From assembly GCF_000024925.1 (NCBI RefSeq), contig NC_013521.1, positions 744,001 through 808,000 on the forward strand: DNA of 64,000 bases, given 5' to 3'. Source of the DNA: Sanguibacter keddieii DSM 10542. GTDB taxonomy: Bacteria; Actinomycetota; Actinomycetes; Actinomycetales; Cellulomonadaceae. The notes beneath the pieces were generated by a model, which made no database searches, had not been told where the DNA came from, and saw only the letters and a program-made list of their open reading frames with translations. The translations under genes and the position numbers were made by a program. Shown here in pieces: positions 1 through 64,000 of the stretch (positions within the stretch are counted from its first letter, which is position 1; each line of letters opens with the position of its first letter).

Positions 1-1
1 G

Positions 2-535
2 GGGGCTCAGGGTCAGCTCACGGTGCCCGACGAGGTGCAGGGACGGGTGGAGGGCGTCGGAGCCGGCCTCGACGTCGCCATGGTGACCACGGCCGAGGAG
101 GGCGTCGTGGCGTGGGGATCCCACGAGCACGGTCTCCTCGACCTGCCCGGGGCGATCGAGCTGCAGCGCGTCGTGCAGGTGAGCGCGGGCAGGGTCCGTG
201 GTCTCGCGGTGGTCGACCTCGTCACGGTCGACTCGCCGGCCGACGGCGCGCTCGCCTGGTCCGGGGAGCCGCTCGTGGTCGACGGCAGAGCGGCTCCGGA
301 CACCGTCGTGACGCTCTCGCGAGCTCTCGACGACGTCGACGCCGAGGTCTCGGAGGTCGCCGTCGGGTCCGACGGGAGGTGGTCGCACGTCGTCTCCGAG
401 CGACCGGACGAGGGCGTCCACACCGTCGTCGTCACCTCGGCCGCGGGAGCCGTCCACGAGTCGTCGGTCGTGGTCTCCCGCGCACCCGACGCTGTCCTGC
501 AGGTGACACCCCGGGCCACCTACGGCGGAGGCTGA
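2..535 (+). CDS. C-terminal part of an RCC1-repeat / Ig-like domain surface protein (5' end outside window)
   Basis: The frame is open from the left edge, so the N-terminus is missing. The first 70 or so residues resemble RCC1-type beta-propeller blades: a VP...V.GVGAG...A motif is followed by a dG-V-aWG turn, then a second partial blade ending VSAGRVRGLAVVDL. The last 90 or so residues (from VDSPADGALAWSGEPL) look like a bacterial Ig-like beta-sandwich in which a glycine/aspartate turn precedes W. No sorting signal or membrane segment follows; the protein ends at GGG. Such proteins are usually secreted or wall-associated; the function is unknown. A start codon at 23 exists, but the reading frame and repeat pattern continue upstream of it. 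Confidence 0.6.
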   Translation, partial: GAQGQLTVPDEVQGRVEGVGAGLDVAMVTTAEEGVVAWGSHEHGLLDLPGAIELQRVVQVSAGRVRGLAVVDLVTVDSPADGALAWSGEPLVVDGRAAPDTVVTLSRALDDVDAEVSEVAVGSDGRWSHVVSERPDEGVHTVVVTSAAGAVHESSVVVSRAPDAVLQVTPRATYGGG

Positions 536-627
536 GCGACACCTCGCCCGCGGTACGGGTCTAGGTTGGTCTCAGACCGCCGACGCCGTCGCGCCTGCGC
601 GGACCGCCGACGCAGAGGAGGTCTCCC

Positions 628-738
628 GTGAACCTCGCCGACCAGGTCGCCGCAGTGCAGAGGTCAGTACTCACCCACGGAGAGGTGCACGACATCGTGC
701 TCGCCCGCACCTTCGCGGTCGCCCCGGGCGAGGTGTGA
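628..738 (+). pseudogene. Truncated N-terminal remnant of an SRPBCC/AHSA1-type gene (36 codons)
   Basis: A GTG start with a strong ribosome-binding site (GAGGAGG about 8 nt upstream) opens a 36-residue frame beginning MNLADQVAAVQRSV and ending LARTFAVAPGEV. From family memory, this is the usual N-terminus of actinobacterial SRPBCC/AHSA1 proteins, in which the next residues are W and a helix (GEVWDAL...). Here the TGA stop stands exactly where TGG (W) is expected, and a strong hairpin follows within 20 bp instead of the remaining 100 or more codons. I read it as a gene that lost its 3' part. A functional micro-protein cannot be excluded. A -10-like TAGGTT at 562-567 lies upstream. Confidence 0.5.
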
Positions 739-756
739 GCGCCGCCGCAACACAGC

Positions 757-790
757 AGGACGCCTCACTCCTGCTGGGGTGAGGCGTCCT
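757..790. terminator. Bidirectional intrinsic terminator hairpin
   Basis: Perfect 12-bp stem (757-768 with 779-790) with a 10-nt loop. It lies between the SRPBCC remnant and the convergent oxidoreductase gene, about 65 bp beyond the latter's stop codon. There is no clear U-run, as is common in actinobacteria. Confidence 0.75.
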
Positions 791-855
791 GACGGTGCGG
801 TCGTGCGGCGCGACTCCGAGTCTGGGCCTCGGCGAGTGCCGTCGACCAGCGCGGG

Positions 856-2019
856 TCAGAGCGAGATGGTCGGGACGTCCAGGGTGCGGCGCTCGGCGGA
901 GGACTGCAGGCCGAGCTCGGCGAGCTGGACGCCGCGGGCGGCGGACAGCAGCCCGAAGCGGTGCTCGCGGCCGGCGACGACGTCGCGGAGGAACTCTTCC
1001 CACTGGGCCTTGAAGCCGTTGTCGAGGTCGCCGTTCGCCGGGACCTCGAGCCACTGGTCGCGGAAGGACTCGGTGACCGGCAGGTCGGGGTTCCACACGG
1101 GCTTGGGGGTGTGGGCGCGCTGCTGCGCGACGCACTTGTTGAGCCCGGCCACAGCGGAGCCGTGCGTGCCGTCGACCTGGAACTCGACGAGCTCGTCGCG
1201 GTACACGCGCACGGCCCACGACGAGTTGATCTGCCCGACGACCTGGTCGCCGCCCGGGGTCTCGAGCTCGAAGATGCCGTAGGCGGCGTCGTCGGCCGTC
1301 GCGGCGTACTCCGACCCCTGCTCGTCCCAGCGGGTCGGGATGTGCGTGACCGTCGTGGCGTTGACCGACTTCACGGTCCCGATGATGCCCTCGAGGACGT
1401 AGTTCCAGTGGCAGAACATGTCGGTGGTCATGCCACCGCCGTCCTCCTTGCGGTAGTTCCACGAGGGGCGCTGCGCGGCCTGGGTCTCGCCCTCGAACAC
1501 CCAGTAGCCGAACTCACCGCGGATCGAGAGGATGCGGCCGAAGAAGCCCTCGTCGACGAGGCGGCGGAGCTTGACCAGCCCCGGCAGGTAGAGCTTGTCG
1601 TGCACGACGCCCGCGGTGATGCCCGCCTCCTGCGCGATGCTGGCCAGCTCGACGGCCTCGTCGAGGGTCTCCGCCGTGGGCTTCTCCGTGAAGATGTGCT
1701 TGCCGGCCTTCATGGCCTTGCGGAGGGTCTCGGCACGCAGGCTGGTCATCGACGCGTCGAAGACGATGTCCACGGTCGGGTCGGAGATCGCACCGTCGAG
1801 GTCGGTGGTCCAGTGCTCGACGCCGTGCAGCGCTGCGAGCTCTTTGATCTTGGCCTCGTTGCGCCCGATGAGGATCGGCTCGACCTGGACCTTCGTGCCG
1901 TCCTCGAGGGTGAACCCGCCCTGGTCGCGGATCGGCAGGATCGAGCGGAGCAGGTGCTGGCGGTATCCCATGCGGCCGGTGATGCCGTTCATGGCGATGC
2001 GGAGGGTGCGGGTGGTCAT
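856..2019 (-). CDS. Gfo/Idh/MocA-family NAD(P)-dependent sugar dehydrogenase
   Basis: 387 residues from the ATG at 2019, which has a GGAG 9-10 nt upstream; in-frame codons further upstream run into the promoter and are excluded. The N-terminal Rossmann fold starts RIAMNGITGRMGYRQHLLRS. It is followed by the family's EKPTAE motif (cofactor/catalytic Lys region) at about 132-137, then the alpha/beta C-terminal domain with GGGMTTDMFCHWNYV. The family oxidises or reduces sugars and sugar derivatives; the exact substrate cannot be told. It sits alone with its own promoter and a LacI-type operator (2097-2139), next to a beta-galactosidase locus, which suggests a role in carbohydrate catabolism. It ends at the terminator at 757-790. 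Confidence 0.85.
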   Translation of the reverse strand: MTTRTLRIAMNGITGRMGYRQHLLRSILPIRDQGGFTLEDGTKVQVEPILIGRNEAKIKELAALHGVEHWTTDLDGAISDPTVDIVFDASMTSLRAETLRKAMKAGKHIFTEKPTAETLDEAVELASIAQEAGITAGVVHDKLYLPGLVKLRRLVDEGFFGRILSIRGEFGYWVFEGETQAAQRPSWNYRKEDGGGMTTDMFCHWNYVLEGIIGTVKSVNATTVTHIPTRWDEQGSEYAATADDAAYGIFELETPGGDQVVGQINSSWAVRVYRDELVEFQVDGTHGSAVAGLNKCVAQQRAHTPKPVWNPDLPVTESFRDQWLEVPANGDLDNGFKAQWEEFLRDVVAGREHRFGLLSAARGVQLAELGLQSSAERRTLDVPTISL

Positions 2020-2096
2020 CAAGAGTCTCCGGGTGTGTCGACGCGACGGTGGGCCAGCGGCGTCGTCGCCGCTGCGGCCGTGGCAAGAGCTGCAAC

Positions 2097-2139
2097 GGAA
2101 TGCGCTTTCCAGAATAGGGAGACGCGATGCCGTCGTCAA
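2097..2139 (-). promoter_or_regulatory. Sigma70-type promoter with LacI-type operator for the Gfo/Idh/MocA gene
   Basis: On the minus strand, TTGACG (2134-2139), a 17-bp spacer and TATTCT (2111-2116) make one of the best promoters in the window. The 14-bp near-palindrome GGAAAGCGCATTCC (2097-2110, one mismatched pair) follows the -10 box directly and covers the expected +1. GAAAGCGCTTTC-like sequences are typical LacI-family operators in actinobacteria. Repression by one of the LacI proteins encoded nearby is inferred. Confidence 0.7.
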
Positions 2140-2171
2140 GGGGAAGGGCATCGACCGGCCTCGGACGTACG

Positions 2172-2212
2172 GCGGGCCCCGGCCGCGCCCGAGGGCGACG
2201 GCCGGGGCCCGC
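2172..2212 (-). terminator. Terminator of the DUF4870 gene
   Basis: Perfect 14-bp GC-rich stem (2172-2185 with 2199-2212) and a 13-nt loop, 9 nt beyond the stop codon of the DUF4870 gene. Confidence 0.8.
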
Positions 2213-2220
2213 TCGGAGCG

Positions 2221-2604
2221 CTACTTGATGATCTGGACGTCCACCGGGTACGTCGTCGCCCGGCGCTGGTTGACGGCCTGGAAGTTGGTGTAGCCGAAAT
2301 AGATCGACAGGACCCAGAGCGCGAGCCACGTGAGGTACCCGATGAGCACGATCATGAGGACGTACGAGACCACGTAGCCGACCGTGACGAGCAGCTGGAA
2401 GTTGAGCGCCCGCTTGGACTCTGCCGCGACGTAGCCGCTGCGGTCCTTGTACACGAGCCAGATGACGAGCGGTGCGAGGAAGCCGAGGATCCCGCCGAGC
2501 AGGTGGCTCAGCCCGGCCCACTGCTGGGCGTCGGCGTCCGACAACGGAGGCTGCGGTGTGCCTGCCGCGGGGGGCGGGGGTGACTGCGGGGGGTAGTCGC
2601 TCAT
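2221..2604 (-). CDS. DUF4870 domain membrane protein
   Basis: 127 residues. A Pro/Gln-rich cytoplasmic tail (SDYPPQSPPPPAAG) precedes LSDADAQQWAGLSHLLGGILGFLAPLVIW, the hallmark of DUF4870, with W and H in the first helix. A short loop with YKDRSGYVAAESKRALNFQL follows, then two more hydrophobic helices. Three to four membrane segments are expected. The family resembles Tic20-like membrane proteins; its function is unknown. The gene is monocistronic: a possible -10 (TACGAT, minus strand, 2665-2670) lies about 60 bp upstream and a strong terminator lies downstream. It has no evident functional tie to the sugar genes on either side. Confidence 0.85.
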   Translation of the reverse strand: MSDYPPQSPPPPAAGTPQPPLSDADAQQWAGLSHLLGGILGFLAPLVIWLVYKDRSGYVAAESKRALNFQLLVTVGYVVSYVLMIVLIGYLTWLALWVLSIYFGYTNFQAVNQRRATTYPVDVQIIK

Positions 2605-2720
2605 GGTCGTGCCTCTCTCCGGGCGCCGGGGCGCGTCGTCGCGGCAGACGGTGCCCGCTCTCGGATCGTAGCGCCGGGGCTACCGCCGCGACCAGAGGTC
2701 GACCAGGCTGTCCCACCCCC

Positions 2721-2824
2721 GAGGTCGCACGAACGACGACGAGGTCGCACCGACACGCCGGGGGGCCCGTGCTGGGCCTGGTCTGGCGTGTCGGTGCGAC
2801 CTCGTGCGTGGTGGTGCGACCTCG
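2721..2824. repeat. Long interrupted inverted repeat built from GAGGTCGCAC units
   Basis: Two direct copies of GAGGTCGCAC (2721, 2741) face two inverted copies (2793-2802, 2814-2823). The inner arms pair perfectly over 20 bp (2740-2759 with 2785-2804, 25-nt loop). A 9-nt internal mismatch follows, then another 10-bp pair (2721-2730 with 2814-2823). The right end abuts a terminator. The 2605-2907 stretch otherwise holds only the presumed DUF4870 promoter. Confidence 0.75.
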
Positions 2825-2850
2825 CGGGCTGAGGGGGGTCAGCCCGCGAG
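2821..2850 (-). terminator. Terminator of the first GH42 gene
   Basis: Perfect 12-bp stem (2821-2832 with 2839-2850) with a 6-G loop, about 58 bp beyond the stop codon of the beta-galactosidase. It partly overlaps the outer inverted-repeat unit. Confidence 0.75.
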
Positions 2851-2907
2851 GTCAGCTGGGCGGTGGTCCCTGCGCGCTCTCACGCGCGGGGTGCACCTGG
2901 TGGTGGG

Positions 2908-4971
2908 TCAGGCCTGCTGCGCGGTGCGGCGCAGGACTGCGACGCCGCCGGCCTCGACCTTGACCGAGCCCTCGTGGACGGTCCCCGTGAGGAGGTCCGT
3001 GCCCGAGGCCTCGACCGAGGCGGTCTCGTCGGTGTGGTTGATCGCGAAGAGGAACTCGGTGCCGGCCTGGTCGGCGCGGACCACGAGCTCGACGCCCGCG
3101 TCGGCCTGGGCGATCGCCGTGACCTGAGCCTCGGCGAGCAGCGCGTCGACGAGCTCGCCGCGTGCCGCGTCGGACAGGTCGGTCGTGACGTACCAGGCCG
3201 CACCGGCGCCGCGGGTAGCACGCGAGATCGCGGGCCAGCCCACGCTCGGGCCGTCCACGTACGTGGCGCGGGCCTCGGCGTCGACGAGGCCGACGGGCTC
3301 GGACCAGCCGGACGCCTCGGCGGACGACCCGCCGACGACGTCGCCGTCGAGGTGGATCGTGTCGCCGGGGAGCACGGGGGCGAACTCCTCGACGCGGACG
3401 CCGAGCAGGTCGCGGAACGCGCCGGGGTACCCGCCGAGGTGGATGTGGTCGTCCTGGTTCGCGATGCCAGAGAAGTACGTGACGACGACGGTGCCGCCGG
3501 CCTCCGCGAAGGAGGTCAGGCGGGCCACGAGCGACTCGTCTGCGAGGTACAGGTGCGGCACGACGACCAGCTTGTAGCCCGTGAGGTCGGCGTGCGCGGG
3601 CACGACGGCGGTGCCGACCTGCTTCTCCCACAGCGAGCGGTACCAGGAGAGCACGCGGCGGCGGTACTGGAACTCGTTGTTGGGGTGCGAGTCGATCTCG
3701 GTGGCCCACCAGGACTCGTAGTCGAACAGCACCGCGGTCTGCGCCTGGACGGTCGAGCCGGCGACCTCGCCGAGGGACACGAGGTCTGCGCCGAGCGAGA
3801 CGACGCCGCGCCACAGCGCCGAGTCGGTGCCGGCGTGGGGGACCATCGCGGAGTGGAACTTCTCGGCCCCGGCCTGGGACTGGCGCCACTGGAAGAAGCA
3901 GACCGCGTCGGCGCCGTGCGCGACGTGCGCGAGCGAGTTGCGGCGCATCTGGCCCGGGCGCTTCTGCAGGTTGACGTGCTGCCAGTTCACGGCGGAGGTG
4001 GAGTGCTCCATGAGCATCCAGGGCTCGCCGCCGGCGATGCCGTGCGTGAGGTCGGCGGAGAACGACAGCTCGATGTGCGAGACGGGGTCGGCCGAGGTGA
4101 TGTAGTGGTCGTTCGACACGAGGTCGACGTCACCGGCCCACGACGTGTAGTCCATCGCCTTGGTGTCGCCCATGACCATGAAGTTGGTGGTGACGGGGAC
4201 GTCGGGCGTGATGCGGGTCAGCACCTCGCGCTCGGCGCGCAGCTGCTCGCGCAGCTGGTAGGAGGAGAAGCGTCCGAAGTCGAGCTGCTGCGTCGGGTTG
4301 ACGAAGGCGGTCGAGCGGCGCGGCGGGAGGATCTGGTCCCAGGCGGTGTAGCGCTGCGCCCAGAAGTCGGTGCCCCACGCACGGTTGAGCTCGTCGAGGG
4401 TGGTGTAGCGGGCCTCGAGCCAGCCGCGGAACGCGACGGCTGCGACGTCGGAGTAGTCGAGCACGTTGTGGCAGCCGAGCTCGTTGGACACGTGCCACAT
4501 GGCCAGCGCCGGGTGGTCGCCGTAGCGCTCGGCCATCTTCTCGACGAGGGCCAGCGAGTACTCGCGGTACACCGGCGAGCTTGGGCTCCAGGACTGGCGC
4601 GACCCGTGGTAGAGCGTGTGGCCGTCGACGTCGACGGGCAGGATCTCCGGGTGCAGCGTGGTGAGCCAGGCCGGCGTGGAGGCGGTCGCCGTGGCGAGGT
4701 CCACGGCGATCCCGTGGCTGTGCATGATGTCGAGGACGTCGTCGAGCCACTCGAAGTCCCACTGGTCCGGGGCCGGCTGCAGACGTGCCCACGAGAAGAT
4801 CGCGACCGAGACCAGGTTGACCCCGGCCTCCTGCATGAGGCGGGCGTCCTCGAGCCAGACCTCGCGGGGCCACTGCTCGGGGTTGTAGTCGCCACCGTAG
4901 GCGAGCGGGCCGCGCGGGGTGGGGGCGGCGCCGGCGAGCGGCTCGGGCCAGCGGATCCAACGGGAAGCCAT
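2908..4971 (-). CDS. Beta-galactosidase, glycoside hydrolase family 42
   Basis: 687 residues, normal for GH42. The TIM barrel opens with YGGDYNPEQWP (about 25-35), a GH42 signature. The acid/base glutamate is E164 in HVSNELG and the nucleophile is E322 in LMEHSTSAVNW. The trimerisation domain (FDYESWW...VVVPHLYLA...VVVTYFSGI) and a C-terminal beta domain follow. No signal peptide is present, so it should act in the cytoplasm on imported galactosides. It follows the permeases and binding protein on the same strand, behind the terminator at 5084-5127. That arrangement suggests partial read-through or a promoter in the 4972-5083 gap. It is paralogous to the GH42 gene at 13395-15500. Confidence 0.93.
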   Translation of the reverse strand: MASRWIRWPEPLAGAAPTPRGPLAYGGDYNPEQWPREVWLEDARLMQEAGVNLVSVAIFSWARLQPAPDQWDFEWLDDVLDIMHSHGIAVDLATATASTPAWLTTLHPEILPVDVDGHTLYHGSRQSWSPSSPVYREYSLALVEKMAERYGDHPALAMWHVSNELGCHNVLDYSDVAAVAFRGWLEARYTTLDELNRAWGTDFWAQRYTAWDQILPPRRSTAFVNPTQQLDFGRFSSYQLREQLRAEREVLTRITPDVPVTTNFMVMGDTKAMDYTSWAGDVDLVSNDHYITSADPVSHIELSFSADLTHGIAGGEPWMLMEHSTSAVNWQHVNLQKRPGQMRRNSLAHVAHGADAVCFFQWRQSQAGAEKFHSAMVPHAGTDSALWRGVVSLGADLVSLGEVAGSTVQAQTAVLFDYESWWATEIDSHPNNEFQYRRRVLSWYRSLWEKQVGTAVVPAHADLTGYKLVVVPHLYLADESLVARLTSFAEAGGTVVVTYFSGIANQDDHIHLGGYPGAFRDLLGVRVEEFAPVLPGDTIHLDGDVVGGSSAEASGWSEPVGLVDAEARATYVDGPSVGWPAISRATRGAGAAWYVTTDLSDAARGELVDALLAEAQVTAIAQADAGVELVVRADQAGTEFLFAINHTDETASVEASGTDLLTGTVHEGSVKVEAGGVAVLRRTAQQA

Positions 4972-5083
4972 GTGATCAGTCCTGTGCGTGAGAGGTGTGG
5001 TGCGACGGGATGACCGTCGGCTGTGCTGAGACGTGCGGGTGGTGCTCGTGGTGCGGCGCCAGGGGGCGGGCGCCAGGTGAGAC

Positions 5084-5127
5084 GACGACGGCCGGGGCTC
5101 GGCGCAGGCCGAGCCCCGGCCGTCGTC
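5084..5127 (-). terminator. Strong hairpin after the sugar-binding protein gene
   Basis: Perfect 20-bp stem (5084-5103 with 5108-5127) closed by a GCAG tetraloop, 11 nt after the stop codon. Because a GH42 gene follows on the same strand, it may act as a differential-expression element or mRNA stabiliser for the abundant binding protein as well as a terminator. Confidence 0.85.
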
Positions 5128-5138
5128 ACGAGGGAGGG

Positions 5139-6500
5139 CTACTTGATCGTGAAGCCCTGGCCGGAGCCGTAGGACACGGCCGAGTCCTGCCAGGTGGCGA
5201 GGCCCGGTGCGAGGTCGGTCTTGGCGCCGAGGGCCTGGCCCGCGGTGTCACCGAAGATCGAGTTCGCGTAGACCTGGAAGGGCAGGTACTGCCATCCGGA
5301 GGAGACGGCCTTGGACGACTCGACGAAGACCTCGTTGATCTTCTGGTTGCCGAAGAACGGGTCCTCGAAGCCGAGGAAGTCCGCGTCTTCCATGATCTCG
5401 GTCGTGGCGGGGAACAGTCCGGCGTCGACCTGCGACTGCACGGCCTCGATGTCGGTCGTGAGCCAGCGGGAGAACGCGAGGGCCGCGGCCTGGTTGTCGC
5501 CCTGCTTGAGGACGGAGACGCCCGAGCCACCGTTCTCGGCGTTCATCGGGGTACCGGCCTCGTAGGTCGGCATCGCGGCGGCACGCCACTGGCCGGAGGT
5601 GTCCGGCATGTTGGTGCGGATCGAGCCCGGAGCCCAGGCGCCGGTCAGCCACATGGCGTAGCGGCCGTCCGAGAAGGAGCGCCAGAAGGCGTCGTTCCAG
5701 CCCGGTGCCACGTCGATGAGGTCTTCCTGGATGAGGGTGTCGAAGGTCTCGGTGAACTTCGTGGTGCCCTCGTCGGTGAAGTCGATGCCGACGTTGGTGC
5801 CGTCGACGCTGAACGGGCGTCCGCCGGCCTGCCAGATGAGCGAGTCGACGCCGCCGGCGTCGCCCGGGTCGATCGAGGTGATGTAGTTGTCGGGGTTGTC
5901 GGCCTTGATGGCGCGAGCGACCTCGGTGAACTCGTCCCACGTCTCGGGGACCTCGAGGCCGAGGTTCTCGAGGATGTCGGCACGGTAGAACATGACCTGG
6001 GGGCCGGTGTCCTGCGGGAAGCCGTACTGGTCGCCGCTCACGGAGACCTGGTCCCAGGCGGAGCCGGTGTACTTGTCCTGGAGGTCGGACAGGCCGACGT
6101 CGCTCAGGCTGACGACCGAGTCGCTCAGGGCGAACTGGGGGAGGGCGAAGTACTCGATCTGCGCGACGTCGGGGGCACCGGTGCCGGCCTTGACCGCGTT
6201 CTGCAGCTTCGTGTACTGGTCGGCCGACTGGCCGGCGTTGGTGAGCGTCACCTGGATGTTCGGGTGCGTCTCGTTCCACAGGTCGACGGTCGGCTGCAGG
6301 TTCGGGACCCAGGACCAGAACTCGAGGGTCACGTCCTCGTCGGACTCGAGCGCTGCGTCGACGTCTGCTGCGGTGACGTCGGTCGCCCCGGCGCCCTCGC
6401 CGGAGTCGTCGCCGCCTCCGCAGGCTGCGAGGCCGAAGGTCAGCGCGAGCGCTGCCGTGACCCCGACGGTCCGCGTGAGGCGGGTCGTGTGGTTCTTCAT
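5139..6500 (-). CDS. ABC sugar transporter substrate-binding lipoprotein
   Basis: 453 residues. A lipoprotein signal peptide has basic residues (MKNHTTRLTRT), a hydrophobic stretch and a lipobox LAAC with C27 as the lipidated cysteine, followed by a GGGDDSGEGAG linker. The mature part is an extracellular solute-binding protein of the family-1/MalE type (LEFWSWVPNLQPTVDLWNE, APDVAQIEYF, WLTGAW). It captures an oligosaccharide, probably a galactoside given the neighbouring GH42 enzyme. It lies 78 bp after the second permease on the same strand and is followed by a strong hairpin. The ATPase is not encoded here; such systems usually share an MsiK-type ATPase encoded elsewhere (inference). Confidence 0.92.
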   Translation of the reverse strand: MKNHTTRLTRTVGVTAALALTFGLAACGGGDDSGEGAGATDVTAADVDAALESDEDVTLEFWSWVPNLQPTVDLWNETHPNIQVTLTNAGQSADQYTKLQNAVKAGTGAPDVAQIEYFALPQFALSDSVVSLSDVGLSDLQDKYTGSAWDQVSVSGDQYGFPQDTGPQVMFYRADILENLGLEVPETWDEFTEVARAIKADNPDNYITSIDPGDAGGVDSLIWQAGGRPFSVDGTNVGIDFTDEGTTKFTETFDTLIQEDLIDVAPGWNDAFWRSFSDGRYAMWLTGAWAPGSIRTNMPDTSGQWRAAAMPTYEAGTPMNAENGGSGVSVLKQGDNQAAALAFSRWLTTDIEAVQSQVDAGLFPATTEIMEDADFLGFEDPFFGNQKINEVFVESSKAVSSGWQYLPFQVYANSIFGDTAGQALGAKTDLAPGLATWQDSAVSYGSGQGFTIK

Positions 6501-6578
6501 GATCTCTCCTTGGGTACTTCGTCGTATGCGCCGTGGCGCAGGAGGGGGAAAGCCGGTGGTGATGGAGCGGACCTCGCG

Positions 6579-7547
6579 CTACTGCTTCACGGCGCCGGCC
6601 GCGAGGCCGGACTGCCAGAAGCGCTGCAGCGAGAGGAAGACGATGACCAGCGGGATGATCGCGACGAGCGAGCCGACGAGCACGAGGTTGTACACGGGCT
6701 CGCTCGTGCCGGAGGACCCGGACTGCGAGTTCCACTGGTTGAGGCCGACGGTCAGCGGGTAGAGCTTGGGGTCCGTCAGCATGATGAGGGGCAGGAAGTA
6801 GTTGTTCCAGGTGGCCACGACCGCGAACAGCAGGACGGTGACGAAGCCGGGGGCCAGCAGCCGCAGCGAGACGGTGAGGAAGGTGCGGAGCTCACCGGCG
6901 CCGTCGAGACGCGCTGCCTCGAGGATGGAGTCGGGGACCGAGTCCTGGGCGAACACGTACATGAGGTACAGCCCGAAGGGGCTGGCGAGCGCGGGGATGA
7001 GCACCGCCCACACCGTGTTCGTCAGGCCGAGCTGGCTGAACATGAGGAACGTGGGGACCGCGAGGGCGGTCATCGGCACGGTCATGGCGCCGATGACGAT
7101 CGCGAAGGCTGCGCGGCGACCGGGGAAGTTGTACTTGGCCAGGCCGTAGCCGCCGAAGGTCGCGAGGATGGTCGCGCCGATGCCGCCGACACCCGCGTAG
7201 AGCACCGTGTTGGCGAGCCAGCGCGGGTACACGGAGTTCTGGTAGGTGAACAGCTGCTTGATGTTGTCCCAGAGGGCGAAGTCGTCGGCGAACCAGAGAC
7301 CGAAGGACGTGAAGAGCCCGCCGTTGGTCTTGGTCGAGTTGATGATCAGCCACACGAGCGGGAGCAGCACGTAGATGAACATCACGACCATGATCACCGT
7401 GAGGGTGATCGAGGACTTGCCGCGGGGGCTCGTCGGGCGGCGTCGGCCACGGCCGGCGCGGCTCTTCGTGGCCTTGGGGGCGACCGTCGCGCTGTCGGTC
7501 GTGTCGACGACGCCGGAGACGGGGGCGGGGGTGCTGGCGGTGGTCAT
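6579..7547 (-). CDS. ABC sugar transporter permease, MalG type
   Basis: 322 residues from the ATG at 7547, which overlaps the upstream permease stop as ATGA. A long basic cytoplasmic N-terminus ([17 protein letters not shown]) precedes six predicted membrane helices. The EAA loop that docks to the ATPase is clear: EAARLDGAGELRTFLTVSLR. It ends in the family's LQRFWQSGLAAGAVKQ. Together with the MalF-type partner it forms the channel of the transporter. The overlap implies translational coupling. Confidence 0.92.
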   Translation of the reverse strand: MTTASTPAPVSGVVDTTDSATVAPKATKSRAGRGRRRPTSPRGKSSITLTVIMVVMFIYVLLPLVWLIINSTKTNGGLFTSFGLWFADDFALWDNIKQLFTYQNSVYPRWLANTVLYAGVGGIGATILATFGGYGLAKYNFPGRRAAFAIVIGAMTVPMTALAVPTFLMFSQLGLTNTVWAVLIPALASPFGLYLMYVFAQDSVPDSILEAARLDGAGELRTFLTVSLRLLAPGFVTVLLFAVVATWNNYFLPLIMLTDPKLYPLTVGLNQWNSQSGSSGTSEPVYNLVLVGSLVAIIPLVIVFLSLQRFWQSGLAAGAVKQ

Positions 7548-8500
7548 TTCTTCCCTCCGGTCTCGATGCGGTTGCTGATCCGCTGGGCGGCGTAGGCGAC
7601 CACGACGGTGATGAGACCGACGATGATGGCGACGGCGGCCGAGTAGTTGTACTGCTGGCCGTTGAACGCGAGGTTGTAGGCGTACATGTTCGGCGTGTAG
7701 TAGGTCGTGATCTCGGTCGGCGCGAGCGCCCGCAGCACGTTCGGCTCGTTGAAGAGCTGGAAGCTGCCGATGATCGAGAAGATGACCGTGAGCAAGATCG
7801 CCGGACGCAGCGCCGGGAGCTTGATCGAGAAGGCGGTGCGCACGGCGCCGGCGCCGTCGATCTCGGCGGCCTCGTAGAGCTCGGTCGGGATGGAGCGCAG
7901 CGCCGAGTAGAGGATGAGCATGTTGTAGCCCACGAACGACCAGGTGACGATGTTCCCGATCGAGACCAGCACCCACGAGCCGGCGAGCAGGGCGGGCGGC
8001 TCTGCGCCGAAGAACTCGAAGACCTGCCCGATGAGGCCGAAGTCCTTGCCGTAGATGTAGCCCCACATGAGGGCCGCGACGACCGAGGGCACCGCGTAGG
8101 GGAGGAACAGCGCGATGCGGAACCCGCCCTTGGCGCGCAGCCGGCCGGAGTCGATGGCCAGCGCCGCGAAGAGCGCGAGGCAGATCATGATCGGCACCTG
8201 GACCGCGAGGAACAGCAGCACGCGGCCGAGCCCGGTGCGCAGCAGCGGGTCGGCGATGGCCTGCGTGTAGTTGCTCAGCCCGGTGAAGAAGGAGCCGCCG
8301 ATGAGCCGGTCCTGGAAGAACGACAGGTACATCGCGTAGACGAGCGGGGCGACGATCGCGAAGAAGAAGACGGCGAGGAAGGGTGCGACGAAGGCCGCGC
8401 CGGCCCAGTCCTGCCGCTTGTACCTGGTGCGGCGAAGTGGTCGTGAGGTGGGCTCCGGGTCTGCGTGACCGGGGGCCGCGTGCTGCGTAGCGGACGTCAT
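7544..8500 (-). CDS. ABC sugar transporter permease, MalF type
   Basis: 318 residues from the ATG at 8500 with GAGAG just upstream; in-frame codons further upstream run through the promoter region and are rejected. Six membrane helices start at DWAGAAFVAPFLAVFFFAIVA. The EAA loop reads YEAAEIDGAGAVRTAFSIKLPAL. It is the first gene of the operon (permease, permease, binding protein, GH42) transcribed away from the divergent LacI gene, with an operator-like sequence at 8576-8589. Confidence 0.92.
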   Translation of the reverse strand: MTSATQHAAPGHADPEPTSRPLRRTRYKRQDWAGAAFVAPFLAVFFFAIVAPLVYAMYLSFFQDRLIGGSFFTGLSNYTQAIADPLLRTGLGRVLLFLAVQVPIMICLALFAALAIDSGRLRAKGGFRIALFLPYAVPSVVAALMWGYIYGKDFGLIGQVFEFFGAEPPALLAGSWVLVSIGNIVTWSFVGYNMLILYSALRSIPTELYEAAEIDGAGAVRTAFSIKLPALRPAILLTVIFSIIGSFQLFNEPNVLRALAPTEITTYYTPNMYAYNLAFNGQQYNYSAAVAIIVGLITVVVAYAAQRISNRIETGGKK

Positions 8501-8575
8501 CGTCTCTCGTCTTTCGGTTGCTCGTGCGGCGGCGGTGCTGCGGACCCCCCGAGGAGGGCTCCGGCACCCTCGCCG

Positions 8576-8618
8576 TGTTAGCGCAAACATGATCTGGTCC
8601 GGACAGCATCACAGTCGA
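8576..8618 (-). promoter_or_regulatory. Operator and weak promoter of the sugar ABC operon
   Basis: TGTTAGCGCAAACA (8576-8589) is a 14-bp palindrome with one mismatched pair around GCGC, a typical LacI-family operator. On the minus strand it directly follows a possible -10 (GATCAT, 8589-8594), with TCGACT (8613-8618) 18 bp further up as a weak -35. The operator is much firmer than the promoter boxes. Confidence 0.6.
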
Positions 8619-8716
8619 GGGGACGTTTGGTCAACCGGCGCAGTGTTGCGAACAGGTAACGGTGATATCTCAACGATCCGACGCGACCGGAACGTCGCTT
8701 TCGCCGGGGAGGCCGC

Positions 8717-8732
8717 TATGGTTGCGCTAACA
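8717..8732 (+). promoter_or_regulatory. Promoter -10 and operator of the LacI gene
   Basis: TATGGT (8717-8722) fits a -10 box and overlaps TGGTTGCGCTAACA (8719-8732). The latter is nearly the same sequence, inverted, as the operator at 8576-8589 (shared TTGCGCTAACA). This suggests that the LacI protein controls both itself and the transport operon. Confidence 0.6.
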
Positions 8733-8805
8733 GCCGACGGGGGCCTACCCTCCGAACTGTCGTCGGCCCACCACCTCGTGGGCCGTGCACGCAGAAGGGA
8801 AGACG

Positions 8806-9921
8806 ATGGCGTCCGAGGATCGAGCGACTGCTCTGGCCGCAGTGCGAGACCGCGACCGCAGCAGGCACGGCGACGATGCGGTCGACCCTCGCCCAGGTGG
8901 TCGGCGCCGTGCGCCGTCGATGGCCGACGTCGCCAAGATCGCCGGTGTCTCCGCGCAGACCGTCTCCCGTGTCGCCAACGGCCGCGCCAACGTGGACCTC
9001 GCCACCCGCGACAAGGTGCTCAGCGCCATGCGCGTGGTGGGCTACCAGCCCAACGGTGCGGCGCGCGCCCTCGCGACGGGCCGCTTCGGGGCCTTCGGTG
9101 TCATCTCCTTCTCGATCTCGAGGATCGGCGACGCCCGGACCATCGAGGCCATCGCCAACGCGAGCCGCACCGCCGGGTACTCGATCAACCTCATGGTCGT
9201 CGAGCGCCCCACACTCGGCGGCGTGAGCGCGGCGATCGCCAACCTCGCCGGTCAGAACGTCGACGGGGTCGTGATCATCCAGGCGGAGATCCTCGACGTC
9301 CCCTCGCTGGTCATCGGCCCGACGCTCCCGGTGGTCATCACCGACACGTACCCGTCGCCGCACCCGGACTACCCGATCGTCGACACCGACCAGGAGGGCG
9401 GCGTGCGTCGTGCCGTCGAGCACCTCCTGGCGATGGGCCACGAGACGGTGTGGCACGTGGCCGGGCCGACGACGTCGAGCGCCGCCCAGGAGCGCACCGA
9501 GGCCTGGGGCCAGGTGCTCACCCGCGCCGGTGCGAGCGTCCCGCCCGTGCACCGCGGCGACTGGACGGCCGGGTCGGGCTACCGGATCGGCGCGCTGCTG
9601 GCGGAGGTCCCGCGGGACGAGCTCACCGCGGTGTTCTGCGCCAACGACCAGATGGCCATCGGGCTCATGCGCGCCTTCCACGAGCGGGGTGTGCGCATCC
9701 CGCAGGACGTGTCGGTGGTCGGCTTCGACGACATCGACGAGGCGGAGTTCGTGTGGCCGCCCCTCACGACCGTCCGCCAGCGCTTCGACGAGGTCGGCGA
9801 GCTGTGCGTGCAGACCATGCTCGAGCAGATCGAGCAGCAGGGACGCGGCGCCAAGACGCTGCGCCTGGTCCCCGTCGAGCTCATCGTCCGCGACAGCTCA
9901 GGCCCGGCGCCGCGGCGGTAG
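8806..9921 (+). CDS. LacI-family transcriptional regulator of the galactoside transport locus
   Basis: 371 residues from the ATG at 8806, which has an AGAAGGGA ribosome-binding site 5 nt upstream; a GTG at 8785 has none. After a charged 38-residue extension, the helix-turn-helix reads MADVAKIAGVSAQTVSRVANGRANVD, then the hinge helix (GAARALATGR). The rest is a periplasmic-binding-protein-like effector domain ending VGFDDIDEAEFVWPPLTTVRQ and VPVELIVRDSS. It is divergent from the transport operon, with two matching operators between them. It presumably represses the operon until a galactoside-derived inducer binds. It converges on the response regulator gene, with 8 bp between them. Confidence 0.9.
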   Translation: MASEDRATALAAVRDRDRSRHGDDAVDPRPGGRRRAPSMADVAKIAGVSAQTVSRVANGRANVDLATRDKVLSAMRVVGYQPNGAARALATGRFGAFGVISFSISRIGDARTIEAIANASRTAGYSINLMVVERPTLGGVSAAIANLAGQNVDGVVIIQAEILDVPSLVIGPTLPVVITDTYPSPHPDYPIVDTDQEGGVRRAVEHLLAMGHETVWHVAGPTTSSAAQERTEAWGQVLTRAGASVPPVHRGDWTAGSGYRIGALLAEVPRDELTAVFCANDQMAIGLMRAFHERGVRIPQDVSVVGFDDIDEAEFVWPPLTTVRQRFDEVGELCVQTMLEQIEQQGRGAKTLRLVPVELIVRDSSGPAPRR

Positions 9922-9929
9922 GTGCGCCC

Positions 9930-10532
9930 TCAGATCCACCCTCGCTCGTGGGCGGTGGCGGCGGCCGCGACCCGGGAGTCGGCGTGGACCTTCGCCATCG
10001 CGGCGGAGAGATGGTTCCGGACGGTGCCGTGCGCGAGCCCGAGCGTCTTCGCGATGTGCTTGGTCGGGAGGCCTTCACGGGTCAGACGCAGCACGTCGCT
10101 CTCGCGTGCGGTGAGCGGGCTCTCCTCCTCGCTCAGGGCTGCCGCCGCGAGCGTCGCGTCCACGTAGCGCTCGCCCGCGGCGACCGACCGGATGATGACG
10201 GCCAGCTCGGACGCCGGGGTCGACTTGGGGACGAACCCGCGGACCTTCGCGGCGAGGGCGCGCCGCAGGGTCCCCGGTCGGGCGTGCCGGGTGACGATGA
10301 CGGCGTGGGTCGTCGGGTCTGGGCTCAGCTCCTGCGCGACCTCGATGCCGTCGAGCCCGGGCATCTCCAGGTCGAGGAGGACGACGTCGGGGCGAAGGGT
10401 GCGCACCGCGGTCACGGCGGCGCGACCGTCCTCGACGTCGGCGACCACCTCGATGTCAGGCTCGAGAGAGAGCAGCGCGACGAGCGCCCCGCGGATGAGC
10501 CCCTCGTCGTCGGCGATCACGATGCGGATCAC
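9930..10532 (-). CDS. NarL/FixJ-family response regulator
   Basis: 200 residues from a GTG at 10532 that overlaps the kinase stop as GTGA. The receiver domain begins IRIVIADDEGLIRGAL, with acidic D8/D9, phospho-acceptor D54 in VLLDLEMPG and the conserved Lys in FVPKSTPA. The LuxR-type DNA-binding domain is at the C-terminus (LTARESDVLRLTREGLPTKHIA...). It is the cognate partner of the DesK-like kinase upstream. A dyad at 12797-12818, before the first gene of the operon, is a candidate autoregulatory site. Confidence 0.93.
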   Translation of the reverse strand: MIRIVIADDEGLIRGALVALLSLEPDIEVVADVEDGRAAVTAVRTLRPDVVLLDLEMPGLDGIEVAQELSPDPTTHAVIVTRHARPGTLRRALAAKVRGFVPKSTPASELAVIIRSVAAGERYVDATLAAAALSEEESPLTARESDVLRLTREGLPTKHIAKTLGLAHGTVRNHLSAAMAKVHADSRVAAAATAHERGWI

Positions 10533-11743
10533 GGCGTGACCCCTGCCCCGCGCAGCGCAGCGCTCTGCGGGATGCGGACGACCAGGGTGAAGGTCTCCCC
10601 GGTCCGGCTGGTCTCCACTGACCCGCCCCAGCCGGCGACGCGCTCGGCCAGACCGGACAGGCCCGTGCCTCCGGTGCGCAGTGCGCGGGAGCCGTCGTTT
10701 GTCACGGTGAGGCGGTACTCGTCGTCGGGCGTCAGCACCAGCTCCAGGGAGGCCGAGGTCGCCCTGCTGTGGCGGAGGACGTTCGTCGCCGCCTCCCTGA
10801 TCGCCACGGCGAGCACCGCGCCTGCGGCCGCGGGGAGGCCGGGGACGTCGATCTGGGCGTCGCAGTCGATGCCCGCCGACCGCAGGACGGCCGCGGCGTT
10901 CCGGGCCTCGACCGCCACCGTGACGGTCCGGTAGTCGTTGACCACGGCGCGGGTGTCGTCGAGCGCCGTCTGCGCGATCGCCCGGATGTCCGCGAGCTCG
11001 GTCGCCGCCAGCCCGGGCTGCCCGGCGAGCAGACGTCGTTCGGCGAGCTCGCCCTTGAGCGCGATCACCTGCAGGTGGTGACCCTGGATGTCGTGGAGGT
11101 CGGTCGCGAACCTCAGCCGCTCGGTGGCCACGGCGAGGTCCGAGGCGACCCGGCGGGCGTCGTCGAGGCGGAGGACGACCCGCAGGACCCAGACCGCGCT
11201 CAGCGGCATGGTGGTGATCACCACGAGGGTGCTCACCACGACGAAGGTCGCTCCCTCGTCGGCAGGCGAGCCACCCAGGGACGCGGGTGCGTCCGCAGAG
11301 GCGAGCGCACCTCCCAGCAGGAGCACCGCCAGGGTCCCGAGGATCGCGGCGGCGCTCCACCACCGGGGCACGACGCAGCTGAGCATCCCGCCGGCGACGA
11401 CGAGCCCGAACCCCCAGCCCCAGCCGGCGAACGGTGGCAGCAGCGCCAGCGCCCACGTCGCCGACGCTGCCGTGACCAGCAGGACGACCCGGGGGTGGGC
11501 CCTGGGCCCGGCTCCCGAGGTCCGCAGCAGCGACGGGACGGCCGACAGCGCGAGGAGGGCCGCGACGACCGTCAGGACCACGAGCGAGGTCTCCCGCAGC
11601 CCGTCGACGCCCTCGGCGGGGCCGAGGACCAGCTGGAGGAACGTGGCGAGGAGCACGAGCACCCAGAGGGTCACCGCCGTCGACCCGAGCATCCACCGCA
11701 GGTCTGCTGCGGTCCTGGGGGTGCGCGGCGCGCGGTCGGTCAT
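10529..11743 (-). CDS. DesK/NarX-like sensor histidine kinase
   Basis: 404 residues from the ATG at 11743, four bases after the upstream hydrolase stop. The N-terminal half has about six hydrophobic helices (from WMLGSTAVTLWVLVLLATFLQ to VVVSTLVVITTMPLSAVWVL) with no large extracellular sensor, so it probably senses membrane state or a small molecule in the membrane. The HisKA_3 phosphoacceptor is H217 in ATDLHDIQGHHLQ. The ATPase domain has REAATNVLRHS (N box) and GTGLSGLAERV (G box). It is translationally coupled to its response regulator. Confidence 0.92.
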   Translation of the reverse strand: MTDRAPRTPRTAADLRWMLGSTAVTLWVLVLLATFLQLVLGPAEGVDGLRETSLVVLTVVAALLALSAVPSLLRTSGAGPRAHPRVVLLVTAASATWALALLPPFAGWGWGFGLVVAGGMLSCVVPRWWSAAAILGTLAVLLLGGALASADAPASLGGSPADEGATFVVVSTLVVITTMPLSAVWVLRVVLRLDDARRVASDLAVATERLRFATDLHDIQGHHLQVIALKGELAERRLLAGQPGLAATELADIRAIAQTALDDTRAVVNDYRTVTVAVEARNAAAVLRSAGIDCDAQIDVPGLPAAAGAVLAVAIREAATNVLRHSRATSASLELVLTPDDEYRLTVTNDGSRALRTGGTGLSGLAERVAGWGGSVETSRTGETFTLVVRIPQSAALRGAGVTP

Positions 11744-11747
11744 GCGC

Positions 11748-12692
11748 TCATCGTAGTGAGACCGAGGCGAGGAACTCGTCCGTGTCCCGCGCGATCTGCG
11801 GCGACTGCGTGTGGTGCAGGTAGTGGTCCCCCTCGAGAGCGACGACCTGCCCGTGGTCGACGCTCGCCGCCTGGTCCTCGTGGAGCTGCAGCCAGCCGTC
11901 GACCTCCGCGTCGTCCTGCACGACGAAGAGCAGGACGGGCAGCGACGCCGGGAAGGTGGCACCGCTGACAGAGGCGAAGTTCTCCACGGAGCGGTCCATC
12001 TCGTCGAGCAGCGTCGGGGCGGTCGAGTTCTTGGTCGTCAGCAGACGCATCTGCTCCTTGGTGGCCTCGTCGTAGGGCAGGTCGGCGTACGTGTCGCCGC
12101 CGATCGCCGTCAGGACACGCAGCAGGCCGAGGGTGCGGAGCTCGGCGAGGCCGTCGGTCGGCACGGGCTCGTCCCATCCGGGCTGGTCGGGGACGCTGCT
12201 GTCGATGCCGACGAAGGCGACGAGCTCGTCGGGGTACGTCTCGCTGTACTCGAGGGCGTAGACGCCGGCGATCGAGTGCCCCATGAGCACGTACCGGTCG
12301 ACCCCGAGCTGCTGCAGCGCCTCGTGCACCTCGCGGACGATGTTCTCCGCGGTGCGCGGGGAGTCGGTCTGGTCGCTGAGCCCCGTGCCGAAGGGCTCGA
12401 CGGCGATCACGCGGTGGGTGTCGTCGAGCTCGGCGACCAGCGGCTGGAAGTCGAGGCCCGGGGCGGCGGTGCCGAGGCCGGGCAGGAGGACGATCGTCTC
12501 GTCGCCGGTGCCGCTGACCACGACGTTCATCTGCTTCCCGTCGACGGGCACGAGCTCGCCGTAGGGCGCGATGGCGGCCAGGTCGGAGCGCGTCTGCACG
12601 ACGTTCACGACGGAGGTGGTCGTCAGCGCCAGGACAGGCAGCGCCACGAGGGCTCCGACGGTCCAGAGCGTGATCTTCAGGGGTCTGCGCAC
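11748..12692 (-). CDS. Membrane-anchored alpha/beta hydrolase
   Basis: 314 residues; GTG start at 12692 with GAGGAA 6 nt upstream. An N-terminal helix (LWTVGALVALPVLALTTTSVV) looks like an uncleaved signal anchor. The hydrolase fold has an oxyanion region LLPGLGTAAPG, nucleophile S140 in GHSIAG, and a late histidine in EGDHYLHHTQSP. The substrate is unknown. It is first in a tight operon with the kinase and regulator (4-bp gap, then GTGA overlap), so its substrate or product may be what the two-component system handles (inference). Confidence 0.88.
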   Translation of the reverse strand: MRRPLKITLWTVGALVALPVLALTTTSVVNVVQTRSDLAAIAPYGELVPVDGKQMNVVVSGTGDETIVLLPGLGTAAPGLDFQPLVAELDDTHRVIAVEPFGTGLSDQTDSPRTAENIVREVHEALQQLGVDRYVLMGHSIAGVYALEYSETYPDELVAFVGIDSSVPDQPGWDEPVPTDGLAELRTLGLLRVLTAIGGDTYADLPYDEATKEQMRLLTTKNSTAPTLLDEMDRSVENFASVSGATFPASLPVLLFVVQDDAEVDGWLQLHEDQAASVDHGQVVALEGDHYLHHTQSPQIARDTDEFLASVSLR

Positions 12693-12712
12693 AGGGGGTT
12701 CCTCGTCTCAGG

Positions 12713-12730
12713 GGGTGCGACGTCGCACCC
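12713..12730. promoter_or_regulatory. Perfect 18-bp palindrome upstream of the hydrolase/two-component operon
   Basis: GGGTGCGACGTCGCACCC is fully self-complementary and is followed by a partial second copy (TGCGACGTCG, 12731-12740). It lies 21 bp upstream of the operon's first start codon: a possible protein-binding site or mRNA 5' hairpin. Confidence 0.55.
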
Positions 12731-12796
12731 TGCGACGTCGTGCCTCCAGCACACAGGATCTGGGCCGCCGCCAGAAGTGGCGTGATGTCACCTGCC

Positions 12797-12818
12797 ACCC
12801 ATGACCGATGTCATGGGT
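12797..12818. promoter_or_regulatory. Dyad ACCCATGAC-N4-GTCATGGGT, candidate response-regulator site
   Basis: Perfect 9-bp arms with a 4-bp spacer, in the intergenic space between the hydrolase/two-component operon (minus) and the GNAT gene (plus). Spacing and ATGAC/GTCAT cores are like sites bound by NarL/DesR-type dimers; that this operon's own regulator binds here is inferred. Confidence 0.55.
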
Positions 12819-12841
12819 CGGGGTGCAGGCAGGGTGCGACC

Positions 12842-12853
12842 TAGGCTGGGCGC
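12842..12853 (+). promoter_or_regulatory. Leaderless promoter -10 (TAGGCT) of the GNAT gene
   Basis: TAGGCT at 12842-12847 is followed by 6 nt and then the ATG, so transcription should begin at the start codon. No good -35 is visible. Confidence 0.55.
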
Positions 12854-13321
12854 ATGCTGACCTTCGTCCCCACCGCCGTCGACTCCGAGCCCGCTGCGAC
12901 GCTGCTCGGCGAGTACTTCACCTCCCGCGAGCTGGGCTTCACCGGCGGCACCTACCAGGTGTTCACGCCGGACCCGGCACTGTTCACGCCGCCGGCCGGG
13001 GTGTTCCTCGTCGCGGAGGAGGACGGGGTGGCGGTCGGGTGCGGTGGTGTCCGCCGCATCGCCGACGCCGACGACGGTGCGGTGCGCCTCGAGGTCAAGC
13101 ACCTGTGGGTGCGGCCCTCGACCCGGGGCAAGGGCTACGGTCGCGCGGTGCTCGTCGCCCTCGAGGACGCGGCGGTCGCGCTCGGTGCGACCCGCCTGGT
13201 GCTCGACACCAACGCCTCGCTCGAGGCGGCCGCCGGGCTGTACCGGGCGGCTGGGTACCGGGACGTCCCGGCGTACAACGACAACCCGAACGCGACGAAC
13301 TGGTACGCCAAGGACGTCTGA
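12854..13321 (+). CDS. GNAT-family N-acetyltransferase
   Basis: 155 residues, a single GNAT domain. The acetyl-CoA pyrophosphate loop (motif A) is HLWVRPSTRGKGYGRAVLVAL at about 86-106, with R-x-x-G-x-G/A intact. A motif-B-like ASLEAAAGLYRAAGYRDVPAYND follows. The acceptor substrate is unknown. It is monocistronic and leaderless, and ends at a bidirectional terminator shared with the convergent GH42 gene. Confidence 0.88.
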   Translation: MLTFVPTAVDSEPAATLLGEYFTSRELGFTGGTYQVFTPDPALFTPPAGVFLVAEEDGVAVGCGGVRRIADADDGAVRLEVKHLWVRPSTRGKGYGRAVLVALEDAAVALGATRLVLDTNASLEAAAGLYRAAGYRDVPAYNDNPNATNWYAKDV

Positions 13322-13322
13322 G

Positions 13323-13359
13323 CCGCAGGCCCGGCGCCGACGAGGTGCCGGGCCTGCGG
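13323..13359. terminator. Bidirectional terminator between GNAT and GH42 genes
   Basis: Perfect 13-bp stem (13323-13335 with 13347-13359) and 11-nt loop, right after the GNAT stop and 36 bp beyond the GH42 stop. Confidence 0.8.
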
Positions 13360-13394
13360 GACAGCACCCGAGGTGGGGTGGTGCGTCGTGCTGG

Positions 13395-15500
13395 TCAGGC
13401 CTCCTGGACCACGGCGACGCCCGCCGCGGGGACGCTGAGGCTGCCGTCGACCGGGCTGCCGGTCAGCAGGTCGGTGCCGGTGGTCTTCACGGTCGCGTCC
13501 TCCGCGGTGTGGTTGAGCACGAAGAGGTACGCCGTGCCGTCTTCGGCGTGCCGTCGCACCACCTCGACGCCGGCCGGGACCTCCGCCTCGCCGGTGAGAC
13601 CGGCGTCGGCGAGGGCCGCGTCGACCACCGCGGCGACGCCCGCCGCGTTGAGGCGTGCCCCGACGTACCACGCGGACCCGCCCGCGGCGCCGACCTCGGC
13701 GCGGGTGACGGCGGGCAGCCCGGCGAGCGGGCCGTCGTCGTAGGTCGCGACGGCTGTCGCGCCGCGGAGGTGCGTCTTCTCGGTCCACAGGTCGGCGGCG
13801 AAGGTGCCCGCGACCCGTTCGCCCGACCCGCTGAGGTGGACCGTCTCGTCCTCCTGGAGGGTGTAGAACTCCTCGGTGCTCACGCCGAGCAGCGTGCGGA
13901 ACGCGCCGGGGTACCCGCCGAGGCGCACGTGGTCGTTCACGTCGACGATGCCGGAGAAGTAGGTGACGACGACGGTCGCCCCGCGCTCCGCCGCGGCGGC
14001 GACGTTCGCCGCGTCGGCGTCGGACACCAGGTAGAGGGTGGGGACGACCACGAGGTCGTAGCCGGAGAGGTCCGCCGAGGGGTGCACGACGTCGGTGCTG
14101 ACACCGCGGTTCCACAGCGCCGTGTAGGTGGAGAGCACCTCGTCGGTGTAGCGCAGCTGCTGGGTGGGGTGCGAGTCGAGCTCGCCGGCCCACCACGCCT
14201 CGTAGTCGAAGAGCAGCGCGGCGCGCGAGCGCACGGTGGAGCCGACGACCGGGGCGAGCTTCTTGAGGGTCTCGCCGAGGGTGACGGTGCTCCGCCAGAC
14301 GTCGGTGTCACGCCCGGCGTGCGGCACCATCGACGAGTGGAACTTCTCCGCGCCCGCCTTGGACTGGCGCCACTGGAAGAACATCACCGCGTCGGCACCC
14401 CGGGCGACGTGCGCGAGGGAGTTGCGCAGCATCTCACCGGGGAGCTTGGGCCGGTTGCGCGGCTGCCAGTTGACCGCCGAGGTCGAGTGCTCCATGAGGA
14501 TCCACGGGCGCCCGCCCGCGATGCCGCGGGACAGGTCGGCCGAGAACGCGAGCTCGACGTGCCGGTCCGCCGCCGAGGCGATGGTGTAGTGGTCGTTCGC
14601 GACCACGTCGACCTCGGGGGACCACCGGTAGTAGTCCATCCCCTTGGTCGCGGACGACATCATGAAGTTCGTGGTGATCGGCACCTCGGGGGTGATGACG
14701 CGCAGCGCGTCGCGCAGGTCCCGGTAGTAGCCGAGCAGCGCGTCCGAGCTGAACCTGTCGAAGTCGAGCTGCTGCGTCGGGTTGGCGTAGGTCGGCGCCG
14801 AGCGCGGCGGCAGCACGTCCTCGAAGGCGGAGTACCGCTGCGACCAGAACGCGGTGCCCCAGGCCTCGTTGAGGGCCTCGACCGTGCTGTACCGCTCGGC
14901 CAGCCAGGACCGGAAGGCCGACGCGGCGGCGTCGGAGTAGTCGCGCGGCACGTGGCAGCCGATCTCGTTGTCCACGTGCCACAGGGCCAGGGCCGGGTGG
15001 GTCGCGTAGCGCTCGGCGACGAGGGTGGCCATGCGCAGGGCGTACTCGCGGAACAGCGGGTGCGTCACGGAGTACGACTGCCGGCCGCCCTGCCACAGCA
15101 CGGTGCCGTCGGCGGTCTGCGGGAGGATCTCGGGGTGGCGCGCGGTGAGCCACGGCGGCGGGCTCGCGGTCGCGGTCGCCAGGGCCACGCGGATGCCGGC
15201 GGCGTGCAGGCGGTCCATGGTCTCGTCGAGCCACTCGAAGTGGTGCTCGCCCTCCGCGGGCTCGATGGTCGCCCAGGCGAAGATCGCGACGCTGACGATG
15301 GTGACCCCGGCCTCGACCATGAGCTCGACGTCCTCGAGGCGGGTGACCTGGGGCCACTGCTCGGGGTTGTAGTCACCGCCGTACCCGAAGCCCTGGAGGC
15401 CCGTCGGCCAGCCGGGGCGGCCTCCGGGGGCGTCGTCGGGGGAGGGGCCGGAGGTGGGGACGGTCGGGTCCGCGGGGAGGTTCGCGTCGGTGAGAGCCAT
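13395..15500 (-). CDS. Beta-galactosidase, glycoside hydrolase family 42 (second copy)
   Basis: 701 residues from the ATG at 15500, which sits 6 nt after a TACGCT -10 box; in-frame codons further upstream cross that promoter. The layout matches the first GH42: YGGDYNPEQWP, acid/base E179 in HVDNEIG, nucleophile E337 in LMEHSTSAVNW, then trimerisation and beta domains. There is no signal peptide. A Pro/Gly/Asp-rich 35-residue N-terminal extension is absent from the other copy. No transporter is adjacent; the LacI gene upstream on the same strand is the likely regulator. The two GH42 copies are clearly paralogous but diverged throughout, so they probably differ in linkage preference. Confidence 0.93.
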   Translation of the reverse strand: MALTDANLPADPTVPTSGPSPDDAPGGRPGWPTGLQGFGYGGDYNPEQWPQVTRLEDVELMVEAGVTIVSVAIFAWATIEPAEGEHHFEWLDETMDRLHAAGIRVALATATASPPPWLTARHPEILPQTADGTVLWQGGRQSYSVTHPLFREYALRMATLVAERYATHPALALWHVDNEIGCHVPRDYSDAAASAFRSWLAERYSTVEALNEAWGTAFWSQRYSAFEDVLPPRSAPTYANPTQQLDFDRFSSDALLGYYRDLRDALRVITPEVPITTNFMMSSATKGMDYYRWSPEVDVVANDHYTIASAADRHVELAFSADLSRGIAGGRPWILMEHSTSAVNWQPRNRPKLPGEMLRNSLAHVARGADAVMFFQWRQSKAGAEKFHSSMVPHAGRDTDVWRSTVTLGETLKKLAPVVGSTVRSRAALLFDYEAWWAGELDSHPTQQLRYTDEVLSTYTALWNRGVSTDVVHPSADLSGYDLVVVPTLYLVSDADAANVAAAAERGATVVVTYFSGIVDVNDHVRLGGYPGAFRTLLGVSTEEFYTLQEDETVHLSGSGERVAGTFAADLWTEKTHLRGATAVATYDDGPLAGLPAVTRAEVGAAGGSAWYVGARLNAAGVAAVVDAALADAGLTGEAEVPAGVEVVRRHAEDGTAYLFVLNHTAEDATVKTTGTDLLTGSPVDGSLSVPAAGVAVVQEA

Positions 15501-15502
15501 GC

Positions 15503-15536
15503 GGGAAGCGTATTCCACCCCGCGGTGCGACCCCAA
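15503..15536 (-). promoter_or_regulatory. Leaderless promoter and operator-like repeat of the second GH42 gene
   Basis: On the minus strand, TTGGGG (15531-15536), an 18-bp spacer and TACGCT (15507-15512) end 6 nt before the ATG. The -10 is embedded in GGAATACGCTTCCC (15503-15516), an imperfect GGAA-N5-TTCC dyad similar to the operator before the Gfo/Idh gene. Repression by the adjacent LacI is inferred. Confidence 0.55.
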
Positions 15537-15595
15537 GCCCGGGCCACTCGTCGAGACCCTCTGGTCCGGGTGGGACGGCCCGTCCGCGAGAGAGT

Positions 15596-15631
15596 GGACC
15601 GCTCGCGCTCGCGGGCGCGGTCGGGCGGTCC
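15596..15631 (-). terminator. Possible terminator of the LacI gene
   Basis: 7-bp arms GGACCGC/GCGGTCC enclosing a further GC-rich hairpin, 5 nt beyond the LacI stop codon. The structure is imperfect and it could instead be a read-through leader to GH42. Confidence 0.35.
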
Positions 15632-15636
15632 TGGTC

Positions 15637-16695
15637 TCAGGCCAGCGGTGGCGTCGAGTCGCGGAGGATGACCTCGCCGTCGACCGGGACGAGGCGCGGT
15701 GCGTCGTTGTCCGGGGCGAGGGCGAGCTCGGTGACCATGGCGCCGATGTCGGCCAGCGGCAGGCGGATCGTGGTGAGCGACGGGGTGATGTCGCGGAGCG
15801 TGATGATGTCGTCGAAGCCCGCGATCGCCACGTCCCCGGGGACGTCGAGCCCGGCGGCGCGGGCGGCGGCCATCGCGCCGACCGCCATGACGTCGTTGAC
15901 GGCGAACACCGCTTCGACCGGCTGGCCGGAGCCGCCGCTGCCCGTGCCGGCGCGTCCGACGACGCCACGGGCGATCAGCTGCTCCATCGCCTCGTAGCCG
16001 CCGTCCCGGGTGAACGCGCAGGGGATCACGAGGTCGGGGTCGAGCGGGGTGCCGAGGTCGTCGAGGCTGGTCCGGAACCCGTCGAGGCGCTCGTGCGCGG
16101 TGAGGTGCGCGGTCGGCCCGGCGAGCACGGCGAAGCGACGGTACCCGCGCCCGTGGAGCTGGCGGACGAGCTCGGCGGTGGCCGAGCGGTTCTCGATGAC
16201 CACGGTGTCGACCCCGAGCAGCGGCTGCCCGACGGCCGCCGCACCGCCGCCGCGCGAGCGGTACTCGACGAGTGCGTCGGCCAGGGCGCGGTTGGCCGCG
16301 TCGTCGTCGTGGCGGCCTCCCGCGACGATGATGGCGCGGGCGCGCTGACGCTGCATGAGCTCGACGAAGGCGAGCTCGCGGCCTGCGTCGCGGTCGGTGC
16401 TCGCGAGGGTGACCACCAGCCCGGCGCGCTCGGCCGCGGCCGTGACGCCGGAGGCGATCGTCGAGAAGTACGGGTCGGCGATGTCGTGCACGATGAGCCC
16501 GAGCGCCGTGGTGCGCCCACGGGCCATGGCCTGGGCGTTGGCGTCGGGGGAGTACCGCAGGCGCGCGGCCGCGGCGAGCACACGCTCGCGCAGCTCCGGG
16601 CGGACGGTGCGGTTCGCGCTGCCGTTGATCGCGCGGGAGGCGGTGGCCAGTGAGACGCCCGCCTCGCGTGCGACATCGCTCAGGGTGACGGTCAT
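15637..16695 (-). CDS. LacI-family regulator adjacent to the second GH42 gene
   Basis: 352 residues from the ATG at 16695. An in-frame ATG at 16704 overlaps the -10 box TAAGAT, so the 16695 start, 7 nt after that box, fits a leaderless mRNA. The helix-turn-helix is TLSDVAREAGVSLATASRAINGSANR, followed by the hinge (NAQAMARGR). The effector domain shows LGLIVHDIADPYFSTIASG and ends IAGFDDIITLRDITPSLTTIRLPL. Same-strand order and the 136-bp gap suggest it controls the GH42 gene and possibly itself; GGAATGCCTTCTCC, minus strand, about 30 bp upstream of its -10 box, resembles the GH42 operator. Confidence 0.9.
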   Translation of the reverse strand: MTVTLSDVAREAGVSLATASRAINGSANRTVRPELRERVLAAAARLRYSPDANAQAMARGRTTALGLIVHDIADPYFSTIASGVTAAAERAGLVVTLASTDRDAGRELAFVELMQRQRARAIIVAGGRHDDDAANRALADALVEYRSRGGGAAAVGQPLLGVDTVVIENRSATAELVRQLHGRGYRRFAVLAGPTAHLTAHERLDGFRTSLDDLGTPLDPDLVIPCAFTRDGGYEAMEQLIARGVVGRAGTGSGGSGQPVEAVFAVNDVMAVGAMAAARAAGLDVPGDVAIAGFDDIITLRDITPSLTTIRLPLADIGAMVTELALAPDNDAPRLVPVDGEVILRDSTPPLA

Positions 16696-16702
16696 GTCCG
16701 AC

Positions 16703-16708
16703 ATCTTA
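16703..16708 (-). promoter_or_regulatory. Leaderless promoter -10 (TAAGAT) of the LacI gene
   Basis: TAAGAT on the minus strand, then 7 nt, then the ATG at 16695. No convincing -35. Confidence 0.5.
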
Positions 16709-16796
16709 GGACCACAGGACCCGGCCGTGGAGAAGGCATTCCTGCCAGGAGGCACTGTGCTCGGTCACAGCCGCTCCCATCCCCTTCCCGAGGGAC

Positions 16797-16844
16797 GGGG
16801 CGCGACGGCGAGGGCCTCCGGGGAGCACCTCGCCGTCGCGCCCC
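16797..16844 (-). terminator. Terminator of the trmL-cobW operon
   Basis: Perfect 17-bp stem (16797-16813 with 16828-16844) and 14-nt loop, 4 nt beyond the CobW-family stop codon. Confidence 0.85.
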
Positions 16845-16847
16845 GGT

Positions 16848-17942
16848 TCAGGCGGAGGGGCGGGAGGGTGGGTCGAGGCGCCTGCCGGGGCGCACGGTCC
16901 GGCGCCGGACCCGCGCGAGGTCCTCGCGGGACGGTGCGGTGTCGGCAGCAGCCCGGCAGGCGTCGAGGCGTTCCTGCAGTACCTCGAGGTCGAGCCCCGA
17001 CCCGATCGCGACGAGACGGCTCGTCGCGTCGGGAGCGCTCCGCAGCACGTCGACCCGGACCTGCCGCCCGGCGGCGTGGACCACGACGGGCACGCTCCCG
17101 CCCGGCGCGAGCGCCAGGTGCACCACGCCCTTGACGCGGAACAGCCCGGGTGGGCGGTCCTCGAGGAGGTCCATGAGCGGCCCGGGGGCGAGCGGACCGT
17201 CGTGGGCGATCGAGAGAGACTGCGCCTCGTGGTGGAGGTGCGGGTGCTCGTGCGAGCCGTCTGAGGCGTGGGAGGCGTGGGAGGCGTGCTCGTCGAGCGC
17301 GGCGTGCGCGAGGAGCTGCTGGTCTCCGCGGTCCGGGCGCGACGGGGCGTCGAGCACGAGGGCGGGGTCGATCCTGCCCTCGACGGTCGTCACGACGGGG
17401 GCGTGCGGGTTGAGGTCCCGGCACAGCGCGACGACCTCCGCTGGGTCGTCGACGAGGTCGGCCTTGTTGACGACCACGAGGTCAGCAGTGGCGAGGTGGT
17501 GGGCGAGCGACGGGTGCGTCGTGAGGGTCTGCGCGGTCTCGACCGCGTCGACCACCTGGAGCACCCCGGCGAGCACGGTGGCCGGGTGCTCGGCGACGCG
17601 CCGGGCGAGGGCCTGCGGGTCGGCGAGGCCGCTCGCCTCGAGCAGCACGGCGTCGACGCCTGCTCCGCGGCGTGCGAGGCGGGTGAGCAGCGGGTGGAGG
17701 TCGTCCTCGTCGTCGAGCACGCAGCAGAAGCACCCGCCGCTCGTCGCGTAGACCGCGGTGGCGCTCGTGCTCACCAGCATCGGGTCGATGCCCACGTCGC
17801 CGAAGTCGTTGACCACCACGGCGATCCGCGACCCGCGCGGGTGCGCGAGCAGGTGGTTGAGCAGCGAGGTCTTCCCGGCGCCGAGGTACCCGGCGATCAC
17901 GGTGACGGGCAGCGGTCCGCGGGCAGGGGTGTCCGCGGCCAC
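16848..17942 (-). CDS. CobW/COG0523-family GTPase metal chaperone
   Basis: 364 residues; GTG start at 17942 sharing its base with the TrmL stop (TAGTG). The P-loop is GYLGAGKTS (18-26). The metal-binding CxCC is at C71, C73 and C74 (GGCFCC), with NKAD at 159-162. A His-rich loop (about 213-239, many H with E/D) precedes the CobW C-terminal domain (LFRVKGVVHLA). These features place it among COG0523 proteins that deliver Zn or another metal, not among true cobalamin enzymes, since no cobalamin genes are near. The client is unknown. It is translationally coupled to TrmL. Confidence 0.9.
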   Translation of the reverse strand: MAADTPARGPLPVTVIAGYLGAGKTSLLNHLLAHPRGSRIAVVVNDFGDVGIDPMLVSTSATAVYATSGGCFCCVLDDEDDLHPLLTRLARRGAGVDAVLLEASGLADPQALARRVAEHPATVLAGVLQVVDAVETAQTLTTHPSLAHHLATADLVVVNKADLVDDPAEVVALCRDLNPHAPVVTTVEGRIDPALVLDAPSRPDRGDQQLLAHAALDEHASHASHASDGSHEHPHLHHEAQSLSIAHDGPLAPGPLMDLLEDRPPGLFRVKGVVHLALAPGGSVPVVVHAAGRQVRVDVLRSAPDATSRLVAIGSGLDLEVLQERLDACRAAADTAPSREDLARVRRRTVRPGRRLDPPSRPSA

Positions 17943-18415
17943 TACTCGCCGCCGGGGAACCCGAGCTGGCGCCAGGCCTCGTAGATGACGATCGACGCGC
18001 TGCTCGTGAGGTTGAGCGAGCGGCGGCTGGGCAGCATGGGGATCTTCACCTGGTCGGTGATGCGCGGGTGCGCGAGGACCTCGTCGGACAGCCCGGTGGG
18101 CTCGGGGCCGAAGACCAGCAGGTCCGAGGGGCGGTACTCGACGTCGGAGTACCGGGTGGTGGCCTTGGTGGTGAAGGCGAAGACCCGGGCGTCGGGCGCG
18201 CTCGCGAGCAGCGTCTCGAGGTCCGGCTGCACGGTGAGGTGCGCGAGGTCGTGGTAGTCCAGGCCGGCTCGCTTGAGCTTGGGCTCGGACAGGTCGAAGC
18301 CGAGCGGCTCGACGAGGTGCAGCGCCGCCCCGGTCACGGCGGCGAGCCGGATGGCGTTGCCGGTGTTCTGGGGGATGCGCGGTTCGTGGAAGACGATGCT
18401 CGGGAGCTCATTCAC
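17942..18415 (-). CDS. trmL: tRNA (cytidine/uridine-34-2'-O)-methyltransferase TrmL
   Basis: 157 residues, the minimal SPOUT length of TrmL. The start is GTG at 18415, with GGAG about 10 nt upstream; the nearby ATG is out of frame. Motifs are HEPRIPQNTGNAIRLAAVTGAALHLV (motif 1), LLVFGPEPTGLSDEVL (motif 2) and PMLPSRRSLNLTSSASIVIYEAWRQ (motif 3, the knotted AdoMet site). It 2'-O-methylates the wobble base of tRNA-Leu. It is first in a two-gene operon with the CobW-type GTPase. Confidence 0.93.
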   Translation of the reverse strand: MNELPSIVFHEPRIPQNTGNAIRLAAVTGAALHLVEPLGFDLSEPKLKRAGLDYHDLAHLTVQPDLETLLASAPDARVFAFTTKATTRYSDVEYRPSDLLVFGPEPTGLSDEVLAHPRITDQVKIPMLPSRRSLNLTSSASIVIYEAWRQLGFPGGE

Positions 18416-18642
18416 CCACAGATTCTCCCACTGCCCGGAGCGCGTCCGTCCCCGGCGGCGGCACGTAGGCCTGCGGTGCTGCTGACCTGCAACTTCACCC
18501 GTCGGTGGTGCGAGACGGCGGGGCCTGGCGTCGTACTCTTCCGGTGCCGCCGCTGAGAGGTCGTCTCCTGGGCCAGCGAGGCAGCCGGTCTCCGCATCCT
18601 GGGTGACGGGATCTTGCCCGTGAGCGCAGGAGGGGGCTACCC

Positions 18643-18978
18643 GTGGTCGATGCGATGAGCTCGGTAGCGAACGACGCCTACAGCTGGTGGTGGGTGAGGA
18701 GGAGGTGGGACTCGCACGTCCCGTCGCCGCGGCAGCAGTCCGCAGACCGCATCGAACTCGTCGTGTACTCCGAGTCGACGTGGTCCTTCCCTGCCTTCAG
18801 GGCTCTGGTCGCGGAGGCGAGCTCTCCGGAAGAACGACTGGACGTCGTCGAGGTCTTCTTCGAGTTCCTCCCCTGGAGTCTGGACGTCGATGGAGCCGCG
18901 CGCTCGTGGTTGCGCGCCGTGGCATCTGAAGAGCCCGAGCTGACAGAGATGATCCAGGCGTTGGAGGAGCGACTGTGA
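18643..18978 (+). CDS. Hypothetical small acidic protein
   Basis: 111 residues; the GTG at 18643 has an AGGAGG 9 nt upstream, and a second ATG four codons in is less well placed. The N-terminus is tryptophan- and arginine-rich (YSWWWVRRRWDSHVP). It is followed by an acidic, helix-rich part (SSPEERLDVVEVFFEFLPWSLD, EEPELTEMIQALEERL). There is no membrane segment and I recognise no family. Size and acidity recall immunity-type orphan proteins, but no toxin gene is adjacent. It stands alone between trmL and the convergent DUF4862 gene. The 18416-18642 stretch upstream shows nothing else I can name. Confidence 0.7.
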   Translation: MVDAMSSVANDAYSWWWVRRRWDSHVPSPRQQSADRIELVVYSESTWSFPAFRALVAEASSPEERLDVVEVFFEFLPWSLDVDGAARSWLRAVASEEPELTEMIQALEERL

Positions 18979-19023
18979 CTGCCGTGACGGCCGGTGGCTC
19001 GCCTCGTGGGGCTGTCAGGGTGG

Positions 19024-19041
19024 CACGGTGGGGAGACCGTG
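19024..19041. terminator. Possible weak terminator between convergent genes
   Basis: CACGGT/ACCGTG 6-bp perfect arms with a GGGGAG loop, between the orphan gene and the convergent DUF4862 gene. Short; other structures are possible. Confidence 0.3.
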
Positions 19042-19114
19042 GTCCCGCCCAACCGCGCTCTGTTCCAGGTGCCCATGTAGCTGCCGGTGACGGTGCAGCA
19101 CCAGGCGTCTGGCG

Positions 19115-20158
19115 CTACGACGTCTCGTGCTCGAGCGCCTCGGTGACGAGTCGGAGGCTGGCGCGCGCGACGGCGACACGGTCCTGCGCGTCTGCGGTGT
19201 CCGGCCGGACGGTGACCTTGATGCCGACGACGTCGAGCGCGGATCCCTGAGCTGCCGCCAGCGTCTCGGCGATCTCCTCGGCTCCGAGCAGCGAACCCTC
19301 CGAGAGTCTCAGGGCAGGGTCGTCCGCGCGCGGCGCGATGTGCTGGTCCTCCCACGCAGCACCCCAGGGTGTCGGGGTTGCTGCGGCGCCGGAGAAGACG
19401 ACGGCGCGCAGCAACCCGGCCTCGGCTGCGGCGCGGACGTGCTCGACCGGTGTGCGCGCAGAACGTCCTTCGATGGCCGACCGGCCCCAGTTGATGCTCA
19501 ACCCGAGCCGGGACGCGACCTCGGGGACGTCGCCGGCGAGGGACTGCAGCACGGTGAGCTCGTCGTGCAGCGGCCAGAACCCCTTGACCGCCTGCTGACT
19601 GTCGACGAGCGCGTCGCAGTGCTCGACGAGAAGCCGGGCGCCGCCGAGGTCCCACGCGAGGACCTCGTCGAGCGACTCGCGGAACGCGGCCAGCGTGCCC
19701 AGCCCGGGCCCGGGGGCACTGTGCAGCTCGACTGCCGTGAGACGTGGGCGTCCCGCGTCGTCGGAGAGGCGCTGCGCGAGGTCGCGCAGCTCGGCCAGGT
19801 CGTCGAGCGCGGCCCGACGGGCGTCGAGGTCAGCCGAGGACAGCCCGTACGCGGGGTGGTCGGCGAGGCGCTGCATGGTGCGGGGGATCGCGGTGACCAC
19901 GAGGTCGACGTCGTCGGGGAGGTGCGTGGCGACCCAGCGGGCGGTCTCGGCTGCCGTCCCGGGTGCGGGCAGCGGCACCTCGAGAACCTGCACTCCCAGC
20001 GCCGGGAGCGCTGCGAGGACCTCGGTCTCGACGGGGGAGCCGGACGGTGCGAGCGCGTAGGCCCCGAGCAGCAGGCGGGGCCGGTCCGGCCCGGGGCGGG
20101 CAGGCTCCGTGCCTCGGTCAGTGCTCGTGTCGGTTCGCGGGCTGGTCGGACGCGTCAT
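19115..20158 (-). CDS. DUF4862 family protein (xylose-isomerase-like TIM barrel)
   Basis: 347 residues from the ATG at 20158 with an AGGAGA ribosome-binding site 6 nt upstream. Strand/helix periodicity suggests a TIM barrel: LLLGAYALAPSG, VQVLEVPLPAPG, DVDLVVTAIPRTM, LTAVELHSAPGPG, ARLLVEHCDAL, LGLSINWGRSAIEG, LLRAVVFSGA. The EHCDA and INWGRSAIEGR stretches look like metal/sugar-binding loops as in sugar-phosphate isomerase/epimerase-like proteins. The reaction is unknown. It lies 65 bp behind the PolA-like gene on the same strand, with a tandem repeat in the gap. Confidence 0.75.
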   Translation of the reverse strand: MTRPTSPRTDTSTDRGTEPARPGPDRPRLLLGAYALAPSGSPVETEVLAALPALGVQVLEVPLPAPGTAAETARWVATHLPDDVDLVVTAIPRTMQRLADHPAYGLSSADLDARRAALDDLAELRDLAQRLSDDAGRPRLTAVELHSAPGPGLGTLAAFRESLDEVLAWDLGGARLLVEHCDALVDSQQAVKGFWPLHDELTVLQSLAGDVPEVASRLGLSINWGRSAIEGRSARTPVEHVRAAAEAGLLRAVVFSGAAATPTPWGAAWEDQHIAPRADDPALRLSEGSLLGAEEIAETLAAAQGSALDVVGIKVTVRPDTADAQDRVAVARASLRLVTEALEHETS

Positions 20159-20170
20159 CGGGTCTCCTGT

Positions 20171-20223
20171 GGCTCGGAGGTCGTGGCTCGGACGGCATGG
20201 CTCGGCGGGCGTGGCCTCGGCGG
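20171..20223. repeat. Four imperfect 14-bp tandem repeats (GGCTCGG core)
   Basis: GGCTCGG recurs at 20171, 20185 and 20199, and a variant GGCCTCGG at 20213, at an exact 14-bp period. Together they fill the gap between the PolA-like stop and the DUF4862 ribosome-binding site. Confidence 0.7.
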
Positions 20224-21930
20224 CTACTTCGCGTCCGAGTATGCCGTGACCACGGCAGTCGTGAGCCGGAACTCGACGGGCGACCCCTCGAACAGCAGCC
20301 GTCCGGCCTCGTGCGCCGTCTCCTGGACCAGGGTCGCGACCTCGTCGGCGAGCCCCGTCGGGGTGTGGACCATGATCTCGTCGTGGAGGAAGAACGCGAG
20401 GTGCGGGCCGTCGGTGAGCCCCTCGCTGAGGGCTCGCAGGCGGAGCCGGAGCAGCGACATCCAGCACAGCGCCCACTCGGCGGCCGTGCCCTGCACCACG
20501 AAGTTCCTCGTGAAACGTCCCCACGAGCGTGCCTGGGTCCGGACGGCCTCCTGCTCGGCGGCCGACCCGCCCTCGGCCGACGCCGCGGAGTGGGCCGAGC
20601 GCCACTCGGCGCTCGGCAGGGGTGAGCTGCGGCCCAACCAGGTCGACACCACCTCACCCTGCTCACCCGCCCGTGCCGCCGCCTCGACGAGCGCGAGGGC
20701 CTGCGGGAACGCGCGGGTGATGCGCGGCAGCATGCGGCCGCTCTCGCCCTGCGTCCCGCCGTACATGGCGCCGAGCATCCCGAACTTCGCCTGCTGACGG
20801 GTCTCGACCGCACCCGTGGCGACCATCCCCTCGTACATGTCGGCGGCCCGCCCGGCCTCGGCCATCGCCGCGTCACCAGACATCGCCGCGAGGATGCGCG
20901 GCTCGAGCTGCGCCGCGTCCGCGACCACCAGGGACCACCCGGGGTCAGACCGCACGGCGCTGCGGATCTGGTGCGGGAGCTGCAGCGCCCCACCGCCGTC
21001 CGAGGCCCACCGCCCCGTGACCACGCCGCCGGGCACGTAGACCGGGCGGAACCTGCCGTCGGCCACCCAGGTGTCGAGCCAGTGCCACCCGTTCGCGGTC
21101 ATGAGCCGCGACATCTTCTTGTACTCCAGCAGCGGTGCGATCGCCGGGTGGTCGATCTGCTGCAGCTCCCACGAGCGCGTCGACGTGGCGGGCAGCCCGG
21201 CCGACCGCATCGACCTGAGCAGCTCGACGGGGGAGTCCAGGTTCACCTCGACGCCGAGGGCGGCGCTGACCTGCGCCGCCTTGGCCTCGAGCAGCGCGGG
21301 CCGGTACCCGAGGGCGGGTCGCGGGCCCAGCAGGTCGGTGAGGATGCGGTCGTGCTCGACGACGTCCCACGGCACGCCCGCGACCGTCATCTCCGCGGCG
21401 ATCAGCGCACCGGCCGACTCGGCCGCCAGCAGCAGCCACAGCCGGGCCGACTCCGGACGGCCGTCCAGGCCGACCGCGGCGTCGAGGGCGCGGTGCTGGT
21501 CGCGGAGCTCGGCCAGCGGGTCGAGCGTGACGGGCGGCGCGAGGTCGAACAGCCGGTCCGGCGCGGCCGTGGCCGCGGTCGGCGCCTCGTCCCAGGCGGA
21601 GCGGGGCGCTGTCGCATACCCGGTGCGCGCGGTGAGCGCGCTCGCCCGCAGGATCGCCCGGCACAGCCGCAGGTCCCAGCAGCGCGTGACCCGCACGCCC
21701 GCGTCGAGCAGCGCGCGGTACGTCGTCGCCGTGTCTGCCCACACCCAGCGCAGGCTCGCGTCGGGCGACGTGCCCTCCGGGGTGCACTCCGCCTCGCGCT
21801 CGCGGACCAGCCCGGCGAGGTCGTCGAGGGACACCGTCTGCTCGGCCACGACCGGCAGACCGGCCTGCGCCCGGTCGACGTCTCGCACCGAGACGGACCC
21901 GTCAGGCTGCGGGCAGAGGACGACGAGCAT
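20224..21930 (-). CDS. PolA-like bifunctional 3'-5' exonuclease/DNA polymerase (family A)
   Basis: 568 residues, much shorter than PolA: the 5'-nuclease domain is absent and the N-terminal 300 residues are a diverged exonuclease-like region. Family A palm/fingers motifs are present: motif A in SLVVADAAQLEPRILA, motif B in RQQAKFGMLGAMYGG and motif C in FFLHDEIMVH (catalytic D/E). Motif B lacks the usual N-F-G (KFGMLGAMYG instead), a feature I associate with this actinobacterial subfamily. It probably acts in DNA repair as an accessory polymerase. A separate full-length PolA is expected elsewhere in the genome. Confidence 0.87.
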   Translation of the reverse strand: MLVVLCPQPDGSVSVRDVDRAQAGLPVVAEQTVSLDDLAGLVREREAECTPEGTSPDASLRWVWADTATTYRALLDAGVRVTRCWDLRLCRAILRASALTARTGYATAPRSAWDEAPTAATAAPDRLFDLAPPVTLDPLAELRDQHRALDAAVGLDGRPESARLWLLLAAESAGALIAAEMTVAGVPWDVVEHDRILTDLLGPRPALGYRPALLEAKAAQVSAALGVEVNLDSPVELLRSMRSAGLPATSTRSWELQQIDHPAIAPLLEYKKMSRLMTANGWHWLDTWVADGRFRPVYVPGGVVTGRWASDGGGALQLPHQIRSAVRSDPGWSLVVADAAQLEPRILAAMSGDAAMAEAGRAADMYEGMVATGAVETRQQAKFGMLGAMYGGTQGESGRMLPRITRAFPQALALVEAAARAGEQGEVVSTWLGRSSPLPSAEWRSAHSAASAEGGSAAEQEAVRTQARSWGRFTRNFVVQGTAAEWALCWMSLLRLRLRALSEGLTDGPHLAFFLHDEIMVHTPTGLADEVATLVQETAHEAGRLLFEGSPVEFRLTTAVVTAYSDAK

Positions 21931-22002
21931 GCCACCAGTGTGCGGCCACCCGCCGACAGGTGCGGACAGCAGAGGACGACAGCCCCGCCCAGGGCGCGCG
22001 GG

Positions 22003-22010
22003 TATAGCCT
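22003..22010 (+). promoter_or_regulatory. Promoter -10 of the trpS leader transcript
   Basis: TATAGCCT contains TAGCCT (22005-22010), which ends 6 nt before the ATG of the leader peptide. The leader peptide itself would therefore be translated from a leaderless end. No good -35 is seen. Confidence 0.55.
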
Positions 22011-22016
22011 GGCCCG

Positions 22017-22058
22017 ATGATCACGCGCGCATGGTGGTGGCTGCCTCAGCAGCCGTGA
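22017..22058 (+). CDS. Putative Trp-rich leader peptide of trpS
   Basis: A 13-codon frame ATG...TGA encodes MITRAWWWLPQQP with three consecutive TGG codons (22032-22040). Three adjacent Trp codons in a 13-residue peptide, directly upstream of tryptophanyl-tRNA synthetase and 6 nt after a -10 box, are what ribosome-mediated attenuation needs. When charged tRNA-Trp is scarce the ribosome would stall on the TGG run and change folding of the RNA that follows (next feature). That the peptide is translated is inferred, not shown. Confidence 0.75.
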   Translation: MITRAWWWLPQQP

Positions 22059-22143
22059 CCTGTCGTGTCCCCGAGCTGCTCGCCGCAGCCGGGTCGACAT
22101 CGTCGTGCACCCTCGGTCTGGGTCGAGCCGCTCCCCACCGAGG
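22039..22143 (+). promoter_or_regulatory. Putative Trp attenuator with four mutually exclusive segments and SD-sequestering hairpin
   Basis: Segment 1 GGCTGC (22039-22044), segment 2 AGCAGCC (22048-22054), segment 3 GCTGCT (22075-22080) and segment 4 GCAGCC (22085-22090) can pair 1:2, 2:3 or 3:4, the classical attenuator layout. Segment 1 overlaps the last Trp codon. Further down, CCTCGGT (22111-22117) pairs with ACCGAGG (22137-22143), which includes most of the trpS Shine-Dalgarno. No U-run follows 3:4, so control could be translational rather than by termination. Confidence 0.6.
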
Positions 22144-22151
22144 AGCCCCAG

Positions 22152-23240
22152 ATGACCACCGCACCACCCCAGACCAGCACCACGACCGCGTCGGTCGCCG
22201 CCGCCCGTACCCGGAGCCTCGCGCTCGAGGACGAGATCGCCCGCGACCCGTCGAGGTTCCGGGTCCTCACGGGGGAGAGGCCGACCGGTGCGTTGCACGT
22301 CGGCCACTACTTCGGGACCCTCACCAACCGTGCTCGGCTCCAGCAGGCGGGGGTCGAGCTGCTCATGGTGATCGCGGACTACCAGGTGATCACCGACCGC
22401 GACGAGCCCGGTGACCTGCGGTCAACGGTCCGCGAGATCCTCCTCGACTACCAGGCCGCCGGGATCGACCCGGAGCGCACCACGGTGTTCACCCACTCCG
22501 CGGTGCCCGCCCTCAACCAGCTCGTCCTGCCGTTCCTCAGCCTCATGAGCGTGGCCGAGCTCGAGCGGAACCCGACGGTCAAGGAGGAGGTGCGGGCGAG
22601 CGGCGGGCGGGCCATGAGCGGGCTGATGCTCACGTACCCCGTGCACCAGGCGGCCGACATCCTCTTCTGCCGGGCGAACCTCGTGCCCGTCGGCCAGGAC
22701 CAGCTGCCGCACCTCGAGGCGACCCGCACCGTCGCCCGCAGGTTCAACCACCGGTTCAGCCCGGCTTGCCCGTACTTCCCCGAGCCCGACGCGCTGCTCG
22801 CGCCGTCCCCCACGATCCTCGGGTCCGACGGCGCCAAGATGAGCAAGAGCCGTGGCAACAGCCTGCTCGTCTCGGCGACCGAGGACGAGACCGCAGCGTT
22901 CGTCCGACGGTGCGTCACCGACGCCGAGCGCCACGTGACCTACGAGCCCGACCGCAGGCCTGGTGTCGCGAACCTGCTGACCCTCGCGTCGCTGTGCACC
23001 GGGGCCCCGCCCGAGGCGGTCGCCGACGAGGTCGGCGCTCAGGGGGCAGGGGTGCTCAAGGCGCTGGTGACGGAGGCGCTCGTCGAGCACCTCCGACCGG
23101 TGCGGGCCCGTCGCGCGGAGCGGGTCGGCTCGGGCAGCGACCCGCTGGAGGTGCTCGAGCGGGGGAACGCGCGGGCGAACGAGATCGCCGCAGCGACGCT
23201 CGACGACGTCCGCGAGCTCATGGGGACGTCGTACCGCTGA
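22152..23240 (+). CDS. trpS: Tryptophanyl-tRNA synthetase
   Basis: 362 residues from the ATG at 22152, which has AGGAG 6-7 nt upstream; in-frame codons further upstream cross the leader region. This class I synthetase has the HIGH-like GALHVGH (46-52) and KMSKS (229-233) motifs. TrpRS-specific TYPVHQAADILF and VPVGQDQLPHLE stretches bind Trp and ATP. It charges tRNA-Trp. The N-terminus (TTAPPQTSTTTASVAAART) is a low-complexity extension. The Trp leader peptide upstream implies induction on Trp-tRNA shortage. Its 3' end overlaps the convergent TetR gene by 23 bp. Confidence 0.96.
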   Translation: MTTAPPQTSTTTASVAAARTRSLALEDEIARDPSRFRVLTGERPTGALHVGHYFGTLTNRARLQQAGVELLMVIADYQVITDRDEPGDLRSTVREILLDYQAAGIDPERTTVFTHSAVPALNQLVLPFLSLMSVAELERNPTVKEEVRASGGRAMSGLMLTYPVHQAADILFCRANLVPVGQDQLPHLEATRTVARRFNHRFSPACPYFPEPDALLAPSPTILGSDGAKMSKSRGNSLLVSATEDETAAFVRRCVTDAERHVTYEPDRRPGVANLLTLASLCTGAPPEAVADEVGAQGAGVLKALVTEALVEHLRPVRARRAERVGSGSDPLEVLERGNARANEIAAATLDDVRELMGTSYR

Positions 23241-23832
23241 CCGAGCACCGGGCGTCGCCGGTGTCCAGGGCGATCTCCTTCGCGACGGCGGGGACGAGCA
23301 TGCGCCATGCCCACCCGGAGGCCTGCTCGGGGGACGGGCGCGGGACCATGTCAAGCCAGGCGGTGAGCACGCCGACGAGGGAGCCGGTGATGCCGGCCGC
23401 GACGATCTCGAGCGGCATCTCGGTCTCGGGATGGTCCGTGTGGTCGCTGACGCCCTGGGTGACGACCGCGTTGATCCGCGCGCCCAGGCGCGCCGACGCG
23501 ATGCTCGACCCGCCCTCGCCCAGGGCTCGCCGGTACAGCGCGGCGTTCTCGTCGAGGTGCTCGACGTAGCGCACGAGCAGGTCCGGCGGGTCGTCGGTCA
23601 GCTCGAGGGTGCCGGCCTCGTCGAGGTCGGCACCCGCCTGGCGTGCCCGCGCGTCGAGGGCGTCCGCGAGGAGGGTCTCCTTGTCGGCGTAGTGCTGGTA
23701 GAAGGTGCTGCGGTTGATGGTCGCCCGGTCGGCGATGTCGGCGACGGCGATCTCGTCGAGGTCGCGCTCGCGGGCGAGCGAGAGGAGCGCGTCCTGCAGC
23801 AGCGCTCGGGTGCGGGCGATCCGGGGGTCCAT
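23218..23832 (-). CDS. TetR-family repressor divergent from an MMPL transporter
   Basis: 204 residues. The N-terminal helix-turn-helix is IAVADIADRATINRSTFYQHYADKETLLADALDARA (about 28-63), typical TetR. The C-terminal ligand-binding domain ends in a Ser/Thr-rich tail. It is divergent from the MMPL exporter, with two interlocked palindromes between them (23872-23911). It most likely represses that exporter and is released by an exported compound or lipid. Confidence 0.9.
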   Translation of the reverse strand: MDPRIARTRALLQDALLSLARERDLDEIAVADIADRATINRSTFYQHYADKETLLADALDARARQAGADLDEAGTLELTDDPPDLLVRYVEHLDENAALYRRALGEGGSSIASARLGARINAVVTQGVSDHTDHPETEMPLEIVAAGITGSLVGVLTAWLDMVPRPSPEQASGWAWRMLVPAVAKEIALDTGDARCSVSGTTSP

Positions 23833-23871
23833 GTCCTCATTCTGTCAGGAGAGGGGCGTGTGCGGAACCCG

Positions 23872-23914
23872 CTAACCGACACGTGTTGCGTAGACGACGA
23901 TCGTTGCTTACGGT
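23872..23914. promoter_or_regulatory. Two interlocked palindromes over the MMPL promoter (TetR operators)
   Basis: Palindrome 1 spans 23872-23893, centred on ACACGTGT with CTA/TAG ends. Palindrome 2 spans 23890-23911, centred on ACGATCGT with GTA/TAC ends. They overlap by 4 bp. A plus-strand promoter TTGCGT (23886-23891), 17 bp, TACGGT (23909-23914) lies within them, so binding would block it. Confidence 0.65.
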
Positions 23915-24003
23915 GGCAGTGTCGTCCGACGGTGTACGACGTCGCGGCCCCACCGCAGTCCGTCTCCACCCCCCGGGACCTCCCGGACGACCAAGGGATC
24001 ACC

Positions 24004-26295
24004 ATGGCCTCCTTCCTCTACAGGGTCGGGCACTTCTCGTTCACCAGGCGGTGGATCGTGCTCGTCACCTGGCTGCTCGTGCTCGCCGCAGCCGGCGCCG
24101 GTGCGCTCGCCTCGGGTATCAAGCTCACCGAGCAGCTGACCATCCCGGGCGTCGAGTCCGCGACCGCCCAGACCATCCTCGAGGAGCGCTTCGGCGAGGC
24201 AGCCTCCGGCGTGGGCTCCGGCACGGGCGGTGCGGCCGCGGCCGGCGCCGACGCCGAGCAGCCCGCCTCCACCCGCTTCGTGGTCCAGGCCCCCGAGGGC
24301 ACGAACCTCGTCGAGGACGGCAGCCTCCAGACCGTGCTCGGCGCCCTCGCCCCCGTCGGCGAGCAGCCACAGGTGGCGTCGGTCTCCGACCCGACCCAGA
24401 CCGGGACCGTGGCGCCTGACGGCGGCGCCGTCTACGTCGACATCCAGTTCACGGTCCCCTCGGACGACGTGAGCGACGCGACCCTCGACACCATCGCCAC
24501 CGCCGAGACCACGCTCTCCGACGACGGCTTCACCGTCGCCGTCGCCGGCGGTCCCTACACCGAGCCCCTCGAGTTCCTCGGCCCGACCGAGCTCGTCGGC
24601 GTCGTCGTGGCGCTCGTCGTGCTCCTGGTGACCTTCGGGTCCTTGCTCGCCGCCGGCATGCCCATCCTCAGCGCGCTCCTCGGCGTGGGTATCGGCGTCG
24701 CCGGTGTCCTCTCGCTCTCCGCGGTCGTCACCATCTCGTCGGCCACCCTGACTCTCGCCCTCATGCTGGGGCTCGCGGTCGGGATCGACTACGCGCTGTT
24801 CCTGCTCTCCCGGCACCGGCAGCAGCTGGCCGAGGGCGTCGCCCCGGCCGAGTCCGCCGGGCGTGCCGTCGGCACCGCCGGGTCGGCGGTCGTCTTCGCC
24901 GGGGCCACCGTGGTCATCGCCCTCGCCGGTCTGTCCGTCACCGGGATCCCGTTCCTCGCGACCATGGGTCTGGCTGCCGCGGCGACCGTCGCGATCGCCG
25001 TCCTCATCGCGATCACGCTCCTGCCCGCCATCATGGGCTTCGCCGGTGAGCGCCTCGTGCCCCGGGGCCGTGCCGCGGCCCGTGCGCAGCGCTCCTCCAA
25101 GGCGGAGAACCGTTGGGGTTCCTTCGTCACCACGCACCCCGTCTGGACCCTCGTGGTCGGCGTGCTGCTGCTCGGCACCGTCGCCCTCCCCGCGACGCAG
25201 ATGCGCCTCGGCCTGCCCGACGCCGGCCAGGAGCCCGCGTCGTCGCACGACCGCCAGGCCTACGACCTGCTCGCCGAGGGCTTCGGCCCCGGCATCAACG
25301 GTCCGCTCGTCGTGCTGATCGACGCCGAGTCCGACCCGTCCGTGCTGCCCACGGCGATGGAGCAGATGACCACGGCACTCGACGGCGTCGCGAACGTCGC
25401 GGCGGTGGCTCCCGCCACCCCGAACGGTGCGATCGAAGGCATGGAGGCTCCCGAGGGCACGCCCCAGGCCGACGCGGCCATCATCACGGTCATCCCGACG
25501 ACCGGCCCCAACGCCGAGGAGACCGCGGACGTCGTCCACGACATCCGAGACGTCCGCGGCGCGGTCGAGGAGGCCACCGGTGCCACGGTGTGGGTCACCG
25601 GCGCGGCTGCGGCCAACATCGACGTCACCGAGAAGCTCGCCGACGCCCTCCCGCTGTTCCTCGCGATCGTCGTAGGTCTCGCGATCGTCCTGCTGCTCGT
25701 CGCGTTCCGCTCGCTCCTCGTCCCGCTGACCGCGGTCCTCGGGTTCCTGCTGACCGTCGCCGCCGCCTTCGGTGCCACGACGGCCGTCTACCAGTGGGGC
25801 TGGCTCGCCGACGTGTTCTCGGTGGCGACCCCCGCGCCGCTGCTGAGCTTCATGCCGGTGCTCCTCGTCGGCGTGCTGTTTGGGCTCGCCATGGACTACC
25901 AGGTGTTCCTCGTGTCCCGCATGCGCGAGGACTTCACCCACGGGGCCGACGCCATGCGCGCCGTGCGCTCCGGGTACGCCCACGGCGCCCGGGTGGTGCT
26001 CGCCGCGGCGCTCATCATGATCGCCGTCTTCGCGAGCTTCGTGTTCTCGGGCAACACCACCATCGGCCCGATCGCCTTCGCGCTCGGCTTCGGCATCGCG
26101 GTCGACGCCCTCGTGGTCCGCATGACCATGATCCCGGCGGTCATGGCGCTGCTCGGTCGCTCGGCCTGGTGGCTGCCCCGCTGGCTCGACAAGGCGCTGC
26201 CCAACGTCGACATCGAGGGCGCCTCCCTCGAGACGAGCGGTGCGACGCACGGCTCGAAGAAGGACGACGAGCACGCGCCGAAGACCACGGCCTGA
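24004..26295 (+). CDS. MMPL-family RND transporter
   Basis: 763 residues from the ATG at 24004 with AAGGGA upstream. The layout is duplicated RND: one N-terminal helix (WIVLVTWLLVLAAAGAGAL), an extracytoplasmic domain, then six helices from LVGVVVALVVLLVTFG. The proton-relay-type GLAVGIDYALFLLSRHRQ motif precedes the second helix pair. The second half repeats the plan (ADALPLFLAIVVGLAIVLLLV, GLAMDYQVFLVSRMRE). It resembles MmpL/ActII-3 exporters of lipids or hydrophobic drugs; the substrate is unknown. It is probably repressed by the divergent TetR. It is followed by a strong terminator. Confidence 0.92.
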   Translation: MASFLYRVGHFSFTRRWIVLVTWLLVLAAAGAGALASGIKLTEQLTIPGVESATAQTILEERFGEAASGVGSGTGGAAAAGADAEQPASTRFVVQAPEGTNLVEDGSLQTVLGALAPVGEQPQVASVSDPTQTGTVAPDGGAVYVDIQFTVPSDDVSDATLDTIATAETTLSDDGFTVAVAGGPYTEPLEFLGPTELVGVVVALVVLLVTFGSLLAAGMPILSALLGVGIGVAGVLSLSAVVTISSATLTLALMLGLAVGIDYALFLLSRHRQQLAEGVAPAESAGRAVGTAGSAVVFAGATVVIALAGLSVTGIPFLATMGLAAAATVAIAVLIAITLLPAIMGFAGERLVPRGRAAARAQRSSKAENRWGSFVTTHPVWTLVVGVLLLGTVALPATQMRLGLPDAGQEPASSHDRQAYDLLAEGFGPGINGPLVVLIDAESDPSVLPTAMEQMTTALDGVANVAAVAPATPNGAIEGMEAPEGTPQADAAIITVIPTTGPNAEETADVVHDIRDVRGAVEEATGATVWVTGAAAANIDVTEKLADALPLFLAIVVGLAIVLLLVAFRSLLVPLTAVLGFLLTVAAAFGATTAVYQWGWLADVFSVATPAPLLSFMPVLLVGVLFGLAMDYQVFLVSRMREDFTHGADAMRAVRSGYAHGARVVLAAALIMIAVFASFVFSGNTTIGPIAFALGFGIAVDALVVRMTMIPAVMALLGRSAWWLPRWLDKALPNVDIEGASLETSGATHGSKKDDEHAPKTTA

Positions 26296-26318
26296 CTTGC
26301 GACGGCTGTCCCTGACCG

Positions 26319-26352
26319 CCCCTCGTCACCGGTGCACACCGGTGACGAGGGG
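26319..26352. terminator. Bidirectional terminator after the MMPL gene
   Basis: Perfect 15-bp stem (26319-26333 with 26338-26352) with a GCAC tetraloop, 3 bp from the convergent gene's stop. Confidence 0.88.
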
Positions 26353-26355
26353 CTG

Positions 26356-26925
26356 TCACTGGCACTCCTCGGCACTCACGTCCAGCTCCGGCCGGACTCT
26401 CGAGATCCAGGCACGGACGTGAGCCAGCTCCTCGTCGTCGGCGAGGACCACGGAGTGGGAGCGCCCGTCCGTGGTACGGATGCCGAAGCTGGGACCGGTG
26501 CGGTTCGCGAGAGCGAGCACCCCACCGCTCGCCAACCTCAGCCCGATCCCTGGGCTCTTCCACGGTGCGGCCGACGGCCAGTACTCGACGGATGCGATCC
26601 TCGTGAGGGGGATGGTCCGCGACAGGACGGGCCAGTAGACGAGTCGGAGCCCGTCGTCGCCGCCCTCGACCCAGTGGGCCGCCAGTGCGAGCGGCCACAT
26701 GCAGATCGCCATGAACGCGATCACCGCGAGCAGGGGCGATGGTGCGCCCTCCGGGTCCGCGAGCTCGCCGGGGAGATAGAGCACCCCGACCCAGGGCGTC
26801 GTGAAGGCGATCGCTCGCAGCCAGAGGTGGAGGTGGATCTTGCTGGTCGCCCAGGTGCTGGAACCGGCCACTGCTGGCCGGCTCCGACGTCCGCGGTGTC
26901 CTGCCGACGCTCCTTCTCCTCCCAT
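26356..26925 (-). CDS. Small membrane protein with a PH-like cytoplasmic domain
   Basis: 189 residues from the ATG at 26925, sharing a base with the DctA stop (TGATG). After a basic N-terminus there are two hydrophobic segments (LRAIAFTTPWVGVLYL and LLAVIAFMAICMWPLALAA). A beta-rich domain follows (LVYWPVLSRTIPLTRIASVEYW, GIGLRLASGGVLALANRTGPSFGIRTTDG) that looks like a bacterial PH domain. The function is unknown. Coupling to dctA suggests co-expression, but no direct role in dicarboxylate uptake is evident. Confidence 0.75.
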   Translation of the reverse strand: MGGEGASAGHRGRRSRPAVAGSSTWATSKIHLHLWLRAIAFTTPWVGVLYLPGELADPEGAPSPLLAVIAFMAICMWPLALAAHWVEGGDDGLRLVYWPVLSRTIPLTRIASVEYWPSAAPWKSPGIGLRLASGGVLALANRTGPSFGIRTTDGRSHSVVLADDEELAHVRAWISRVRPELDVSAEECQ

Positions 26926-28406
26926 CAGGTCGTCTGGGCCGGGTGGACTGCCGGTGCGCTGCTGGCCGGCTCGGTGGGCGCGACGCGTGGGTTCGGGTCG
27001 ACAGGCTGCTCCGGCTCCACGGGCTGCTCCTCGCCCGGGCGAGGAGCATCGGCGCTCAGGAGGGCGTCGACGTCCACGCTGCCGGGGTCCGCGAGCACGG
27101 CGCGCAGACGCTCGCGGTCCAGGTCGCCGGTCCACCGGGCGATCACCAGGGTGCCGATCCCGTTGCCGGCCAGGTTGGTCAGTGCCCGTCCCTCCGACAT
27201 GAACCGGTCGATCCCCACGATGAGCGCGATCCCCGCCACGGGGATCACCGAGTCGAAGGCCGTGAGCGTGGCCGCGAGCGTCACGAGCCCCGCCCCGGAC
27301 ACCCCTGCCGCGCCGTTCGACGAGACGAGCATGAAGGCGAGCAGTGCGACCTGGGTCGTGAGCGGCACCTCGATCCCGAAGGCCTGAGCGATGAAGATCG
27401 CCCCCATCGCCATGTAGATCGCGGTGCCGTCGAGGTTGAACGAGTACCCGGTCGGGATCGTCATGCCGACCACGTGCCTCGGGGCGCCGGCCGCCTCCAT
27501 CTTGCGCATGATCCGAGGCAGCACGGTCTCGGATGACGAGGTCCCGAGCACGATGAGCAGCTCGTCCTTGATGTAGCGCAGGTACCGGAAGACCGAGAAC
27601 CCGGCGATCCGGCAGACCGGCCCGAGCACCAGCAGCAGGAACAGCAGGCAGGTCAGCCAGAACGCCCCCATGAACGCCGCGAGCGATCCGAGGATCGCCG
27701 AGCCGTTGCTGCCGATGGTGAAGGCGATGCCGCCGAAGGCCCCGAGGGGCGCCGTCCACATCACGAGCCGGATGATCCCGAACATGAGGTGCGCGAAGGT
27801 GTCGAGCGCGCGCACCACGCCGTCGGCCCGTGCCCCGAGAGAGGTGACGGCGACCGCGACCAGCACGGCCAGCACGAGCACCTGCAGGAGCTGCCCGTCG
27901 ACGAAGGCACCGACGAAGGACGCGGGTACGAGGTCCAGCACGAACGAGGTCATGCCGGTGTCCTGGGACTCGGTCGCCGCGATCGCCGCGTCGGCCGCAG
28001 AGGTGTCGAAGGTCGCGAGGTCGAAGCCCAGGCTGGCGCCGGGACGCAGCACGTTGATGACCACCAGGCCGATGCCGAGCGCGAAGACCGTGGTGATGTT
28101 GAAGTACAGCACCGTGCGCAGCGCGAGCCCGCCGGCTCTGGCCAGGTTGCCCATCTGGGCGATGCCGACCACGATCGTCGCGAAGATCGTCGGGGCGATG
28201 ACCACCTTGACGAGCTTGATGAACAGGTCCGCCATCCAGCGGGTCTTCGCCGCCTGGTCGGGGGCGACCAGCCCGAAGACGATCCCGAGGGCGATGGCGA
28301 CCAGCACCCAGACGTAGAGGTGGTGGTAGAACCGCCGGCGTCGCCTGGGGGAGACCGCGGCAGCCGGTGCTGCCACGGCCTCAGTCCTCGCTCGCCGGGG
28401 TGACAT
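26925..28406 (-). CDS. dctA: C4-dicarboxylate:cation symporter (DctA / DAACS family)
   Basis: 493 residues if started at the ATG at 28406, which lies inside the pckG end. An in-frame GTG at 28376, just after the pckG stop with GAGGA upstream, is an equally good start. Eight membrane helices are interrupted by hallmark loops: the Ser-rich [19 protein letters not shown] (re-entrant loop 1) and [19 protein letters not shown] with the NxDGT substrate/Na site. An acidic/proline-rich C-tail ends the protein. It would import succinate, fumarate or malate. Co-transcription with pckG fits growth on C4 acids. Confidence 0.92.
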
Positions 28407-30321
28407 CGCGCCCGTCGTGCTCTGCCAGACGCCCGCGCAGCGCGGCGAGCTCCGCGTGCAGCGCCGGCGGGACGCGGTCGCCGAAGCGTCGGAAGAACTC
28501 CTCGGTCGACCGCACCTCCTCGGCCCACGAGACCGGGTCGACGGCGAACAGCGCGGCCGTGGTCTCCTCGCTCAGCCCGAGCCCGTCGAGGTCGAGCGCC
28601 CCCGGCGCCGGGACGAGACCGAGAGGGCTGGGGACCGAGGCCGCTCGTGCACGAGGCGGCAGCTCGGCGGGCGAGCGTCCGACCGGCGACGTGACCGGGT
28701 CGCGGGTCTCCGTGCGGCGGGCGATCCACTCGACGACCCGGGAGTTCTCGCCGAAGCCGGGCCACAGGTACCGGCCGTCCTCGCCGGTGCGGAACCAGTT
28801 GACGGAGAAGATCAGCGGGCGCCCCTGGTCGGACAGCCGAGAACCGGTCTCGACCCAGTGTGCCCAGTGGTCTGCCATGTCGTACCCGCAGAAGGGCAGC
28901 ATCGCGAAGGGGTCGCGGCGCAGCTCACCGACCGTCCCCTCGGCGGCGGCCGTGCGCTCCGACGAGATGGTCGCGCCGAGGAAGACCCCGTGCTCCCACG
29001 AGAACGCCTGGGCCACGAGCGGCACGTTGGTCGCGCGCCGGCCGCCCAGCACGATCGCGTCGACCACCACACCGGCAGGGTCCTCCCAGGTGTCGGCGAT
29101 CGTGGGGCACTGCGCCGCGGACACCGTGAACCGGGCGTTGGGGTGGGCAGCGGGCCTCCCCGACGCGGGCGTCCAGTCCTGCCCCAGCCAGTCGACGAGG
29201 TGGTCGGGCGGCGTGTCCGTCAGCCCCTCCCACCAGACGTCGCCGTCGTCGGTGAGCGCGACGTTGGTGAAGATCGTGTCCCGCGCGATCGTCGCGATCG
29301 CCGCGGGGTTGGTCGACGGCCCGGTGCCGGGCGCCACCCCGAAGAACCCGGCCTCGGGGTTGATCGCCCGCAGGCGGCCCTCGTCGTCGGGCCGCATCCA
29401 CGCGATGTCGTCCCCGACCGTCTCGACGGTCCACCCCGGGACGGTCGGGCGCAGCATCGCGAGGTTCGTCTTGCCGCAGGCCGAGGGGAACGCGGCAGCC
29501 AGGTGGAACACCCTCCCCTCGGGCGAGGTCACCCGCACGAGCAGCATGTGCTCGGCGAGCCAGCCCTCGTCCCGGCCGATCACCGACGCGATGCGCAGCG
29601 CGAAGCACTTCTTGCCCAGCAGCGCGTTCCCGCCGTAGCCGGAGCCGTAGGACCAGATCTCGCGGGTCTCGGGGAAGTGCGAGACGTACTTGAGGTCCGA
29701 GCAGGGCCACGGGACGTCGTCGGCGCCTTCCACGAGCGGGGCGCCGACCGAATGGACCGCGGGGACCCAGGGAGCGCCGTCCCGGATCAGCCGGTACACG
29801 TCGCTCCCGGTCCGGGTCATGATCGACATGCTGACGACCACGTAGGGGGAGTCCGTGATCTCGATGCCCACCTGGGAGAGAGGCCCGCCGACGGGGCCCA
29901 TCGAGAACGGCACCACGTACATGGTGCGGCCGCGCATGCACCCGGCGAAGGCTGCCGCCAGCTCGGCGCGCATGAGCGTCGGGTCGCGCCAGATGTTGGT
30001 CGGCCCGGCGTCGGACTCCTGCTCGGGGCACACGAAGGTCCGCGACTCGACCCGCGCGACGTCGGACGGGTCCGAGCGGGCGAGGTAGCTGTTCGGTCGC
30101 AGGTCGGGGTCGAGCGGCAGGAGCGTGCCCCGCTCGACCATGAGCCGGGTGAGGCGCTCGCGCTCCGCGTCCGAGCCGTCGCACCACACGACCTCGTCGG
30201 GCTGGGTGAGCGCCGCGACCGCCTCGACCCACTCGGCGTAGGGGAGCGGCAGGGGAGTGGTGCGGGGTGGAGCGGCGTGCTGGTCCTCGCGCTGGCTGCG
30301 GGCGTCGGAGGTGAGCGTCAT
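28381..30321 (-). CDS. pckG: Phosphoenolpyruvate carboxykinase (GTP)
   Basis: 646 residues. The GTP-type PEPCK signature [12 protein letters not shown] (279-290) contains the P-loop and catalytic cysteine. Other hallmarks are [30 protein letters not shown] and [12 protein letters not shown]. It converts oxaloacetate plus GTP to phosphoenolpyruvate, the entry step of gluconeogenesis. It is first in an operon with dctA. It is divergent from a RamB-type regulator across an operator-like dyad, which links it to acetate/organic-acid control. Confidence 0.96.
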
Positions 30322-30412
30322 CGCTGGTCCTTCCGTGTGGTGGGTCGGTGCGGCGGAGGTGCGCCTGCTCTCACCCTGCGACCGCGCTCGCGAGCCTTCA
30401 ACCTCGCAGACC

Positions 30413-30442
30413 TGGCAAGAAGCACCGAAGTTGCCATATCGT
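30413..30442. promoter_or_regulatory. TGGCAA-N12-TTGCCA dyad over the pckG/RamB-type intergenic promoter
   Basis: Perfect 6-bp inverted arms (30413-30418 and 30431-30436). The right arm touches TATCGT (30437-30442), a -10 box 6 nt before the regulator's ATG; the left arm falls at its -35 position. TTGC/GCAA arms recall RamB-type sites. Autoregulation and pckG control are inferred. Confidence 0.6.
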
Positions 30443-30448
30443 CAATAC

Positions 30449-31918
30449 ATGACAGAGCGGTCAGAGCGCACGACGTCCACCGACCTGCTGACCCTCGGGC
30501 GTCGGGTCCGCCACTTCCGCACCGGCGCGGGCCTCACCCTCGAGGACCTGGCCGAGCGGACAGGCGTCGACACCAGCCAGCTGTCACGCATCGAGAACGG
30601 GCTGCGCGAACCGCGCCTCTCGCTGCTCGACGCGGTCGCGGGCGCACTCGGGGTCCCCGTCGCGACCTTGCTCGCGAGCACGCCGCCCACCCGGCGTGCG
30701 GGTCTCGAGATCGAGCTCGACCGGGCGCAGCGCGACCCCTTCTACCCGACGCTCGGCCTGCCGCCGGTCCGCCCCAGCCAGCGCCTGCCGCTGCCCGTTC
30801 TCGAGAACCTCGTCGGTCTGCACCGGGAGCTGGCGCGCCGCGCCACCCAGGCCGTCGCGACCCCCGCCGAGGCCCGGCGGGCCAACACCGCGCTGCGGCT
30901 CGACATGCAGGCGCGCGACAACTACCTCCCTGACATCGAGGAGGCGGGGGAGGAGCTCGTCCGTGCCGCCGGGTACACCTCCGGAGCGCTCACGCACCGC
31001 ACCGTCGCGCGGATGGCCGAGCACCTCGGGTTCACGCTCCTGCACGTCGACGACCTCCCGCGCTCGACCCGCACGGTCACCGACCTCGTGCACGGGCGCA
31101 TCTACCTGCCGCCCGCCTCGATCCCCGGCGGCCACGGCCTGCGGTCGCTGGCCCTCCAGGCGATCGCGCACCGCGTGCTCGGGCACACGAGGCCGACCTC
31201 TTACGCGGACTTCCTGCGCCAGCGCCTCGAGATCACCTGCTTCGCCGCCGCGTGCCTCGTGCCCCAGGGGGCCGCGGTCGAGTGGCTCGTCGACCGCAAG
31301 CGGGAGCGCGACCTCGCCGTCGAGGACTTCCGCGACGCCTTCGGAGTCACCCACGAGGCCGCTGCCCAGCGCCTGACCAACCTCGCGACCGTCCACCTCG
31401 GCATCCAGCTGCACTTCCTGCGGGTCGGCGACGACGGCGGGCTGACCCGCGGCTACGAGAACGACGGGCTCCCTCTCCCGGTCGACGTCACCGGCGCGAT
31501 CGAGGGGCAGATCGTCTGCCGGCACTGGTCGGCGCGCAGCGCCTTCGCGCGACGCGACCGCACGACGGAGACGTACCAGTACACCGACACCCCGGCAGGC
31601 ACCTTCTGGTGCTCGACGCAGACCGGGACCACCTCGGCGGGCGACTTCTCGGTGACCGTCGGGGTGCCCTTCGACAGCGCGCGGTGGTTCCGCGGCCGTG
31701 AGACCACCGTGCGCCGGAGGTCGTCGTGCCCGGACGAGGGGTGCTGCCGTCGTCCGCCAGCCGACCTCGTCGAGCGGTGGTCGGCGGCCGCCTGGCCGAG
31801 CGCCACCATGCACCAGCACGTGCTCTCGGCGCTCCCGACGGGCTCGTTCCCAGGAGTCGACGACACCGAGGTCCTCACCTTCCTCGAGCGCCACGCGCCG
31901 TCGGACGCAGCCGACTGA
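30449..31918 (+). CDS. RamB/ScfR-type XRE regulator of acetate and short-chain acyl metabolism
   Basis: 489 residues from the ATG at 30449 (leaderless, 6 nt after TATCGT). The N-terminal HTH_3 is GRRVRHFRTGAGLTLEDLAERTGVDTSQLSRIENG. The middle has an IrrE/DUF955-like domain (LVHGRIYLPPASIPGGHGLRSLALQAIAHRVLGH) lacking a full HExxH. The C-terminal DUF2083-type domain has Cys residues (QIVCRHWSARSAF, SSCPDEGCCRRPP). This order is that of RamB from Corynebacterium and other short-chain fatty acyl regulators. Those control isocitrate lyase, acetate activation or the methylcitrate cycle, sometimes with acyl-CoA as ligand. The neighbouring pckG fits. Confidence 0.85.
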   Translation: MTERSERTTSTDLLTLGRRVRHFRTGAGLTLEDLAERTGVDTSQLSRIENGLREPRLSLLDAVAGALGVPVATLLASTPPTRRAGLEIELDRAQRDPFYPTLGLPPVRPSQRLPLPVLENLVGLHRELARRATQAVATPAEARRANTALRLDMQARDNYLPDIEEAGEELVRAAGYTSGALTHRTVARMAEHLGFTLLHVDDLPRSTRTVTDLVHGRIYLPPASIPGGHGLRSLALQAIAHRVLGHTRPTSYADFLRQRLEITCFAAACLVPQGAAVEWLVDRKRERDLAVEDFRDAFGVTHEAAAQRLTNLATVHLGIQLHFLRVGDDGGLTRGYENDGLPLPVDVTGAIEGQIVCRHWSARSAFARRDRTTETYQYTDTPAGTFWCSTQTGTTSAGDFSVTVGVPFDSARWFRGRETTVRRRSSCPDEGCCRRPPADLVERWSAAAWPSATMHQHVLSALPTGSFPGVDDTEVLTFLERHAPSDAAD

Positions 31919-31987
31919 CCGAGGGCGCTCGAGGCAGTTCCCAGAAAACTCGCAGGACACAGTCGGTGGACAGCCAGGGTTCTTTCC

Positions 31988-31993
31988 TACCGT
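31988..31993 (+). promoter_or_regulatory. Leaderless promoter -10 (TACCGT)
   Basis: TACCGT, then 6 nt, then the ATG at 32000. TGGACA at 31967-31972 is a possible -35, but with only a 15-bp spacer. Confidence 0.5.
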
Positions 31994-31999
31994 GCGAGA

Positions 32000-33388
32000 A
32001 TGTCGCATACGTCACATTCAAAGCCGTCGCCCGCCGCCGACCCGTACACCTCCTCGTCTCACCCTCCAGGACCACGACCCGGCCGGGAGAGGCGGTCTCG
32101 CGGTCGCGTCGTCGGGGTCGACATCGCGCGCGGGATCGCCCTCCTGGGCATGGTCACAGCCCACACGATCCCGTTCGGTGAGCCGGTCTCCTGGGATCCG
32201 ACGACGTGGGGTGCCCTCGTGCAGGGGCGATCCTCGATCCTGTTCGCCGTCCTCGCAGGGGTGTCGGTCGCGCTCATGACAGGCGGCACGGCGGGGGTGT
32301 TCGGAGACAGGCTGCGGGAGGCGCGGACCCGCCTGCTGGTGCGGGCTGTGCTGATCTTCGCGCTCGGCACGGCTCTGACGATCATCAGCAGTCAGATCGC
32401 GATCGTCCTGCAGGTCTACGCGGTCCTGCTCGTGGCGGTCCTCCCGCTCCTGCGCTGGTCGGTCCGCCGGCTCCTCGTGCTGGCCTGCATCCTCGCGGTC
32501 GTCTCGCCTGTCGTCAACGTCTACGGCGCGTACGGCATCGATGTCTGGGGAGGGCAGCACGGCGAGGTCGCCGCGCTCTTCGTCGGAGGGGTCTACCCGG
32601 CAGTGGTGTGGCTGACCTTCACCGTCGTCGGGCTGCTCGTCGGCAGGCTCGACCTCTCGTCTGTCTGGGTCGCCGCCCGGCTGCTGCTCGTCGGAGTCCT
32701 GCTGGCAGTGGTCGGGTACGCGGCAGGATGGGCCACCGACGGGGGCGCCGGCGGGCGCCGGTCGTTCAGGGCCGGCAGCAGCCCGAGTGGCGCGACCGGT
32801 AGCGGAGAGAGCAAGGAGGTCGGGTTCCGGCTCGGCACCGAGCCCCCGGACGCAGGTCCTCCGGGCACCCCCGTCCAGGGTGAGGACGTCGACCTCTCGG
32901 GGCGCTCGTGCCTGAGGACTCCCGACGACACGATCAGGTGCGGCGCCCTCGGTGACGAGACGCCGTTCGGGGAAGCAGAGTGGGAGCGTCCTGGGCTCGA
33001 GGAGCTGCTCGGAGCGGCACCGCACTCTGCGACGACCTTCGAGGTTCTCGGCTCAGGCGGGTTCGCGCTCGCGGTCTTGGCGCTGTGCCTGCTCGCCCCT
33101 CGAGGCCTCCGCGCCGTGCTCTACCCCGTGCGTGCGGTCGGGACCGTCCCGTTGACCCTCTACGTCGCACACGTGGTGTTCTTCGAGGTCGTGGGCGACC
33201 GGTTGGGTGACCACGACAGAGAGATGTTCCTGGCCCAGGCCGTTGTCGCGCTCGCCTTCGCCAGCCTCTGGTCGAGGTGGCGGGGTCAGGGGCCGGTCGA
33301 GCAGCTCATCGCGACCGTCGCGCGTCGGACGGCCGAGACCGCTCCAGCGGACCGCCCTGCTGCGCAACCAGGTCGACCAGTCGGCTGA
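32000..33388 (+). CDS. HGSNAT-like (DUF1624) multi-pass membrane protein
   Basis: 462 residues, leaderless. A Pro/Ser-rich cytoplasmic tail precedes VVGVDIARGIALLGMVTAHTIP, the signature of heparan-alpha-glucosaminide N-acetyltransferase-like (DUF1624/YeiB-type) membrane proteins, in which the helix-end histidine is conserved. About ten helices are predicted. A long polar insertion (about 250-345, Gly/Ser/Asp-rich with two Cys) splits the core, and the helix GTVPLTLYVAHVVFFEVVG follows near the C-terminus. The substrate is unknown; acyl transfer across the membrane is a family-based guess. Its last 83 bp overlap the convergent peptidase gene. Confidence 0.8.
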   Translation: MSHTSHSKPSPAADPYTSSSHPPGPRPGRERRSRGRVVGVDIARGIALLGMVTAHTIPFGEPVSWDPTTWGALVQGRSSILFAVLAGVSVALMTGGTAGVFGDRLREARTRLLVRAVLIFALGTALTIISSQIAIVLQVYAVLLVAVLPLLRWSVRRLLVLACILAVVSPVVNVYGAYGIDVWGGQHGEVAALFVGGVYPAVVWLTFTVVGLLVGRLDLSSVWVAARLLLVGVLLAVVGYAAGWATDGGAGGRRSFRAGSSPSGATGSGESKEVGFRLGTEPPDAGPPGTPVQGEDVDLSGRSCLRTPDDTIRCGALGDETPFGEAEWERPGLEELLGAAPHSATTFEVLGSGGFALAVLALCLLAPRGLRAVLYPVRAVGTVPLTLYVAHVVFFEVVGDRLGDHDREMFLAQAVVALAFASLWSRWRGQGPVEQLIATVARRTAETAPADRPAAQPGRPVG

Positions 33389-34631
33389 GCACGTCGCCGG
33401 TGCGCAGGCCGTCGTGCTCGAACTCGTTCGTCACCCAGGTCTGCACGTTCCCCACGTGCGCAGCGGTGCCGAGCGACAGCCCCGCGTCGACGAACATGTC
33501 GTCGTGGTAGACCGCCGCGGCGACCGGGACCTCGTTGCGGGCGAGCACCTCGGGGTCGTAGAGCGTCGACCAGCTGCTGCGCGCCGCGAGCTCCTCGGCC
33601 GCCGCCTGGAAGGGCCGCAGCCCGGCGATCTCGTCGAACATCCAGGGGTAGATCATCTCGCCGGTGAGCAGCAGCGGGCGCGCCGACGGGTCGAAGCCGG
33701 GGTGCTCGGCGCGCACGGCGTGCGCGGCCCAGCCGGTGGTCTCCTCGCCCGAGGCGTAGATCGACTCGTGCATCACCGCGTACAGCGGGCGCGATCGGTA
33801 CGAGGTGAGGTCCATGACCGCCTCGAGGAACGTCTCGCTGAGGTTGTCGGAGCCACGGTCGAAGGCCTCGTCGACCAGCCAGTGCACGCGCTCGAACCCG
33901 GGCTTCATGCCGAAGTCCATGCCGACGGTCTGGAACCGCCGGGTCGAGAGCGTGTCGCCGTCGGGAAGGGTCACGTCCCCTGCGTCGAGCCTGTCGGCGA
34001 TCCGGGCGAGGCGCTCGACGTCGTGGGGGTAGCGGCGTGCGTACTCGGCGTTCTTGGCCGCGGTGCGCGGGTAGGTGCGGCGGTACACCTCGCGGGTGTC
34101 CGGCCAGATGCTCGGCAGGCCTCCCGTGACGTAGCAGGCGGTGAGCGCCTCGGGCGCTCGGGAGAGGTAGGTGAGCGTGAGGAACCCGCCGTAGCTCTGC
34201 CCGACGGTCGCCCAGCGGCGGCCGTCGTAGAGCGTCTTCCGCAGGTGCTCGGCGTCGTCGATGATCGAGTCGGCGCGGAAGCACGCGAGGTAGGCGGCCT
34301 GATCGGCCGGCGACCCCAGCGACGACAGGTGCGCGCCGCGGACCGCGCTCGAGCGGCCGGTCCCGCGCTGGTCGAGGAGCACCACGCGGTGCGTGGCGAG
34401 CATGTGCCCGACCCAGCCGTCGGGGCCTGTCGGCCGCGGCCCCTTGCCACCCGGGCCGCCCTGCAGGAACACGACGAGCGGCAGGTCCTCGTGCCGGCGC
34501 GTGGGCGCGACCAGCTCGCGCGCGAACACCGTCAGGGTCCGGCCGTCGTCGGGTGACGACCAGTCGAGCGGCACCTCGACCTCGTGGTCGGTCACGTGCA
34601 GGCCGGGGATCGTGTAGCTGACGCTCGTCAC
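33306..34631 (-). CDS. Prolyl aminopeptidase-like alpha/beta hydrolase (peptidase family S33)
   Basis: 441 residues from a GTG at 34631 with GGAG about 12 nt upstream; codons further up have no ribosome-binding site. S33 hallmarks are LPLVVFLQGGPGGKGPRP (oxyanion HGGPG-like), LLDQRGTGRS, and nucleophile Ser in VGQSYGGFLTLTYL. The catalytic Asp/His are expected in the C-terminal part (PVAAAVYHDDMFVD, NEFEHDGLRTGDV). It would release N-terminal proline or similar residues from short peptides in the cytoplasm. The gene's 3' end lies antisense inside the upstream membrane-protein gene. Confidence 0.88.
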   Translation of the reverse strand: MTSVSYTIPGLHVTDHEVEVPLDWSSPDDGRTLTVFARELVAPTRRHEDLPLVVFLQGGPGGKGPRPTGPDGWVGHMLATHRVVLLDQRGTGRSSAVRGAHLSSLGSPADQAAYLACFRADSIIDDAEHLRKTLYDGRRWATVGQSYGGFLTLTYLSRAPEALTACYVTGGLPSIWPDTREVYRRTYPRTAAKNAEYARRYPHDVERLARIADRLDAGDVTLPDGDTLSTRRFQTVGMDFGMKPGFERVHWLVDEAFDRGSDNLSETFLEAVMDLTSYRSRPLYAVMHESIYASGEETTGWAAHAVRAEHPGFDPSARPLLLTGEMIYPWMFDEIAGLRPFQAAAEELAARSSWSTLYDPEVLARNEVPVAAAVYHDDMFVDAGLSLGTAAHVGNVQTWVTNEFEHDGLRTGDVLSRLVDLVAQQGGPLERSRPSDARRSR

Positions 34632-34785
34632 GGGTGGTGGCTCCAGGGGCTCGGGTGCTGGTGGTGCTGGCGGTCCGCCAAGCCTATGACGCGAGCACGA
34701 CGACGCCCGACCTCCGGAGGGCTCGTGGCCCACCAGACGCCGGGCGTCGGTCGCTGCTCCTGGTCCGCGCGGGACCGCGGTCAGG

Positions 34786-36303
<1,518 letters not shown>

Positions 36304-36371
36304 GAGGTGAGTCCTTCACTTCGGTGTGCGGTCAGACGGACGGGTGGTGCAGGTGCCCGGGGGGAGGGGTC

Positions 36372-36402
36372 GAGGGTGGCTGCGCCGTGCGCAGCCACCC
36401 TC
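36372..36402 (-). terminator. Hairpin between glpF and glpK
   Basis: Perfect 14-bp stem (36372-36385 with 36389-36402) with a 3-nt loop, 10 nt beyond the glpF stop and 69 bp before glpK. It may lower glpK expression relative to glpF or separate two transcripts. Confidence 0.8.
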
Positions 36403-36412
36403 GTGAGTCAGG

Positions 36413-37150
36413 TCAGGCCATCGCCGACGCGGCGAGACCGGCGAGCGCGCCACCGACGAGCGGGCCGACGACGGGGACCCAGGCGTAGGACCAGTCGCTG
36501 CCGCCCTTGCCCTTGATGGGCAGGAAGGCGTGGGCGATGCGCGGGCCGAGGTCACGAGCAGGGTTGATGGCGTAGCCGGTCGGGCCACCGAGGCTCGCGC
36601 CGATACCGACAACCAGGAAGGCCACGGCCAGCGGGCCGAGCTCGTTGGGGGTGTTCGCGAAGTTGAGGATGGTGAAGACGAGCACGAAGGTCGCGATGAC
36701 CTCGGTGAGGACGTTCCAGCCGTAGGAGCGGACCTCGGGCCCGGTGGCGAACACGCCGAGCTTGGTGGCAGCGGGAGCCTCGAGGTCGAAGTGCTTCTTG
36801 TAGGCCAGGTAGGCCAGGACCGCGCCGATGATCGCACCGATCATCTGTGCGGCGAAGTAGAGGAGGGTGTTGCCGAGGTTCACCGGCAGCCCGCCCTCGG
36901 AGAAGGTGTCCTGGCCGTTGGTCAGGATGCCGATGGTCACGGCGGGGTTGAGGTGCGCTCCGGACTTCCAGGAGGCGTAGACACCGGTGAAGACCGCGAG
37001 CCCCCAGCCGAAGTTGATCATGAGCGTGCCGCCTGCGAACCCCTTGGACTTGGGGAGCAGGACGTTGGCGACGACACCTGCACCGAGCAGGATCAGGAGT
37101 GCGGTTCCGACGACTTCTGATGCGAAGACTTCACCAGCGGAGTAGTTCAT
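36413..37150 (-). CDS. glpF: Glycerol uptake facilitator (aquaglyceroporin)
   Basis: 245 residues. The MIP fold has two NPA boxes: HLNPAVT (68-70) and GYAINPARDLGPR (196-198). The Asp-Arg right after the second box (R199-D200) marks glyceroporins rather than strict water channels. Six membrane helices are visible. It passes glycerol into the cell for glpK. The 37151-37308 stretch upstream is a G-rich intergenic run (GGTGG/GGGCAGG repeats) with no clear promoter. Confidence 0.95.
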   Translation of the reverse strand: MNYSAGEVFASEVVGTALLILLGAGVVANVLLPKSKGFAGGTLMINFGWGLAVFTGVYASWKSGAHLNPAVTIGILTNGQDTFSEGGLPVNLGNTLLYFAAQMIGAIIGAVLAYLAYKKHFDLEAPAATKLGVFATGPEVRSYGWNVLTEVIATFVLVFTILNFANTPNELGPLAVAFLVVGIGASLGGPTGYAINPARDLGPRIAHAFLPIKGKGGSDWSYAWVPVVGPLVGGALAGLAASAMA

Positions 37151-37308
37151 GTCGTGTCCTCATGTGTCAGGGACTGCTGCGTCCCGGGCTCCTCGGAGCG
37201 GCTCTGCGACCGAGGTCGTGCGGTGTGTCTGGGGCGATCGGTAGGTCGGGTGGGGCAGGTGGAGCGGGTGGGCCAGGTGCTGACGTGCGGTTGACCCCGG
37301 GCTGACGA

Positions 37309-37340
37309 CCGGTGCCCGGACCGTGAGGTCCGGGCACCGG
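37309..37340 (-). terminator. Terminator of glpD
   Basis: Perfect 13-bp stem (37309-37321 with 37328-37340), 6-nt loop, 5 nt after the glpD stop. Confidence 0.85.
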
Positions 37341-37345
37341 AGGTG

Positions 37346-39103
37346 CTACCTGGGGGAGAGCGTGGCCGTCGGGCTGACGTCCGCGGCGGCGAGCCGAGTG
37401 CGCTCGGCCGACTCGTCGTCGGGCTCGAGCTCTGCGGCGGCCTCTGCCTCGGCGCGTGCCGTGTAGGAAGCGACCTCTGCGAGTCGGGTGTCCTCGTCCC
37501 AGCCGAGCCCGGCTGCGGCGATCTGCGAGATCTCCTCGAGGGCCGCGAGGCCCCGGTCGGCGACCTCGTAGTTGAGGCGTGTGCGGTGGAGCAGGATGTC
37601 CTCGAGGTGCAGGACCCCCTCGTGGCTCACCGCGTACGCGATCTCGGCACGCAGGTACGCGGGTGCGTGCTCGAGCGGCTTGGACATGCTCGGGTCGGTC
37701 TCGCAGAGCTCGACGATGTCGGAGAGCAGCGAGCCGTACCGGTGGAGCAGGTGGTCGACGAGTGCCGGGGTCCAGCCGTAGGTGCGTGCGTGCCGGCGTC
37801 CCCAGTTCTGCTGGACGTCCAGCCCGACGGCGCCGAGCAGCGGCACCTCGGTGGTGATCGACGGACGGGCCTTGGCTCCGTCGCCGAGCGCGAAGTCCAC
37901 CGCGTCCTCCGCCATGACGCGGTAGGTGGTGAGCTTTCCGCCGGCGATGACCGTGAGGCCCGGGGCGGGGGAGGCGACGGTGTGCTCGCGCGAGACCTTG
38001 GCGGACGAGGTGCCCTCCTTGGTGCCCGGCTGCAGCAGCGGCCGCAGGCCGGCCCAGGTGCCGATGATGTCGTCCTTGGTGAGCGGGTCTGCCAGGACGG
38101 CGTTCGCGTGGTCGAGGACGTACTCGATGTCCGCGGCGGTGGCGACGGGGTGCTTGAGCTCCTGCTTCCACGGGGTGTCCGTGGTGCCGATGACCCAGTA
38201 GCGCGACCACGGGATCACGAAGAGCACGCTCTTCTCGGTCTGCAGGATGAGCCCGACGGTGCCCTTGATGCGCTCCCGCGGGACGACGATGTGCACGCCC
38301 TTGGAGGCGAGCACCCGCAGGCCGCCCTCCTCGCCGGCTAGACCCTCGGTCTCCTCGGTCCAGACGCCGGTGGCGTTGATGACGTTGCGGGCCTTGACCG
38401 GGAAGGTGTCGCCGGTCTCGAGGTCCTGGAGGACCGCGCCGTCGACGCGTCCGCCGGAGTCCTTGGTGAGCTCGACCACCTGGGTGCGGGTGGCTGCGCT
38501 CGCGCCGTAGGAGGCTGCGGTGCGGATGAGGGTCGAGACCAGGCGGGCGTCGTCGACGGAGCCGTCCCAGTAGCGGACCGCGCCGACCGCGGCGTCGTGG
38601 CGCAGGTCGGGGAAGAGGCGCTCCATGCCCTTGCGGGACACGTGCTTGTGGAACGGCAGCGCGCGCTTGCCCGGGATGAGGCTGGCGAGCGTGTCGTAGA
38701 GCATGATGCCGGCGCCGACGTACCCGCGCTCCCAGACCCTGTGCTCGAGCGGGTAGAGGAAGGAGACGGGCTTGACGAGGTGCGGTGCCAGCTTCTTGAT
38801 GAGCAGGTCGCGCTCGGTCAGTGCCTCGTGCACGAGGTTGAAGTCGAGCATCTGCAGGTAGCGCAGGCCACCGTGGACGAGCTTGCTGGATCGGCTCGAG
38901 GTGCCTGCGGCCCAGTCCTGGGACTCGACGACCGCGGTCGTCAGGCCGCGGGTCACGGCGTCGAGGGCGATACCGGCTCCGGTGACACCTCCGCCGATGA
39001 CGAGGACGTCGAGAGGTTCACCCTCGGCGCTCGCGCGGAGGGCGTCGAGCGACTGCGCTCGGCTCTGCGGGGTGAGCTTGGACGACGTTCCGGAGGTGGA
39101 CAT
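37346..39103 (-). CDS. glpD: Glycerol-3-phosphate dehydrogenase (FAD-dependent)
   Basis: 585 residues from the ATG at 39103 with AAAGG upstream; codons further upstream belong to the intergenic operator region. The FAD-binding GxGxxG is DVLVIGGGVTGAGIALDAVTRG, followed by SSRSSKLVHGGLRYL, the GlpD signature. The C-terminal helical DAO_C domain includes RTYGWTPALVDHLLHRYG. It oxidises glycerol-3-phosphate to dihydroxyacetone phosphate and feeds electrons to quinones at the membrane. It is divergent from the SorC-family gene. Confidence 0.96.
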   Translation of the reverse strand: MSTSGTSSKLTPQSRAQSLDALRASAEGEPLDVLVIGGGVTGAGIALDAVTRGLTTAVVESQDWAAGTSSRSSKLVHGGLRYLQMLDFNLVHEALTERDLLIKKLAPHLVKPVSFLYPLEHRVWERGYVGAGIMLYDTLASLIPGKRALPFHKHVSRKGMERLFPDLRHDAAVGAVRYWDGSVDDARLVSTLIRTAASYGASAATRTQVVELTKDSGGRVDGAVLQDLETGDTFPVKARNVINATGVWTEETEGLAGEEGGLRVLASKGVHIVVPRERIKGTVGLILQTEKSVLFVIPWSRYWVIGTTDTPWKQELKHPVATAADIEYVLDHANAVLADPLTKDDIIGTWAGLRPLLQPGTKEGTSSAKVSREHTVASPAPGLTVIAGGKLTTYRVMAEDAVDFALGDGAKARPSITTEVPLLGAVGLDVQQNWGRRHARTYGWTPALVDHLLHRYGSLLSDIVELCETDPSMSKPLEHAPAYLRAEIAYAVSHEGVLHLEDILLHRTRLNYEVADRGLAALEEISQIAAAGLGWDEDTRLAEVASYTARAEAEAAAELEPDDESAERTRLAAADVSPTATLSPR

Positions 39104-39172
39104 GGATGACCTTTCGACTCGCACTACGGCTAGGTCTAAGGTCACATTGTCAGAACGTTCGCGCAACCCGGA

Positions 39173-39186
39173 TGCACATATGTGCA
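39173..39186. promoter_or_regulatory. Perfect palindrome TGCACATATGTGCA, candidate SorC-family operator
   Basis: A 14-bp perfect palindrome in an AT-richer pocket between divergent glpD and the SorC-family gene, 41 bp before the latter's ATG. TGCAC/GTGCA arms are common in SorC/DeoR-type operators; binding is inferred. Confidence 0.65.
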
Positions 39187-39226
39187 GAAGGGCCCGCGGC
39201 AGTCGTCTCACGAGGGAGTTTGCGCT

Positions 39227-40189
39227 ATGGCTGGGCGAGAGCAGGACGTCTTGCGGGCTGCGTCGATGTACTACCTCCAAGACCTCACGATGGAGACGAT
39301 CGCCAAGCACCTCGGGACCTCGCGCTCGACGGTCTCGCGCATGGTCAAGCTCGCCCGGGAGACCGGGCTGGTCGAGATCACGCTGCGCCCGACGCACTCG
39401 AACGCGCCCGGCCTGGGGCAGAGGATCCGGGAGATCTACGGGATCGAGGCCTACGTCGTCCCAGTTCCTGACCACAGCAGCGAGGTCGAGAGGCTCGAGC
39501 AGGTCGCGCTGACCACCGCCCGCCTGATCGGCACGTGGTTCGACTCGAACATGATCCTCGCGGTGGCCTGGGGCACCACGCTCAGCGCGATCGCCAGGAA
39601 CCTCCCGCGGAAGACGACTCGCGGTAGCGCCGTCGTCCAGCTCAACGGTGCCGCGAACATGCGGACCTCGGGCGTCGAGTACGCCGGTGACCTCATCGCC
39701 GAGTTCGGTCGTGCCTTCGACGCGCACGTGCACTATTTCCCAGTGCCGGCGTTCTTCGACTACGCGGAGACCAAGGAGGCGATGTGGCGCGAGCGCTCGG
39801 TGCGCCGCGTCCTGGCTCAGCAGCGCCGCGCCGACATCGCCCTGTTCTCGGTCGGTGCGCTCGCCGGCGGGCTGCCCAGCCACGTCTACACGGCCGGGTA
39901 CCTCGAGGCGGGCGACGTCGCGCTGCTCGACCACGAGGGGGTGGTCGGCGACGTCTGCACGGTGTTCCTGCGCGAGGACGGGACCTATCGTGACGTGGAG
40001 CTCAACGCCCGGGCGACGGGACCGTCGCCGCGCGAGCTGCGCCGGGTCCCGCGCCGCGTGTGCGCCGTGGCCGGCGACGCCAAGGTGGTGCCGCTGCGGG
40101 CAGCCCTGCGGGCGCGGGTGGTCACCCACCTCGTCGTCGACGAGGTGACCGCGACCCAGCTGCTGCTCGACGAGCCGGCGGCACGGTGA
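39227..40189 (+). CDS. SorC-family sugar-responsive transcriptional regulator
   Basis: 320 residues from the ATG at 39227, preceded by GAGGGAG at a good distance. The N-terminal helix-turn-helix is LTMETIAKHLGTSRSTVSRMVKLARETGLVEI (20-51). The C-terminal sugar-phosphate-binding NagB/RpiA-like domain includes MILAVAWGTTLSAIARNL and VVQLNGAANMRTSGVEYAGDLIAEFGR. It ends VTHLVVDEVTATQLLL. The family binds phosphorylated sugars. Its position divergent from glpD and near glpF/glpK makes it the likely glycerol regulon regulator, taking the place of GlpR or IclR-type GylR. Confidence 0.87.
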   Translation: MAGREQDVLRAASMYYLQDLTMETIAKHLGTSRSTVSRMVKLARETGLVEITLRPTHSNAPGLGQRIREIYGIEAYVVPVPDHSSEVERLEQVALTTARLIGTWFDSNMILAVAWGTTLSAIARNLPRKTTRGSAVVQLNGAANMRTSGVEYAGDLIAEFGRAFDAHVHYFPVPAFFDYAETKEAMWRERSVRRVLAQQRRADIALFSVGALAGGLPSHVYTAGYLEAGDVALLDHEGVVGDVCTVFLREDGTYRDVELNARATGPSPRELRRVPRRVCAVAGDAKVVPLRAALRARVVTHLVVDEVTATQLLLDEPAAR

Positions 40190-40262
40190 GCCCGGACGAG
40201 ACAGGGGGCGGCGGCGACCGGACCACCTGGTGGATAACTATGCAGTCCACCGAGTAGGGGCG

Positions 40263-40268
40263 TAGGTT
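40263..40268 (+). promoter_or_regulatory. Leaderless promoter -10 (TAGGTT)
   Basis: TAGGTT, 6 nt, then the GTG at 40275. Confidence 0.5.
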
Positions 40269-40274
40269 GTCGGC

Positions 40275-40805
40275 GTGACCTCAGCAGCCCCGGCGCTCTC
40301 CGCGACCGTCCGACCCGCTCGCGCCTCCGACGTGCGGCACGTCCGCGCGCTCGTCGAGCCGTACGCGCAGCGCCGGATCCTGGTCGAGAAGGAGGCCGTC
40401 GCCTACTACGAGTCGGTGCAGGAGTTCGTGGTCGCCGACGTCGGGACCCCGGAGGCGGCGCAGGTGGTCGGCTGCGGCGCGCTGCACGTCATGTGGGAGG
40501 ACCTCGCCGAGATCCGCACCCTCGCGGTGGCCCCCGAGGCCCACGGCAGCGGGATCGGCCACGCCCTCGTCGACGAGCTGCTCGAGCGGGCGCGCGCCCT
40601 CGGCCTGAGCCGGGTCTTCTGCCTGACCTTCGAGGTCGACTTCTTCGTCCGGCACGGGTTCCACGAGATCGAGGGCACCCCCGTGGACCCGAGCGTCTAC
40701 GCCGAGCTCCTGCGCTCCCACGATGACGGCGTCGCGGAGTTCCTCGACCTCGCCCGGGTCAAGCCCAACACCCTGGGCAACAGCCGCATGCTCATCGAGC
40801 TGTAG
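40275..40805 (+). CDS. argA: GNAT-type N-acetylglutamate synthase (short actinobacterial ArgA)
   Basis: 176 residues; GTG start, leaderless. It is a compact GNAT without the amino-acid-kinase domain of classical ArgA. RPARASDVRHVRALVEPYAQRRILVEKE is the characteristic opening (L-x-P-[YF]-x-x-[RK]-x-L). The acetyl-CoA loop is LAVAPEAHGSGIGHALVDELLERA, and VFCLTFEVDFFVRHGFHEI follows. In Mycobacterium the homologous short protein starts arginine synthesis by acetylating glutamate or glutamine. It converges on mutY. Confidence 0.83.
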   Translation: MTSAAPALSATVRPARASDVRHVRALVEPYAQRRILVEKEAVAYYESVQEFVVADVGTPEAAQVVGCGALHVMWEDLAEIRTLAVAPEAHGSGIGHALVDELLERARALGLSRVFCLTFEVDFFVRHGFHEIEGTPVDPSVYAELLRSHDDGVAEFLDLARVKPNTLGNSRMLIEL

Positions 40806-40808
40806 CAG

Positions 40809-40822
40809 CGGGGGCGCCCCCG
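40809..40822. terminator. Possible terminator between argA and mutY
   Basis: CGGGGGCGCCCCCG is a 14-bp perfect palindrome in the 24-bp gap between the convergent genes. Its tiny loop makes it a weak candidate. Confidence 0.35.
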
Positions 40823-40829
40823 GCCGGGC

Positions 40830-41771
40830 TCAGTCCTGCGCGCCCGCGCCGCCGGGCAGCTGGTAGGCGGCGTCTGCGACGGCCCCGTCGCCGGTGACCT
40901 GCTCCACGAGCCCGTCCTCGACGAGAGACCCGAGGCACCGGCTGAGCTGCGCCGCGTCGGGCCACAGGTCGTCGAGGACCCGGCGCGCCACCGGGCCGTG
41001 GCTCGCGCGCAGCGCGCCCATGACGGTGCCGCGCGCCTGCCGGTCGGTGCCCTTCCAGGTCTGGGTGCGGCGGCGTCCGGCGTGCTCGTCCGGCGGGTAC
41101 CCCGCGGCTCGCCACGCGCAGAGGTGGCTGACCGGGCAGCGGTCGCAGGCAGGCGCGCGGGCGGTGCAGACGACCGCACCGAGCTCCATCGACGACGCAG
41201 CCCAGAGCGCGGCGTCGTCGTCCGCGACCGGGGCGAGGCGAGCCGCCCGGGCCGACTCGGCCGCCGTGAGCGCGGGCATCGGCAGCGCGTCCCCCCCGAC
41301 GGTGCGTGCGAGGACCCTGCGGACGTTGGTGTCGACCACCACGGACCGTCGGCCGAAGGCGAAGGCCATGACCGCAGCGGCCGTATAGGCACCGACCCCT
41401 GGCAGGGCGAGCAGCAGCGCCTCGTCCTCCGGGACCTCGCCGCCGTGCCGCTCGACCACGGCCTGCGCGCACTCCTGGAGCCGCAGCGCACGACGCGGGT
41501 ACCCGAGGCGTCCCCAGGCACGCAGCACGTCCGCCGTCGACGCGGCGGCGAAGGCCGCGGGGCTCGGCCACCGGTCCATCCACTCCAGCCACACGGGGGC
41601 GACCCGGGCCACCGGCGTCTGCTGCGACATGACCTCGCTGACGAGCACGCCCCACGGGGTGCGGTCGGGTGCGCGCCAGGGCAGCGGGCGTGCGGTCCGC
41701 TCGAACCAGTCGGCGAGGGTCTCCTGCAGCTCGGTGATCGTTGCGGGGGACTGGTGGTGGGGTGCGGGCAT
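40830..41771 (-). CDS. mutY: A/G-specific adenine DNA glycosylase MutY
   Basis: 313 residues from the ATG at 41771 (GAGGA lies very close to it, so the exact start is a little uncertain). Catalytic E46 lies in LVSEVMSQQTPV. The helix-hairpin-helix is LALPGVGAYTAAAVMAFAF, with D147 in VVVDTNVRRVLAR. The [4Fe-4S] cluster cysteines are 202, 209, 212 and 218 (C-x6-C-x2-C-x5-C). It removes adenine paired with 8-oxoguanine. The C-terminal domain is short, lacking a full NUDIX-like 8-oxoG domain, as is common in actinobacteria. Confidence 0.93.
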   Translation of the reverse strand: MPAPHHQSPATITELQETLADWFERTARPLPWRAPDRTPWGVLVSEVMSQQTPVARVAPVWLEWMDRWPSPAAFAAASTADVLRAWGRLGYPRRALRLQECAQAVVERHGGEVPEDEALLLALPGVGAYTAAAVMAFAFGRRSVVVDTNVRRVLARTVGGDALPMPALTAAESARAARLAPVADDDAALWAASSMELGAVVCTARAPACDRCPVSHLCAWRAAGYPPDEHAGRRRTQTWKGTDRQARGTVMGALRASHGPVARRVLDDLWPDAAQLSRCLGSLVEDGLVEQVTGDGAVADAAYQLPGGAGAQD

Positions 41772-41967
41772 GTCCTCGGAATCGGTCGGTCGGGGGCGGG
41801 GCCGGGCGGGTCTGGCGCGCCGTGCCGCCGCGCCACCGGTAGCGGACGGGGTCGCGCCGCATATGGTAGTTCTCAGCAGTCGTCGTCGCAGCGTCGCGCC
41901 ACCGGTCGGTGCGTGGCACCTGGACGAGATCCGTGGTCGGGCTGGCAGACGAGGGTGGTTCACACGC

Positions 41968-42741
41968 ATGGAGCACGAAGGCCCGCAGCAATCCCGCGGC
42001 GAGCGGCAGCCTCGCGGCGACGGACCACGCCCGGGAGACGGTGCCGGACGTGACGGTCGGCAGGGTGGCTCTCGCCCTGGGGTCCCGCACTCCGCCCGGC
42101 CGGGTGGGCGCGGACCGGGGAACGGCGGCGGTCCGCCGCGCACCCCGGCAGGGCGTCCGAGCCCCCGGGTGCTCGTGGTCCGCTGGCTCCTGGTGCTCAC
42201 GGTGCTGGCTGTCGTCGTGGTCGGGCTCGTGCTCGGCGTCCGGGCGATCGCGAACGCGCTGGGCGGGGACGACGAGGCCTCGCCGGAGGCAGAGCAGAGC
42301 GCCCCGGCAACCGACGCGGAGACCAGCGAGGAACCAGAGCCTGAGTCGACGGAGCCGGTGGAGTGCACCCCGGCCGACGTCACGGTCGCGCTCACCGCCG
42401 ACGCGCCCGCCTACGCCCTCGGCCAGACGGCGGTCTTCACGCTCTCGATCACGCACGTCGGGACGGTGCCGTGCACCATGGACGCCGGTCGCACGGCCGC
42501 CGAGCTGGTCATCAGCTCCGGGGCCGACCGGATCTGGTCGAGCGCCGACTGCGAGCCCGGCGACCCACGTCTGCTGCTGCTCGACGGCGGCAACTCGGAC
42601 GTGAGCACGATCGAGTGGGCGACGAACCGGTCGGCGCCCGAGTGCCCTGCGGACCTGCCGCAGATCGGGGCGGGGACCTACCAGGCGGTCGTCACCACCC
42701 CGGAGATCACCACGGAGCCGGTCGTCTTCTCGGTCGGGTGA
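41968..42741 (+). CDS. Membrane-anchored protein with an extracellular beta domain
   Basis: 257 residues from the ATG at 41968 with GAGGGTGG upstream. A Gly/Pro/Arg-rich cytoplasmic tail of about 65 residues precedes one membrane helix (VLVVRWLLVLTVLAVVVVGLVLGV). A Glu/Ala/Ser linker and a beta-rich domain follow, with four Cys (VECTPADVTVAL, GTVPCTMDAG, SADCEPGD, APECPADLP). The domain is immunoglobulin-like in spacing. The family is unknown. It lies divergent from mutY and convergent with disA. The protein at 45504-46262 has the same topology. Confidence 0.75.
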   Translation: MEHEGPQQSRGERQPRGDGPRPGDGAGRDGRQGGSRPGVPHSARPGGRGPGNGGGPPRTPAGRPSPRVLVVRWLLVLTVLAVVVVGLVLGVRAIANALGGDDEASPEAEQSAPATDAETSEEPEPESTEPVECTPADVTVALTADAPAYALGQTAVFTLSITHVGTVPCTMDAGRTAAELVISSGADRIWSSADCEPGDPRLLLLDGGNSDVSTIEWATNRSAPECPADLPQIGAGTYQAVVTTPEITTEPVVFSVG

Positions 42742-42810
42742 CCACAGCGAGGTCTGCGACCGGGCGCGGCTCTGCGACCGGTGCCGAGCGCCGGGTGTGC
42801 GTAGCCAGGG

Positions 42811-43896
42811 TCAGACGTAGCGCTCGAGGATGCTCGACTCGGCGAGCCTCGACAGGCCCTCGCGGACCGACCGCGCGCGCTGCTCGCCGACTCCGTCGAC
42901 CGCCATCAGGTCCTCGACGGTCGCGGCGAGGAGCTTCTGCAGACCACCGAAGTGGCTGACCAGCCGGGCCACGATGGTGCTGGGCAGGCGGGGGACCTTC
43001 GCGAGGAGGCGGTACCCGTGGGGTGCGACGGCTGCGTCGAGCGCCTCGCCCCCGCCGGGGAGCCCCAGGACCCGGCCGATGAGACCGAGGTCGAGCAGCT
43101 CGGTCGAGTCGAGGAGCGCCAGGCTGGCGAGCACGTCCTGGACGGAGTGGTCCTTGCGGCCCACCTCGACGTAGTCGCGGATCACGAACTCGCGGTCGGA
43201 CCCGAGCCCGCCGATGAGCTCGTCGAGCTGGAGGGCGAGCAGGCGGCCCTCGGTGCCGAGCTCGACCACGTAGCCGGCGATCTCCTCGGAGATGCGGCCG
43301 ACCATCTCGAGGCGCTGGACCACGGCGCACACGTCGCGGACGGTGACGAGGTCCTCGATCTCGAGGGCGGACAGCGTCCCGCTGACCTCGTCGAGACGGG
43401 CCTTGTAGCGCTCGAGGGTCGCGAGGGCCTGGTTCGCGCGGGACAGGATCGTGTCCGGGTCCTCGAGGACGTAGCGGGAGCCGCCGACGTAGAGCGCGAC
43501 GATGCGCATCGACTGGCTCACCGAGATCACGGGGAACCCGGTCTGCTTGGCCACACGCTCGGCGGTACGGTGCCGGGTGCCCGACTCCGTCGTCTCGATC
43601 GTCGGGTCCGGGAGCAGCTGGACGGCCGCGCGCAGGATGCGGTCGGCCTCGCGGTCCATGACGATCGCGCCGTCCATCTTGGCGAGCTCGCGCAGGCGGG
43701 TCGCGGAGAACTCGACGTCGAGCGCGAAGCCGCCCGAGCTCATGGTCTCGACGGTCTCGTCGAAGCCGAGGACGACGAGCGCCCCCGTCCGTCCACGGAG
43801 GATGCGTTCGAGCCCGTCGCGCAGCTCTGTGCCTGGCGCCACGGCTGCCAGGGTCTCGCGGAGAAGCTCGTCGACGTGCGCGGGGGAGTTGGCCAC
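42811..43896 (-). CDS. disA: Diadenylate cyclase DisA
   Basis: 361 residues from a GTG at 43896. The DAC domain carries D75-G76-A77 (KMDGAIVMD) and G106-T-R-H-R110, the catalytic motifs. A central helical spine and a C-terminal helix-hairpin-helix ([20 protein letters not shown]) bind branched DNA. It makes c-di-AMP while scanning DNA integrity. It lies 9 bp behind radA, the classical pairing; RadA is known in other actinobacteria to inhibit DisA. Confidence 0.96.
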
Positions 43897-43905
43897 GCTG
43901 CGATC

Positions 43906-45327
43906 CTACGCGTCAGGGCGGGGCGTCGGCGTGAGGTTCTGCTGGGTGCGTTGGACTGCTTCGGCGAGGTTGGCCGCGGGCAGCAGCGTCATGCCCGCAG
44001 GGGCTGGTCCCGAGGTGCCCGGCGGGACGACCGCACGGGTGAAGCCCAGGCGCGCCGCCTCGCTGAGCCGGCGCGAGATCCCGGACACCGCGCGCAGCTC
44101 TCCGGCGAGGCCCACCTCCCCGATCGCGATGGTCCCGACGGGGACGGGCTTGTTCTCGAGGGCGCTCAGCGTGGCGAGCGCGATCGCGAGGTCTGCCGCG
44201 GGCTCGGTGACCCGCGCGCCCCCGATGGTCGACACGTAGACGTCGGCGTCGGTGAGCCGCGCGCCGAGGTGACGGTGGATTACGGCGAGGATCATCGCGA
44301 GACGGCTCGAGTCGATGCCGCTGGTGGTGCGGCGGGGGTTCGCGAGGGGGCTCGCGACCACGAGCGACTGGATCTCGAGCGCGAGAGGCCGTCGGCCCTC
44401 GAGCGTCACGGTCACGCAGGTGCCCGGCACCGCGAGGTTGATGTGGGAGAGGAACAGCCCGCTCGGGTCGGCGAGACCGGCGATGCCGTCCTCGGTGAGC
44501 TCGAAGCAGCCGACCTCGTCGGTCGGCCCGTAGCGGTTCTTCACGGCACGGACCATGCGCAGCCGGGAGTGGCGGTCGCCCTCGAACTGGAGGACCACGT
44601 CGACGAGGTGCTCGAGCGTCCGGGGGCCGGCCACGGCACCGTCCTTGGTCACGTGCCCCACGAGGACCACGGGCATGTTCCGACCCTTGGCCGCGGCGAT
44701 GAGCGCCGACGCGACCTCACGGACCTGCCCGACGCCCCCGGGGGACCCGTCCACCTGGGCGGACGCGACGGTCTGGACGGAGTCGACGATCAGCAGGTCG
44801 GGGTCGGTCGCCTCGATCTGCCCGAGGACCTGCCCGAGGTCCGTCTCCGCGGCGAGCAGCAGCGTGGGGGCGAGGGCGTCGATGCGCTCGGCCCGCAGCC
44901 GCACCTGCCCGGCCGACTCCTCACCGGTGATGTACAGGACCCGGCGTCCGGCGCGCGCCGTGGTGCTCGCGACGTCGAGCAGCAGTGTCGACTTGCCGAC
45001 GCCCGGCTCGCCGGCGAGCAGCACCACGGCACCGGGGACGATGCCGCCCCCGAGGACGCGGTCGAACTCGCTGATCCCCGTCGGAGCAGCCTGGGCGGAG
45101 TCCACGTCGATCTCGCCGATCGGCTGGGCGACCGACCGGGTCGGGGCGGAGGCGACCGTCTTGGGGCCGGAGGCAGCCGCGGCGGCCTCGGTCACCGAGC
45201 CCCACTCCTGGCACTCGCCGCACCGCCCGACCCACTTCGAGGTGGTCCAGCCGCACTCGGTGCAGCGGTACCCCGGACGGGTCGCTCGGGACGCGGCGGA
45301 GGAGCTCCGTGTGCTGGTGGTGGCCAT
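43906..45327 (-). CDS. radA: DNA repair protein RadA
   Basis: 473 residues, leaderless start at 45327. The N-terminal zinc finger is C22-x2-C25...C36-x2-C39 (YRCTECGWTTSKWVGRCGEC). The RecA-like ATPase has Walker A GEPGVGKST (106-114), and the RadA-specific KNRYG at 263-267 has Y where F is usual. The C-terminal Lon-protease-like domain follows (GGARVTEPAADLAIALATLSALENKPV). It drives branch migration and D-loop extension in recombination. It is transcribed with disA. Confidence 0.96.
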   Translation of the reverse strand: MATTSTRSSSAASRATRPGYRCTECGWTTSKWVGRCGECQEWGSVTEAAAAASGPKTVASAPTRSVAQPIGEIDVDSAQAAPTGISEFDRVLGGGIVPGAVVLLAGEPGVGKSTLLLDVASTTARAGRRVLYITGEESAGQVRLRAERIDALAPTLLLAAETDLGQVLGQIEATDPDLLIVDSVQTVASAQVDGSPGGVGQVREVASALIAAAKGRNMPVVLVGHVTKDGAVAGPRTLEHLVDVVLQFEGDRHSRLRMVRAVKNRYGPTDEVGCFELTEDGIAGLADPSGLFLSHINLAVPGTCVTVTLEGRRPLALEIQSLVVASPLANPRRTTSGIDSSRLAMILAVIHRHLGARLTDADVYVSTIGGARVTEPAADLAIALATLSALENKPVPVGTIAIGEVGLAGELRAVSGISRRLSEAARLGFTRAVVPPGTSGPAPAGMTLLPAANLAEAVQRTQQNLTPTPRPDA

Positions 45328-45334
45328 GCCGAGA

Positions 45335-45340
45335 ACCGTA
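45335..45340 (-). promoter_or_regulatory. Leaderless promoter -10 (TACGGT) of radA-disA
   Basis: TACGGT on the minus strand, 7 nt, then the radA ATG. Confidence 0.55.
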
Positions 45341-45503
45341 ACGGGCACCCCCGACAGCGGGTGCGCCTGCACGCCGACCGCCGTGGCTCCGTCACGGCAG
45401 GACCGCGTGACCGTACCCTGGCGTCGACAGACGTCCGTCCCGTCGACCCGTCGAGGGCGGCGCACCGCCGGGCCCACGCCCGGGCCTGCCACGAGGGAGC
45501 ACC

Positions 45504-46262
45504 ATGTCCGAGAACGAGTCGACAGCGCCGGAGACCGAGCAGGAGCCCTCCGCGGGCGACAGCACGACCGGCGTCGCCGGGCTCGCGGCACCCGAGGGCG
45601 AGCCTCGCTCCGACGAGGAGACGCGCCGGGCGCGCCGGTCCGAGCAGCGACGCGGACGAGCGCTGTGGTTCGTGATCGGTGTGCCGGTGGTCCTCGTGGC
45701 GGCCGTCGTGCTGTTCTTCGTGCTCCGCCCCGCCGACGCCGACCCTGCGGCCTCTGCGACGGTCACCACCACGCTGCCGGTCCCGACCGCGACCTCCGAG
45801 CCTCTCGACCGGGCAGACGCGACCGCGCTCGTCCAGGCCTTGCCCGGCACCGTCCGGCAGTTCGTCCTCACGACCGTCGAGCCGACGGACTCCCTCGAGG
45901 GGGCGGTCGAGGGCTGGACGGCCGCCTACGAGGGAGAGGCCGTCGACAGCCAGTGGGGCACCGCCTCGGGGACGAGCACGGGGTCGGCCGACACCACGGC
46001 GGCCGGGTTCACCGTCACCGTGGGGCAGTGGGCAGACGCTGACCGCGCGACCGAGGCCGCCGCCGGTCTCTCTGCGGACCTCGGCGAGCCGACGAGCACG
46101 GAGGACGTCACCGTCGGAGACGACGTCACGGGGTCGCTGTCCTTCTACGGGGAGGACGGCGCGTCCGAGGGGACCGCGGTCTGGACCAACGGCACGGTCG
46201 TCCTGCGGGCCGTGGGCCCGGCCTCCGAGGTCGTCAACTTCGCGACGGGCTTCGGCCTCTGA
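45504..46262 (+). CDS. Single-pass membrane protein of unknown function
   Basis: 252 residues with GAGGGAG before the ATG; TACCCT at 45414-45419 is a possible -10. An acidic cytoplasmic tail (ENESTAPETEQEPSAGDS) and a basic stop-transfer (RRARRSEQRRGR) precede one helix, LWFVIGVPVVLVAAVVLFFVL. A Thr-rich linker and a mixed alpha/beta extracellular domain follow (LPGTVRQFVLTTVEP, GFTVTVGQWADADRATEAAAGL, SLSFYGEDGASEGTAVWTNGTVVLRAVG). I recognise no family. The stop shares a base with the LacI start (TGATG). Confidence 0.75.
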   Translation: MSENESTAPETEQEPSAGDSTTGVAGLAAPEGEPRSDEETRRARRSEQRRGRALWFVIGVPVVLVAAVVLFFVLRPADADPAASATVTTTLPVPTATSEPLDRADATALVQALPGTVRQFVLTTVEPTDSLEGAVEGWTAAYEGEAVDSQWGTASGTSTGSADTTAAGFTVTVGQWADADRATEAAAGLSADLGEPTSTEDVTVGDDVTGSLSFYGEDGASEGTAVWTNGTVVLRAVGPASEVVNFATGFGL

Positions 46263-47281
46263 TGCGCGTGAGCCCACGCAGACCGGGGATGAACGACGTC
46301 GCGAGGGCGGCGGGCGTCTCCCACCAGACGGTCTCGCGCGTGCTCAACGACCACCCGAACGTCCGCGAGGAGACCCGGGAGAAGGTCCTCGCGGCCATCT
46401 CCGAGCTGGGGTACCGGCGCAACTCGGCGGCGCGGACGCTGGTGACCCAGCGCTCGGGCACCGTGGGCGTGGTGACGACCGGCTCGTTCTCCTTCGGCCC
46501 GTCGCAGACGCTCGTGGCGATCGAGGAGGCTGCCCGCGAGGCCGGCTACTTCCTCACGGTCGCGACGCTGCGCACGGTGGACGCCCAGTCGATGCGCCAG
46601 GCCCTCGGCCACCTCATGGACCAGGGGGTCGACGGCATCGTGGTCATCGCGCCGCACGCCGAGGTGGTGGACGCGGTCCGGGCCTCGCACGAGCAGCTGC
46701 CCGTCGTGGTGGTGGCCGCGCTCGCCGACCCGCCGGAGTCCGTCACGACCGTGTCGGTCGACCAGGCTCTCGGGGCGCGGACGGTCGTGGACCACCTCGC
46801 GGCGCTCGGGCACGCAGAGGTGGTGCACGTGTCGGGGCCGCCGGGGTGGCTCGACGCCGAGGCGCGCGTGCACGGGTGGCGCGAGCAGTCTCGGGCGCTG
46901 GGGCTGACGGTGCCCGCCGTGGTCGAGGGGGACTGGACCTCAGCCTGCGGGTACGCGGTCGGCCGGCGGATGGTGGCGGAAGGAGCCCCCACGGCGGTGT
47001 TCGCGGCGAACGACCACCTGGCGCTCGGACTCCTGCGGGCTTTCCACGAGGGCGGCCTGAGCGTCCCGCGGGACGTCTCGGTGGTCGGCTTCGACGACGT
47101 CACCGGGGCGGGCGACTTCATCCCGCCGCTCACGACGGTGCGGCCCGGGTTCGCGGACCTCGGTCACCAGATCATCGCGACCCTGCGCGGGCTGCTCGAC
47201 GGGGCGCAGGTCGACGACGCGGTCCTCGAGCCCGAGCTGGTGGTGCGGGAGAGCACCGGGCGGCCGACGGGCCGAGGCTGA
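46262..47281 (+). CDS. LacI-family transcriptional regulator
   Basis: 339 residues; ATG overlapping the previous stop. The helix-turn-helix is MNDVARAAGVSHQTVSRVLNDHPNVREETREKV and the hinge is SAARTLVTQRS. The effector domain ends VVGFDDVTGAGDFIPPLTTVRP and LVVRESTGR. It is translationally coupled to an unrelated membrane protein. The next protein genes downstream, beyond the rRNA operon, are araBDA, which carry a LacI-type operator; it is therefore a candidate AraR, but this rests on position alone. Confidence 0.88.
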   Translation: MRVSPRRPGMNDVARAAGVSHQTVSRVLNDHPNVREETREKVLAAISELGYRRNSAARTLVTQRSGTVGVVTTGSFSFGPSQTLVAIEEAAREAGYFLTVATLRTVDAQSMRQALGHLMDQGVDGIVVIAPHAEVVDAVRASHEQLPVVVVAALADPPESVTTVSVDQALGARTVVDHLAALGHAEVVHVSGPPGWLDAEARVHGWREQSRALGLTVPAVVEGDWTSACGYAVGRRMVAEGAPTAVFAANDHLALGLLRAFHEGGLSVPRDVSVVGFDDVTGAGDFIPPLTTVRPGFADLGHQIIATLRGLLDGAQVDDAVLEPELVVRESTGRPTGRG

Positions 47282-47350
47282 TCGGGGTCCGGCGGCTGAT
47301 CGCGAGGGCGACGGGAGGGTCACGAGAGGGGCGCAGGAGGTCGACGCCCG

Positions 47351-47370
47351 CCCGTGACCGGGGTCACGGG
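47351..47370 (+). terminator. Hairpin between the LacI gene and the rRNA operon
   Basis: CCCGTGAC/GTCACGGG 8-bp perfect arms with a CGGG loop, 70 bp after the LacI stop and just before the putative rRNA promoter. Confidence 0.55.
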
Positions 47371-47377
47371 ATGCGGA

Positions 47378-47905
47378 TTGGCCAAGTCCGTGATCGGTGA
47401 CGTAGTGTTCTGGATGTCAGCCCGACAGGGAGGCACAGACACCACTGCGAAGCTCGCAAGAGCCGCCGCGAAGTGGCTGTTCCCGGGGCGTGACCGACCC
47501 TCATCGAGAAGCACAGAGGACGGGCTCAGCCCGAACATCTGCTCCGAAGACATGAGGTAACCTGTTCCAGGCCGGAAGAACCTGCGCACGACGCAGGGAC
47601 GGCTGGCCGGAGGAAGACAGGTCAACCTGAACGGCAGCCCCATGCTGACAGCCTGAGAAGGGCTTGACGGTGGTGCGCGTCCGCTCCTTGAGAACTCAAC
47701 AGTGTGCTTAATAGTCAATGCCAAGACCCCTCGTCTTGGGTTGGTACCTGACCTTTCGGTCGGGGCTGATGCTGGACGAGGTTTATTTGGTATGAATTGA
47801 AAACGCAAGTTTTCGGTTTGTAGCCTTGATTAATCAAGTTCTCTCTTTGCGGGGAGGCTTGCTTCGTATGGTTGTTAACTGGTTTCGGCTGGTTGATAGC
47901 AAACA
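47378..47905 (+). promoter_or_regulatory. rRNA operon promoter and leader region
   Basis: TTGGCC (47378-47383), a 19-bp spacer and TAGTGT (47403-47408) are a weak promoter candidate. The leader then becomes AT-richer. It holds CTTGAGAACT (47687-47696, repeated in the 16S-23S spacer), CAGTGTG (47700-47706, complementary to CACACTG after 16S), and hairpins at 47721-47739 and 47799-47814. These are processing and antitermination elements. I see no protein gene here. Confidence 0.6.
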
Positions 47906-52994
<5,089 letters not shown>

Positions 52995-53072
52995 ACACTC
53001 AATTTTTGTGTGCTACGCGTCCACTGTGCGGTTCTCGGGTAACGGCCGAGAACCGGTTGACAACCCAATAGA

Positions 53073-53190
53073 GTTACGGCGGTCATAGCGAGGGGGAAAC
53101 GCCCGGTCCCATTCCGAACCCGGAAGCTAAGCCCCTCTGCGCCGATGGTACTGCACGGGAGACTGTGTGGGAGAGTAGGTCGCCGCCGGA
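53073..53190 (+). rRNA. rrf: 5S ribosomal RNA
   Basis: About 118 nt: GTTACGGCGGTCATAGCG...CGGTCCCATTCCGAACCCGGAAGCTAAG...GGTCGCCGCCGGAC. The first and last bases pair (TACGGCGG with CCGCCG), and loop A/B motifs are normal. Confidence 0.96.
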
Positions 53191-53205
53191 CAATCATTCA
53201 ACGAG

Positions 53206-53230
53206 AGCCCACCCCTTCTGGGGGTGGGCT
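53206..53230 (+). terminator. rRNA operon terminator
   Basis: AGCCCACCCC (53206-53215) pairs with GGGGTGGGCT (53221-53230) around TTCTG, followed by TTCGTC; 15 nt after 5S. Confidence 0.88.
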
Positions 53231-53334
53231 TTCGTCGTACCCGGACAGGTTTCGGGAGGTCTTCGGATGCTCCGTCCTCGGCACCAGGCCGGCCTCTCCA
53301 CCGCTACGGCGGGCCCTGAGCGATGCCGCAGTGC

Positions 53335-53364
53335 TTGCGCAGCGCGGATTGTGAACGTTAACAT
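53335..53364 (+). promoter_or_regulatory. araBDA promoter with LacI-type operator
   Basis: TTGCGC (53335-53340), 17-18 bp, TTAACAT (-10, 53358-53364). The 14-bp near-palindrome TGTGAACGTTAACA (53350-53363, one mismatched pair around ACGT) covers the -10. A leader of about 140 nt separates it from araB; the rest of 53231-53510 shows nothing I can name. Confidence 0.65.
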
Positions 53365-53510
53365 GGGGTGTCGACACGGGCGCCGAGCGCTACCGTGGCG
53401 ACGAGGAGGTCGAGACGTCGTCTCGTCTCCGTCCCCTGTCTGCCGACGCCGGGCGTCCTGACCGACCTGGTCCTCCGCCCGAGGTGTCTTCACAAGCAAC
53501 GAGGCTTCGA

Positions 53511-55250
53511 ATGACTGACTCGCAGCGCGCCCTGGTCGTGGGCGTCGACTATGGAACCCTCTCCGGCCGCGCCGTGGTGGTGCGTGTGCACGACGGAGCC
53601 GAGCTCGGCACCGGAGTCCACGAGTACCCGCACGCGGTCATGGACCGTCAGCTCACCACCGGGCCGGCCTGGGAGGCCGGGACGCCGGTCTCGCTGGCGC
53701 CCGAGTGGGCCCTCCAGGTCCCTCAGGACTACGTCGACGTCCTCAAGGTCGCCGTCCCCGCGGCGATCGCCCAGGCACAGGCCGACCACGGCATCGATGT
53801 CGCCGACATCATCGGGATCGGCACCGACTTCACGGCGTGCACCATGGTCCCCACCACCACCGACGGCACGCCGCTCAACGAGCTCGACGGCCTGGGCGAC
53901 CGGCCGCACGCCTACGTCAAGCTCTGGCGCCACCACGCCGCCCAGGGGCAGGCCGACCGCATCAACGAGCTCGCGCACGCCCGTGGCGAGTCGTGGATCT
54001 CCCGCTACGGCGGTCTCATCTCCTCCGAGTGGGAGTTCGCCAAGGGCCTGCAGGTCCTCGAGGAGGACCGCGAGGTCTACGACCGCATCGACCACTGGGT
54101 CGAGGCCGCCGACTGGATCGTGTGGCAGCTGAGCGGTGACTACGTCCGCAACGCCTGCACCGCCGGCTACAAGGGCATCTACCAGGACGGGGAGTACCCC
54201 TCCGCAGAGTTCCTCTCCGCCCTCAACCCCGACTTCGGCTCCTTCGTCGCCGACAAGGTCGAGCACACCATCGGGCAGCTCGGCGCACCTGCTGGCCGTC
54301 TCACGGCCGAGGCGGCCGGCTGGACCGGGCTCCCCGAGGGCATCGCCGTCGCGGTCGGCAACGTCGACGCGCACGTGACCGCCCCCGCGGCCAACGCCGT
54401 CGAGCCGGGTCAGATGACCGCGATCATGGGCACCTCTACCTGCCACGTGATGAACGGTGAGGAGCTCCACGAGGTCCCCGGCATGTGCGGCGTCGTCGAG
54501 GGTGGCATCGTCGACGGGCTCTGGGGCTACGAGGCCGGCCAGTCCGGCGTCGGCGACATCTTCGGGTGGTTCGTGAAGTCCTCCGTCCCGCCGGCCTACG
54601 TCGAGGCCGCCGCAGCAGCCGGACGCTCGGTGCACGAGCACCTCACCGAGCTCGCCCGCCCGCAGCAGATCGGCGAGCACGGCCTGGTGGCCCTCGACTG
54701 GCACTCGGGCAACCGCTCGGTCCTCGTCGACCACGAGCTCTCGGGCATCGTCGTCGGGCAGACGCTCGCCACCGCACCCGAGGACACCTACCGTGCGCTC
54801 CTCGAGGCGACCGCCTTCGGCACCCGGACCATCGTCGAGGCCTTCCAGACCTCGGGCGTGCCGGTCACGGAGCTGGTCGTCGCCGGCGGGCTGCTGAAGA
54901 ACACGCTGCTCATGCAGATCTACGCGGACGTGACGCGGCTCCCGCTGTCGACGATCGCGTCCGACCAGGGGCCCGCCCTCGGCTCGGCCATCCACGCTGC
55001 GGTCGCCGCCGGTGCCTACCCGGACGTCCGCGCCGCCGCGCAGGTGATGGGCAAGCGCACCGTCGCCGCCTACCTGCCCATCGAGGAGAACGCCGTCCGC
55101 TACGACGCGCTCTTCGCGGAGTACACGACCCTCCACGACTACTTCGGCCGTGGTGCCAACGAGGTCATGCACCGTCTCAAGGACATCCGCCGCGAGGCGA
55201 GGAGCCCACAGGCACCGCAGGCCTCGGAGACCGTCGAGGCGACGGCATGA
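53511..55250 (+). CDS. araB: L-ribulokinase
   Basis: 579 residues from the ATG at 53511 with GAGG 8 nt upstream; a GTG at 53484 lacks a ribosome-binding site. The FGGY kinase begins ALVVGVDYGTLSGRAVVV, where the phosphate-1 loop has DYGT as in AraB. GIGTDFTACTMVP, GGLISSEWEFAKGLQVLEED and IMGTSTCHVMNG (phosphate-2) are AraB-specific. It phosphorylates L-ribulose. It is first of araB-araD-araA; its TGA overlaps the araD ATG. Confidence 0.96.
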   Translation: MTDSQRALVVGVDYGTLSGRAVVVRVHDGAELGTGVHEYPHAVMDRQLTTGPAWEAGTPVSLAPEWALQVPQDYVDVLKVAVPAAIAQAQADHGIDVADIIGIGTDFTACTMVPTTTDGTPLNELDGLGDRPHAYVKLWRHHAAQGQADRINELAHARGESWISRYGGLISSEWEFAKGLQVLEEDREVYDRIDHWVEAADWIVWQLSGDYVRNACTAGYKGIYQDGEYPSAEFLSALNPDFGSFVADKVEHTIGQLGAPAGRLTAEAAGWTGLPEGIAVAVGNVDAHVTAPAANAVEPGQMTAIMGTSTCHVMNGEELHEVPGMCGVVEGGIVDGLWGYEAGQSGVGDIFGWFVKSSVPPAYVEAAAAAGRSVHEHLTELARPQQIGEHGLVALDWHSGNRSVLVDHELSGIVVGQTLATAPEDTYRALLEATAFGTRTIVEAFQTSGVPVTELVVAGGLLKNTLLMQIYADVTRLPLSTIASDQGPALGSAIHAAVAAGAYPDVRAAAQVMGKRTVAAYLPIEENAVRYDALFAEYTTLHDYFGRGANEVMHRLKDIRREARSPQAPQASETVEATA

Positions 55251-55951
55251 GCGCCGCTCCGCAGGCGCCCGGTCTGGCCTCCTATCCCGACGAGGTCCGC
55301 GAGGAGGTCGCGCGAGTCCGTGAGGTCGTCGCCCGCCTGCACGCCGAGCTCCCGCGCTGGGAGCTGGTCGTGTGGACCGCCGGGAACGTCTCGCAGCGCC
55401 TGACGACGGCCGACCTCTTCGTCATCAAGCCGTCGGGGGTCACCTACGACGAGCTGACACCGGAGTCGATGGTCGTGTGCACCCTGGACGGCGAGCTCGT
55501 CGACGGGACGCGGTCACCGTCGTCCGACACGGCAGCCCACGCCTACGTCTACCGGCACATGCCCCACGTCGGGGGAGTGGTGCACACCCACTCCACCTAC
55601 GCGACCGCCTGGGCGGCGCGCGGCGAGCCCGTCCCGTGCGTCCTGACGATGATGGCCGACGAGTTCGGCGGCGACGTCCCGGTCGGGCCGTTCGCGCTCA
55701 TCGGTGACGACTCGATCGGTCAGGGCATCGTCGAGACGCTCTCCGAGAGCCGGTCGCCGGCGGTGCTCATGCGCAACCACGGACCGTTCACCATCGGCGC
55801 CGACGCGAAGGCCGCGGTCAAGGCTGCCGTCATGGTCGAGGAGGTCGCCCGCACGGTGCACATCTCCCGCCAGCTCGGCGAGCCGACGCGGATCCCGCAG
55901 GATCGGGTCGACTCGCTCTACGACCGCTACCAGAACGTCTACGGGCGGTAG
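55247..55951 (+). CDS. araD: L-ribulose-5-phosphate 4-epimerase
   Basis: 234 residues, ATGA overlap with araB. This class II aldolase-like epimerase has TAGNVSQRL (phosphate loop), KPSGVTYDEL and PSSDTAAHAYVYRHMP. Zn ligands are H113 and H115 (VVHTHSTYA) and H178 (RNHGPF). It interconverts L-ribulose-5-P and D-xylulose-5-P, delivering arabinose carbon to the pentose phosphate pathway. A gap of about 130 bp follows before araA. Confidence 0.96.
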   Translation: MSAAPQAPGLASYPDEVREEVARVREVVARLHAELPRWELVVWTAGNVSQRLTTADLFVIKPSGVTYDELTPESMVVCTLDGELVDGTRSPSSDTAAHAYVYRHMPHVGGVVHTHSTYATAWAARGEPVPCVLTMMADEFGGDVPVGPFALIGDDSIGQGIVETLSESRSPAVLMRNHGPFTIGADAKAAVKAAVMVEEVARTVHISRQLGEPTRIPQDRVDSLYDRYQNVYGR

Positions 55952-56079
55952 CAGCGCCAGTACCACGCTCCACGACGCAGGCGGCACGACCTGCGACGCA
56001 CCACACCCACGATCTACCGAGACCCGGGCCATGAGCCCGGTCGTCGACCGGCACGGCTGCCGGAGTGAGGACACACACC

Positions 56080-57588
56080 ATGAAGAACCCGTTCGAGGGC
56101 AAAGAGATCTGGTTCCTGACCGGGTCGCAGGGCCTCTACGGCGAGGAGACCCTCCAGCAGGTCGCCGAGCAGTCCCAGGCGATCGCCGCGGCCATCGACG
56201 AGGCCGGCGACGTCCCGATCCGTGTGGTCTGGAAGCCCGTCCTCAAGGACTCGGAGTCGATCAAGCGCACCGCCCTCGAGGCGAACGCCGACCCCGCGTG
56301 CATCGGCCTCGTCGCCTGGATGCACACGTTCTCCCCGGCCAAGATGTGGATCCGGGGCCTCGACGCGCTCGACACCCCGCTGCTGCACCTGCACACGCAG
56401 GCCAACGTCGAGCTGCCGTGGGCGGACATCGACATGGACTTCATGAACCTCAACCAGGCCGCCCACGGCGACCGCGAGTTCGGGTACATCCAGACGCGCA
56501 TGGGCGTGCCGCGCAAGACGGTCGTCGGGCACGTGTCCAACCCCGCCGTCGCCGCGAAGATCGGTACCTGGTCGCGGGCCGCCGCGGGCTTCGACGCCGT
56601 GCGCAACCTGCGTCTGGCGCGCTTCGGCGACAACATGCGCAACGTGGCCGTCACCGAGGGCGACAAGACCGAGGCGGAGATCAGCCTCGGGGTGTCGGTC
56701 AACACCTGGGGCGTCAACGAGCTGGTCGAGGCCGTCGACGCGGTCGAGGAGTCGGTGATCGACGCCCTCGTCGCCGAGTACGAGGAGCTCTACGACGTCG
56801 CGCCCGAGCTGCGCGCCGGTGGCGAGCGCCACGACGCGCTCCGCTACGGCGCGCGCCAGGAAGCGGGGCTGCGGTCCTTCCTCGAGGCGGGCGACTTCGG
56901 TGCCTTCACGACGAACTTCGAGGACCTCGGCGCGCTGCGCCAGCTCCCCGGGCTCGCCGTGCAGCGCCTCATGGCCGAGGGCTACGGCTTCGGTGCCGAG
57001 GGAGACTGGAAGACGGCCCTGCTCGTCCGGGCCGCCAAGGTCATGGGCTACGGGCTCCCCGGTGGAGCGTCCCTCATGGAGGACTACACCTACGACCTCA
57101 CCCCGGGCGACGAGAAGATCCTTGGCGCGCACATGCTCGAGGTCTGCCCCTCGCTCACCACGTCGCGGCCCTCGCTCGAGGTGCACCCGCTCGGCATCGG
57201 CGGCAAGGAGGACCCGGTCCGGCTGGTCTTCAACACCGATCCCGGTCCTGCTGTCGTCGTCGCGATGTCGGACATGCGCGAGCGCTTCCGCCTCACCGTG
57301 AACGTGGTCGACGTGGTCGAGCCCGGCCACGAGCTGCCGAACCTGCCCGTGGCACGCGCGGTGTGGAAGCCGCAGCCGAGCTTCGCGGTGTCGGCGGAGG
57401 CCTGGCTGATCGCGGGGGCCGCGCACCACACGGTGATGAGCACCGCGGTGGGCCTCGAGGCCTTCCAGGACTTCTCCGACATGGCGCGGACCGAGCTCGC
57501 GACCATCGACGAGACGACCACGTCGCGCGGCTTCGCGCAGGAGCTCCGCTGGAACCAGGCGTACTACAGGCTCGCGCAGGGGTTCTGA
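56080..57588 (+). CDS. araA: L-arabinose isomerase
   Basis: 502 residues from the ATG at 56080 with GAGGA 8 nt upstream. Mn/active-site residues align with the E. coli numbering: E307 (GAEGDWK), E334 (MEDYTYD), H351 (GAHMLEV) and H450 (AAHHTVM). The N-terminus [20 protein letters not shown] is diagnostic. It converts L-arabinose to L-ribulose. Order araB-araD-araA is usual for actinobacteria; no arabinose transporter is adjacent. Confidence 0.97.
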
Positions 57589-57646
57589 GCCCCACGCTCG
57601 GCCACGTCTGTGCCCTGTGGCCCCGGGCGCCCAGCAGCAGCGCACA

Positions 57647-57673
57647 GGGGCCCTGGACGTCGTCCAGGGCCCC
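57647..57673 (+). terminator. araBDA terminator
   Basis: Perfect 12-bp stem (57647-57658 with 57662-57673) with a GTC loop, 58 bp after araA. Confidence 0.82.
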
Positions 57674-57698
57674 TCTGGCGCTCACCGCACGGTCTCGC

Positions 57699-57986
57699 TC
57701 AGGCGCGGTCTTCGGACCCCGGGCCCGTGATGGCTCCGCGGTCTGACCGGTCGCCCCGCTCTGGGCGCCTGTCGGCGCGCGCCGACCTGTGCTCCCGGTC
57801 GGCGGGCCCCCGACCGCTGCGGGCAGGAGGCTCGGCAGGGCGGTAGGCCCCGGCCCGGGCGATCCACCCGGTCCGACCCTCGGACGCGGCGACCGCCTCG
57901 CGCACCGGGAGCCTCAGCACGGACTCGGTGCTGAGGCTCGGGGCGAAGCGGAACGCCGGCGGCGTCTGCGGGTGTCGGTCGTGCAT
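57699..57986 (-). CDS. Hypothetical Arg-rich small protein
   Basis: 95 residues if started at the ATG at 57986, with GAGGAG 12 nt upstream. The first half (FRFAPSLSTESVLRLPVREAV, RTGWIARAGAYRPAE) looks like ordinary protein. The second half is low-complexity Arg/Gly/Asp/Ser. I recognise no family, and it may be a chance frame in high-GC DNA. The 57589-58179 region contains nothing else except the araA terminator and a tandem repeat. Confidence 0.4.
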   Translation of the reverse strand: MHDRHPQTPPAFRFAPSLSTESVLRLPVREAVAASEGRTGWIARAGAYRPAEPPARSGRGPADREHRSARADRRPERGDRSDRGAITGPGSEDRA

Positions 57987-58132
57987 GCTGGTGTGGTTCT
58001 CCTCGTGGCGCGGGTGCGGGCACCGCAATGATCCGTCGATGGTGGCACCGCTCGCTGCGAGGACGCCGAGAGGTGAGTGGTGGGACCGTGGTCTTGCCGT
58101 GCAGATCACGTGTCGCTCAGGGGTGGCGTCTC

Positions 58133-58182
58133 GGTGCTCGGTGGCGGCGCCCGGGTGCTCGGTGGTGGCGCCTGGGTGCTCA
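58133..58182. repeat. 21-bp tandem repeat (2.4 copies) at the end of trkA
   Basis: Units at 58133-58153 and 58154-58174 share GGTGCTCGGTGG and GGCGCC with two differences; a partial third (GGTGCTC) runs into the trkA stop codon. Confidence 0.7.
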
Positions 58183-58878
58183 GGGTCGCGCGGCGAACCT
58201 CTCGAGCAGGTCGGAGTGGCCCGACACCACGAGCAGGTCGGTGGCCGCGATCCGCGTCTGGGGCTCGGCGTACACGAACTCCTGCCCGGGCGACTTCACC
58301 CCGATGATCGTCACGCCGTAGCGCTCGAGCACCTTGGTCTGCGCGATCGTGAAGCCCTGCGTCTCCCGCGGCGGGCGCATCTTGACGATGGTGAAGCCGT
58401 CCTCGACCTCGATGTAGTCGAGGAGCTTGCCCGACACCAGGTGCGCGACCCGGTTCCCGGCGTCTGCCTCGGGGAACACCACGTGGTGCGCACCGATGCG
58501 CTGCAGGATCCTGCCGTGCTCCGCCGAGATCGCCTTGGCCCAGATCTGCGCGGTGCCGAGGTCCACCAGGTTGCCGGTGATGAGCACGCTCGCCTCGAGC
58601 GAGGTGCCGACCCCCACGACCGCGACGGAGAAGTCTCGGGCCCCGAGCTGTTCGAGAGCCTCGGGGCTGGTCGCGTCGGCCTCGACGATGGGCAGACGGT
58701 CCGAGAAGTGCGCGACCAGCTGGGGGGAGCGCTCGACGGCGAGCACGTCCTGCCCGAGGCGGTCGAGAGTCATGGCCATCGCCGAGCCGAAGCGCCCGAG
58801 CCCGACGACGAGCACGCCGGCGTCGGACTTCGAGACCTTCGCGGAGCGGGAGACCCGCTCAGCAGTGTTGTCAACCAA
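58180..58878 (-). CDS. trkA: Potassium uptake regulatory subunit TrkA/KtrA
   Basis: 232 residues from a TTG at 58878 overlapping the trkH stop; AGGAGAGG lies 8 nt upstream and no ATG/GTG fits. RCK_N Rossmann fold: VLVVGLGRFGSAMAMTLDRLGQDVLAVE with the acidic residue ending strand 2 (NAD/ATP binding). The C-terminal RCK_C domain is FTIVKMRPPRETQGFTIAQ...YGVTIIGVKSPGQEFVYAEP. It gates the TrkH channel. RCK_C domains bind c-di-AMP in several Gram-positives, and DisA is encoded 15 kb away. Confidence 0.93.
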   Translation of the reverse strand: MVDNTAERVSRSAKVSKSDAGVLVVGLGRFGSAMAMTLDRLGQDVLAVERSPQLVAHFSDRLPIVEADATSPEALEQLGARDFSVAVVGVGTSLEASVLITGNLVDLGTAQIWAKAISAEHGRILQRIGAHHVVFPEADAGNRVAHLVSGKLLDYIEVEDGFTIVKMRPPRETQGFTIAQTKVLERYGVTIIGVKSPGQEFVYAEPQTRIAATDLLVVSGHSDLLERFAARP

Positions 58879-60247
58879 TGATCGGCCTCTCCTCGGGCAG
58901 CCGGATGACCCGGCGGCGGTCGCGCAGCGCGAGCGCTGCAGCAAGGGTCATGGTGCCGGTCCGGCCGATGAACATCAAGGCGATGAGCACGTACTTGCCG
59001 GCCTCGGGCAGCTCGTGGGTGACGCCGGTGGTCAGACCGACCGTCGCGAAGGCCGAGATCACCTCGAAGAGCACCACGTCGAGCGACCACCCGGTGATCT
59101 CGAGCAGGAGCAGGCACGAGACGAGCACCGCCGTGGCGCCGACGAACACGACGGCCACCGCGAGGCGGAGCGTGTCGCGGGGGATGCGTCGCCCGAAGAC
59201 CTCGACGTCGCGGTCGCCCCGGGCCTCGGCGACGATCGCGATCATCATGACGGCCAGCGTCGTGACCTTGATGCCGCCGGCGGTCGAGGCGGAGCCACCA
59301 CCGACGAACATCAGGGCGTCGGTGATGAGCCAGCTGGCCTCGTGCATCTGCCCGATGTCGACGGTGGAGAACCCGGCCGAGCGCGGCATCACGCTCATGA
59401 ACACCCCGGAGAGCAGCTTGTCACCGACCGACATCGAGCCGAAGGTCCCCGCGTTGGTCCACTCGAGGGCGATGAACATGACGGCCCCGAAGACGACGAG
59501 CAGCGCCGAGGTGACGACGGTGAGCTTGGCGTGCAGGCTCCACCGGCGGAACTGCCGACGGTTGCGCGCCACGTTGAGGATCACGGGGAAGCCGAGAGCA
59601 CCGATGAACGCGCCGACGATGATCGGGACGAGGAGCAGCCAGTCGCCCGCGTGAGGGGTGAGCCCCTCCTCGGTCGGGATGAAGCCGGCGTTGTTGAACA
59701 CCGAGACCGCGTAGAAGATGCCGTGCCACAGGGCCTCGCCGGTGGTCTCGCGGAGCACGAGGAACCGCGGGACGAGCAGCAGGGCGAGCAGCACCTCGAT
59801 CGTCGTCGAGGTGATGATGACGACGCGGATCAGCGAGCCGACCTCGCCGAGCCGGGTGGTCTTGGTCTCCGAGGCGGTGAGCAGCTTCTGGGTGAGCCCG
59901 ATCCGGCGGGAGACGGCCATGCCGAGCAGCGAGGCCAGCGTCATGACGCCGAGACCGCCGACCTTGATGGCCACGAGGATGACGGCCTGGCCGAAGGGTG
60001 ACCAGTAGGTCCCCGTCGGGACGGTCACGAGGCCGGTGACGCAGACGGCCGAGGTCGCCGTGAAGAACGCGTCGACGAAGGGCGCCCGGACCCCGCTGGT
60101 GGTCGCGAAGGGCGTCGAGAGCAGACCGGTGAAGACGGCGATCACCGCGGCGAACACGGTGATGGCGAGCCGGGCCGGAGACTGCCGCGCCATGCGGTCG
60201 ACCAGCTCGCGGCCCGCCCAGATGCGGCCCGAGACCCCGGATGCCAT
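58871..60247 (-). CDS. trkH: Potassium uptake membrane subunit TrkH/KtrB
   Basis: 458 residues, ATG at 60247 with AGGGAG upstream. Four M1-P-M2 repeats carry selectivity-filter glycines: TSAVCVTGLVTVPTG, SVFNNAGFIPT, VMPRSAGFSTVDIG and ISAFATVGLTTGVT. Length and a short N-terminus favour the KtrB type. It forms the K+ channel/transporter and is translationally coupled to trkA. Confidence 0.95.
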   Translation of the reverse strand: MASGVSGRIWAGRELVDRMARQSPARLAITVFAAVIAVFTGLLSTPFATTSGVRAPFVDAFFTATSAVCVTGLVTVPTGTYWSPFGQAVILVAIKVGGLGVMTLASLLGMAVSRRIGLTQKLLTASETKTTRLGEVGSLIRVVIITSTTIEVLLALLLVPRFLVLRETTGEALWHGIFYAVSVFNNAGFIPTEEGLTPHAGDWLLLVPIIVGAFIGALGFPVILNVARNRRQFRRWSLHAKLTVVTSALLVVFGAVMFIALEWTNAGTFGSMSVGDKLLSGVFMSVMPRSAGFSTVDIGQMHEASWLITDALMFVGGGSASTAGGIKVTTLAVMMIAIVAEARGDRDVEVFGRRIPRDTLRLAVAVVFVGATAVLVSCLLLLEITGWSLDVVLFEVISAFATVGLTTGVTHELPEAGKYVLIALMFIGRTGTMTLAAALALRDRRRVIRLPEERPIIG

Positions 60248-60390
60248 GAGGCGCTCCCTGCGCTGGAGATGAGTCGGAGGTGACACGTACCAGCCGAACT
60301 CTGCCACGAGTCGAGCGGGGAGCGACGGCGGAGGCCAGAGACACACGGGCGGGCAGGTGCGACGTGCCCTCCGGCGCAGGCCCGGCGCGC

Positions 60391-60396
60391 TACCGT
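60391..60396 (+). promoter_or_regulatory. Leaderless promoter -10 (TACCGT) of acuC
   Basis: TACCGT, 5 nt, then the ATG at 60402. Confidence 0.5.
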
Positions 60397-60401
60397 GGAC
60401 C

Positions 60402-61598
60402 ATGCCCAACAGCGTGCCTGCCCGTACCGACGTGGCCTGGAGCCCCGAGCTCGCCCAGCACGACTTCGGCCCGGGGCACCCGATGTCGCCCGTGCGGCTC
60501 GACCTCACCGTGCGCCTCGCCGGCGCCCTCGGCCTGCTCGACGAGGCCCACGTGCGTCTCGTCGACGCCGGCGTCGCCCCGGACGCGCTCCTGACGACCG
60601 TGCACGAGCCGGCGTACGTCGCCGCGGTGCACGCCGCCGCGCACGGCGTCGAGGACGTGCACCGAGGCCTGGGGACCGAGGACGACCCGATCTTCGCCGG
60701 GATGGACGACTCCGCCGCACGGATCGTCGCCGGGACCGTCGCGGTCGCGTCGTCCGTCTGGCGGGGCGAGGCCCTGCACGGCGTGAGCATCGCGGGGGGC
60801 ATGCACCACGCGATGCCCGGTGGGGCGGCCGGCTTCTGCGTGTACAACGACGCGGCCGTCGCGATCCGCGCGCTGCTCGACGCGGGCGCTGAGCGCGTCG
60901 CGTACGTCGACCTCGACGCGCACCACGGCGACGGCGTCGAGCTCGTCTTCTGGGACGACCCGCGGGTGCTCACCGTCTCGGTCCACCAGAGCGGCGCGAC
61001 GCTGTTCCCCGGCACCGGGCACGCGACGGACACGGGCGGGGCAGCCGCCCCCGGAGGTGCGGTCAACGTCGCGCTGCCTCCCCGGACCGGCAGCGCGGAG
61101 TGGCTGCGTGCCGTCGACGCGGTGGTGCCCGAGGCGCTGCGGGCGTTCCGGCCCGACGTGATCGTGTCCCAGCACGGCTGCGACGCGCACGGTCGCGACA
61201 CCCTGAGCGACCTCGACGTCGGCGTCGACGCGCAGCGTCAGGCGACCGGGTGGGTCCACGAGCTGTCGCACGAGCTGAGCGACGGTCGCTGGGTGGCGCT
61301 CGGGGGAGGGGGCTACGCGATCGTCGAGGTGGTGCCGGTCGCCTGGTGCCACGTCCTGGCGATCGCCCAGCACCGCCCGGTCGACCCGGCCGCATCGGTC
61401 CCTGCCGTCTGGCGGACGCACGTCGAGACGGTGCTCGGGCACCGCGCCCCCGAGGTGATGTGCGACGCCGAGGGGCCGGTGACCTTCCGCCCGTGGGGCG
61501 AGGGCTACGACCCCGAGCAGGGGGTGGACCGGGCGATCCGTGCCACCCGGCAGGCGACGTTCCCGCTGCTGGGGGTGGACGTCAGCCTGGACGTCTGA
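60402..61598 (+). CDS. acuC: AcuC-type histone-deacetylase-family hydrolase
   Basis: 398 residues, leaderless. HDAC-fold hallmarks are IAGGMHHAMPGGAAGFCVYND (H135-H136 charge relay) and AYVDLDAHHGDGVE (D172 and H174 as zinc ligands). The third ligand is in IVSQHGCDAHGRDTL, and WVALGGGGYAI closes the site. In other bacteria AcuC deacetylates acetyl-CoA synthetase. It is followed by the HTH protein and bS22 on the same strand. The 61599-61813 gap holds only a possible -10 (TAGTGT, 61663-61668). Confidence 0.9.
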   Translation: MPNSVPARTDVAWSPELAQHDFGPGHPMSPVRLDLTVRLAGALGLLDEAHVRLVDAGVAPDALLTTVHEPAYVAAVHAAAHGVEDVHRGLGTEDDPIFAGMDDSAARIVAGTVAVASSVWRGEALHGVSIAGGMHHAMPGGAAGFCVYNDAAVAIRALLDAGAERVAYVDLDAHHGDGVELVFWDDPRVLTVSVHQSGATLFPGTGHATDTGGAAAPGGAVNVALPPRTGSAEWLRAVDAVVPEALRAFRPDVIVSQHGCDAHGRDTLSDLDVGVDAQRQATGWVHELSHELSDGRWVALGGGGYAIVEVVPVAWCHVLAIAQHRPVDPAASVPAVWRTHVETVLGHRAPEVMCDAEGPVTFRPWGEGYDPEQGVDRAIRATRQATFPLLGVDVSLDV

Positions 61599-61813
61599 GG
61601 AGGATCGGGGTGAAAGGGGCGCAGCCGCGGCGTCGTGCCTTTCCTCCGCGTCGTGGAGCCTCTAGTGTGTGCCCAGGGCTCATGTCACGTGCGCCCCAGG
61701 TGTCACACGGTCCACCGCGTCAGAGGCGACCACCGGGTGCCGACCGAACTCCGTGCCGCCTCCACCGGCACGCCGCACGGCCCGTCCAGGGTCGCGACAC
61801 GAAGGTTCACACG

Positions 61814-62020
61814 ATGAGCTCTGAAGCACCGCGCGTGCAGTTCCTGACCGTCGCCGAGGTGGCCGACGCGATGCGGGTGTCCAGGATGACCGTGTACCGC
61901 CTCGTGCACTCGGGCGAGCTGCCCGCCGTGCGCGTCGGCAAGTCCTTCCGGGTGCCGCAGGACGCGCTCACCGCATACCTGTCGTCCTCGAGGATCGAGG
62001 GTGACCAGCTGTCCTCGTGA
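61814..62020 (+). CDS. Excisionase-family (BldC/MerR-like) DNA-binding protein
   Basis: 68 residues. Almost the whole protein is one winged helix-turn-helix: QFLTVAEVADAMRVSRMTVYRLVHSGELPAVRVGKSFRVPQDALTAYL. It closely resembles mycobacterial Rv0500A as I remember it, which likewise lies just before the gene for the tiny basic ribosomal protein bS22. Its regulatory target is unknown. No recombinase is near, so a true excisionase role is unlikely. Confidence 0.88.
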   Translation: MSSEAPRVQFLTVAEVADAMRVSRMTVYRLVHSGELPAVRVGKSFRVPQDALTAYLSSSRIEGDQLSS

Positions 62021-62077
62021 CGGCTGCGAGGCGTCGTCAGTCGTCGGCCGAGGTCGATGCTTGCCGTCGCGTCGCGT

Positions 62078-62103
62078 CTAGCCTCCCGAAGAAGGTAGGC
62101 TAG
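62078..62103. promoter_or_regulatory. Inverted repeat CTAGCCT-N12-AGGCTAG before the bS22 gene
   Basis: Perfect 7-bp arms. Each arm contains a -10-like TAGCCT or TAGGCT, so it may be a promoter with overlapping operator. It lies between the HTH gene and the bS22 gene. Confidence 0.45.
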
Positions 62104-62230
62104 GGCAGGACTTTCCCGAGCGTGGGCGTCACGTGCGCCACTCGGAGTCGCCGGCCAGGTGCCGGCACGAGGCTCTGGGCGGTTCTACGACGTGCTGCGT
62201 GAGCAGACCCGATCAACATTGCGAGGACCC

Positions 62231-62329
62231 ATGGGCTCCGTCATCAAGAAGCGCCGCAAGCGTATGGCAAAGAAGAAGCACCGCAAGCTGCTTCGCAAGA
62301 CGCGCCACCAGCGTCGTAACAAGAAGTAG
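62231..62329 (+). CDS. Small basic ribosomal protein bS22 (AURKAIP1/COX24 domain)
   Basis: 32 residues starting MGSVIKKRRKRMAKKKHRK and ending RRNKK; about half are Lys/Arg. GAGGACCC precedes the ATG. This is the actinobacterial Rv0500B-type peptide, which resides on the 30S subunit near the decoding site (bS22). It shares the AURKAIP1/COX24 motif of the mitochondrial small subunit. It stands between the HTH gene and a UUCG-capped terminator. Confidence 0.92.
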   Translation: MGSVIKKRRKRMAKKKHRKLLRKTRHQRRNKK

Positions 62330-62336
62330 TCTCGTC

Positions 62337-62360
62337 CGGGCCCGGTTTCGACCGGGCCCG
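62337..62360 (+). terminator. Terminator of the bS22 gene
   Basis: 10-bp perfect stem capped by a TTCG tetraloop (62347-62350), 7 nt after the stop codon. Confidence 0.87.
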
Positions 62361-62391
62361 AGTCGTTCCCGGGGGTAGTGAGGACCACCAG

Positions 62392-63441
62392 ATGGCTACA
62401 ACGATGCACGACGTCGCGCAGCTGGCTGGCGTCTCGATCAAGACGGTCTCGAACGTCGTCAACGGGTACCCGTACATCCGTGACACGACGCGCGACCGCG
62501 TGCTCGCGGCCATCACCGAGCTCGACTACCAGATGAACGTCTCGGCCAGGAACCTCCGGTCGGGCCGCACGGGCATGATCTGCCTGGCGGTCCCGGAGCT
62601 GAGCCTGCCGTACTTCGCCGAGCTCGCCGACTCCGTGATCCGCGCCGCGGACGCGGTGGGCCTCACCGTGCTCATCGAGCAGACCGGCGCGACGCGCGAG
62701 CGCGAGCTCGAGGTGCTGTCGGGCAAGCGCAAGCACCTCACCGACGGGGTGATCTTCTCTCCCCTCGACCTCGGTCCCCAGGACCGCGCGGCCTTCGACG
62801 TGGACTTCCCCGTGGTGCTGCTCGGCGAGCGCGTGTTCGACGTCGGGCACGACCACGTGACGATGCACAACGTCGAGGCTGCCCGGGCCGCCACGGCGCA
62901 CCTCATCGCCCAGGGGCGCCGTCGCATCGCGCTCATCGGGGCCCACGTCGGCGAGGACGTCGGGTCGGCCGTGCTGCGCACGCAGGGCTACCTCAAGGCC
63001 CTCGAAGACGCAGGCATCGCCGCCGACCCCGCTCTCGTCGGCGAGGCGGGCCTGTGGCACCGCGCGGACGGCGCCGAGGCCATGCACCGCCTGCTCGACT
63101 CGGGGACGGAGATCGATGCGGTCTTCGGTCTCAACGACGCCCTCGCCCTCGGTGCGATGCACGCCCTGCACATGCGTCGGGTGTCCGTGCCGGACGAGGT
63201 CGCGGTCATCGGCTTCGACGACATCGACGAGGCCCGGTACGCCTCGCCGCCCATGACGTCGGTGTCGCCGGGACGCGAGGAGATCGCCACCACGGCCGTC
63301 CGCCTCCTCCAGGCCCGCATCGCGGCACGCGGCAGCGACGACTGGACCCCGACCTCGGTGGTCGCCGGCTTCGAGATCGTGGTCCGCGAGTCCACCGGCA
63401 CGTCCGGCTCCGGCTCAGAGCAGAGGTCCGGCGGCCTCTGA
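62392..63441 (+). CDS. LacI-family transcriptional regulator
   Basis: 349 residues; GAGG before the ATG at 62392. The helix-turn-helix is TMHDVAQLAGVSIKTVSNVVNGYPYIRDTTRDRV and the hinge is VSARNLRSGR. The effector domain contains ICLAVPELSLPYFAELADSV and VIGFDDIDEARYASPPMTSVSPG. No sugar genes are adjacent in the window; the target may lie elsewhere, for example near the MFS gene to the right. It is separated from bS22 by a terminator, so it needs its own promoter, which I do not see. Confidence 0.9.
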   Translation: MATTMHDVAQLAGVSIKTVSNVVNGYPYIRDTTRDRVLAAITELDYQMNVSARNLRSGRTGMICLAVPELSLPYFAELADSVIRAADAVGLTVLIEQTGATRERELEVLSGKRKHLTDGVIFSPLDLGPQDRAAFDVDFPVVLLGERVFDVGHDHVTMHNVEAARAATAHLIAQGRRRIALIGAHVGEDVGSAVLRTQGYLKALEDAGIAADPALVGEAGLWHRADGAEAMHRLLDSGTEIDAVFGLNDALALGAMHALHMRRVSVPDEVAVIGFDDIDEARYASPPMTSVSPGREEIATTAVRLLQARIAARGSDDWTPTSVVAGFEIVVRESTGTSGSGSEQRSGGL

Positions 63442-63451
63442 GCCGGACCTC
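63423..63451. terminator. Terminator between the LacI and MFS genes
   Basis: 10-bp perfect stem (63423-63432 with 63442-63451) that begins inside the last LacI codons; the convergent MFS gene ends 40 bp further on. Confidence 0.65.
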
Positions 63452-63491
63452 CCTCGGGTCCCGGTTAGGACAGACGTGGCGCGCCTTCCGG

Positions 63492-64000
63492 TCACCGGTC
63501 GCGGAGCGACCTGTGTCCGATGAGCAGCGACGGCACCGCAGCGGACGCGGCGAGGACTCCCGCGACCACGAGTGCCACGGACAGGCTGGTCGCCTCGACG
63601 AGCCAGCCGAGGGCGAGCGAGCCGGCGAAGACCGAGACGTTCGCGACAGCGGACTCGAGGCTCAGCAGGGTGGCGCGCTGCGTGTCGTCCACCTGCCGGT
63701 GCAGCGTTGGCCCCTGGAGGGCGCTGACTGGTCCACCGAGGAAGAACGCGAGCGCGAAGCAGAGGACGAACCCGATGGTGGACGGCACCATCCCTGCAGC
63801 CATGATGGCTATGCCGGCGAGCAGCGACAGCAGCCCGACGGCGCGGTACCACACGTACCGTCCAGCCAGCCTGCCGCTCAGCGAGGCACCTGCTGCTGCG
63901 CTCAGCTGGGTCACGATGATGGCGACGGAGAACGCCGACGCCGCCGAGCCCGCCGAGCCGATCTCGGAGCGCATGTATAGCGGAGCGACGAGCTCGAAGG
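63492..64000 (-). CDS. MFS transporter, C-terminal part (gene continues past the window)
   Basis: About 169 residues visible, in frame to the right edge (FELVAPLYMRSEIGSAGSAASAF). Five or six hydrophobic helices are seen: VAIIVTQLSAAAGASLSGRLAG with the MFS-like loop GRLAGRYVWYR, LLSLLAGIAIMAAGMVP, IGFVLCFALAFFLGGPVSALQG, ANVSVFAGSLALGWLVE and VALVVAGVLAASAAVPSLLIG. A cytoplasmic tail HRSLRDR ends it. The fold is the second half of a major-facilitator carrier; the substrate is unknown. An ATG at 63974 is internal. Confidence 0.8.
   Translation of the reverse strand, partial: FELVAPLYMRSEIGSAGSAASAFSVAIIVTQLSAAAGASLSGRLAGRYVWYRAVGLLSLLAGIAIMAAGMVPSTIGFVLCFALAFFLGGPVSALQGPTLHRQVDDTQRATLLSLESAVANVSVFAGSLALGWLVEATSLSVALVVAGVLAASAAVPSLLIGHRSLRDR

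Follow-up and report, generated by a model that had tools for sequence, protein, structure and literature searches.

Tryptophan-codon leader and competing RNA helices upstream of an auxiliary tryptophanyl-tRNA synthetase gene in Sanguibacter keddieii and other actinobacteria

The trpS locus of S. keddieii

Positions 22003 to 22152 of the window, the whole 64,000-nucleotide stretch of S. keddieii DNA analyzed here, lead into a gene for a tryptophanyl-tRNA synthetase (TrpRS) whose translation contains HVGH and KMSKS (Table 1). The best two solved relatives of the product are 1yi8 and 2a4m, the second of which was deposited as TrpRS II. Since the same genome encodes another TrpRS (C1:2872451-2873476) that is 36% identical to this product, the gene was taken to encode an auxiliary enzyme. 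An earlier sequence-only reading of this DNA had called the gene trpS without recognizing an auxiliary copy; it is a second TrpRS gene and not the housekeeping one. Indolmycin-resistant second TrpRS enzymes have been reviewed, and resistance is reported for the Streptomyces enzyme in the portion of the review available (PMC9437257). Published work links the class to which this gene belongs to resistance against indolmycin, so how the gene is induced matters for the timing of spare-enzyme production. Elsewhere in the window, a 16S-23S-5S rRNA operon occupies positions 47906 to 53191 of the + strand.

Table 1. Features of the S. keddieii trpS leader region, with predicted RNA pairing partners (window positions)
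Feature	Position	Strand	Remarks
Predicted −10 box TAGCCT, TANNNT register	22005..22010	+	6 nt 5′ of leader ATG
Leader peptide frame MITRAWWWLPQQP	22017..22058	+	ATG 22017-22019, TGA 22056-22058, 13 sense codons
Segment 1, GGCTGC	22039..22044	+	pairs with segment 2
Segment 2, GCAGCC	22049..22054	+	pairs with segment 1 or 3
Segment 3 and start of 3:4 loop, CCCGAGCTGCTCG	22070..22082	+	pairs with segment 2, 4 or 5
Segment 4, GCAGCCGGG	22085..22093	+	closes 3:4 hairpin 22070-22093
CCTCGGT	22111..22117	+	complementary to ACCGAGG (22137-22143) over the Shine-Dalgarno sequence
Segment 5, CGAGCCGCTC	22124..22133	+	pairs with segment 3 (22073-22082) at 9 positions out of 10, with a single U·C mismatch
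Shine-Dalgarno sequence GAGGAG of trpS	22140..22145	+	read from the sequence
Auxiliary TrpRS gene, 362 aa	22152..23240	+	TIGR00233, 221.7 bits (cut-off, 176.75)

The sequence-only reading had described a 13-codon frame with three TGG codons, a −10 box 6 nt before its ATG and a distance of 93 nt to trpS, all of which were confirmed in the sequence. The Trp codons occupy 22032-22040, the gap of 93 nt runs from the leader stop to the trpS ATG at 22152, and TATAGC was read at 22003-22008. A TANNNT motif about 6 nt 5′ of the start codon is the usual spacing for leaderless actinobacterial transcripts. Judged by this promoter spacing, the leader transcript is probably leaderless, with its start at the leader ATG.

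Conservation of the leader across relatives

Loci of this TrpRS type were collected from 199 relatives and from 296 genomes of the class, of which 38 had a match at E 1e-70. Further loci came from named genomes (80 kept of 232) and from three other families, labelled f38, f37, and f35; some named loci (Streptomyces, Kitasatospora, and Actinomadura) were placed in the f37 and f35 groups by assumption. Leaders were sought as a TANNNT motif followed after 6 or 7 nt by an ATG or GTG frame of 7 to 32 codons containing adjacent Trp codons (WW). Such a leaderless frame was present upstream of 135 of the 239 loci with enough upstream sequence, a count in which some genomes figure twice through two collections, and the same pattern occurred in 0 of 9,560 dinucleotide shuffles of the 239 upstream regions. 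For S. keddieii itself, none of 5,000 shuffles of the trpS upstream sequence contained the pattern, and it occurs once in the window on both strands taken together. Short frames are common in GC-rich DNA, and the frame could be due to chance or encode a small protein without a regulatory role; that is extremely unlikely given these counts and the fact that frame, stop, and RNA helices are conserved together.

In the TrpRS tree, the clade holding the S. keddieii protein had the leader in 41 of 41 rows, and the leader label required 10 changes over the tree against a shuffled mean of 71, a difference that shows clustering only. Of 78 genuine leader rows, in which one genome figures twice, 74 had TANNNT at 6 or 7 nt ahead of the start codon; another two rows, outside these 78, were spurious frames. 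The remaining four (L089, L093, L098, and L100) carried WWW leaders without a strict TANNNT box and were scored as leaderless-negative in the locus count, in the 28-genome comparison described below, and in the tree. Among named Streptomyces and Kitasatospora relatives of the S. keddieii gene, WW leaders were identified at L154, L168, L185, and L192. No Trp leader was found at L055 (G039) or L059 (G015), two loci of this TrpRS type from one genus of the S. keddieii family; one of these two genomes has a housekeeping TrpRS and the other has none at E 1e-60. The sequence-only reading had proposed that loss of the TGG run or of the frame in close relatives would count against an attenuator. Apart from these two same-family genomes, what was found instead was conservation of the leader frame, the Trp run, the leaderless promoter spacing, and the competing hairpins described below.

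The leader of S. keddieii (L004) and that of the same-genus genome G005 (L063; MNFNRLGWWLR) are of different types, and their TrpRS proteins, 57 to 58% identical, do not group together in the tree. This suggests that each gene was acquired separately along with its leader. The TrpRS of four loci (L132, L134, L137, and L139) titled Xylanimonas cellulosilytica, Sanguibacter keddieii 250_SKED, and Trueperella pyogenes groups with those of Schaalia and Actinomyces, and these titles may be wrong. At trpE of S. keddieii (L243, the sole match over the family cut-off), no Trp leader was found in the stretch scanned. Upstream of a weak trpE-family homologue in the same genome, a VKLWSWWC frame ending in a stop (L244:768-794) had no TANNNT at leaderless spacing and is probably due to chance.

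Competing helices 1:2, 2:3, and 3:4

The sequence-only reading described no downstream structure. In an alignment of 50 leaders of the order, the proportion of canonical pairs was 96.7% for helix 1:2, 96.8% for 2:3, and 95.0% for 3:4. Three loci with a wrongly cut trpS start (L037, L045, and L069) were left out of this alignment, of the stalling model, and of the own-order Shine-Dalgarno tests. Helix 1:2 had four compensatory cells and helix 3:4 had nine (shuffled mean, 1.1), and neither number was reached by any of 500 shuffles. Helix 2:3 was nearly invariant in the order and showed little covariation, with one compensatory cell, a value reached by 146 of 500 shuffles. Leaders of the other families differ in sequence and, by eye, show the same mutual pairing. 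Complementarity for three mutually exclusive helices thus appears to be conserved.

The 3:4 hairpin of S. keddieii has 2 T in the next 8 nt, that is, no U-tract. Counting at least 4 T in 8 nt as a U-tract, one follows the 3:4 hairpin in 13/47 leaders of the order, 0/14 of f38, 21/32 of f37, and 19/22 of f35. The whole S. keddieii leader was not unusually stable (z, −1.10), as 20 of 200 shuffles were as stable.

T-boxes are the usual control of synthetase genes in Firmicutes, according to the part of PMC1262725 consulted. Near trpS, no Rfam family was identified at gathering score, with chance-level matches only at 21950-22220, and a T-box or other riboswitch was ruled out in the absence of an Rfam match, including to the T-box covariance model. 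If trpS were instead controlled by a T-box, by a different riboswitch, or by a protein that binds its RNA, the leader frame would be incidental, against the conservation of the Trp codons and the frame; this is highly improbable.

A possible additional helix, 3:5

Segment 5 lies just upstream of the trpS Shine-Dalgarno sequence and is complementary to segment 3 and the loop, a relation first noticed by eye. The 3:5 pairing was within the best 5% of 200 shuffles in 38 of 53 leaders; for S. keddieii, 5 of the 200 shuffles were as good. A second test applied a single rule to all families (the loop together with the final 8 nt of the 5′ arm, 500 shuffles), after 9 of 128 leaders had been dropped for want of a compact hairpin and with single-Trp-codon leaders excluded. 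The pairing was in the best 5% in 67 of the 119 leaders overall, distributed as 32/42 in the S. keddieii family, 2/5 in others of the order, 14/14 in f38, 13/32 in f37, 6/22 in f35, and 0/4 in the rest. As controls, the segment upstream of segment 3 scored 7/119 and the end of the leader frame scored 16/119, nine of the latter in f37; in that family the end of the frame overlaps segment 1, a segment similar to segment 3.

Over the 50 aligned leaders, 3:5 was 85.7% canonical. It had 22 compensatory cells compared with a shuffled mean of 7.8, and 0 of 500 shuffles reached 22, although such cells count sequences rather than events and eight of them represent one change common to related rows. Twenty of the 22 sit in three columns that belong to the 3:4 loop in the majority of rows. 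Coarser measures of covariation were reached more often by shuffled sequences (double-change pairs by 140/500 and extra pair types by 27/500). Support for 3:5 was weaker with a longer, automatically chosen segment 3 (11/48 and 20/73; controls, 7/48 and 7/73), a choice that took other hairpins in some leaders and was applied with single-Trp-codon leaders excluded.

Two other partners for segment 5 were rejected. Pairing of segments 4 and 5 was weaker than 3:5, with 10 versus 34 of 47 leaders of the order in the best 5%, 0 versus 14 of 14 in f38, and 7 versus 13 of 32 in f37; f35 was reversed, with 11/22 for 4:5 and 6/22 for 3:5. Pairing of segments 1 and 5 was also weaker, with 9/44 in the order, 1/14 in f38, 10/32 in f37, and 3/22 in f35.

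Predicted closure of the trpS Shine-Dalgarno sequence

The direct duplex of segment 5 with the Shine-Dalgarno sequence was not above chance in S. keddieii, as 56 of 300 shuffles were as good, a figure that also applies to the complementarity of CCTCGGT. It was in the best 5% in 4/44 leaders of the order, which is chance level, 2/14 of f38, 10/32 of f37, and 8/21 of f35. On a MAFFT alignment, pairing of segment 5 with the Shine-Dalgarno sequence was 62.0% canonical, a count that decides nothing with the Shine-Dalgarno columns unaligned. The predicted cost of opening the Shine-Dalgarno sequence exceeded that of 95% of shuffled spacers in 10/44 leaders of the order, 5/14 of f38, 16/32 of f37, and 14/22 of f35.

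Equilibrium models with assumed ribosome footprints were used to estimate opening costs in different ribosome states. With the ribosome at the leader stop, the S. keddieii Shine-Dalgarno sequence was predicted to cost 5.7 to 7.7 kcal/mol to open. The cost was 3.3 to 3.9 kcal/mol with the ribosome stalled and 3:4 barred, and 9.2 to 9.3 kcal/mol when 3:5 was barred as well. With a stalled ribosome and nothing barred, it was 8.7 to 8.8 kcal/mol; in this model 3:4 still wins and the Shine-Dalgarno sequence stays closed, so an on state must be kinetic. Across the 50 leaders, the combination of a stalled ribosome and barred 3:4 was predicted to make the Shine-Dalgarno sequence easier to open than a ribosome at the stop in 28 and harder in 10. 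Helix 2:3 alone was rejected as a translational on state, as it left the S. keddieii Shine-Dalgarno sequence as closed as in the off state (9.2 to 9.3 kcal/mol).

Relation to known leader-peptide systems

Some form of ribosome-mediated attenuation very probably operates at 22003-22152. The sequence-only reading had proposed a ribosome-mediated attenuator here, and with leader, Trp run, spacing, and competing hairpins conserved, the kind of mechanism holds up. It had also called a synthetase gene under leader-peptide control notable, which is not supported, such control being already in print (a prediction in 2005, a study in 2010, and work on Streptomyces lividans); this type of control on trpS is not new in kind. 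The 2010 study, by Vecchione and Sello in the Journal of Bacteriology, reportedly describes, as its title has it, ribosome-mediated transcriptional attenuation of an auxiliary, antibiotic-resistant TrpRS gene, said to be trpRS1/SCO3334 of Streptomyces coelicolor. Going by that title, the two systems share an auxiliary TrpRS gene and ribosome-mediated attenuation, whereas the S. coelicolor system is titled transcriptional and the S. keddieii leader has a hairpin without a U-tract plus the putative 3:5 helix. From the features of a trpL-type attenuator, S. keddieii appears to have the conserved run of cognate codons and helices 1:2, 2:3, and 3:4 but not the U-tract terminator. It was therefore filed as working like, and related to, a trpL-type attenuator and not as a transcriptional member of the type.

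In 2005, attenuators were predicted for trp operons of Actinobacteria and ahead of trpS in some Streptomyces species, with Streptomyces avermitilis trpS2 named in the text (PMC1262725, available in part). Like the S. keddieii leader, they combine two or three UGG codons in a row with antiterminator and terminator hairpins that have a GCC-type core in common; by contrast, the part of that paper seen has U-tract terminators for trp operons and no description of a 3:5 helix, and S. keddieii has no U-tract and a predicted 3:5 helix. In S. lividans TK24, a leaderless trpL2 has been mapped before trpS, as stated in the accessible part of PMC8079986. There, as in S. keddieii, where leaderlessness is predicted, a leaderless leader peptide precedes trpS and there are two hairpins, and that part of the source reports no U-rich stretch; S. 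lividans trpL2 (MMTRTCTQLWRAA) has one Trp codon compared with three in S. keddieii (PMC8079986). The exact trpL2 leader had 0 matches in 392 genomes of one genus, among which S. lividans may not be included. The LEU element of leuA, as far as the same part of PMC1262725 describes it, also links leader codons to the Shine-Dalgarno sequence of the gene by long-range pairing, but in that element it is the leucine codons that pair with the Shine-Dalgarno sequence, and attenuation of the classical kind is argued against in the paper. In the literature searched, where the 2010 paper is represented by its title, neither a 3:5 helix nor a Shine-Dalgarno tier was found described for trpS. The 3:5 helix is possibly novel and makes the S. 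keddieii leader a plausible variant of the known type.

Proposed mechanism

Comparison among relatives supports the leader, the Trp run, the promoter spacing, and complementarity for helices 1:2, 2:3, 3:4, and 3:5; we infer stalling, the sequence of steps, induction when Trp runs short, the consequence for translation, and the role of 2:3 as the first antagonist of 3:4. Transcription would start at the leader ATG. With ample Trp-tRNA, the ribosome would reach the stop and cover segment 2, segments 3 and 4 would pair, and the trpS Shine-Dalgarno sequence would be closed by segment 5 together with its neighbors (off). If Trp-tRNA is short, the ribosome would stall on the TGG run, and segment 2 would hold segment 3 off segment 4. 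The longer 3:5 helix, reaching into the 3:4 loop, could next capture segment 3 and open the Shine-Dalgarno sequence (on). Where relatives have a U-tract, termination of transcription at the 3:4 hairpin is expected as well. Because the S. keddieii 3:4 hairpin has no U-tract, output there is probably partly translational, or Rho-dependent, on support that is weaker and mixed. Taken as a whole, this full version, in which ribosome-mediated attenuation of the auxiliary TrpRS gene includes 3:5 and the Shine-Dalgarno sequence, falls just on the probable side. In ermC-type translational attenuation, a stalled leader ribosome opens a sequestered Shine-Dalgarno sequence, and what is sensed is a drug in the ribosome. 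The S. keddieii proposal would share the opening by a stalled ribosome and would differ in sensing uncharged tRNA; the folding models favor a Shine-Dalgarno sequence that is closed when off and open on stalling, whereas the duplex test in the order was at chance.

Attenuation of transcription only, in which 2:3 versus 3:4 sets intrinsic or Rho-dependent termination and neither 3:5 nor Shine-Dalgarno pairing has a role, would agree with the title of the 2010 auxiliary-TrpRS paper, with the U-tracts after 3:4 (13/47 in the order, 21/32 in f37, and 19/22 in f35), and with the failure of the direct test of segment 5 against the Shine-Dalgarno sequence in the order (4/44). It accounts poorly for S. 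keddieii (2 T in 8) and f38 (0/14), which have no U-tract, for the covariation of 3:5, which lies downstream of any terminator decision, and for a Shine-Dalgarno opening cost that was raised in all four groups. A mechanism confined to transcription is a serious contender but well short of even.

The version with 3:5 and Shine-Dalgarno opening can be extended, tentatively and at a little less than an even chance, to a two-tier hand-over. One Trp-codon sensor would set the state of segment 3; termination (2:3 versus 3:4) would be decided first, and 3:5, seeded in the 3:4 loop, would then decide Shine-Dalgarno opening, such that transcripts escaping the terminator would be checked twice. Lineages would keep either both tiers (those with a U-tract) or the translational one only (S. 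keddieii and f38). Should 3:5 act in this way, transcription and then translation would be driven by a single ribosome-based sensor. Such an arrangement could also explain leader peptides for which no terminator is evident; this gap had been pointed out in 2005 for other operons of actinobacteria, in the part of that paper available (PMC1262725).

Association of the leader with a second TrpRS

According to the survey, auxiliary TrpRS genes under probable leader-peptide control occur in Sanguibacter, in its family, and in several more families of actinobacteria, and this control is tied to a second TrpRS being present. Among 28 selected genomes, with housekeeping-type TrpRS called at E 1e-60, a WW leader was present in 10 of the 13 with such an additional enzyme and in 2 of the 15 lacking it (Fisher P = 0.0016). 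One genome counted among the 13 without, G183 (L056), has a frame with a single Trp codon. The two exceptions, G076 (L012) and G095 (L014), retained the leader with no housekeeping match at E 1e-60. In both, the leader-bearing trpS appears to be the sole TrpRS gene of the genome, and their 3:5 pairing is among the weaker ones.
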